Of a stretch of 37,437 nt of DNA, positions 1 through 37,437 are shown in pieces. Source of the stretch: Sedimentisphaerales bacterium (GTDB lineage Bacteria > Planctomycetota > Phycisphaerae > Sedimentisphaerales > Anaerohalosphaeraceae); the NCBI GenBank assembly GCA_016926155.1, contig JAFGPC010000054.1, positions 1-37,437 of the forward strand. The letters are read 5' to 3'. The notes beneath the pieces are model-generated. The model saw nothing but the letters and a program-made list of their open reading frames with translations. It was not told the origin of the DNA and did no database searches. Within the stretch, counting starts at the first letter, position 1. Each line of letters starts with the position of its first letter. The translations under genes were made by a program, and so were the position numbers.

Positions 1-1260
1 ACGCACGATATCACCAAGTACACCAAGGCGAAGGTATTTTCCGAGATCGGCAAGAAGACCGAGGTCTTCGTCCGCTTCTCCACGGTGGCCGGCGAGCGCG
101 GGGCCGCCGACGCCGAACGAGACATCCGCGGTTTTGCGATCAAGTTTTACACCGAACAGGGCAACTGGGACCTGGTGGGCAACAACACGCCGGTGTTTTT
201 CCTGCGTGATCCTCTGAAATTCCCCGACCTTAACCACGCCGTCAAGCGCGATCCCAAAACCAACCTGCGCAGCGCCCGCAACAACTGGGACTTCTGGACC
301 AACCTGCCCGAAGCCCTGCACCAGGTAACCATCACCATGAGCGAGAGGGGTATCCCGCTTTCCTATCGGCACATGAACGGCTACGGCAGCCACACCTACA
401 GCCTGATCAACGCCAAGGGGGAACGATTCTGGATCAAGTTCCACCTTAAAACCCAGCAGGGGATCAAATGCCTCACCGATGCCGAGGCCGAGGCGATCAT
501 CGGCAAGTGCCGGGAAAGCCACCAACGGGACCTGTTCGACAGCATCGAGAAGGGCGATTTCCCCAAGTGGAACATGAAGATACAGGTGGTGCCGGAGAAA
601 GAAGCCGCCCACTTTCCGTTCAATCCTTTCGATCTGACCAAGGTATGGCCGCACAAGAAGTACCCGCTGATGGATGTGGGTGTGCTCGAGCTGAACAAGA
701 ACCCAGAGAACTACTTTGCTGACGTCGAACAGGCTGCCTTCAATCCGGCCAATATCGTGCCGGGGATCGGATTTTCCCCGGACAAAATGCTACAGGGTCG
801 TCTGTTTTCCTATGGAGACGCTCAACGCTATCGTCTGGGTGTGAATCATCACCTGATCCCGGTCAACCGCGCCCGTTGCCCGGTTCACACGTTCCATCGC
901 GACGGCCAGATGCGAGTGGACGGTAACGAGGGCAGCACCCTTGGCTACGAGCCGAACAGCTACGGTGAATGGCAGGAGCAGCCCGAATTCCGCGAGCCGC
1001 CGCTGGCTCTTGATGGAGCGGCCGATCATTGGAGCCACCGGGAAGACGATGATGATTACTATTCACAGCCTGGCGCGCTGTTCCGGCTGATGAATCCCCA
1101 ACAACAAAAGGCACTTTTCGAAAATACCGCTCGCGCCATGGGCGACGCCCCCAAGCCGATCAAGATCCGCCACATCGGAAACTGCTTGAAGGCCGATCCG
1201 GCATACGGCAAGGGAGTCGCCGATGCGCTGGGCATCCCGCTGAGCGAAGTACCCGCGTAA
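1..1260 (+). CDS. katA: Catalase (monofunctional haem catalase), 5' end missing
   Basis: This enzyme breaks down hydrogen peroxide to water and oxygen. The reading frame is open from base 1, so the gene starts before the window; 419 residues are visible. The conserved [14 protein letters not shown] and [19 protein letters not shown] segments lie at visible residues 29-62, including the distal-pocket Asn near residue 61. The proximal haem ligand motif [14 protein letters not shown] is intact, with its Tyr at about residue 271. The distal catalytic His lies in the missing N-terminus, about 60-70 residues by comparison with the usual 480-500 residue enzymes. The C-terminus ends soon after the haem domain, as in small-subunit (KatA-type) catalases rather than long KatE types. 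Codon use is more GC-rich than in most genes downstream. The family is certain; the katA symbol is by length and type only. Confidence 0.95.
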
Positions 1261-1291
1261 CGCGAAAGAACCAACACGACAAATTCCCAAT

Positions 1292-1325
1292 GGGATTGCT
1301 CCGGCATCGCTGGGGCAATCCCGTT
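1292..1325 (+). terminator. Probable terminator after the catalase gene
   Basis: A stem formed by 1292-1303 and 1311-1322 (12 pairs, two of them G-T) encloses a 7-base loop and is followed by GTTT. It sits 31 bases after the catalase stop. The T-run is short, so termination may be partial. Confidence 0.5.
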
Positions 1326-1380
1326 TCACCTTCCACATCCTTCATATTTAGATTCTGTGAGATTCATGATGCGGGGATTC

Positions 1381-1409
1381 TTGACGATTCCGTAACTCGA
1401 CTCTATAGT
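1381..1409 (+). promoter_or_regulatory. Sigma-70-like promoter for the fluC-DUF190 operon
   Basis: TTGACG (1381-1386) and TATAGT (1404-1409) are separated by exactly 17 bases, a near-consensus housekeeping promoter. The start of transcription would fall near 1416, about 20 bases before the fluC start codon. That leaves too little leader for a fluoride riboswitch, and no crcB-motif RNA was recognised here. Confidence 0.65.
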
Positions 1410-1437
1410 GCACTGGATTTAATTAGGAATTGATCGG

Positions 1438-1827
1438 ATGCGGGATATTTTTTTTGTGGCGATAGCCGGGGCGGCTGGGGCGCTGTGCCGTTGGGGCGCG
1501 GGTGTGCTCGCAGGACGTGTACTGGGGCAGGATTTTCCCTATGGAACGCTGATTGTCAATGTATTGGGCTGTTTTTTGTTGGGATTCGTGATGCATCTGG
1601 GCCTGACAACAGACCTCATCCCCCAGTCAGCAAGAATTGCCATAACGGTGGGATTCCTCGGTGCTTTAACGACATTTTCCACCTTTGGCTATGAAACGAT
1701 CAAACTGCTGGAAGACAGTGCGTGGCTGACAGCGGCCGGGAACGTGGTGTTGAATCTGGTACTGGGACTGGCCGCTGCTGTCGGCGGATTGACCTTGGGC
1801 AAGGCGATTGTGGGAGGAACGGGATAA
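1438..1827 (+). CDS. crcB: Fluoride channel FluC (CrcB)
   Basis: A 129-residue inner-membrane protein with four hydrophobic segments, the normal size for the FluC/CrcB family. These proteins form dual-topology dimers that export fluoride. Family signatures are visible: VNVLGCFLLGF (Asn41 in the pore) and GFLGALTTFSTFGYET (72-87), which holds the Phe80, Thr82 and Phe83 positions of the fluoride path. The start is supported by AGGA nine bases upstream and by the promoter at 1381-1409. The stop overlaps the start of the next gene (TAATG), so the DUF190 protein is translationally coupled. FluC next to DUF190 is a recurring arrangement in bacteria. Confidence 0.93.
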   Translation: MRDIFFVAIAGAAGALCRWGAGVLAGRVLGQDFPYGTLIVNVLGCFLLGFVMHLGLTTDLIPQSARIAITVGFLGALTTFSTFGYETIKLLEDSAWLTAAGNVVLNLVLGLAAAVGGLTLGKAIVGGTG

Positions 1828-2165
1828 TGCGGGCATTGGAAGGTGATCAGGTCTGTATGCGTATTTTTATCAGCGAAGGCGATAAGGTTGATAAGAAGCC
1901 GCTGTATAAAGAACTCCTGAACCTGCTTCGCAAAGAGGAGATCGCCGGAGCGACTGTGCTGCGGGGAATGGCCGGATTCGGGGCTAAGAGCCATCTGCAC
2001 ACGGCGGGATTGCTGGCGTTAAGCCAGGACCTGCCGATCCTAATCGAAGCAGTCGATACACAGGAACACCTGGACCGTGTACTGCCGAAAATCGATGCGA
2101 TGGTAGGTGAAGGTTTGATCACACTGGAAAAGGTGCATGTGCTTCGCTATGCGCCGAAGAAATAG
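1827..2165 (+). CDS. DUF190 family protein
   Basis: A 112-residue protein of the DUF190 family, which has a small ferredoxin-like alpha/beta fold and is often encoded beside crcB. Its biochemical role is not established; a regulatory or accessory part in fluoride export is inferred from context. Conserved features include the opening RALEGDQVCMRIFI, the central ATVLRGMAGFGAKS glycine motif followed by LHTAGLLALSQDLPI, and the closing EGLITLEKVHVLRYAPK. The ATG at 1827 overlaps the fluC stop codon and has GGAGG nine bases upstream; longer in-frame starts inside fluC do not match the family. Confidence 0.88.
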   Translation: MRALEGDQVCMRIFISEGDKVDKKPLYKELLNLLRKEEIAGATVLRGMAGFGAKSHLHTAGLLALSQDLPILIEAVDTQEHLDRVLPKIDAMVGEGLITLEKVHVLRYAPKK

Positions 2166-2182
2166 GTGAAAGGAGTCCGGAC

Positions 2183-4012
2183 ATGTTTTTTCCGCGGAAG
2201 ATTCGCAAGATTGTCAAACTGTTTCGAGGGCAGGTCTCCCCGACGCTGGTGGGGCTGGCGGTGGGCCTGGGATTCTGGTTTGGATTAATGCCGGGTTTTT
2301 CCGGTCTGCACGCAGCATTGCTGATCGCACTGGTGCTGTTGAACATCCCGATCGGCTTATTCCTACTGTCAGCAGCGCTGGGCAAGGCGCTCTGTCTGGC
2401 TGCGGCGCCGGCATGGTTTCATATCGGCGGATTTGTACAGGCCTATTTGGGCTGGCTGTTATCGCTCCTGAGTCGGATTCCGATTGTGGGTTTAAGCGAT
2501 TTTGCCCGGCCGGCCCTGGCGGGGACCATTTTTTCCGGACCGGTCATCGGTTTTGTACTGGGCTTTATCGCCGGCCAGATTGTCCTGGGATTCCGCAGGA
2601 CATGGCTCAAGCTGGAAAGCAACTCGGAAAAGTTTGCCAAGTGGCAGGAAAAAGGGTGGGTTCGTTTTCTGGATTGGCTGCTGGTAGGCAAACGTGCCAA
2701 GAATGCACGGGAAGCCATGGAATTCAAGACAGTATACCTGCGTAAGGCAGGGGCGATTTTCGTTGTACTTGTCATCGCCCTGCTGATCGGACTGGTCTGG
2801 TTTGTGAAAAATGAGCTGATTCGGGACACGGCTGCTGAGGTTTTGACCAAGGCTAACGGGGCCAAAGTGGATATCGCTCAGGTCGAGCTGGCTCCAACTA
2901 AAGGAAACATAGCTGTAGAAGGTATCTGCGTAACCGACCGTCAGAAACCCACCCAGAACCAGGTCCAGATCGGAGAAATCTCCGCCAAGGCGGATGTGTA
3001 CAGTCTTTCGGTGGGCAAGCTGATCATGGATCAGGTGAAAGTGTCTGAGATCCTATTCGATCAGCCGCGCCAGACTCCGGGTGAGGTATTGCCCGAGGAG
3101 GAACCGCAAGATACATTCGATCCAAAGGATTTTGGCCTGGAGGATATCACAGCAGCCAAGATTGAGGAGTATTTTGAGAAGGCCAAGACAGTTCGTGACT
3201 GGCTTGGTAAAATTCGACGGTGGCTGCCCGAATCAAAAGAGCAGGCTGAGAAGCCGACACAGGAGGCCCCTCATAAATATCTGGACTATCTGACCGCACG
3301 GGCCCAGGTCGCTCCGATAGTAAAGATGCTGGCGCGCAATATAACCGCGGACAAGGTGGATATTCCTCTTGGGCAGTTCGGTGTCAGCACTATAAATCTG
3401 ACCAACCTGAGTAACGCTCCTCGTGCGGCGAAGCTGCCAATGGGATTGGAGATCCGTTCTCTGAAGGAGGATGGACCACAGATCAAGATCGACTGGCATT
3501 TTGACGATCCGGATCAGGCTGGGATGGTGACCGGAACCTTTTCCGGGCTGGATCTCGGGCAGATGCAGTCGGGGCTGGCTTCGCAAAACGCCCTGGACTT
3601 TCAAAGCGGAACCCTGGCGGGGACCTTCAAGGGCACGTTGAATCAGCAGGTAATCGACCTGACCGTGGACGTGAAGGTCAACGAACTGGCGGCCGATTCA
3701 TCCAAGGGGCTATTCGGCATGGACGCCAAAACCACGGATGAGGTGTTTGCGGTGATGAAGGACCTGGACCTGTCGGTACGGATGGTAGGACCTGTGACCC
3801 AACCCCGGCTGATCTTCGACAGCAAGGCCCTGAGTAAGACGTTTCAGGACAAGCTCATCGAGGCCGGCAAACAACGGCTGGCCAATGAGATGAATCAGCA
3901 GCTCGAAAAGGCCCTGGGCGACAATGTACCCGCCGAGGTCAAGGAGATTATCAAGCCGGAGACTATTACCGAAGGTCTCAAAGGCCTCTTCGGCGAAAAG
4001 AAAAAGCAATAA
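2183..4012 (+). CDS. Membrane protein fusing TIGR03546-like and TIGR03545-like regions
   Basis: A 609-residue protein. Residues 1-150 are hydrophobic with several membrane segments (about 20-75 and 110-137) and resemble the uncharacterised TIGR03546 family. A further membrane span at about 190-208 leads into a long, probably periplasmic region with an AsmA/TIGR03545-like pattern (KVDIAQVELAP, then repeated beta-strand modules ending in LTVDVKVNELAADSSKGLFGMD and an amphipathic C-terminus). The two families are usually encoded by neighbouring genes in outer-membrane bacteria; here they are one polypeptide. AAGGAG lies about 9 bases before the ATG, and the gene follows DUF190 by 17 bases, so it probably belongs to the fluC transcript. 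AsmA-like proteins act in envelope lipid or assembly processes; the role here is unknown. Family names are from memory of sequence patterns. Confidence 0.75.
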   Translation: MFFPRKIRKIVKLFRGQVSPTLVGLAVGLGFWFGLMPGFSGLHAALLIALVLLNIPIGLFLLSAALGKALCLAAAPAWFHIGGFVQAYLGWLLSLLSRIPIVGLSDFARPALAGTIFSGPVIGFVLGFIAGQIVLGFRRTWLKLESNSEKFAKWQEKGWVRFLDWLLVGKRAKNAREAMEFKTVYLRKAGAIFVVLVIALLIGLVWFVKNELIRDTAAEVLTKANGAKVDIAQVELAPTKGNIAVEGICVTDRQKPTQNQVQIGEISAKADVYSLSVGKLIMDQVKVSEILFDQPRQTPGEVLPEEEPQDTFDPKDFGLEDITAAKIEEYFEKAKTVRDWLGKIRRWLPESKEQAEKPTQEAPHKYLDYLTARAQVAPIVKMLARNITADKVDIPLGQFGVSTINLTNLSNAPRAAKLPMGLEIRSLKEDGPQIKIDWHFDDPDQAGMVTGTFSGLDLGQMQSGLASQNALDFQSGTLAGTFKGTLNQQVIDLTVDVKVNELAADSSKGLFGMDAKTTDEVFAVMKDLDLSVRMVGPVTQPRLIFDSKALSKTFQDKLIEAGKQRLANEMNQQLEKALGDNVPAEVKEIIKPETITEGLKGLFGEKKKQ

Positions 4013-4033
4013 ATCCAAATTGATCAATCTTTT

Positions 4034-4864
4034 TTATTTTCCGATGCGGATCGAGCCGTTGCTGGTGCGCAGCGTCAACCGGCCGGTCCCTTCGCCGATG
4101 GTTCCTTCCAGGCGGTTCTTCTTGAATTCCCCCTGCACCAGGATAGGCAGATCCGTTTTCACCGAGCCGTTGCTCGTGCGGGCCGAGACCCGGGCCGAGA
4201 AATTGGGTGGTGCCGTAAAGGTGATCGAGCCGTTGCTGGTTTCAATGGATATATCCGGCGCTTCACTTGCGCCGGCGGCACAGAGCACCTCCACGCCTCC
4301 GTTGCTGGTCTTTGCACGAATGTTGTTCATGACATCACGGCAGGTAATCTTTCCGTTGCTGGTGTGAACATCAATCGGGCCTGCTACCTGTTCCATATTG
4401 ATTCTGCCGTTGCTCGTGCGTGCTTTGACCTGTCCGGCAAGGCTTCCGGCAGTAATCGCACCGTTACTGGTATGAACGTCGATCCCACTTTGCCGCGGAA
4501 CAGAGATATCGAACGAGATGCCGATATGCCGGGCCAGATCGACAGATGGCTTTTGCACCTGAACCTCCATTCGCTGGCCCGTATCCACCAGGCTGATTTC
4601 GACGGCCTCGGCCACATCCATGGCCTCTTCGTGCGTCCAGCCGCGGGCGCTGATCGTGGCAACCACATGACACGTATTCTGATCCCAGCCGGTCACATCG
4701 ATGGCGCCGTTGCTGCTTTCGGCGATCAGGGTGCTTCCGGACGGCATTTCCGCAGTAAGCTCCTGAACCACTTCGACACGAACCGGGGGATTGCTGCTGT
4801 TAATGAAACATCCGCTCAGGAGCAAACTTAGACCTATGACCGGAAATAATATCGCCGTCCTCAT
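4034..4864 (-). CDS. DUF4097-type beta-helical lipoprotein with TSNG repeats
   Basis: A 276-residue lipoprotein. The signal peptide ends in the lipobox LLSGC, with lipidated Cys19. The rest is a repeating beta-strand protein in which the tetrapeptide (T/S)SNG occurs eight times (SSNGAI, TSNGAI, TSNGRI, TSNGKI, TSNGGV, TSNGSI, TSNGSV, TSNGSI), spaced about 18-40 residues apart. This is the pattern of DUF4097/GIN-type putative adhesins, which fold as right-handed beta helices. AAAGGGG lies seven bases before the ATG. It converges on the preceding gene with only 21 bases between stops. Function is unknown; a surface or periplasmic role is inferred from the lipid anchor. Confidence 0.85.
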   Translation of the reverse strand: MRTAILFPVIGLSLLLSGCFINSSNPPVRVEVVQELTAEMPSGSTLIAESSNGAIDVTGWDQNTCHVVATISARGWTHEEAMDVAEAVEISLVDTGQRMEVQVQKPSVDLARHIGISFDISVPRQSGIDVHTSNGAITAGSLAGQVKARTSNGRINMEQVAGPIDVHTSNGKITCRDVMNNIRAKTSNGGVEVLCAAGASEAPDISIETSNGSITFTAPPNFSARVSARTSNGSVKTDLPILVQGEFKKNRLEGTIGEGTGRLTLRTSNGSIRIGK

Positions 4865-5039
4865 CGTTTTTCCCCTTTCTCTTTATCCATGACTACAGAC
4901 CTGTTCCGCACTCTATCTAGCCCGGTAGTCGTCTCCGGGGCCCTATTATTTCAAATTTTTCCTGGATGTCTATTTTTTTGTAATTCTTTTTGTGCATATG
5001 CGACTGCGTATCGGTACACGAAAAAGAAAGGATAAAACA

Positions 5040-5303
5040 ATGATGATAATCGAAGAAATCCAAATCAAACCGATACAACAAAGGGAAAGGGGTACGCCGA
5101 ATCCCCTCACCGAGGGCAAATTTGCCGAAGAGCTGTATTTCATGCTGATCAGTTCCCCCATGCGGAACCGGATTGAGGCTTTGGCGCAAAAATACGGATT
5201 GTCACGAAAGGAATTGAAAGACAACATCCTGCTCACCGCCGGACGGTTCGGCCAGTCGATTGACCTGGCAACAAGCGAGACCGTGTATATGCCAAGCCGT
5301 TAA
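5040..5303 (+). CDS. Hypothetical protein, 87 residues
   Basis: A small soluble protein that I do not recognise. The ATG at 5040 is chosen because GAAAGGA lies seven bases upstream; an in-frame ATG at 4992 would add 16 basic residues and has no ribosome site. The C-terminal half (MRNRIEALAQKYGLSRKELKD, then NILLTAGRFGQS) looks like a helical bundle with a possible helix-turn-helix around KYGLSRKELKD, which hints at DNA or protein binding but is not diagnostic. The stop overlaps the stop of the convergent PEP-CTERM gene by two bases. The good ribosome site supports a real gene. Confidence 0.6.
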   Translation: MMIIEEIQIKPIQQRERGTPNPLTEGKFAEELYFMLISSPMRNRIEALAQKYGLSRKELKDNILLTAGRFGQSIDLATSETVYMPSR

Positions 5304-5761
5304 CTCGTTCGTATCGACCGAAGAACAAGACCACCCAGACCCAGCAGAACCATGGATGTCGGTTCAGGGATATGGTATCGAAAAATTTCGCCATCAGGTT
5401 CAAAGGGTCTGAGATAAGAGACCACCAGATCGGCGACACCCTGGCCTGTCCAGGTAATGCCATCGACTATAACACCCGACTCGGTACCAAAGAAGTTGAT
5501 TATCGTTAATTCATAGTACAAACCATCAGGAGTCTGTATGTTACCAGGCAGATCGAACGGGGTTGGAAAAGTGATATTGCTTGTATCCAGTTGTAACGTA
5601 CCCATGTCGGCACCCACATCGACCAATTCAACCGAGAGTAAAATACCAAAAACGTCTTCGCCTTCGATCGTCAGAACATCCTCCTCCATGGTAAAGATCA
5701 GACCAGCCGAAGCCATACCTGCAATGCCCAGAACGAGAATTAGGATGATAAGCTTTTCCAT
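5300..5761 (-). CDS. PEP-CTERM secreted protein, copy 3 of a tandem triplet
   Basis: A 153-residue exported protein with a signal peptide (about 1-19, ending MASAG) and a C-terminal sorting tag beginning IPEPTSMVLLGLGGLVL. In PEP-CTERM systems the tag is recognised by an exosortase in the inner membrane; no exosortase is present here. The body is nearly the same as the next two genes upstream: GLIFTMEEDVLTIEGEDVFG, then LVDVGADMGTLQLDTSN and ITWTGQGVADLVVS. The end of the tag (LRSIRTS) departs from the usual Arg-rich finish of its paralogues. GGAGG lies 8 bases before the ATG. Function of the body is unknown. Confidence 0.85.
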   Translation of the reverse strand: MEKLIILILVLGIAGMASAGLIFTMEEDVLTIEGEDVFGILLSVELVDVGADMGTLQLDTSNITFPTPFDLPGNIQTPDGLYYELTIINFFGTESGVIVDGITWTGQGVADLVVSYLRPFEPDGEIFRYHIPEPTSMVLLGLGGLVLRSIRTS

Positions 5762-5812
5762 CTTCTTGCCTCCTGATAAAAGCTTATTTCATTTTACGGC
5801 TCTTGTGCTGTC

Positions 5813-6295
5813 TTATCTGCGTCGTCGAACCAGCAGGGTGCCCAGACCCAGCAGAACCATGGATGCCGGTTCGGGGATGTGATAGCGGTACAGTTCTCCG
5901 ACAGGGTGTCCGGGCCATATGGCTAAACCACTGTAGGGGAAAATAACGACCAGATCGGCGACACCCTGACCTGTCCAGGTAATACCATCGACCATGACAC
6001 CCGACTCGGGGCCACCGAAGATGTTGCTTACCATTAATTCATAGTACAAACCATCAGGACGAATGTTCTGTACTCGGCCGGGCAGGTCGAATGGGGTCGG
6101 AAAAGTGATATTGCTTGTATCCAGTTGTAACGTACCCATATCGGCCCCGACATCGACCAGCTTGATTTCTAATAAAAAACCAAAAACGTCTTCGCCTTCG
6201 ATCGTCAGGACATCCTCGTTCATGGTAAAGATCAGACCCGCCGAAGCCATACCCGCAATGCCCAGAACGAGAATCGGGATGAGAAGCTTTTTCAT
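5813..6295 (-). CDS. PEP-CTERM secreted protein, copy 2 of a tandem triplet
   Basis: A 160-residue paralogue of its two neighbours: signal peptide MKKLLIPILVLGIAGMASAG, a small beta-rich body (LIFTMNEDVLTIEGEDVFGF, LVDVGADMGTLQLDTSN, GVMVDGITWTGQGVADLVV) and a standard tag IPEPASMVLLGLGTLLVRRR. The intergenic stretch before it (6296-6344) is also very like the one before copy 3 (5762-5812), including TCAGGAGGCAAGAAG ahead of the start. The repeat unit is therefore gene plus leader. The triplet is probably co-transcribed. Confidence 0.88.
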   Translation of the reverse strand: MKKLLIPILVLGIAGMASAGLIFTMNEDVLTIEGEDVFGFLLEIKLVDVGADMGTLQLDTSNITFPTPFDLPGRVQNIRPDGLYYELMVSNIFGGPESGVMVDGITWTGQGVADLVVIFPYSGLAIWPGHPVGELYRYHIPEPASMVLLGLGTLLVRRRR

Positions 6296-6344
6296 CTTCT
6301 TGCCTCCTGAGAAAAGCTTATTTCGTTTAACGGCCCCGGCGCTC

Positions 6345-6839
6345 TTATCTGCATCGTCGAACCAGCAGGGCGCCCAGACCCAGCAGAACCATGGATGCCG
6401 GCTCAGGAATGTGATAGCGGTACAGTTCTCCCGCAGGTTGGACTTCTCCGTCCCATCTGTTTCCCCCGGGAAGAGCGGAAACCACCAGATCGGCTACCCC
6501 CTGACCTGTCCAGGTAATACCTTCGAGCATGGCACCCGACCTGGGTGGACCAAAGATGTTGGATTGGGTGACTTCGCAGTATAAGCCGTCGGGAGTACAG
6601 TGCTGTGTTTTACCGGGTAGATCGAATTCCGTAGGAAAGAGACGAATCGGCTCGGGGATGTATAGCTGCAGTGTCCCCATATCAGCCCCGACATCGACCA
6701 GTTCGATGGAGAGGAGAAAACCGAAAACATTTTCCCCTTCGATCGTCAAAACATCCTCTTCCATGGTAAAGATCAGACCGGCCGAAGATATACCCATCAT
6801 AGACAGAACCATGGTAAGAATTGCAAGTCTTTTCATCAT
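6345..6839 (-). CDS. PEP-CTERM secreted protein, copy 1 of a tandem triplet
   Basis: A 164-residue protein, first of the three tandem paralogues in transcription order. It has a signal peptide (MMKRLAILTMVLSMMGISSAG), the shared body motifs (VLTIEGENVFGFLLSIELVD, GITWTGQGVADLVVSAL) and the tag IPEPASMVLLGLGALLVRRC. It is the most diverged copy: the segment after LQL reads YIPEPIRLFPTEFDLPGK where the others have DTSNITFPTPFDLPG. Its leader differs too (AAAGGA about 5-6 bases upstream of the first of two adjacent ATGs), which suggests that copies 2 and 3 arose from a later duplication. Confidence 0.86.
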   Translation of the reverse strand: MMKRLAILTMVLSMMGISSAGLIFTMEEDVLTIEGENVFGFLLSIELVDVGADMGTLQLYIPEPIRLFPTEFDLPGKTQHCTPDGLYCEVTQSNIFGPPRSGAMLEGITWTGQGVADLVVSALPGGNRWDGEVQPAGELYRYHIPEPASMVLLGLGALLVRRCR

Positions 6840-7231
6840 CTATCCTTTCCACTAACAATTCCCACGTAAATATATATTAAACATGATTTTCTATGTGTTA
6901 CACCTTCAATGTTACCATCATCAACTGGCACAATCAAGAAATATATTCCGGTTATGAGAAAAAACGCACAAAGTGATTGTGGCTTTTCCGCCTCGACTTT
7001 TTATACTAACTTCTATTCTTGCATAAATCTTTCTTACTGGAACCTGTTCCAACCATTCTGGAAAGAGGTGTTTTTCAATATTATAAACGTGGATCATGAG
7101 GATTTTTGCTGGCTTCTAATGCCTTTATACGATCTGTTTTAGCAATATTACCATATTCGATGGACACTGGTTTCAATCGAGGTAACAATAAGGTGGAACA
7201 GATGGATTTTCCTTATTTTAAGGAAATGTAA
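6840..7231. other. Intergenic region without a convincing gene
   Basis: AT-rich spacer between the PEP-CTERM triplet (-) and a small membrane protein (+). It holds an inverted repeat TGGAAC-CT-GTTCCA at 7038-7051. A 77-codon frame at 6909-7142 has no ribosome site and no protein-like pattern. The promoter for the triplet should lie near 6860-6910, but no good match was found. Confidence 0.5.
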
Positions 7232-7414
7232 GTGTCAAATATACTATTAGTTATTGATGCAGGTCTTCGATTTGTGTTATGGCTATTGCCCGGTTTGATC
7301 TTGATTGTAGTCATCCTGCTGGCCTTTTCCTGGGTGGATCGTCGTCGAGATCATCAGAATATAGTAGACAAATCCAATGAGCACAAAGACAAAGACGAAC
7401 CTTCAAATCGGTGA
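7232..7414 (+). CDS. Small membrane protein, 60 residues
   Basis: A possible small protein starting with GTG; AAGGAAA lies seven bases upstream. It has one hydrophobic helix (about residues 12-32, FVLWLLPGLILIVVILLAF) followed by a strongly charged tail (SWVDRRRDHQN, KSNEHKDKDEPSN). Such single-span peptides are common, and no family was recognised. Its stop lies 45 bases from that of the convergent PQQ-propeller gene. The hydrophobic/charged split and ribosome site favour a real gene, but its short length leaves doubt. Confidence 0.45.
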   Translation: MSNILLVIDAGLRFVLWLLPGLILIVVILLAFSWVDRRRDHQNIVDKSNEHKDKDEPSNR

Positions 7415-7459
7415 TCGAAAATTCAAGCCGGATTGTCATTTCCGCTTTATGAGTGTGTT

Positions 7460-8719
7460 TCAGCGTTCGGCGATGTCGTAACACATCAGGTATTCGCCGT
7501 GGCGTAGATAAAGACGGCCTTCGGAAATCGAGGGGTGGGCCCAAAACATCCCTTTGCCCTGTGTGACGGTAAAAACACTAGCGGGTCGAAAAGCGTCGGG
7601 AGTGACCGGCACCAGGGCCAGTTCACCGCTTTTTTCGGCCCAGCAATAGAGCATCCCGTCGGCGTATATTATGCAGCCCTTGTTACCGTTCCAGTCATGG
7701 TCGTACATGACCTTACCATCATCCCATCGGATGCAGGCCCAGTTGCCACTGCCGTTGCTGGTCCAGTTGGCCCCGTATAGATAGCCATCGACAAGGACGA
7801 CATTGCCGTGATGGACATCCAGTGTCGTGTCGGTCCAGAGGCGGGTGATCCGTTTGCCGTTGGAGCTGAGCTGCAGCATTGCACCGCCGTTATTATAACC
7901 GCTGGTGGTGTAAATACGGCCGTCATGGCAGATAGGAACATTCGGATTAACGATCCGGTTTCGATCGGTATGGTAATCGTCGAAACTGTCGGTCCAGAGA
8001 AGCATCCCTGTATCTGCATCGATACCGGCGACGTGATCCTTAAGCATCTGGACAAGAATGCGAGTCGTATCCATCCGGATCAACTGGGGATTGCCGTATC
8101 CGCTGGGCTCGGTCAATTCACTGCATGTCCAAACCGGTTCTCCTGTGATTTTATTCAGAGCAACGATGGAGGCTTTTTTGCCGCCGGGTGTAGCGATAAC
8201 GTTATCACCATCAATAAAGAGACATTCGCTGATGCCCCAGGAAGGATAAACGCCGTCGAACTCAGTAAAGACGTCCCGTGACCAGAGCGCTGTACCTGTT
8301 TCGGCGTCATGGCAATAGACCACCCCCTGACCGCTCATAAGATAGAGTTTTCCTTCGTTGACAGTGGGTGTGGTTCGACTTCCGGGATAGGAACGGGTCC
8401 ATTCGGGACCGTAGATACTTTTCCAGACCGGCTTTCCGTCAAGATCAAAGCAGAAAAGTGTCCCTTCGCGGCCTATTTTTCCGGTAATATAGATACGGCC
8501 TTTGGCAATCGCCGCCGAGGACCAGCCGTCTCCGTTGCCGTCGACCTGCCATAGCATCTTTGGCCCTCCCTCGGGCCATTCTTGCAGGAGGTTCGTTTCC
8601 GGGCTTTTTCCATCCCGATGAATCCCGCGAAACTGCGGCCAATCGGCGGTAAATCCGACCGGAGCAAGCGACAGCACAATCCCACAGGATACGATTCGTT
8701 GCAAACCGATATTTCTCAT
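7460..8719 (-). CDS. Secreted PQQ-like beta-propeller protein
   Basis: A 419-residue exported protein with an N-terminal signal peptide (about 1-24) followed by DWPQFRGIHRDGKSPE, the typical opening of planctomycete PQQ-like (BamB-like) WD propellers. Blade repeats of the type GRIYITGK...LFCFDLDGKPVWK, GKLYLMSGQGVVYCHDAETG and DHVAGIDADTGMLLW recur through the chain, about seven in all. Such proteins are usually scaffolds or, when they bind PQQ, dehydrogenases; no dehydrogenase residues were identified, so a structural or binding role is more likely. GAGAGGAG lies just upstream of the ATG. It appears to be transcribed alone. Confidence 0.85.
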   Translation of the reverse strand: MRNIGLQRIVSCGIVLSLAPVGFTADWPQFRGIHRDGKSPETNLLQEWPEGGPKMLWQVDGNGDGWSSAAIAKGRIYITGKIGREGTLFCFDLDGKPVWKSIYGPEWTRSYPGSRTTPTVNEGKLYLMSGQGVVYCHDAETGTALWSRDVFTEFDGVYPSWGISECLFIDGDNVIATPGGKKASIVALNKITGEPVWTCSELTEPSGYGNPQLIRMDTTRILVQMLKDHVAGIDADTGMLLWTDSFDDYHTDRNRIVNPNVPICHDGRIYTTSGYNNGGAMLQLSSNGKRITRLWTDTTLDVHHGNVVLVDGYLYGANWTSNGSGNWACIRWDDGKVMYDHDWNGNKGCIIYADGMLYCWAEKSGELALVPVTPDAFRPASVFTVTQGKGMFWAHPSISEGRLYLRHGEYLMCYDIAER

Positions 8720-8761
8720 GCTCCTCTCTTACGATTGTTTGATGAACAGGGCCTGTCCGAC

Positions 8762-8791
8762 AACATAAAGGACGCTTGTAATCGTATTCAA
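8762..8791 (-). promoter_or_regulatory. Possible promoter of the PQQ-propeller gene
   Basis: On the minus strand TTGAAT (8791-8786) and TATGTT (8767-8762) are separated by 18 bases, about 45 bases upstream of the start codon. Both boxes match only four of six consensus positions, so this is tentative. Confidence 0.3.
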
Positions 8792-8853
8792 TTGCCCTTG
8801 GAATTTGCTGATTTCTAAACCGATAAGCCGGAAACCCCCTGTCTTACCGTCGG

Positions 8854-9693
8854 CTAATTCGTATAGCCGGAGTACCAGCTTTTTCGAATGTTTTCACCGG
8901 TCGTCTCAAAGATATGATCGACATGCCCGTCCAGAAACAAGGTATTGACACGACCATTCGGATTGCCTGAAATCTGAGGCACTCTCTGGTCTGCTAAGGT
9001 TGGATCATCCAGGCTTTTGTTCTTTTTGCTGTGGCGAAAGATCCCCCAATAATGGGCTTCTCTGCCGCTTCTGCCGCCGACGGTAGTAGGGCGATAATGG
9101 CGAAGGTTGATACTTTGGCCTTGAGGAATGTAAAACATATCATCCTGCTCCCCGCCGGCACTGTCGCCCTCGATTTTTGGTTCGACGTGATCATGTGTGA
9201 TAATAAATTGGTAGGGCATCCGAATATCACTGAGCTTGCGATTGTATTCGAAGAGGCCGGAGTCTCGAGGATCATGAAAAAAAAAGGAATTCAGGGCGAA
9301 TCCTGCATAGCGAGCAAGCTCAGGATCATAATCACTGTAAAGCAGTTGTCCTACTTTCTGGTAACTGGGACATCCGAATACTGTTGGATCCTCGGCATAG
9401 TCTTTGTATGCCACACCCCAATACGCATCATCGACGTCCGGATCAATATACGTACCGTCCGTGTTGTACCAGAGATAATGATTAGGTCCACTTGAATCAT
9501 ATGCTCGGCCGTCGTTTTGCTCCAGATAAACTAACATTGCGGTCCCGATACCCTTGAGATGAGACTTGCATACCGTGGTCTTGACCGCTTCCTTGGCTTT
9601 TTGCAGGCCGGGGACAAGGATGGCCAGAAGGATGCCGATGATAGCGATGACGACAAGAAGTTCGATAAGAGTAAAAGCTGTCCGTTGTTTCAT
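8854..9693 (-). CDS. Prepilin-like (type II secretion pseudopilin-type) protein, 279 residues
   Basis: The protein starts with a class III prepilin signal, [20 protein letters not shown], in which cleavage is expected before Phe with the conserved Glu at +5. A soluble alpha/beta domain follows, and near the C-terminus is a stretch [16 protein letters not shown] of the H-X9-DG type found in the very numerous planctomycete pseudopilin-like proteins. The ATG at 9693 is used because a longer frame back to 9759 adds 22 residues ahead of the signal and would start at the transcription start of the promoter at 9765-9793. No other secretion genes are nearby, so it may be an independently secreted or fibre-forming protein. 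Confidence 0.87.
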
Positions 9694-9764
9694 GTGCAAG
9701 ACCTTTTCCAAGTCCGAGAATAAACCCAACCCATACGTGGCCATAAACCACCCAACCACATCCT

Positions 9765-9793
9765 ATAATACAGCATAGTCGTTCGAGTTGCAA
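9765..9793 (-). promoter_or_regulatory. Promoter of the prepilin-like gene
   Basis: Minus-strand TTGCAA (9793-9788) and TATTAT (9770-9765) are spaced by 17 bases. Transcription would begin near 9758 and give a leader of about 65 bases before the ATG at 9693. This supports the shorter start chosen for the gene. Confidence 0.5.
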
Positions 9794-9940
9794 GGGGAAA
9801 GACGATGGGGCAATGGTTTTAATTAAGAACGAAAGTAAAATAGAGTCAAAGGAATTATCTGAATTCCCTTGTTATGAAAACGAAATGTCAAATCGGGCGT
9901 TTTATGAAATTCCACAAATTTTTTTAGATAACTTAAGAAT

Positions 9941-9962
9941 AAGAGACCTCCGAGGTCCTCTT
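9941..9962. repeat. Imperfect inverted repeat in the divergent intergenic region
   Basis: AAGAGACCTC (9941-9950) is followed, after one base, by GAGGTCCTCTT (9952-9962), its reverse complement with one inserted C. It may be a hairpin or an operator; nothing ties it to one of the flanking genes. Confidence 0.4.
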
Positions 9963-10169
9963 AGTTGCTCTTTACACAAATCTTCATACTGGATTCCAAG
10001 GCTGGAGAGTCCGCATCTTTCTTGCGGTAATTCATTGTTTTATAATGACTTAGTGCGGATCTTATGCCCCTGTTTCTTGGGAAGTTTTCTTTTTTTCTTA
10101 ACAAGAGTATGCCGGGCTGGACTTAGGGGGAAATGGCAAAAAAAAAATTGTAGTTATTTCTTTTTTCTC

Positions 10170-10198
10170 TTGACTGTTACCGGACGAAGAAGTACACT
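10170..10198 (+). promoter_or_regulatory. Possible promoter of the 10324 PEP-CTERM gene
   Basis: TTGACT (10170-10175) and TACACT (10193-10198) are separated by 17 bases. The predicted leader is about 120 bases. Confidence 0.45.
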
Positions 10199-10323
10199 GA
10201 TAATAAGCGTGAGGTGCTAGGAAGAGGGATGAACAACTATCACCTGTTCCAGCCCTGTAAGAGGGTCTGCTGAAAAGCATGACCTGGAGGTTCTGTGAGA
10301 AAAGTTGAAAGACCGGAGGAAAC

Positions 10324-11016
10324 ATGAAAAGCACAATTTTTTCAATGGCATTGGCGGTGATGATCGCAGGAAGTGCACTGGCGGTTGTTACGGTTGAGGA
10401 TGATCTCAATCCGGCGCCGTTCCGCGGAGAGGCGGGAACCACTTACCAAGCTTGGTCATTCAGTACGGATGCCAACCCTGCGTATGCGGATGAAGCCATC
10501 AACGAGTATGGCACACCCGTAGTGGAAATGATCGGTAACTTCCAGGAGACCAACACCGTCTGGCTAGATACGGATCTGGGCCAGCAGGGTGTCTGGATCG
10601 TGGATCGCGGTTCGCTTACTGGTTTTGAGGGCACCAGTGACATGCGGATTTATATCCCCAACGTACCCGTTGAAAATCCGTTGAAAGAGATCTGGGTCCA
10701 GCTCGTTTATTACGCACAGGAAGGTGGAACCCCCAATGTCTATGTAATCCCGGAAGGGAATTTTGACATCAGTCCGGTTCCCCATATGGAACTGGTAGAG
10801 AAGGTGGAAGACGGAGAATATTACTACCATGCCACGTTCTCGATTCAGCTCACGGAAGAAGATGGTGGAAACCCGGATTGGGAGTATATCTACATTCGTC
10901 CCAGAGACTGCCAGGTGTACATTGATTCGGTGATTGTCGAGACACAATGCATTCCCGAACCTCTGAGCTTAACCCTCTTGGGATTGGGTGGATTATTCCT
11001 CCGCCGTCGCGGTTAA
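10324..11016 (+). CDS. PEP-CTERM secreted protein, 230 residues
   Basis: An exported protein with a signal peptide (about 1-20, ending GSALA), a beta-rich body and a C-terminal tag IPEPLSLTLLGLGGLFLRRR. The body (TYQAWSFSTDANP, TVWLDTDLGQQGVWIVDR, WEYIYIRPRDCQVYIDSVIV) reads like a jelly-roll carbohydrate-binding or choice-of-anchor fold, with YIDSVIV as a typical closing strand, but no named family was recognised. GGAGGAAAC directly precedes the ATG. The gene is a single-gene unit between its own promoter and a strong terminator at 11051-11080. It is unrelated in sequence to the PEP-CTERM triplet at 5300-6839. Confidence 0.87.
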   Translation: MKSTIFSMALAVMIAGSALAVVTVEDDLNPAPFRGEAGTTYQAWSFSTDANPAYADEAINEYGTPVVEMIGNFQETNTVWLDTDLGQQGVWIVDRGSLTGFEGTSDMRIYIPNVPVENPLKEIWVQLVYYAQEGGTPNVYVIPEGNFDISPVPHMELVEKVEDGEYYYHATFSIQLTEEDGGNPDWEYIYIRPRDCQVYIDSVIVETQCIPEPLSLTLLGLGGLFLRRRG

Positions 11017-11050
11017 TTCCTCCTCCAGGTATTAAAATAGAGTGTTTTAC

Positions 11051-11080
11051 CAAGCCCTGTCGCTTGACAGGGCTTGTTTT
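11051..11080 (+). terminator. Strong rho-independent terminator
   Basis: A perfect 11-base-pair stem (11051-11061 with 11066-11076) with a GCTT loop is followed directly by TTTT. It ends the transcript of the PEP-CTERM gene 34 bases upstream. Confidence 0.9.
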
Positions 11081-11134
11081 GCGCGCGGGGTAATGAGTCT
11101 ATGAATAGTAATAAGATGCATCGAGGACAATGTT

Positions 11135-11530
11135 CTATCGCCAGGTTCCGTCGGTATCTAACGTTTTCGTCCCAGAGGGAGCATTGGCTTGGCTGCCAGT
11201 GACAACAATAGTCGGAAATCCTTCGCTGCTGATAGCGGTAATCTCATAGTCTCCAGGTGTGAAATAAGTTCCCGTCAAGTCATCAATCTCGAATCCGAGC
11301 TTGCTTCGAATCAGTGTATCATTCAAGTTCCCTATGATGCTAGTATCCCCATATTCGCTGAAATAAACCCTTGCCGCATGGCGGATGGTTCCGGCAGCAG
11401 CATTGGCTTCGGACCATCTGGCATTATCGGTTCTGCCCGTCATTAGCGATACAGAAACGGCAGCCAGAATCCCGACAATCAAAATCACCACGATCAGTTC
11501 AATTAATGTGAATGCCTTTTTACCGGTCAT
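11135..11530 (-). CDS. Short type IV pilin-like / pseudopilin protein, 131 residues
   Basis: The N-terminus GKKAFTLIELIVVILIVGIL is a class III prepilin signal with Phe at +1 and Glu at +5, followed by the hydrophobic assembly helix. The rest (about 100 residues) is a small globular head, close in size to GspH/PilA-like proteins and smaller than the two H-X9-DG-type proteins elsewhere in the window. AGGAGG lies about seven bases before the ATG at 11530; the frame extends further upstream but without a better start. No prepilin peptidase or assembly ATPase is nearby. Whether it joins a pilus or a secretion pseudopilus cannot be told. Confidence 0.85.
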   Translation of the reverse strand: MTGKKAFTLIELIVVILIVGILAAVSVSLMTGRTDNARWSEANAAAGTIRHAARVYFSEYGDTSIIGNLNDTLIRSKLGFEIDDLTGTYFTPGDYEITAISSEGFPTIVVTGSQANAPSGTKTLDTDGTWR

Positions 11531-11776
11531 TTCAGCGCCTCCTGAAGTTGCCCAAATGGTCCGACTCACAAAGCGCAAAACGCATATAGAATATCGTTCA
11601 ATACTTAGAGCAACCTAACGAGGATTCGCTATATGGCGGATTTCCACTGCAAGACACCGCTTAGGAGGATATAGAGGGCGTTTCAAAATATGGAGACTTT
11701 AATGGAAAATAATACTCAATAAATTATGTCCGATAACATGCCATTACGGAAGATGGGTAAATGAGGCATTTTTTTA

Positions 11777-11804
11777 TTGAAATCAGATGATAAGACGCTA
11801 AGAT
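11777..11804 (+). promoter_or_regulatory. Possible promoter of the tRNA-Tyr gene
   Basis: TTGAAA (11777-11782), 16 bases, then TAAGAT (11799-11804). This predicts a transcript start about ten bases before the mature tRNA. Confidence 0.35.
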
Positions 11805-11821
11805 GCCCTTTCCTAAAAACA

Positions 11822-11904
11822 GGGTCGGTGCCCGAGTGGCTAAAGGGGATGGGCTGTAAACCCATTGGCGTGAGCCTGCGTTGGTTCGAATCCAACCCGG
11901 CCCA
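11822..11904 (+). tRNA. tRNA-Tyr (anticodon GTA)
   Basis: The 83-base gene folds as a class II tRNA. The acceptor GGGTCGG (11822-11828) pairs with CCGGCCC (11897-11903) with one T-G pair. The anticodon stem ATGGG/CCCAT encloses the loop CTGTAAA, giving anticodon GTA at 11856-11858. A long variable arm follows, and the T arm is GTTGG-TTCGAAT-CCAAC. Bacterial tRNA-Tyr is one of the three long-variable-arm tRNAs, which agrees. The discriminator base is A, and CCA is not encoded. A decayed integrase lies about 200 bases downstream, so this gene is a likely former attachment site. Confidence 0.95.
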
Positions 11905-12101
11905 GTGTTCTATGAAGTAGTGTCAACCGATGACATTGCCTCTTTGTTATATCTAAAGCACCTGAGTCCATGGACTTACACGCTTCTTTTTTCTATGGGT
12001 ATTCCCTTTTCGAAATCGATCTGAATGCAAACTAAAAACGACTTACGCAATCCAGAGTCGGTATTTTTTTACGTTTTTTTTAAGCTGGTTTGTAATTGCC
12101 G

Positions 12102-12474
12102 TTATCGGTTCCAGCAGCTTTCGTAGTTTCTGAGATAGGCTCTATTCAAATCCGGTAGGGATTCTACGGCTTTGGCGGTTTATCCCCTTAAAGTATGAGT
12201 ATTACTCATGGTCAGGTTTATATCGGAATGCCTCATAATCTCTTAGGCAGTTTTTAGGTCTCCTGTAACCGCCAAAAGACTGCCAAATATGTGACGAAGA
12301 CCGTGAAAGTCCAACTTTTTACGCTCTGTCTTATCTTTCAAGAAATTGCTCTTTAATTCGCCTTCGGATTCCACCGACTCCTTTATAGTCGATATACCAA
12401 AAAGCTGATTTTTTCCGGATTGTCTTTCCGGTTTTCGGGTTTTTGCTTGTGTACTTCTGTTTGAATATGCTTAC
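12102..12474 (-). pseudogene. Decayed tyrosine recombinase (phage-type integrase), internally deleted
   Basis: Two recognisable pieces of one integrase remain on the minus strand. The first (from 12471 down to about 12360) reads SIFKQKYTSKNPKTGKTIRK and then KSAFWYIDYKGVGGIRRRIK, the usual N-terminus of this family. The second (about 12320 to 12102), in another frame, reads LDFHGLRHIFGSLLAVTG, EIMRHSDINLTMS and THTLRG, the catalytic C-terminus with the HGLRH box. The central core-binding and first-Arg region, roughly 200 residues, is deleted at the junction near 12330-12365. Two in-frame TAA stops replace what are normally Gln codons (after LKTA and after THTLRG), and the motif around the catalytic Tyr has lost a residue. 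The gene cannot make an active enzyme. It points towards tRNA-Tyr about 200 bases away, the usual neighbour of such integrases. Confidence 0.85.
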
Positions 12475-12486
12475 TATGATGCCACC

Positions 12487-12849
12487 CTATTGTAGTACGA
12501 TATGAAAAATTATAGAAACACTCAACCAAGTTATCCCAGAAGCGATTAAAATCACCCAATCTTCCAGATTAAAGTTATCTACTCTTAAAACGATTTTCCC
12601 CAACACTGCATAATGAATTAAAAAAAGGGCTATTGGTAAAACGAGATTTATTACGGAAAGATCAATGATTTGTGCCAAAATAAAGGGTATCCCCAAAATA
12701 AGAACAACACCGAAAATAGGTTGTACGATAGCTTCATAGTTCCTTGGATTTTTCCCAGGAGCTAATAGCAATGCCCGAAGGCATCTATATACGAAGAATC
12801 CCACAACCATAGCAGCCAGAACCAGAAGCCATTTTGTCCACCAGTCCAT
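12487..12849 (-). CDS. Hypothetical four-span membrane protein, 120 residues
   Basis: Hydrophobic segments are predicted at about residues 6-26, 44-60, 65-88 and 98-119, with a short basic cytoplasmic-type loop (CLRALLLAPGKNPRNYE) after the first. No family was recognised. The ATG at 12849 has only a weak ribosome site (AGGT about five bases upstream). It lies between the integrase remnant and the giant membrane-protein gene, so it could be surviving cargo of the dead element; this is inference from position. Confidence 0.65.
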   Translation of the reverse strand: MDWWTKWLLVLAAMVVGFFVYRCLRALLLAPGKNPRNYEAIVQPIFGVVLILGIPFILAQIIDLSVINLVLPIALFLIHYAVLGKIVLRVDNFNLEDWVILIASGITWLSVSIIFHIVLQ

Positions 12850-13122
12850 AGGATACCTATTTCTTCGATTTCCCTGTTAACCTCAGTTCCAGACCGAGAT
12901 GCTTACAGAGTATACTGCCGTTTCGATACTGCAACTATCAATGGCGGCGAAATCCTCAAGCAAGTAAAGCCGCTGGCGGTTAGGCAAAGGTTCGTTTTCG
13001 CCTCTATGTATTGTCTTTTACCTTTATGCAATTTCAACACAAACATAGTGTATCTTCATATAAGTGTAAGGTCTTATTTGACAATTGGCTCTGGCATACG
13101 AAAAAATGCCATAACATGGAAC

Positions 13123-16100
13123 TCAGACCAGTTCGTCCGTCGATACCTGACCGCCGGACTCATCCGGATTCTCGTCTTGATTGGATTCGCACTTTTCCGT
13201 TGGTTCAATTGGCTGTCTGGGGCGAGGTTGTGGTGTAAGAAACGCATGCAGACGATCCCATCTGTTGTGAATAAAACCGATTCCACCACCAAGTGCCAAC
13301 AGAACACCGAAAAGTATCAGAACGTACCAGAGACTCGAATCGACTTTATGTATTCTTTGACGAGAAGCCCTGAATATCACTTCCATCTCGGCTTCAGGTT
13401 CGACCTGCAAAGGACTATCGAAACGTAATATCTTGCCGGAGAACGGCATTGTGATCTGCAATTGGGCAACCGAACCCTCTGCTGCCTCCTGTGCCCTAAG
13501 AATCCGTTGTGTGATCAATTCTAGGTTCTCATTATCAGCCTGCCCCAATGAACTTTCGATGCGTTCGGCCTGTTGCTGACTGAATTGAACACTCTTGCCA
13601 TCGATAGTGATCATGCCTGCAGCCGCTGCAACGCCGGATGTCTCCTGTCGCAGGCGTTCTCGAGCATTGACCAGCCCCACTTTTGCCTGCTGTTTTAACA
13701 GATTATCAAGATCGACTCGGATGTCTTCATTGAGAGCCCGATTCCCGCGAGAGAAATTATACCCTATGGATAGGGCCCGACGGGCATCGGCCTGACGACC
13801 TTGCTGAGCAAGTTCTTGTGCCAGCCTTTGCTGTTGTTGAGCAAATTGATCATTGGCATTGCTGACTTCGACCATTTGCCTCTCGTAGGACTGCATGTTG
13901 TATCGACGAACCTGCTGATCGACAAGGATATTTTTATCAATGGTCAGCGTCCCGCCAAATTGATCATAGTTGAATCCCTCAGGGATGTAAACGTGCCAGG
14001 TGATCTGTTTAAGCGGAAGGTCAAATCGGGGACCTGCGATCCTGTGCATTCCGGCCCAATCCTCCAAAGTGCCTCCGGTTTGAGCCGCGGGCAATCTGTC
14101 AATATATACCATGTCCACAAGCACATCGTCACTGGTTTGCTGAGGTAACGGAATAAGCAGCACATCTAGCCCCTCAGCATTGGTACGGATGGAGGGTTGT
14201 GCTGACTGCCCATCGACTGAGAGCGACCAGATTGTTCCATTTTCAGGCAAAATTGTCTGGAGGTGACGTTTGGCCCCGACACGCAGCAGAAGGGTAACGC
14301 GATGAATGGCCTGTCCGTCCGGTGTCACTACCGTAGCAATATCCGTTCGACGTACATCCGCTCCAACCTGTTCTACAGCGCCATGACGCCTTGCTTTAAC
14401 AGTCAATCCCTGAGTCGCGGATGTGCTGCGAAAACACATCACCGCGCCGGAAAGATCGCCGGCCCCAAAATATTTTGGAATACTTCTCGCTTCGGCAGGG
14501 CGCAGGGACGCCTCTACGGAATCCAAAGAAAGCTCCACCCGGTCGGTTGCAAAAACGACCATATGTCCTTGTTGCAGATCAACATTGCGGCAACGGATCG
14601 GGATTAACGACACATCGCCGACAGTCTGATCGTATTGCGTTTCGTAACCTATCCGAAGCAGGTATGGCTGGTCGTATATTTTATCCGCCAGATCGATTCG
14701 CCATTGGCCCTGACTAAGCTGTTCTCTTCGGGCGATTCCCGGCCCGCTAATCGTGACTCCAGTCGCTTCGACCGGCAACAATAATTCTATCGTCTTGATG
14801 CCGGCATGAAATAAGCGATATCGCAGGTAGTGGTCGTGGCGCACCAGGCCATCGGTTATTTTGGCAACATGCAGAAACTGAACGGTCACTCTGGGTTGGA
14901 CCAACTCGGTCTGAAGGGCCAGTTCCCAATCGATACGCAACAGTCTAAATGCCAGCAAACCCTGCTCATTCTGTCCCAGTTCAGCAGGATTTACCTCACT
15001 GACACCCTGACGAGATGCCACAGAAAGACGCACGCCCTGTTCGGAACCAATCACAATATATCCTGAGTGCTTGAGCCCTCCCTCAAGAGTTACTCGCGGT
15101 ACGGTCAGACGCTCCGGCATCTGGGATATCGGTTGACTCAGGGCGAGTTTCAATTGGATCGTACCGGTTAATTTACGTTTGAAATGCACTCGTACATTAC
15201 GCTGGCCCGCTTCGTCCGTTTCATCCCAGTGGCTGACTTCTTCACAGACCAGTGTGTCAATATCAAAGCCTTCGGGAATCTGGAGAACAAAATCGAATTT
15301 CCCGGCCTTGGCAATCTCAATGTCCCATTGGCTGTTGTAGACCAGGCGGTCATCCTCGACATTAAACCGGGCGGTTTCCTGACTACGCAGCTCACTTTGT
15401 ACGGCCAGAACCTGAGCTGTTACTACGCCGTCCGGCGAATCAAAACGAAACGCCTGAGTGATTTGCTCAGAAGTAAGTCCCGGTACATTTTTAATCAGTT
15501 TCGCGCTGTCTCGGATGTAATCCTGCACATTCATAGAGGCCGGGTGCTCATCCAGTTGTAGATATACCGACATGTCCGTTGCAAGGCCTATAACACTATG
15601 CTGATTCAGGGCATCCTGAACAATCAGCGGTTTCAGACGCACCGGATAAGGCAAAGAGGCGCTGGCAGACTGGGCCAATAGCATAATTTCATAGACTCCC
15701 GTTACCGCTTGATTCAATCGAACTTCGAGTTCCTGGGTAGCCGGATCAAAACGCCAGCTGCCAATGTGCTGAGCAGTCACAGACGTCACCGTCTGGCCCG
15801 AGGCAATGCGCAGCTTGAGGGTATCAATTTGGCCCTGTGCGATCTGCAAACGTATCGTGTGGTAGACTTGAACGAGTCCCGATGACATATGCGCCAGGGC
15901 CAAATCCTGAGCATAAAAACGGACTTCCTCCTGCGAAGCCTGACGTTCCTTCGGTCGCCAAGTGAATACTGCCTGTTCTCCCGGAACAAACATAGTTTCA
16001 ATCATGGTCTTCTGTTCTTGTATCGTTTGTGTGAGATAGATTGCCCCGGGAGCATCGATAATTACATTCGCATCGGGTATGGTCAGAGTTACGCGGTTGG

Positions 16101-19100
16101 TCAACGCATTCGGCAGAGGCAAACGAAATTGATGCTGATGGTTCTGATCCGTAGGCTCCAAAGGAATTAGGAACGTAGCCTCAATCTCATAGAGGCCTGC
16201 CTTGTCTACAACAATGGTATGTTGATCATCTTCTACTCGAAGGGAAACATTCCTCTGTAGCTCAGGATCAGAAACCAGGACTGCCGATTGATCCAGTAAA
16301 GGAAAACGCGAAGGCGCAATAGTTGAAATCCGTAGTTTATACTTCAGTTCCATAGTTTCGGCATCTGCAGACAGATTACATTCGATTTTCTCGATCATGG
16401 ATTTCTCGCTCATCGACATGGGTCCGAGTGATGCATTAGTACAACCATTCAGAAAAAACGGCAGTATTACCATCAATAATACCGGGATTACTACAGTTTT
16501 AACGGAAACCGAGAGAGAGTGTCTTCGATGGAGGAATACACGACCTGCACACCAGACAACGATTGCCACTGGGATGCCCCAGGTCAGCAAAGTATTCAGG
16601 GAAGGCCATGCAGGGGGTATTCTGGCAGCCATATATAAAGCAGCGGACAAGATGGCAACCATACAGGGCCACCATATCCGCCTTTTCAAAAACATGACGG
16701 CCAAAGAGGCAATCATGATAATGGAAACCATGACAAGACCGGAAAACGTGACGGCTCGCCTCCAGGCGGGGATCAGTTCTGCAGTTACCTGAAGCGCCTG
16801 ATTCGGATCAGAATTTACAGCTTGTGCATACCCAATTGTTGTTACAGGCACAGGTTTACGAACTTGTCCGGCCATGGACGCTCCCACCCCGGCCCAGACC
16901 AGAACCAGAAGCAGGATGGCAACAGCCAGATCCGGCAGCCATTGACGGAAAAAGATCGCACAGAAAATACACAATACAAAAAGGACCGCACCCAATCCCC
17001 ATATGACAGGCTTTTCGATCCATCTTTCGATGGATTTGGTCCAAAGCCGAAATATTTGTTGTGTGATTTCCGCCAAACCGACATGGGACATCGGGCCTGA
17101 TAGTACCTGCATATTGCCGCCACCGGCATGGATCGTCCATTCGTCAGGGGCATTAATCACCCACTCGGCATAATTCACCGGCACAGTACAAAGAGGAGCC
17201 GTCAGATCCAGGTGACGACGCCACCACCCGCTCTTTTCATGTACCTGGCCATACTCGAGCTGGATTGTAGCAGGATCATTCGGATTGGCTTTTCGGCTGA
17301 GCGGAATAAGAAGCTGACCGCTGTTCGTATCGTAAGAGGCAGCCAATCGGGTCTGCTGTTCCCGCCCTTCCTTTGTCTCGATCTGCGAGACAGACCAAAC
17401 ACGGGTATCCGTCGGCATGGTTAAGGAGAGGAACTGACCCGTAGTGTTCTTGACCTTATATCGGATACGGGTAACCGATTCGATGCGTCCGTTGGGATGT
17501 ACGGCAAGTCGAGTCTGGTGCGACGCGATATCGACCATAACCGGTAACAGCCCGCTGCGAGAGTAAGGATCGATACTGAGCATCGCACTATGCGGTTCAG
17601 TAACGTACTTGTACGCGGCCAGAATGGGACTGCTCGTCAGTAAACGATAGTCTCCCGGAAGCTCATCCAACGCAATTTCCAGCAACCCATCGGGATTGAC
17701 ACCGGCGGCAGGCTGTATCTGTAATTTCAAATCGAGATGGCTCGTAACTACGACATAGCCGGTTTGCGCCTGTACATCGCGGCATTGCAGAGCCCCTATA
17801 TGAATGGGTTGCTCGGAGCCATATCGTTGCGTGTAGGTCACAGCCAAATTATAATCACCGATTACTTTGCGTGTCAGCTTGACGATCCAGACATCTTCCT
17901 GCTTCACCCAGCGGCGGACATCACTGCCGACAAATTCCACATTCTCGACACTTTCGGGTAAGCTGAAGCGCAACTCATCCACAGGGGAACCGGTGATGAT
18001 ATAATTCATCACCGCCGAGCCATAGACAAGAGTCTCGCCCACGGATTGCAGATGAAACACTTCCGTCCTTATCCCGGCCGCCTTGCTTTGTGCTGTAAGA
18101 TTCAAAGTCCAGTCGGACTGGCGAAACCGATAGGCATATTGAGCCTGGGAAACCCGCAACGGCACCGAGGCCGTATGAACCTCGCGGAGATTCTCAACCT
18201 GTGGATCCTCTATTTCGATGCCGGTTTCCGCCGCAACGACGACATAGCCTCTATGCGTTTTAGCACCTGTGACTTGCACAGCGGAGATGGTCTGGGATTG
18301 TCCTAACGGTCCATGCCCAAGCTCCAGGCGAAGATGGAGGAGCGCACGACCGATCACCGGTTTACTGAATACAACTCGTACCCTTGTCGAAGAATCCTGA
18401 GCCTGTATTTGGGACAGATGATAGTCATCGACCTGGCTGCCATCTACGGACGCTACTATCATGCCTGCCGGTATAACAATCTCAAGTTCGCGAATCGCTG
18501 CATCTCGTACATCGAGTTCCAACTCCGTATCTATAACAAGATCATCCTCCTTAATCGTAACCGTTAATCGTCCGGTCACATCACAACTAGGTACGATATC
18601 ATCCACGGACAATCGTAGTTGGTAATGACTGCCTGCATAGGTGTAGAAAAATGCTTTCGTGTTTGGAACCAGTCGATCCTGTGTCGTGTCAGCTGCCATA
18701 CGGGGAAATACCGTGGCGTCGATTTGTGTCAAACCTGTTGATTCCAACACGACCAATTGCAGTGCATTATCGGTTCCGACGGCGAGATGGCCGCTTGCCC
18801 GGATTCCACCTGACGATTCAATGGCGGGCACCTCAATCTCGGTCGGCAATGTATCCATACCGGCTTCGGCATGGATTCGCAAACGATACTCTTTTTCCTG
18901 GGATCGGCTGAGCTCAACGACCAGATCGCGCGAACTCCCGACAGCATCCGTAAGTGACCAGGTACGAATATTGTCGCCGTCCAGAGCAGTGATACTCAGG
19001 GTAGAAGGCAGCTTGAAGGTAAGTCTCTCAATCCTGCCCTGGGTAATCTGGAAATCAAACAAGGCGTCAAGATGAAGCAGACCTGCTCTGATATCAACTA

Positions 19101-19716
19101 TCGTGTTGGCGTGACTGGAAAGAACGAGTTTGGCATCGGTCAGTTTTACCTGAGGTTTCCATCGCACAAGAAGCCGCTGATTTGGTCCTAAAATGGCGGA
19201 GATCGTCAGTTGCCCCTGTTCGGTCTGCCGTTGCAAACGCATGGCGCCCGGCAAGTCCACTTCAAGATCCTTACGATCACAAACAAGCTCGATTTTTCGC
19301 ATGCGACCCAAAGGCACCTGCACATCCACCTGCTGCCACGGACTGTTTGGATCAGGCTGAGGTCCTGTGACAAATGTTGTATTGACTTGATATCGTCCCG
19401 CCCTTGAAAAGACCAGGTAGTAAGCCTTCTGCTGTTCGTCATAGTCGAGCTTGTACTCCGTGTTACTCTCGGGAAGTGTCTGTAAAACCGCATCTCCCTG
19501 GATCAGAAGAATCCGTCTGTTACGAGCCTTTGTCTCGGCTTTAAAGCTGAGATTCAACATCAGCTCCTGGTCTTCAATCCGCCCGCTGACGATCACCTCG
19601 GGAATTTCGATTTCATTTACTTCATCGACACCTGTGGGTGTTATCTTCTCCGTCGATGAAGCAATGGAAGCCCATATACAGACCAACAGAAACAGAGACA
19701 TTATTGTATGCTTCAT
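13123..19716 (-). CDS. Giant secreted/membrane protein (2197 residues), two fused paralogous halves
   Basis: Half 1 has a signal peptide (about 1-20), a long beta-sandwich-rich exported region to about 900, and membrane spans at about 903-953, 988-1034 and 1044-1064. Half 2 then opens with VVIPVLLMVILPFFLNGC (1075-1092), a lipoprotein-type signal and lipobox inside the chain, followed by another beta-rich region, a Gln-rich coiled-coil stretch (about 1955-2085), a membrane span at 2128-2151 and an acidic tail. The halves are homologous: PGAMRLQRQTEQGQLTIS...RWKP (156-187) matches PGAIYLTQTIQEQKTMIE...WRP (1222-1255), and FQITQGRIERLTFKLPS matches LQIAQGQIDTLKLRIAS. A strand motif GYVVV or GYIVI occurs at 489, 652 and 1551, with a variant at 1716. 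GAGGATAGGATC precedes the ATG. It follows the VWA gene by 185 bases, so the two are probably co-transcribed. No enzyme motif was found; an envelope complex or sensor role is inferred. Confidence 0.85.
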   Translation of the reverse strand: MKHTIMSLFLLVCIWASIASSTEKITPTGVDEVNEIEIPEVIVSGRIEDQELMLNLSFKAETKARNRRILLIQGDAVLQTLPESNTEYKLDYDEQQKAYYLVFSRAGRYQVNTTFVTGPQPDPNSPWQQVDVQVPLGRMRKIELVCDRKDLEVDLPGAMRLQRQTEQGQLTISAILGPNQRLLVRWKPQVKLTDAKLVLSSHANTIVDIRAGLLHLDALFDFQITQGRIERLTFKLPSTLSITALDGDNIRTWSLTDAVGSSRDLVVELSRSQEKEYRLRIHAEAGMDTLPTEIEVPAIESSGGIRASGHLAVGTDNALQLVVLESTGLTQIDATVFPRMAADTTQDRLVPNTKAFFYTYAGSHYQLRLSVDDIVPSCDVTGRLTVTIKEDDLVIDTELELDVRDAAIRELEIVIPAGMIVASVDGSQVDDYHLSQIQAQDSSTRVRVVFSKPVIGRALLHLRLELGHGPLGQSQTISAVQVTGAKTHRGYVVVAAETGIEIEDPQVENLREVHTASVPLRVSQAQYAYRFRQSDWTLNLTAQSKAAGIRTEVFHLQSVGETLVYGSAVMNYIITGSPVDELRFSLPESVENVEFVGSDVRRWVKQEDVWIVKLTRKVIGDYNLAVTYTQRYGSEQPIHIGALQCRDVQAQTGYVVVTSHLDLKLQIQPAAGVNPDGLLEIALDELPGDYRLLTSSPILAAYKYVTEPHSAMLSIDPYSRSGLLPVMVDIASHQTRLAVHPNGRIESVTRIRYKVKNTTGQFLSLTMPTDTRVWSVSQIETKEGREQQTRLAASYDTNSGQLLIPLSRKANPNDPATIQLEYGQVHEKSGWWRRHLDLTAPLCTVPVNYAEWVINAPDEWTIHAGGGNMQVLSGPMSHVGLAEITQQIFRLWTKSIERWIEKPVIWGLGAVLFVLCIFCAIFFRQWLPDLAVAILLLVLVWAGVGASMAGQVRKPVPVTTIGYAQAVNSDPNQALQVTAELIPAWRRAVTFSGLVMVSIIMIASLAVMFLKRRIWWPCMVAILSAALYMAARIPPAWPSLNTLLTWGIPVAIVVWCAGRVFLHRRHSLSVSVKTVVIPVLLMVILPFFLNGCTNASLGPMSMSEKSMIEKIECNLSADAETMELKYKLRISTIAPSRFPLLDQSAVLVSDPELQRNVSLRVEDDQHTIVVDKAGLYEIEATFLIPLEPTDQNHQHQFRLPLPNALTNRVTLTIPDANVIIDAPGAIYLTQTIQEQKTMIETMFVPGEQAVFTWRPKERQASQEEVRFYAQDLALAHMSSGLVQVYHTIRLQIAQGQIDTLKLRIASGQTVTSVTAQHIGSWRFDPATQELEVRLNQAVTGVYEIMLLAQSASASLPYPVRLKPLIVQDALNQHSVIGLATDMSVYLQLDEHPASMNVQDYIRDSAKLIKNVPGLTSEQITQAFRFDSPDGVVTAQVLAVQSELRSQETARFNVEDDRLVYNSQWDIEIAKAGKFDFVLQIPEGFDIDTLVCEEVSHWDETDEAGQRNVRVHFKRKLTGTIQLKLALSQPISQMPERLTVPRVTLEGGLKHSGYIVIGSEQGVRLSVASRQGVSEVNPAELGQNEQGLLAFRLLRIDWELALQTELVQPRVTVQFLHVAKITDGLVRHDHYLRYRLFHAGIKTIELLLPVEATGVTISGPGIARREQLSQGQWRIDLADKIYDQPYLLRIGYETQYDQTVGDVSLIPIRCRNVDLQQGHMVVFATDRVELSLDSVEASLRPAEARSIPKYFGAGDLSGAVMCFRSTSATQGLTVKARRHGAVEQVGADVRRTDIATVVTPDGQAIHRVTLLLRVGAKRHLQTILPENGTIWSLSVDGQSAQPSIRTNAEGLDVLLIPLPQQTSDDVLVDMVYIDRLPAAQTGGTLEDWAGMHRIAGPRFDLPLKQITWHVYIPEGFNYDQFGGTLTIDKNILVDQQVRRYNMQSYERQMVEVSNANDQFAQQQQRLAQELAQQGRQADARRALSIGYNFSRGNRALNEDIRVDLDNLLKQQAKVGLVNARERLRQETSGVAAAAGMITIDGKSVQFSQQQAERIESSLGQADNENLELITQRILRAQEAAEGSVAQLQITMPFSGKILRFDSPLQVEPEAEMEVIFRASRQRIHKVDSSLWYVLILFGVLLALGGGIGFIHNRWDRLHAFLTPQPRPRQPIEPTEKCESNQDENPDESGGQVSTDELV

Positions 19717-19901
19717 GATCCTATCCTCACTAAGATAAGTATTACAATCCCGGATACAAATCTAATTAAAAGTGCATATCAATATTGGAAAACTATATTG
19801 TTTCTTTCCTCCTTGGCTCTCCTGTTTTCCTGCTCCATTTATATGATAGTTTTAATCCGGTACAAAGTTCGTAAAACTCCTGTAAAATATCCGGACCGCG
19901 G

Positions 19902-22900
19902 TTAAGGCGATTTGGGAAGATTCTCAGACATGCGTATCAGATCCACCAACTCACGCACATCGTGGTCGAGGGGAAGAGCCAGGCTAACCGGCTCTATGAT
20001 ACGCAGGACATCCGATACTGTGGTTTGCCGTGCGTGTTCCGATCCACGAAGAATCTCGGCAAATCGAGCCACACCGGCAGCCAGAAAGAAACGGGGAGCG
20101 CTCTCGACCGTAAGTCTGTCTACGATCATGCTGTTCAAATGGCTGGAAATCTCCTCAATCTGGCCGTTCTCCGCGTTACGGTACCGGACAAATACAGTTC
20201 CAAGGTCATCCTGTCGGTCCGCCGAAGACGAGCCCGTCAGTTCCAACTCGTACAAGGCGGTTGAGCATTGGCCGGAACCCACTTCGCCAGCATCGATGGT
20301 ATCGTCACGGAAACGCTTATCTTCAATGTCACGGTTTTCATAACCGATCAGACGATATCGTCGAACCCGCCTCGGATTGAATTCGACCTGAATGCGAGCA
20401 TCCCTGGCTACGGTCTGCAGAGTGGCTGCCAACTGCTCGACAAACACACGTTGTGCCTGTTCGGTTGAATCGAGAAAAACATAACTGCCGTCACCGCGAT
20501 TGGCCAGGGCCTCAAGAAAGGCGTCGTTATAGGAACCGTATCCCACTCCAACACAGGTAATGGTGATGCCCTGTTTTCGGTCAGCAGCCACCTCGTTCAG
20601 GATTGCCTGGGCTTCCGTTTGACCGACATTGGCAACCCCGTCCGAACAGAGTATGACATGATTGATTTGTTTTGGATCAAAAGTCCGTCGAGCAGTAGCA
20701 TAACCCAATTTCAATCCGGCCAGGAGATTTGTCGAACCGGCCGGCTGGATCGCATCAATTAGGCTACGGATTTTTTCACGTTCTTTTACAAAACTGGATT
20801 CCAGATGCAGTCGGGCATCACCGGCACAGGTGATCAGCGAAATCCGATCATACGCGGAAAGTTTATCTACCAGCAGTCCTAACGCCTTCTGAACCAACAG
20901 CAAACGGTCGGGCTGGCCCATCGACGCAGAAGCATCGACAACAAATACCAGATGGGCGGCCCTGCGTTGATCACGACCGACGGTACGAGCCTTGACACCA
21001 ATCTTAAGCAATGTCAGGTTCTGTCCTTTAGTCGCAAAGGGAGAAGGTGCAGCCTGGGCATGGACCGCGAATGTGGGATTGGATCGCTGAGGATAGTTAT
21101 AGTTGAAATAGTTAATGAATTCTTCCATGCGAACCGCACCCGGCGGGGGTAGAAAACCACCACGAAGATATCTTCGACACAACGTATAGGAAGCCGTATC
21201 CACATCAAGAGCAAAGGTGGATTGAGAATCACGGGCGGTCATTACCCATGGATTGACGGGGATCTGTTTAAATCGTGAGGATTCGGGCAAATCCGAAAAG
21301 TCTTCTTCAACTCCCCGGACAGTACTGTCTGGTTTTGACGGCAAGTTTCGTGGTGAATCAGAATCCCGGAGAATCTCCATTTCAGAAGAACTTGGTTTGC
21401 CCTCAGGCAGCTTTTCCAGACGGTCAAGGCCTTCGCTTTTCTGTTTCCTTTGATCTTCCAGCGATTTTCGTATTTCCTCTTGAGAACCAAATAGATCCCC
21501 CAATACAGGAACATCTCCCAGTATTGGTTCGCGGTCCCTTATCTCAAAATGTTCCGTCTCTCCGACAACGATTGGATCCCCCTCATGAACTGTTTTAACA
21601 GTCTCCTCAGAAGCGGATTTTATCTTGTTAAATTCTCTGTCATATCTCTGGTTTGAGATAACTGAATCTCTTGTGACTCTTTCGCTCATCTCATCTAGCA
21701 GTATTCCATTTCGATTCGAAGTACTGCTTTGCAGACCATACTGCCCGATTCTATCGTGATAAGTCGCCAAAGACGATTCATCAAAAGCCTTGCTTTCAGC
21801 TTTCCAATCGATATCCAGGCTGCCGAGGTCCAGGTCTTTTTGGGCGGGTGTACTCGGTCGTGAAACCGTTTCGAATGACACATCCCTCTTTGTATCGATC
21901 CCCAATCTCTCCCAGCGCCTCCCTATGGATTTCACTGCAGGTTCAATTCCAGAGGACGTACTGATTGGTTCTTCCACGGGAGGTGAAGACAAAGCCAATT
22001 CAGGACTGGAGTCTTCGAAGGATCTTTCCGCCTTTACAGTAGCAGTTGGCAAGTTATGGTAAAAATCTCCCCCATGATGTACCGTAGCAACACTACCATT
22101 AAGAAATAGTTGTGATTCCTGCCCATTAGAACGTATTGATACATCATGACCTGTCCCGGCATTAAAATCATTATAAGACAAAACCGGATTTTTGTCGGAT
22201 GATATATAGCCGCCACCTCCCATACCCATGCCGCCCATGCCACCCATGCCGCCTGCGTTACCCATGCTCTCTCTATAGCCGCCCATTCCTCCCATCATAC
22301 CTCCACCGTAACTGACTGTATCGCCTCGGAACTTTAAATTGAATTCTGTATTATTCACTTGCGAAGCTGATTCATTCGATAAATCGACTGTAGCAGAACC
22401 ACCGACTTCAAATGCCTTCCCCCAATTCTCTCTACCCGATATCCTCCTCTGGGATAATGCAGTTTGTTCAGCACCGACATCTGTTCCTTTTACATCGCCA
22501 TCCCTTACACTCAACCGATCAGTGTCTCCGTCCTGAAGGGAATAATAATCAACCGGATTTATGGGATCATAGGTATATCTACCATCCCTGTCTTCATCTA
22601 TACTGGATGCCGTTGTCCCTCCTGTAAACTCAATTTCGTATAACGTCGGCGCCGATCCGGAAGAGAGAATCATTTTGGATTTTGTACGTCCATTGAAAAC
22701 GATTACTACAGATAGCAAGGCAACAACAAAAATAGCGGCTACAGCCGTTAGTTGTCGGACTGTAAAAATGTTCAGTCTTGCATTTCGTCTGGCGGCCAGT
22801 TTGGCTAATCGTTTTATACGATGTTCGCTCAAAACCGGATCCGGTTCGTGCTGTAAAGTATCCGAGACCACTTTGACCGCCATACGCAGATCCGCCAGGC

Positions 22901-23015
22901 GTTCACGAAGCTCGTCATCGGTCTCTAAATAATTCAACAGATCGGCTTTCGATGCATCATCCAAATCATCAAAGATTAATGCTGATAATATTTTTTCTGC
23001 TTTTTCCCGGTTCAT
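19902..23015 (-). CDS. Membrane-anchored VWA (YfbK-type) protein with anti-sigma-like N-terminus
   Basis: A 1037-residue protein. Residues 1-60 (LSALIFDDLDDASKADLLNY, then LETDDELRERLADLR) resemble the cytoplasmic domain of anti-sigma factors, and one membrane span lies at about 90-108. A long low-complexity linker follows, including a Gly/Met-rich stretch (237-269) and a short PILGDVPVLGDLFGS motif (about 497-511). The C-terminal 450 residues are YfbK-type: an N-terminal segment (STFALDVDTASYTLCRRYL), a VWA domain with an intact metal site (DASAS 694-698, Thr762, Asp792 in CSDG) and a DUF3520-like end (RYRLIGYENRDIEDKRFRDD). The ATG at 23015 is preferred because AGGAG lies seven bases upstream; a frame start at 23036 has none. 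It sits directly after the ECF sigma gene, so it probably restrains that sigma factor and senses something outside the membrane. Confidence 0.85.
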   Translation of the reverse strand: MNREKAEKILSALIFDDLDDASKADLLNYLETDDELRERLADLRMAVKVVSDTLQHEPDPVLSEHRIKRLAKLAARRNARLNIFTVRQLTAVAAIFVVALLSVVIVFNGRTKSKMILSSGSAPTLYEIEFTGGTTASSIDEDRDGRYTYDPINPVDYYSLQDGDTDRLSVRDGDVKGTDVGAEQTALSQRRISGRENWGKAFEVGGSATVDLSNESASQVNNTEFNLKFRGDTVSYGGGMMGGMGGYRESMGNAGGMGGMGGMGMGGGGYISSDKNPVLSYNDFNAGTGHDVSIRSNGQESQLFLNGSVATVHHGGDFYHNLPTATVKAERSFEDSSPELALSSPPVEEPISTSSGIEPAVKSIGRRWERLGIDTKRDVSFETVSRPSTPAQKDLDLGSLDIDWKAESKAFDESSLATYHDRIGQYGLQSSTSNRNGILLDEMSERVTRDSVISNQRYDREFNKIKSASEETVKTVHEGDPIVVGETEHFEIRDREPILGDVPVLGDLFGSQEEIRKSLEDQRKQKSEGLDRLEKLPEGKPSSSEMEILRDSDSPRNLPSKPDSTVRGVEEDFSDLPESSRFKQIPVNPWVMTARDSQSTFALDVDTASYTLCRRYLRGGFLPPPGAVRMEEFINYFNYNYPQRSNPTFAVHAQAAPSPFATKGQNLTLLKIGVKARTVGRDQRRAAHLVFVVDASASMGQPDRLLLVQKALGLLVDKLSAYDRISLITCAGDARLHLESSFVKEREKIRSLIDAIQPAGSTNLLAGLKLGYATARRTFDPKQINHVILCSDGVANVGQTEAQAILNEVAADRKQGITITCVGVGYGSYNDAFLEALANRGDGSYVFLDSTEQAQRVFVEQLAATLQTVARDARIQVEFNPRRVRRYRLIGYENRDIEDKRFRDDTIDAGEVGSGQCSTALYELELTGSSSADRQDDLGTVFVRYRNAENGQIEEISSHLNSMIVDRLTVESAPRFFLAAGVARFAEILRGSEHARQTTVSDVLRIIEPVSLALPLDHDVRELVDLIRMSENLPKSP
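22221..22293. repeat. Short tandem repeat encoding Gly-Met runs
   Basis: Nine-base units close to CCCATGCCG recur several times (clearest at 22225-22253) and encode GGMGGM-type repeats on the minus strand within the linker of the VWA protein. Such tracts can change length by slippage in whole-codon steps. Confidence 0.7.
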
Positions 23016-23080
23016 GACTAACTCCTGATCCGGCATTGGGCCGTGAAGATCTCACCTTTTCTGTATTTCAAAAGAGTCAT

Positions 23081-23695
23081 CTACACCACTCCGGCCTTCC
23101 GTAATCGCTGTGCCAATTCATTCAGTCCCTGGTTCAGCCGATAGTTCACCATTGAAACAGAGATACCAACTACCTCGGCAACCTCCCGCAGAGTCAATCC
23201 CTGGATAATCTTCAGCAATACAACCTGGCGTTGCAGGTCATCCAGTCGGCTCAGTTCCCGAAGGGCTACCTGCCGTGCTTCGCGACGAAGTACTTCCCCA
23301 AGGGCGTCAAACTCATCGGAAACCTGTTCAGCTGAAAGTACATCCGAGTCAACGGTGACCTTATCAAGATATTTTTGCCGTAACTGCCGTCGTCTTGCAT
23401 CAATGGTCAGATTATGAGCCACACGATACAGCCAGGTTGTAAGATTCTTGATACTGCTCGAACCATGACGGGCAACCTGACGATGCAGACGAACAAAAGC
23501 CTCCTGAACGATATCTTCTCCATCCGAGGCTACTCCATCCAGCATACGTCCCACATAACGGAGAAGCGGACTCTGATAATGGGTAACAACCGCCATCAAA
23601 TCACTGGCATCCGGTAGCGGACTGTCCCCTGCGGCTTGTGGTAAAGAAGCCGTCGTGCCTACTGGATTCTTCATTTGGCCCATTCTTTTATTCAC
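23081..23695 (-). CDS. ECF-type RNA polymerase sigma factor
   Basis: A 204-residue sigma-70 family protein with the two domains of ECF factors. Region 2 holds DGEDIVQEAFVRLHRQ (58-73) and TWLYRVAHNLTIDARRR (87-103), which bind core polymerase and the -10 element. Region 4 holds LDDLQRQVVLLKIIQGLTLR followed by the helix-turn-helix EVAEVVGISVSMVNYRLNQG (171-190) that reads the -35 element. The frame opens with GTG at 23695; ATG codons at 23683 and 23674 are alternatives, and none has a clear ribosome site. The next gene, 65 bases downstream, encodes a membrane protein with an anti-sigma-like N-terminus, the usual sigma/anti-sigma order. Target promoters are unknown. Confidence 0.9.
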   Translation of the reverse strand: MNKRMGQMKNPVGTTASLPQAAGDSPLPDASDLMAVVTHYQSPLLRYVGRMLDGVASDGEDIVQEAFVRLHRQVARHGSSSIKNLTTWLYRVAHNLTIDARRRQLRQKYLDKVTVDSDVLSAEQVSDEFDALGEVLRREARQVALRELSRLDDLQRQVVLLKIIQGLTLREVAEVVGISVSMVNYRLNQGLNELAQRLRKAGVV

Positions 23696-23784
23696 CGTAT
23701 ATATAGACGATAGGATTGCAGTATTTTGTAAATTTAAATAGAACTTTTCTCTACCTTTTTTTTAATACTTTTGGGTTGCCCCAC

Positions 23785-23803
23785 GGCGGTTTTTAAGACC
23801 GCC
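23785..23803. repeat. GC-rich hairpin at the edge of the integrase remnant
   Basis: GGCGGT (23785-23790) and ACCGCC (23798-23803) flank a 7-base loop, and AGGCGGC follows, giving an alternative pairing. There is no T-run on either strand, so it is not a clear terminator. It lies just where recognisable integrase sequence begins. Confidence 0.35.
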
Positions 23804-23810
23804 AGGCGGC

Positions 23811-24071
23811 TTATACAAAAATCGCCGAGAAGCTACTCTTCCGTTGAAGAAGAAGACAATGGGCCTCCCGCGAAGTTATTTTAAATCCAAGGATGCAAGT
23901 GATGTTGCATTCGATCTACCGCATCCATGCAGCATTTCTCGGATGCTCTATAGTGACCTTATAGCTGCGGGGATTGATCCAGCAGATGGGATGGGTAAAC
24001 TGGATTTTTACAGTCTACATCATACTTTGGGGACCATGTTGGCCGTATCGGGAGAATATACTATTGATTAG
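23811..24071 (+). pseudogene. Second tyrosine-integrase remnant
   Basis: The plus-strand frame reads YKNRREATLPL, then SDVAFDLPHPCSISRMLYSD, LIAAGIDPADGMGKLDFYSL and HHTLGTMLAVSG before stopping. This is the middle to late catalytic domain of a tyrosine recombinase. The family box normally reads LDFHSLRHT; here it is LDFYSLHHT, so the conserved Arg of H-x-x-R has become His. Everything before YKNRR (N-terminal and core-binding domains) and everything after LAVSG (including the catalytic Tyr) is missing. A TTG at 23844 could open a 75-codon frame, but no functional protein is expected. The remnant overlaps in content with the one at 12102-12474, so it comes from a separate integrase copy. Confidence 0.75.
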
Positions 24072-24210
24072 CGTGATCACTTGCCTGGCGTATTGTATCG
24101 ACCGGGAAAATACCTTTTTCCAGCAAACGTGCACAAATGTCAAATTCCTGCTGATTTGTTGGTCTTCTGCCAATCGTATGACAAAACTTTTCTTCACATA
24201 GTTCTATCAT
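24061..24210 (-). CDS. Possible 49-residue protein
   Basis: A short minus-strand frame starts with ATG at 24210 and reads MIELCEEKFCHTIGRRPTNQ, then QEFDICARLLEKGIFPVDTI and RQASDHANQ. The composition is protein-like, with no low-complexity runs and an amphipathic helix around FDICARLLEKG. No family was recognised and no good ribosome site is seen. The start codon lies inside a perfect palindrome (24204-24220). Its end overlaps the end of the integrase remnant on the other strand. It may be a real small gene or a leftover of a longer one. Confidence 0.35.
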   Translation of the reverse strand: MIELCEEKFCHTIGRRPTNQQEFDICARLLEKGIFPVDTIRQASDHANQ

Positions 24211-24220
24211 AATATGATAG
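24204..24220. repeat. Perfect 17-base palindrome
   Basis: CTATCATA-A-TATGATAG has 8-base arms around one central base. It overlaps the start codon of the possible 49-residue gene and has the size and symmetry of a repressor operator. Confidence 0.6.
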
Positions 24221-24349
24221 GATCTGATTTTTAGCTCCGCAAGTACACCTCTGAAACTACCTAAGAGTGGTTTTCAGAGAATGAGCCGTTCTTTACAGCA
24301 AAACACTTAAATACCTCGATCTCCCCTATTATCTGCAACAACAACGCCT

Positions 24350-26749
24350 TTACTTCTTCCGTGCATGGTATCGGCCCTCGATGACCAAGATCCCGTCTTC
24401 GCCCAGATTGTGTGAATAGGCATCCTCAACCACAATCCCGGTCTTCGAGACCGACGTGCATCGCTTCTTCCACACTACGGTCTCCCCGTGTCGTAGCACA
24501 CAGTGTCCGTCCGCTGTGAATTCACGGCTGTAATGGTCGCCCCCGAACGTATATTCCCAGACACCCAGCAGCACGTGGCCTGTCAGACGAACGGGTTCCG
24601 GTGGCTCATAGTCAGCCGCAGTCCTCACTTGCAGTTCTCGTAGTATCGTCCAGTCACGACGCACCTTGTCGAAGTTGAGGATGCGTATCTCCCTCGGCTG
24701 CAGCCTAACCGTAACTATGTCCTCCTCACAATACTTCTCCGCCAATCCTTTCATGCAATCGGCAATCGGTGAAGACACAAAAAACGTGCCGCTGTCGGGC
24801 ATCAGGCCAAACGAACGATCCAGAACAAACGAATACGTCTTTTCCTCCGAAGAGGGATTGTGGACAGAAACATACCCCTGATCCTGCGTCCATGCCGTAT
24901 AACCATAAATCTCCCCATCCTGCGGACTACCGCCATGCATCCGCGAACGGTGAAATGTGGGAAACACGCTATACGCCCAGTGCAGTCCCTCGCTGAGCAC
25001 ATCCCAATCATAGTCCTTTAGATTAAAAGTCTTAATGTAAAGCTCGATAAAACCCGTACCGCGCGAGATGTTCATATACAGATAGCGACGAAACGAATCC
25101 TTGCTCTCATTCGCCTTTACCTTTTTAGGTTCATGGTTGAACAAGGCGCACATGGGAAACTGCGTGTTTTCCTGGGCATAAATTTCATAGTACCGTCCAT
25201 CACGATATACCAGCTCCGCCGTCCGATCCGCTCCGCCCGCCGCGTCACCGGCATTGATCATCCATACACTGTCGACATACTGCAGCCACCATGGACTCAG
25301 ATACGCGCCGTTGGAGATGACGATATAGACATCGGGATTCACTACCGCCATTTTCCCAAACATCTCCATCAGACGCTCCGTACCGGCACTGAGGTAGTAC
25401 AGTTTCAATTCATCATACTTGGAATCATTCAGGACCTCGTCACCCGACTTGATGCCCTCCAGACCGAGTTGCGGCATGACCGGCAGACCATAACGGTCAC
25501 CTTGCAGTTCGAAATTTCGAAGATTCAAATGACCGAAAAGACCATCGAGCTTGAAGTACGCCATGCCCATCCCGGTCAGTTCCACCATACGTTTCTCGAA
25601 CATGCCCATATATTTCGGGCCTGCCATGGACATCCAGTCATCCATCGCCTCCCATCCAAGTTTACGCAGCGAAGGGATCGCGCTCCTGGCCCCGAACAGA
25701 CAGCCCGGACTTAACCACAGTCCAAGCCTCGAATCACACGCCGTCACCGTCTTTTGGACCGAATCGAAATCAACGTCGAACTTACTATTCACCTTCCAGA
25801 CCTTGTCCGACCAGTCAGCGCGCGTATCCTCCCAGCCGTCATCGATCACGTAGGCCCGCAACGGCCGATTCTCCCGCTTGACGACCAGCTCATCATGAAT
25901 CTTCCGGACACTCTGCTGGAAGTTCTCCCGGTTAACTCCTTCCCCATAGTCAAACCACGAATTGTATTGAATCTGAAGCCGCAGAGGACGCACGCGCACT
26001 GCATGGATATAGTCAAAGAAAGCATCTTGAATATGGGCAGGACTGTCGCCCACCCCGTGCACGGCCGAGTGCGTGGTATACTTATCACCAGCCTTAATCG
26101 TTCTGCCCCGGAGATAACCGCAGTATAGCGTCTTGCCCTCGACGAAGTTGACAGCCGCCGGAAATTCCACACCCCAGAACATCCCGCTCTCTCGCGTATA
26201 CAATGGCTGCCCCAGACCTGGCTTCCACTGCCCCGGCGCATATGCCGTGATCCGCTTCAATGTATAGGGCTGATAAACATCCTCCAGTGTCATCACATCA
26301 ACATCGATCCGCTCCAGACAGAAGTCCCTCCCACCGGATATAGTCAACTGCTTTCGCAACCACGGCTCATCACCTTTCAGATGATAACATACTGTAATCT
26401 TCAGACGCCTCTCAGTGTTCTCGAGATCAAACAACAGAGACTCTTTCTCTCGTCGGATTGCCCCAACATCAAAATCCGCTGCCGTCAGCACTACATCCTT
26501 TCCAATGGTGTGTGTACCCTCCGAAATCCGCAGACGAAACTCATCGCACGCAATCGGTTGCTCCGTCGTCCGAGCTGACTTATTCACGATCAAACATGTA
26601 CACAGAATTCCGTTCTTAACATTGAACGTCCTCTTCAGATACGCATTCTCGAGTTCATACACGCCATCGACTTCACGGCAGAACGCCTTCACGCCCCCAA
26701 CCAAGGCGATCATTATCAATAACAACAATGTCATAGATCTTATCTTCAT
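24350..26749 (-). CDS. Secreted GH36-like glycoside hydrolase (alpha-galactosidase type)
   Basis: A 799-residue exported enzyme: signal peptide MKIRSMTLLLLIMIALVGGV, an N-terminal beta-sandwich (to about 250), a (beta/alpha)8 catalytic barrel and a C-terminal beta region. Barrel motifs fit clan GH-D/family GH36: RAYVIDDGWED (298-308), GLWLSPGC, YFKLDGLFG with the likely nucleophile Asp402, and VWMINAGDAAGGADR with a likely acid/base Asp near 501. Raffinose-synthase-like GH36 proteins share the VIDDGW form. The last 70 residues (LGVWEYTFGGDHYSREFTAD) form an extra lipocalin-like beta domain. Substrate is probably an alpha-galactoside or related glycan. The ATG at 26749 is chosen over upstream starts because it begins a signal peptide, has AGGA eight bases before it, and lies downstream of a promoter at 26803-26832. 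Confidence 0.82.
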   Translation of the reverse strand: MKIRSMTLLLLIMIALVGGVKAFCREVDGVYELENAYLKRTFNVKNGILCTCLIVNKSARTTEQPIACDEFRLRISEGTHTIGKDVVLTAADFDVGAIRREKESLLFDLENTERRLKITVCYHLKGDEPWLRKQLTISGGRDFCLERIDVDVMTLEDVYQPYTLKRITAYAPGQWKPGLGQPLYTRESGMFWGVEFPAAVNFVEGKTLYCGYLRGRTIKAGDKYTTHSAVHGVGDSPAHIQDAFFDYIHAVRVRPLRLQIQYNSWFDYGEGVNRENFQQSVRKIHDELVVKRENRPLRAYVIDDGWEDTRADWSDKVWKVNSKFDVDFDSVQKTVTACDSRLGLWLSPGCLFGARSAIPSLRKLGWEAMDDWMSMAGPKYMGMFEKRMVELTGMGMAYFKLDGLFGHLNLRNFELQGDRYGLPVMPQLGLEGIKSGDEVLNDSKYDELKLYYLSAGTERLMEMFGKMAVVNPDVYIVISNGAYLSPWWLQYVDSVWMINAGDAAGGADRTAELVYRDGRYYEIYAQENTQFPMCALFNHEPKKVKANESKDSFRRYLYMNISRGTGFIELYIKTFNLKDYDWDVLSEGLHWAYSVFPTFHRSRMHGGSPQDGEIYGYTAWTQDQGYVSVHNPSSEEKTYSFVLDRSFGLMPDSGTFFVSSPIADCMKGLAEKYCEEDIVTVRLQPREIRILNFDKVRRDWTILRELQVRTAADYEPPEPVRLTGHVLLGVWEYTFGGDHYSREFTADGHCVLRHGETVVWKKRCTSVSKTGIVVEDAYSHNLGEDGILVIEGRYHARKK

Positions 26750-27260
26750 TCTGGATTTCCTATTTAACTTCATAATCAGCACTTCTGCACATAACGTCAC
26801 CAATGATACCAAGATTGGGGCCTTAATTTCAAGATGTCCGGTCTCCGTCAAGCACACTTGTGATTGAGGCACCCCCCCCCAGAGACCCGTTCCTATTGCA
26901 TTCAACACAGGCCTCCCCTACTGCCCATCGTATTTCGGATCCGACGGGCCAACGAGAAGGAAGTGGTGGGAGATCTGATCAGGTATGATCCTCACATCCC
27001 GGCCTTCCGGAAAAACAACCGGAAAATTTTGCTTTTTGACATATCCCATAAGAACAGTAAGAATATCAATTGGCATTGTCTTGTCGATCATCAAGAATTA
27101 GGTTTCTTCCCATTTTCCCATAAACCTGACGGAATCCGTTCCCTTTTCAGGTACACGTAAAACTGGTATTACAGTTATGATTTATTTATCTTTATACTAT
27201 CCACCTCTTATAATACACAGGTTTATTATCCAAGAATACAAAAACAAGGGTATGTTTATA
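26750..27260. other. Intergenic region upstream of the glycosidase gene
   Basis: This 511-base stretch holds the probable glycosidase promoter (26803-26832) and a run of nine C at 26872-26880. A 98-codon plus-strand frame at 26864-27160 has no ribosome site and no recognisable pattern. Nothing else is supported. Confidence 0.5.
26803..26832 (-). promoter_or_regulatory. Probable promoter of the GH36-like gene
   Basis: Minus-strand TTGAAA (26832-26827) and TATCAT (26808-26803) are separated by 18 bases; each box differs from consensus at one position. The leader to the ATG at 26749 would be about 45 bases. Confidence 0.5.
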
Positions 27261-28073
27261 TTAGCCAGAGGGAATATCCAATTCGGATACTGGCTCAAAT
27301 CCTTTGTGCCAGATAAAAGACCAGACTTTCTCCAAGCGGGTTTTATCAATGTAAATCCCTTTGAAGAGAATATTAATCGCCCGACCGTGTCGCATGAGAA
27401 GCAGACGCGGAAGAGCCGTGCCCATCCGATAGGTTGCACCTGGATAGCCTGCTCCGTGCAGGTCCATGAGATCTGGAGCGCGACTTGCTTCCGCACTTTC
27501 CGGCCAGGCATCTACCCAACCGCCATCCGCTATCAACGGAATATCACTTCGTGCTTGGTCATATTTGTAAAAGAAACGATCGTCCGTACTGTTGCTCCTC
27601 TCTTGCATCCATCCGTTCAGAGTATAACTTCCTTCATGATCTCCACCGCCTGTTGGATCACTGATGCTTCGCCAGTGCCAGGACTCATCGGATGTTCCGT
27701 AACCGAAGCCGTCACCATATCGATCTGCCCATTTCTTGGTGGCAGGACAATTTAAAATCTTCATCACACCGCTGCGCGAATCTCCCTTGCCTTGAGCAAA
27801 AAGATCATCATCAAAGTAGGGTGCGATCTGATAGAACCAGAATTTGCCTTGGTCCCATTGTGCCGAAGAAGCGTACCAAATATTCCTGTTGTCGTTGTCT
27901 TCAGCATAAAAATACCAGGCCAGCCCAAATTGCTTGAGATGAGCGGCACAGGTCATAGCCCTTGTCGCTTCTTTTGCCTTGCGCAGAGCCGGTGTCATTA
28001 TCGCAAGTAAGATTCCGATGATGGCAATGACAACAAGCAATTCGATCAGCGTAAAAGCTCTAAATGGCTTCAT
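27261..28073 (-). CDS. Prepilin-like (pseudopilin-type) protein, 270 residues
   Basis: The N-terminus [20 protein letters not shown] is a class III prepilin signal (Phe +1, Glu +5). The globular part carries a mid-chain [20 protein letters not shown] segment typical of planctomycete pseudopilin-like proteins, and the C-terminus reads [19 protein letters not shown] and then [15 protein letters not shown]. Where many relatives have DGHVD or DWSVR after ILF, this one has KGIYIDK, so the usual Asp-Gly/Trp is missing. The ATG at 28073 is preferred over 28079 and an in-frame TTG at 28088 because GGGGG lies eight bases upstream. It is a paralogue of the gene at 8854-9693. Its neighbour is a secreted glycosidase, so a link to polysaccharide use is possible. 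Confidence 0.85.
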
Positions 28074-28562
28074 TTGCATCGCCCCCAAATCCGAGGAACA
28101 TGTTCTCTTGTTAAAGATAAAAGACCTTAGTTCCTAATATATTTTATAATAACAAACCCGTCTAATATTGTAAACTCAATTCCTTCCATATCAAAGCATA
28201 CTACAAAACAGTCTTTCCAGAATAATATTATTTTCCAACAAATTCATTTCGCCAGCCAATTTTCTTCTTGACAAACAGTAAAAAAGAACTGAACATGTTT
28301 AATATTAGCCATAATGGCAAATAGAATGGAGGAAGAAATTGCGGGGATGGTGTTATGAATGGCCAATGGGGCAGTGTGTTTTTATGCCACCTTATTTTCA
28401 CGAATGGCCTTTTGCATAAATTTCACTACCTTTTATCTCAATGTTTTCCAGTACATTTGCCAATGGCTTCATTCAACAAAAACCGTCCTCTTTCAACTCA
28501 TCAAGACAGTAGGGAAGAAGCATCATAAACATTTACAAGACTATCTTTGTGGAGGTAGAAGT
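28074..28562. other. Divergent intergenic region with repeated GAACATGTT sites
   Basis: This 489-base AT-rich stretch separates the prepilin-like gene (-) from the surface-protein cluster (+). GAACATGTT occurs twice, at 28096-28104 (as the perfect palindrome GAACATGTTC) and at 28291-28299. A consensus TTGACA stands at 28268-28273, but no good -10 lies at the right distance. An open frame continues upstream of the 28563 start to 28359 with low-quality sequence; it is not counted as coding. Confidence 0.5.
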
Positions 28563-30587
28563 ATGAATGGTCTAATAAGTACCAGGAGCGTGTTAGCCTG
28601 CATGGTCGTGACTGGAATTCTAGCAGTCGCGGCACCGACATTGGGTGAATTGATCCATGCAAACGGCAATGTAACGCTTGTTGCAGGCTCGGAGTATTTC
28701 CCCGTTTCACAAGCCAGTGACGGTGATCCAAGCACCCAGTGGGTAACAGAGGATCCGGGCGGGTATCCCTCTGACTACTTCGATTATGGTCCTGTTCCTG
28801 TGATGGTTATGGATCTTGGAGAGGATGTCGCCCTCGATGCTGTTGCATTCTGGGGGTATGGAATATCCGGCAACAGCACCTCCGAGTTTTCCCTTCGTTT
28901 TGCCAAGGAAGCAGATGGTATAGGCTCCTGGCAAAGTTACAATCCCACATTCCATACGGGACCCCAAGGAAACAGCGTGCAGCAGAATTTTCCCTTTGGT
29001 CTCATTGTCCTTGCTCGTTATGTTCAGGTTACAGTAAGTGATAATCATATTGAAACTCCTCCAGGTGGAGATCGTGTTGGCTTCGGAGAGATTCAATTTA
29101 ATAAGACCGACATAAACATAGCGCATTTCCCCGCTCCTCCTGACCAGTCATCAGGAATCAACCCTGATGGTATACTGCTGAGTTGGGATGCTGCCGGGGA
29201 ATCCAATCCCTCCGACCCCAATGTGCTGGTTCCCAATCCGGGGCTTCTCCGACACGAACTCTATCTGAGCAGCGGCAATCCGGAGGATCCCAACGTCTTG
29301 CTTTTAGATACAATCGCGGCAGGTAATCCCATCGCAGCCCGGGTTGAATACGGCCCCTTGAATCTGGATCGTGATGGAACCTACTACTGGCGCGTGGATG
29401 AAGTGATTCGAGATCCCAATGGCATGGAGATGGCTCATACAGGGGATACCTGGATGTTCCAGACACTTCCTTCCAATCCGGAGATTCTTTCAAATACGCC
29501 TGCTGATACATTGGCAAGCCTTGGTGGGGATGCCACATTTACAATATTGGCTACAAATCCCTTCCTTGGAGATGAGAGCGGTTTACGTTATCAATGGTAC
29601 AAAGTCAATCCCGACGGAGACGATATCGAAATGGGAGACGATTCTGCATTGTTGACCATTTCGAATGTTACTGGTGATGATGAGGGGCAATATTATTGTA
29701 TCGTAACCATTATAGATCCGGACGTCCAGACATGGACTATATCACGCCAGGCAAACCTTGTACTTAAAAAACGGATTGGGTATTGGCCGTTTGATGGCGA
29801 TGCGACCGATCTGGATTTCGGCAATGACGGTTTTATAGGAGGTGGTACGCCTGACTTTACGGCACAGGGAGTCGTCAACAACGGACTGGCTGTTCAATTT
29901 GACTCTGCCAGCTCTGAGTTCATTCAGATTGCCAATGACAACCTGCAATGGAGTCCAACCGGCAGTTTTTCAGTAAGTATGTGGGTCAAGGCTACAGGAG
30001 GAAGCGGCCATAGAGCTCCGATCAGCAACCGGCATGAACCGCCGACGCAAGGATTTATTATCTACGATGAACCGGGTAACACGTGGCAATTCTGGAACGG
30101 TCATGGAGGCGCTTCCGGCTGGAATACTCTTCAGGGTCCCAGTGTTGTTAATAATGAATGGACGCATCTGGTCATCACATGTGATCCGACGGGAATATCC
30201 GAGAACGTGGCTTCGGATGATATTCCTATTCTCCTAGCAACAAAAAGGCTCTATGTCAATGGAGAACTCTATGACGAACAGCAGGATATTGAGTATAAAC
30301 CAAAAAAGACGGGAACCAGTGATCTGTTCATCGGTGCCGGTCAAAATGAAAATCCAGCCAACTTCTTCTTCCATGGGCTTGTCGATGATGTCCGACTCTA
30401 TAACTATCCCATTGAAGACGTGAAAGTTGCCCAGTTGTATACGGATGTAATGGGAGGAGCGGTTTGTGTTGAAAGCCTACGACCTGCCTTTGATCTTGAT
30501 CATGACTGTGAGGTGACATTGACTGACTTTGCTATCCTGGCCGAGAATTGGGCTGTCTGCAATCTTGTGCCTGCGGATAATTGTCCC
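28563..30587 (+). CDS. Surface protein: discoidin-like, Ig-like, LamG and dockerin-like domains (675 residues)
   Basis: Signal peptide (about 1-27) followed by a discoidin (F5/8)-like N-domain (GNVTLVAGSEYFPVSQASDG, GGDRVGFGEIQFN), a fibronectin-like segment ending in YYWRVDEVIRDPNG, an Ig-like domain (GLRYQWYKVNPDGD, EGQYYCIVTI) and a LamG/concanavalin-like domain (IGYWPFDGDATDLDFGNDGF to HGLVDDVRLYNYPIED). The C-terminus is dockerin-like: FDLDHDCEVTLTDFAILAEN. LamG and discoidin domains bind glycans or surfaces. The ATG at 28563 has GGAGG eight bases upstream and begins the signal peptide, whereas an in-frame ATG at 28359 adds a nonsensical leader. It is the first of three tandem genes that share this N-terminal half. 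Confidence 0.86.
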
Positions 30588-30658
30588 TAAAGCAATAGGA
30601 AACAAAGATCAAAAAGTGATTGAAACCTGATGCAAAAAGCGAAGGAAAGGTAAACACA

Positions 30659-32623
30659 ATGAAATTTCAAATAAGCAGAAAACGGTTTTCAGGTATCATA
30701 TCAGCCTGGATTGTCTTGACGGTTGCCCTGTTATGTACCGGCGCAAAAGCCGAATTAATCCATGCCGGAGGCAATGTCACTTTGATTGCGGGCTCACAGT
30801 ATTATCCTGTATCTCAAGCCAGTGACGGCAATCCCGCTGCTACCTGGGTCACGGATGCTCCGTGCGGAGGTTCTGCAGACTATTTCAACTGTGCGAGCGC
30901 CCCAATTCCCATCCTGCTCATCGACCTCGGCTCCGATGTTGTTATGGACGCCATCGCATTTTGGAATTACGCTAGCACCAACGCTAATAATGTGACAGAG
31001 TTTTCGCTGCGTTTCGCTACGGATGCCGACGGACCCGACAACATAGGTACTTCGATCGGTTATAATCCCGTATTTACTACGGATGTCCCCGGCAATGAAA
31101 CCCAGCAGGATTTTGCCCTTGAGACAATTATCGTAGCTCGGTATGTCGAATTTACCGCCACAGACAATATGTATGGCGGCGCTCTTCCCGGAGGAGATCG
31201 TGCAGGATTCGGAGATATCCAGTTCAATGTTGTTAATCCGGACAAGGCATGGAATCCTTATCCCGGCCATGAAGCCAAAGACATTGGCAGAAATATCACA
31301 CTTCAATGGAATGCCATGGTTGATCCCAATACGAGTGAGCCGGTTCTATCTTTGCTCGAACACGTACTCTATTTTAGCAATGGGGATCCTGCCGATGCCA
31401 ATGTAGCAGAATTGGCAAGAATCCCCGCGGGAGATCCCATTGCGGCCCAGGCAGAATATGGTCCTTTGAGTCTGGAATTCGGGAAAACGTATTACTGGCG
31501 CGTCGATGAAATCACAGACTCCAATACAATTACCGGTGATCTCTGGTCCTTCCAGACGGTTCCTGCCGAACCACTAATTACTCAAATGCCGCAGGATCTT
31601 TTAGTCTTTGAAGGTGAAACGGCCTCCTTTGAGGTATCTGCGATAAATCCCTACTCCTCTGATAGCGATGGATTGATGTATCAATGGTACAAGGTAAATC
31701 CCGGCGGGGACCTCCCGATGGGAGAGGATTCGCCAGTGTATTCCATTGCATCGGTCAATAAAGAGGAACATGAAGGACAATATTATTGTGTGGTCACAAT
31801 CGTCGATCCCGACGTAAACACGACTTCTACATCGATTACGGTTACCCTAGTCACCAAACAATTAATTGGGCATTGGCCTTTTGACGGGAACCTGAACGAT
31901 GAGGTGGGTGGAAATGATGGTGTTTTCACAGGAGTTGGAGATCCCAGTTTCGAAACCGGAATCGTTGGAGAAGGGCAAGCGGTTGTCTTTCCGGCCGGAG
32001 GATCGCCGGTGACTGTCCCGACAGCGGCTCATATTTATGCCGCATGGACGTTGAGTTGGTGGGAAAACAGCGATCCTGATGCGGGAGGTGTCGGAACATG
32101 GGAAACAATGATTGGGTGTGGTGCAGGCCCAGACGGCTGGGAAATTTTTGAATTTGGCCGTTTGGATGGAAGGCGCTATGCGTTTGGCTTCAACATTGGC
32201 GGCAGTTATCAATATACACCGGATGATGACCGATATCCACGGGATCATTGGCATTATCATGTCGTTAGCTTCGATCCTACCACAAATACGGCAAGCTGGT
32301 ACATAGATGGCCTGAAGTATACCGATAATACAGGAGTCAATTTTACCGTGTTCGATGAAGACTTCTATATTGGTAATGTTCGAGGAGGATCTCAACCCTA
32401 TACCGGATGGATTGATGATTTGAAGCTCTATAACTATCCCTTAGATCCTTTTGAGATTGCCGAAGCATACACGGCGGAGATTGATACTATATTATGTGTT
32501 TCTCCGATCGCAGGCGATGTAACTGGACCGGAAGGAATTCCGGATTGTACAGTCAATATGCTTGATTTCGTTCTTTTTGCTTCACAATGGCTGGATCATG
32601 GATACCTTCCGGATCGTCCCTAG
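30659..32623 (+). CDS. Surface protein: discoidin-like, Ig-like, LamG and dockerin-like domains (654 residues)
   Basis: A close paralogue of the preceding gene with the same domain order. It has a signal peptide (about 1-31, ending CTGAKA), a discoidin-like domain (AGGNVTLIAGSQYYPVSQAS, GGDRAGFGDIQFN), a segment ending YYWRVDEITDSN, an Ig-like domain (LMYQWYKVNPGGD, EGQYYCVVTI), a LamG domain (IGHWPFDGNLNDEVGGNDGV to YTGWIDDLKLYNYPLD) and a dockerin-like end (DCTVNMLDFVLFASQWLD). AAAGG lies eight bases before the ATG at 30659. It follows the first gene by 71 bases and is probably co-transcribed with it, ending at the terminator at 32700-32744. Confidence 0.86.
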   Translation: MKFQISRKRFSGIISAWIVLTVALLCTGAKAELIHAGGNVTLIAGSQYYPVSQASDGNPAATWVTDAPCGGSADYFNCASAPIPILLIDLGSDVVMDAIAFWNYASTNANNVTEFSLRFATDADGPDNIGTSIGYNPVFTTDVPGNETQQDFALETIIVARYVEFTATDNMYGGALPGGDRAGFGDIQFNVVNPDKAWNPYPGHEAKDIGRNITLQWNAMVDPNTSEPVLSLLEHVLYFSNGDPADANVAELARIPAGDPIAAQAEYGPLSLEFGKTYYWRVDEITDSNTITGDLWSFQTVPAEPLITQMPQDLLVFEGETASFEVSAINPYSSDSDGLMYQWYKVNPGGDLPMGEDSPVYSIASVNKEEHEGQYYCVVTIVDPDVNTTSTSITVTLVTKQLIGHWPFDGNLNDEVGGNDGVFTGVGDPSFETGIVGEGQAVVFPAGGSPVTVPTAAHIYAAWTLSWWENSDPDAGGVGTWETMIGCGAGPDGWEIFEFGRLDGRRYAFGFNIGGSYQYTPDDDRYPRDHWHYHVVSFDPTTNTASWYIDGLKYTDNTGVNFTVFDEDFYIGNVRGGSQPYTGWIDDLKLYNYPLDPFEIAEAYTAEIDTILCVSPIAGDVTGPEGIPDCTVNMLDFVLFASQWLDHGYLPDRP

Positions 32624-32670
32624 TTGAAATAATTCTTACAACTTGCTAAAATAGTTTAATGATCGATAAG

Positions 32671-32686
32671 TGGGACATACGTCCCA
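32671..32686. repeat. Small perfect inverted repeat
   Basis: TGGGAC-ATAC-GTCCCA, a six-base stem with a four-base loop, lies 14 bases before the terminator hairpin. Its role is unknown. Confidence 0.5.
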
Positions 32687-32699
32687 TGGAGCGAGGTCG

Positions 32700-32744
32700 G
32701 GCGGAACCTATGCCAAAAGGGGACAGAGGTTCCGCCTGTTTTTT
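32700..32744 (+). terminator. Rho-independent terminator between surface-protein genes 2 and 3
   Basis: GGCGGAACCT (32700-32709) pairs perfectly with AGGTTCCGCC (32727-32736) around a 17-base loop and is followed by TGTTTTTT. It ends the transcript of the first two surface-protein genes and implies a separate promoter for the third. Confidence 0.85.
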
Positions 32745-32808
32745 CCTTTACAGTACATCGGAAAATAGAAGGAACGGCCAGAAACCTTGTAACGTCGAAG
32801 TGGACACT

Positions 32809-35800
32809 ATGGTTGATATGTCAAAGGGATATCAAAGACAACTCGCTTTTTGGATCCTTTTAATAGCCTTGTCCTTCGTCGTATATTGTCCACCTATCCC
32901 GGCTGAATTGATCAACGCTGAAGGCAGAGTGACTTTAATCAAAGGATCCATGTACTATCCTGTCTCCAGCGCCAGCGATGGAAATATACTCTCATGTTGG
33001 GCCACAAATTCCCTGGGAGGTTATCAATCAGACTACTATGAACTTGGACCTGACCCCGTTATCTTGTTAGATCTCGGGAATGACATCACCATGACAGGTC
33101 TCGCTTTTTTTGGCTATGGAACAACAGGATCAGACAACAACTGTTCCAGCGAGTTTTCTCTGCGTTTTGCCACAGGCGCAGAAGGCCACGAAAATATTGG
33201 GGTTTCTATTCCTTATCATCCTCTATTCCATCCGGAAAATCTGGCCCAAACCGTTCAACAGGATTTGTTTTTTGAAGGTATTGTTGCGGCACGATATGTG
33301 GAAGTGACCATTCATGACAATTTTTTCGATCCAGTCTATCCGCGTTCCGGAGGCGACCGGGTAGGTCTATCGGAAATCCAGTTTCATAAAGCTTCCCCCA
33401 ATATGGCTTCCAATCCCGAACCGGCCAATGGAGCTGCCGAAGTTGGCATCGATGTAACATTAAAATGGAAGACGGCCTGTATCTCAAGCGAGGAAGCGCC
33501 GGGAGAGATACCAAATCCGGAGATTCTCAAACATAAAGTCTACATCAGCAGTGTACCAGTGGGTGAGGCCGAAATGTATCTTCTTGCCGAAGTACCCGCC
33601 GGTAATCCTGTTAGTGCATGGGCTGAATTGGGACCCATCCGAGTTTGCCGGGATGAGACATATTTCTGGCGTGTCGATGAATACATTAGTGACGAGTTCA
33701 CACTACAAGGTCCTTTATGGTCTTTTACCACAGTATCCGGATACGCGCTTTGTCCGGATACGGATCTGACGGATGACTGTCATATTGATTTGAATGATCT
33801 ACTGGTTTTTACCGATGATTGGCTTTCAGATATGACAAGTCTTGCCGATTTTATATACTGGGATGGAGTAAATCTGACAGATTTTTCTTTATTAGCCCAG
33901 GATTGGGGCAAAGCAGGCCAACAGTTGGTGATCAATGAATTCATGGCCAGTAATGATGCCTTTTTACGGGATGAGGATGGCATGACTTCCGATTGGATCG
34001 AAATATTCAATCCCTCGTCAGTCGCAATCAGTTTGAATGGCTGGTATCTTACGGATAGTATTGACAGACTGGATAAATGGCGTTTTCCGGATATTACTAT
34101 TGGACCGGAAGAGTATCTTGTTGTCTATGCTTCCGGTCGGGATCGGAAGGAACCGGATTCACAATTACACACCAATTTCGTCTTAGATATCGAGGGGGAG
34201 TATCTCGCATTAATCCACCCGGACGGTAAGACAGTCGAACACGCCTGGTCAAAGGTCCCTCAACAGTATGAAGATGTATCATATGGATTGGCTGTCCATC
34301 CGGGACGAGTGAAGTCCGAAGGTTGTTATTTTTCATCGCCCACTCCGGAAGAGGCGAACAGTGAACCATATCCGAATACAGGGCCGGCCATTATGAATAT
34401 TTCCCTTTCCCCGGATCGGCCGCTTCCTCATGAGGATATTACCATTGCTGTAACGATAAGTGAAGTGGATGCTCCAATTTCTTCCGTGAAATTGAGCTGG
34501 AAAGTAATGTTTGAAAATGACCAGAGCATTTTAATGCTTGATGATGGGCTTCATGGTGATGGAGAAGCGGATGATGGAGTATATGGATATATAATCCCTG
34601 CTGGTGTCGTCGAGGCCGGACAGATGTTGCGCTATTACATTGAGACCACAGATACTCTTGGCCACAAAAATCGTTTACCATTGGCATTAGATGATACCGG
34701 CGAAAATCAATCCCCCTTTTATTTGGGAACGGTTGTTGCCAATCCCTCAGTACAAAGCCAGTTGCCTGTGATGGAATGGTTCACTACAAACGAGAGTGCC
34801 TCGCACAGTCGTACCGGAACAAGGGCGTGTGTTTACTATCAGGGCAGGTTTTACGACAATATTTTTGTGAGACAAAGAGGGCAGGCCACCAATGCATATT
34901 CCCAAAAATTTGACTTTAACAAGGGGGATAATTTCTATATAAACGAGAAACTTGACAGTGTAGGTGAAGTCAACATGAATGCCAAAGGGGCCGATCCCGC
35001 CTATATCAGGCAGTCACTTGCCTTTGATACCCATCTATGGTGCGGCACGCCTTCTTGTGAGTCTTTCCTTGTGTTGATGCAGCTCAATGGTGAGTTTGAT
35101 CGGGTAGGTGTATTAATCGAACAGGTGGATGAAGATTTTCTCCGCCGTTTCGACCGGGATCCGGAAGGAGCATTGTACAAATTTGTTCAGCGAAGTGGAG
35201 AAACTGAAGCCCAGGCCGATCCAATCCATTACCCCTACCTTCCACACACACCCTGCTTTTCTGATACGAACAATGGCATTGAAAAGAAAATTCGTCTTTG
35301 GGAAGATTTTTCCGATCTTCAAGCCGTGGTCGACGGGCTTATGGCCCCCACTGAATTGGAACGTCAACAATTCGTTTTCGACAACTTCAATCTGCCCGAA
35401 ATGATGAATTACCTGGCCGCAAGAGCAATCTCCAACGACTGTGACGATACCAGAAAGAATTTTTATTTCTATCGTGACACAAATGGAACAGGCGAGTGGG
35501 AAATCTATCCGTGGGACAATGATTTCACCTTTGGAATTTACGGAGACGGCGGTCCCTATCGAGACCATCCGTTTTTCGGCGATGAGGAACATCTCAAAAC
35601 GAGCACCAAACAGTGGAATGTGCTTTTTGATGTTCTCATTAAGCTTCCCCAGACACGTCAAATGTACTTGCGGCGGCTCCGGACGATGATGGATGAGTTA
35701 CTGCAATCCCCTGACACACCCGCGGACTTACTGAAATATGAATTCATATGCGAAACAATGGCCGAATCCACATATCCACATATAAGCGTGTCCATCTCCG

Positions 35801-37437
35801 ACGTAAAAAATTTCTTTCCAAGTCGAAGAAACGAACTCTATAACAAGTATGGACCAACCGGGGAAGAAGCCCTTATCCCACAACCACAGGGGCCCCAAAC
35901 AGAAATCGTCATGACCTCAACGATCATCTCGGGTAATCCGGGTGAAACACTGGCCTATTATTATGCTCCTATCGATGATTCGTTGGGAACGCAATGGATT
36001 GAATCCGATTTTGATCAAATCTGGCCCAGTGGACACACCGGGATCGGTTATGAAAGAAATCCAGGAGATAATGTAAATTACACTTCTCTTATCATGACAG
36101 ATATAAATGAAATGATGGTCGGAAGGACTTCCATCTACATCCGGATTCCGTTTGAAATTGAAGATCCGACAGTTTATGATGTTTTGATCCTCCGAATGAA
36201 GTATGATGACGGCTTCATCGCATACCTTAACGGAAACCTCATTCCTCCAAGACAATTCACGGGTGAACCGCAATGGGATTCTTCGGCTTCGGGTGGCCGG
36301 TCGGACAGTGAGTGCGTCATCTACGAAGATATTTTGCTTCCAGCTTCATGGCTCCATCATGGAACAAACGTATTGGCGATTCAAGGTCTGAACTATGGCG
36401 CTTCAAGCAGTGATTTTCTCATATTGCCTGAGTTGCAGGGCGGTATTATCACGAATGTCGGCGGTGAAATCAACAACCAGATGTCAATTACTGCGATTGA
36501 ATACAATCCCAGTTTAGGGAATCAGGACGAGGAATACATTCAAATTACCAACAATGCCGATATGGCAGTCGATATTTCTCACTGGCATTTAACCGGTGGC
36601 GTGGAATTTACTTTCCAGCCTGGGACTGTAATTCCTGCCAACAGCCGCATATTTATTTCACCTAATGTCAGAGCCTTTAGACAACGCAGTACAAGTCCAA
36701 AAGGAGGACAGGGACATTTTGTAGTGGGTAATTACAAGGGACATCTTTCCAATTGGGGAGAAACCATTATTTTGGCGGACTCCAACTATGCGACTGTTTC
36801 GACAATGACTTACAATGGCAATCCATCCTCGCAACAGAAGTATCTCAGAATATCTGAAATCATGTATCATCCTGCCAGTGGAGGACCTTACAATGAAGAA
36901 GAATACGAATATATTGAATTGCTGAATATTGGTTCTCAGGCCCTCCTGCTGGATGGTATAAAATTCACCGAAGGCATCGTCTATGAATTTTCGTCTGGGG
37001 CCAACTTGAGTCTTGGGGCAGGCGAATATATACTGTTGGTTAAGAACAGAGATGCGTTTACCTTCCGCTACGAAACCACAGATGTACTTTTCGCACCGGG
37101 TACTTATACAGGTAATCTGGCCAATAATGGGGAACGTTTAAATCTGGAAGACAATACGAACAGCACTATTCTTGATTTTTCCTACAAAGATGGATGGTAC
37201 TCAATCACCGACGGCTCAGGCTTCTCTTTAACAATACAGGATCCCGAAAACACGGATCTGGACATCTGGGACAGCAAAACCGGCTGGCGGCCCAGCGCCA
37301 TGGTCGGCGGCTCGCCGGGCGATGACGACAGCGGGGTCCTGCCGGCCCCGGGCAGCATCGTGATCAACGAGGTCCTGGCCCACTCCCACGCCGCCGCCCC
37401 CGACTGGATCGAGCTGTACAACACCACGGATGAGCCC
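32809..37437 (+). CDS. Giant surface protein with CotH-kinase and lamin-tail domains, 3' end missing
   Basis: The frame is open from ATG 32809 to the window end (1543 residues, no stop seen). After a signal sequence, residues about 32-300 match the N-terminal half of the two preceding genes (NAEGRVTLIKGSMYYPVSSA, GGDRVGLSEIQFH, YFWRVDEYISDE). Then come an internal dockerin-like pair (DLTDDCHIDLNDLLVFTDDW; about 316-370), a lamin-tail domain (INEFMASNDAFLRDEDG; 375-480) and an Ig-like linker. A CotH-kinase-type domain follows (about 650-1010) with KNFYFYRDTNG and YPWDNDFTFG (Trp902-Asp905), then a jelly-roll-like region (about 1030-1220), two more lamin-tail domains (from about 1225 and 1345) and the start of a fourth (from about 1517). 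CotH proteins phosphorylate spore-coat proteins in Bacillus. The start codon has only a weak ribosome site; ATG 32818 is an alternative. Base composition changes sharply from about 37262. Confidence 0.85.
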   Translation, partial: MVDMSKGYQRQLAFWILLIALSFVVYCPPIPAELINAEGRVTLIKGSMYYPVSSASDGNILSCWATNSLGGYQSDYYELGPDPVILLDLGNDITMTGLAFFGYGTTGSDNNCSSEFSLRFATGAEGHENIGVSIPYHPLFHPENLAQTVQQDLFFEGIVAARYVEVTIHDNFFDPVYPRSGGDRVGLSEIQFHKASPNMASNPEPANGAAEVGIDVTLKWKTACISSEEAPGEIPNPEILKHKVYISSVPVGEAEMYLLAEVPAGNPVSAWAELGPIRVCRDETYFWRVDEYISDEFTLQGPLWSFTTVSGYALCPDTDLTDDCHIDLNDLLVFTDDWLSDMTSLADFIYWDGVNLTDFSLLAQDWGKAGQQLVINEFMASNDAFLRDEDGMTSDWIEIFNPSSVAISLNGWYLTDSIDRLDKWRFPDITIGPEEYLVVYASGRDRKEPDSQLHTNFVLDIEGEYLALIHPDGKTVEHAWSKVPQQYEDVSYGLAVHPGRVKSEGCYFSSPTPEEANSEPYPNTGPAIMNISLSPDRPLPHEDITIAVTISEVDAPISSVKLSWKVMFENDQSILMLDDGLHGDGEADDGVYGYIIPAGVVEAGQMLRYYIETTDTLGHKNRLPLALDDTGENQSPFYLGTVVANPSVQSQLPVMEWFTTNESASHSRTGTRACVYYQGRFYDNIFVRQRGQATNAYSQKFDFNKGDNFYINEKLDSVGEVNMNAKGADPAYIRQSLAFDTHLWCGTPSCESFLVLMQLNGEFDRVGVLIEQVDEDFLRRFDRDPEGALYKFVQRSGETEAQADPIHYPYLPHTPCFSDTNNGIEKKIRLWEDFSDLQAVVDGLMAPTELERQQFVFDNFNLPEMMNYLAARAISNDCDDTRKNFYFYRDTNGTGEWEIYPWDNDFTFGIYGDGGPYRDHPFFGDEEHLKTSTKQWNVLFDVLIKLPQTRQMYLRRLRTMMDELLQSPDTPADLLKYEFICETMAESTYPHISVSISDVKNFFPSRRNELYNKYGPTGEEALIPQPQGPQTEIVMTSTIISGNPGETLAYYYAPIDDSLGTQWIESDFDQIWPSGHTGIGYERNPGDNVNYTSLIMTDINEMMVGRTSIYIRIPFEIEDPTVYDVLILRMKYDDGFIAYLNGNLIPPRQFTGEPQWDSSASGGRSDSECVIYEDILLPASWLHHGTNVLAIQGLNYGASSSDFLILPELQGGIITNVGGEINNQMSITAIEYNPSLGNQDEEYIQITNNADMAVDISHWHLTGGVEFTFQPGTVIPANSRIFISPNVRAFRQRSTSPKGGQGHFVVGNYKGHLSNWGETIILADSNYATVSTMTYNGNPSSQQKYLRISEIMYHPASGGPYNEEEYEYIELLNIGSQALLLDGIKFTEGIVYEFSSGANLSLGAGEYILLVKNRDAFTFRYETTDVLFAPGTYTGNLANNGERLNLEDNTNSTILDFSYKDGWYSITDGSGFSLTIQDPENTDLDIWDSKTGWRPSAMVGGSPGDDDSGVLPAPGSIVINEVLAHSHAAAPDWIELYNTTDEP

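Follow-up and report, generated by a model that had tools for sequence, protein, structure and literature searches.

An ECF sigma factor, a membrane anti-sigma factor with an extracytoplasmic YfbK-type VWA domain, and a giant exported membrane protein are encoded by three adjoining genes in the 37,437-nucleotide stretch of planctomycete DNA analyzed here (the window), and their assignment to one cell envelope signaling module is well supported, as is the pairing of the first two as an ECF sigma factor and its anti-sigma factor. In part of the PVC bacteria, this module probably constitutes an autoregulated envelope-signaling operon in which the VWA protein reports on the giant protein and which serves as a homeostat for it. 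An ECF sigma factor that is held by a membrane anti-sigma factor and controls its own operon is the ordinary part of this arrangement; less ordinary are a VWA domain as the sensor and a giant protein as the fixed partner.

The cell envelopes of planctomycetes and their relatives are unusual, and these bacteria possess many ECF sigma factors with no assigned input. The module offers a concrete input protein family, with YfbK-type VWA proteins as anti-sigma sensors, together with a fixed and very large exported partner, and thereby a likely function for some members of the YfbK-type VWA family, which is large and so far unexplained. It also places repeats resembling M1 N-domains and ribophorin in bacteria, in a large envelope protein without catalytic parts. 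To our knowledge, an anti-sigma factor with a YfbK-type VWA domain and a conserved giant protein as its partner has not been described. Searches of open-access papers returned nothing relevant on VWA anti-sigma factors and no account of one with such a partner; the main ECF classifications lay outside this search, so the sigma group may already be listed there.

Conserved order and joint inheritance of the three genes

The open reading frames of the sigma factor (positions 23081 to 23695), the VWA protein (19902 to 23036), and the giant protein (13123 to 19716) all lie on the minus strand, as the first-pass annotation had described. The spacing that it gave is also right: 185 bases separate the VWA gene from the giant gene, and the 65 bases between the sigma and VWA genes hold if the VWA protein begins at its second methionine (MNREKAEK; residue 8, position 23015), which is the likely true start and the point at which the alignable N termini of its relatives begin.

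The same annotation had proposed that the three genes form a unit, and gene order across the PVC phyla backs this proposal. Among 294 genomes of the phylum, we found ten full-length relatives of the giant protein (about 28 to 41% identity) and many weaker ones, and the sigma, VWA, and giant genes occurred in the same order and on the same strand in every case with enough contig. A wider scan, covering 84,980 species with one genome per species and best matches only, with weak relatives outside its reach, yielded 75 loci in Planctomycetota, Verrucomicrobiota, Lentisphaerae, and Kiritimatiellae. The VWA gene precedes the giant gene in 50 of the 50 loci with an intact giant start and at least 1 kb of upstream sequence, and where 5.5 kb or more lies upstream, the VWA and sigma genes both precede it in the same order and on the same strand (39 of 39 loci). 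This arrangement is far beyond chance, and the synteny check that had been suggested as a way to refute the trio left it standing. In 20 of 42 loci, the end of the sigma gene and the beginning of the VWA gene share 4 bases, and no further flanking gene was conserved around the trio in the loci compared. Genes at these loci were identified by profile searches; a simple gene caller misses genes in GC-rich loci, where long antisense frames occur.

Pairwise tree distances of the giant and VWA proteins were strongly correlated (Spearman coefficient = 0.971; the best of 999 permutations reached 0.198), and those of the sigma factor correlated with those of the other two proteins at 0.76 to 0.78, with permutation maxima of 0.20 or less. 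Such agreement indicates joint inheritance, not contact. The trio is accessory, with a full or nearly full giant in only four sampled genomes of the window's family, the window's own included, among the best matches. At two loci (L039 and L042), the sigma factor beside the VWA and giant proteins is only 22 to 28% identical to that of the window and is of a different lineage, as if the sigma factor had been exchanged while the VWA and giant proteins stayed. Many sigma-VWA pairs occur without a giant. One of them lies in the window's own genome (L034, contig C134), where it is followed by another ECF sigma gene, and a frequent second arrangement without a giant consists of a sigma factor, a membrane VWA protein, and a VWA lipoprotein (L186, L187, L188, L189, L190, and L192).

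The sigma factor, its predicted promoter, and the VWA anti-sigma factor

The sigma factor (204 amino acids; 23081 to 23695, minus strand) had been read as a member of the ECF group, and profile matches bear this out. Only regions sigma2 and sigma4 are present according to Pfam and NCBIfam, as is typical of ECF factors (Sigma70_r2, E value = 9.5e-14; Sigma70_r4_2, E value = 5.6e-11), and the NCBIfam sigma70-ECF model (TIGR02937) scores above its cut-off. Upstream, footprinting with relatives delineates a -35-like element, ACAAAA (23724 to 23729), and, 14 nt farther on, a -10-like element, CGTCTA (23704 to 23709), both on the minus strand, giving the layout ACAAAA-N14-CGTCTA from 23729 to 23704. 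The relatives share the A-rich -35-like element and the CGTCTA element; the counterpart of ACAAAA is GCAAAT in L107, L111, and L115. Of all 6-mers ahead of the sigma gene, CGTCTA occurs most often, in 13 of 21 planctomycete loci, compared with a mean of 7.1 and a maximum of 9 for the top 6-mer in shuffled sequences, although such counts are somewhat inflated by the relatedness of the sequences. In Verrucomicrobia, TCTAAG was found in 12 of 18 sigma upstream regions and CGTCTA in 7 of 18, and neither was found in any of those from Kiritimatiellae and Lentisphaerae. The footprint delimits a conserved, predicted ECF-type promoter with a CGTCTA -10 element ahead of the sigma gene. Since this element ends 8 nt ahead of the GTG start, the mRNA may be leaderless. 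An inverted repeat (GGCGGTCTTAAAAACCGCC) lies at about 23785 to 23803, about 90 bases upstream of the sigma start.

It had been suggested to look for a shared ECF-type promoter motif both ahead of the cluster and elsewhere in the genome; the footprint provides the former, and the motif was not enriched in the latter. In a regulon search based on one strict motif, the window's genome contained 3 matches, compared with 19 for the reversed control pattern, and only the operon's own match precedes a gene, the other two being badly placed. Allowing two mismatches gave 272 matches, compared with 374 in the control, and the motif was likewise not enriched over the reversed-pattern control in seven related genomes. 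A single well-placed match suits a local circuit.

The VWA protein (1,044 amino acids; 19902 to 23036, minus strand) was proposed to be an anti-sigma factor with its VWA domain as the outer part and an anti-sigma domain in its first 60 residues. The former proposal is supported, and the latter is weak in the window copy itself but clear in its relatives. The window N terminus has no Pfam match, and its best match, to the anti-sigma model NF052375 (E value = 3e-5), falls below the cut-off. In contrast, zf-HC2 scored above its gathering threshold in 6 of 10 tested N termini of related VWA proteins. These relatives open with the pattern C-x(n)-H-x3-C-x2-C, with which the window copy aligns while lacking the Cys and His residues (residues 8 to 62; 22851 to 23015, minus strand), and the zinc motif is present in 20 of 61 VWA proteins. 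This mixture matches that published for class I anti-sigma groups, which combine members with and without the Hx3Cx2C zinc motif and have variable outer domains (PMC7406223). The prediction that the VWA N terminus is a class I anti-sigma domain whose zinc residues were lost in the window copy is well supported, and the gene lies beside its ECF sigma gene, as is characteristic of this class, at all 39 loci. A single transmembrane helix follows (residues 96 to 116; 22689 to 22751, minus strand; hydropathy, 2.52), and the succession of cytoplasmic N terminus, one helix, and linker is common to the 28 proteins measured. Among other planctomycete VWA proteins sampled, sigma-adjacent copies have a cytoplasmic N terminus and a transmembrane helix, whereas unlinked copies mostly carry a lipoprotein signal; some sigma-linked copies have an N terminus whose shortness or poor calling prevents a judgment.

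The ectodomain (19929 to 21281, minus strand) combines vWF_A, VWA, and YfbK_C (Pfam E values, 6.7e-26, 1.3e-15, and 8.5e-35, respectively), the architecture that defines YfbK-type proteins together with a DxSxS...T...D metal site (MIDAS). The site is intact, as had been claimed, and its residues D701, S703, S705, T769, and D799 are invariant in an alignment with 13 relatives.

Between the helix and the ectodomain lies a long extracytoplasmic linker of low conservation (about 470 amino acids; 21282 to 22688, minus strand). Linkers have a median length of 512 residues in the 28 proteins measured and are rich in disorder-type residues. In the window, residues 470 to 524 (PILGDVPVLGDLF; 21465 to 21629, minus strand) resemble a secretin signature (Pfam Secretin, E value = 3.7e-4, below the cut-off); a true secretin domain was rejected, as the match is below the cut-off and covers a short tail only (profile positions 98 to 155 of 169). 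About 10 of 97 VWA proteins, spread over three phyla, have a linker with the signature peptide P-x-LGD-x-P-x-LG-x-LF, the position of which varies (the window, L104, L107, L117, L142, L145, L151, L153, L161, and L170), and the strict form of the peptide was found in 6 linkers, in 0 of 200 shuffles, and in 0 of 99 giants. Other VWA anti-sigma linkers (L043, L034, L041, and L038/L056, assigned partly by eye) contain different inserts: FecR (in L043), F5/8C, TPR, and an STN-like stretch spotted by eye. From its sequence, the linker looks as if it were a slot for exchangeable sensor parts.

Architecture of the giant protein

The giant exported membrane protein (2,197 amino acids; 13123 to 19716, minus strand) is a single-copy protein in its own genome and has full-length orthologs. 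Hydropathy analysis indicated a signal sequence, a central cluster of transmembrane helices (residues 904 to 1088; 16453 to 17007), and a C-terminal helix (residues 2131 to 2149; 13270 to 13326) followed by a short charged tail. No significant family match was obtained in Pfam or NCBIfam, and no sequence relative was found among solved structures in the PDB; a Pfam match to Zot (E value = 0.077) was at chance level and was rejected.

What had been called a giant beta-rich protein can be described more precisely as two copies of a five-domain unit with a fold akin to that of M1-aminopeptidase N-domains and ribophorin I. The first unit spans residues 35 to 862 (17131 to 19614; AlphaFold2 pLDDT, 85.7), and the second spans residues 1128 to 2122 (13351 to 16335; pLDDT, 86.1), with a conserved helical insert in the last domain (residues 1941 to 2079; 13480 to 13896; model helices 814 to 952; conserved pattern NEDxRV); all of these features are on the minus strand. 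Profile comparison of domain slices paired the halves collinearly from N1-C1 to N5-C5 (HHalign probability, 99% or more), and therefore the giant represents a tandem duplication of the five-domain unit. Domains 2, 3, and 4 are in turn repeats of each other. The models of the halves have pTM values of 0.38 and 0.45, and relative domain placement in them is unreliable. At least five modeled domains share the fold of M1-aminopeptidase N-domains and ribophorin I, with single-domain matches at Z scores of 11 to 13, rmsd values of 3.1 to 4.4, 147 to 178 residues aligned, and 4 to 17% identity. Three domains of the first unit match the LTA4H N-domain (Z score of about 11.5, rmsd of 3.4 to 3.9, and about 155 residues aligned); the second unit matches M1 N-domains (Z score of 13, rmsd of 3.1, and 152 residues aligned) and, over two domains, ribophorin I (Z score of 14.9), the large rmsd of the latter match arising because the two domains are placed differently. 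The catalytic motif HExxH is absent from the window giant and from 41 of 42 giants.

A signal-peptide-like junction, FLNGC, follows the last cluster helix and ends at Cys1092 (16441 to 16455, minus strand). Among 52 orthologs, this junction has a strict lipobox in 14 and Gly-Cys or AxA-type sequences in many others, a pattern that suggests internal processing near Cys1092. In other planctomycetes, giant units are separate neighboring genes, with the sigma-VWA pair ahead in some cases (L083 to L086 and L088). Giant-type units also occur without a nearby sigma or VWA gene (L045 to L053), and the giant family therefore has a role outside the circuit. Arrays of two or three unit genes (about 1,130 to 1,470 and about 2,700 amino acids) with no sigma or VWA gene nearby were observed at L050, L051, L052, and L053.

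Proposed circuit and alternative explanations

Judged from sequence, the trio conforms in every testable feature to the ECF sigma/class I anti-sigma type. Like SigW/RsiW, SigK/RskA, and RpoE/RseA, it has an overlapping two-gene order, an N-terminal anti-sigma domain with or without zinc, a single transmembrane helix, a variable outer domain, and an ECF-type promoter ahead of the operon. In contrast to these systems, a long linker carries a YfbK-type VWA domain as the outer part, and the operon has a giant protein as its fixed third member, a combination for which we found no counterpart among ECF/class I anti-sigma systems in the open-access literature searched. YfbK-type VWA proteins (PF12450, VWA, PF12034), named after Escherichia coli YfbK, share the complete domain set and the intact metal site, but here an anti-sigma domain and a transmembrane helix replace the lipoprotein signal and a sigma factor adjoins; the lipoprotein layout in this comparison is that of unlinked planctomycete copies, not of E. 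coli YfbK. The giant's domains share the fold of the N-domains of LTA4H and aminopeptidase N and of ribophorin I/Ost1 (Z scores of 11 to 15). Unlike M1 aminopeptidases, however, the window giant strings about ten beta domains together in one chain without HExxH, and with ribophorin I/Ost1 it shares the fold alone, without a Pfam or PDB sequence match; by these features, it is a member of neither family. By analogy, the module would work like FecR-type cell surface signaling, which joins an outer protein, a periplasmic anti-sigma part, and a cytoplasmic sigma factor in one pathway, although, unlike in FecA/FecR/FecI, the window protein has no FecR match and the operon lacks a conserved TonB-dependent receptor.

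In the circuit that we propose, the cytoplasmic class I anti-sigma domain would keep hold of the sigma factor. When the VWA domain, which would engage by means of its metal site, reported a change outside the membrane, the sigma factor would be freed, through either protease cleavage of the anti-sigma factor or a change of conformation, and would transcribe its own operon. The state of the giant protein (free, occupied, or misassembled) is the most likely thing to be reported, and the circuit would then act mainly as a homeostat for a giant structural or scaffolding protein. Contact between the VWA and giant proteins and a circuit that mainly controls the giant are among the inferred parts of this scheme. 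The first-pass annotation had likewise allowed for a VWA domain that binds the giant or another ligand outside the membrane, and such a trans-envelope ligand sensor stays putative. Several observations argue for it: the fixed order (50 of 50 and 39 of 39 loci), which in its sigma-VWA-unit form is also kept where the giant is split into unit genes (L083 to L086 and L088); the 4-base overlap; zf-HC2 in the relatives; the tree agreement of 0.971; the CGTCTA footprint; the mostly lipoprotein nature of unlinked VWA proteins; the mix of zinc and zinc-less anti-sigma domains; and the absence of any other conserved flanking gene. Weighing against it are the sigma factors of different lineage at L039 and L042, the giant units without a sigma or VWA gene (L045 to L053), and the many giant-free sigma-VWA pairs, given which the VWA protein can serve other signals.

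These last observations lead to the main rival, a possible but clearly less probable explanation in which the pair senses some other outside cue (a ligand, peptidoglycan, or a secretin-type outer membrane complex), while the giant, never touched by the VWA protein, is no more than a regulated output. The commonness of pairs without a giant and of giant units without the pair would suit this explanation, as would the highly variable linker with its differing extra domains (FecR, F5/8C, TPR, and the secretin signature); yet if the giant gene were simply an output, it should have left the pair in some lineages, whereas the order is fixed at 39 of 39 loci and the giant and VWA trees agree at 0.971. 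It is quite unlikely that the giant is instead the signal receptor of a wide envelope stress regulon controlled elsewhere in the genome. Control of several genes is usual for ECF systems, and the regulon search was confined to one strict motif, but this motif was not enriched over the reversed-pattern control in the window's genome or in seven relatives. That the VWA protein is no anti-sigma factor at all and its neighborhood incidental would agree with the lack of a Pfam match at the window N terminus, but this notion is very hard to reconcile with the synteny at 39 of 39 loci, the overlapping frames, zf-HC2 in the relatives, and the differing N termini of sigma-linked and unlinked copies. 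In a more far-reaching scheme, which we regard as unlikely, cleavage of the giant at the junction would leave two halves that are held in the membrane and build a scaffold across the periplasm. The VWA domain on its long tether would grip an acidic residue, either in this scaffold or, by way of the linker's signature peptide, in a secretin-type complex; the ECF sigma factor would then read scaffold integrity directly, through an integrin-like metal-site sensor of envelope integrity.

Elsewhere in the window, two adjoining related proteins (28359 to 30590 and 30620 to 32623) contain F5/8C, Ig-like, and Laminin_G_3-type domains, and two others (27261 to 28088 and 8854 to 9759) cluster with pseudopilin-like proteins, a family that is frequent around these loci.
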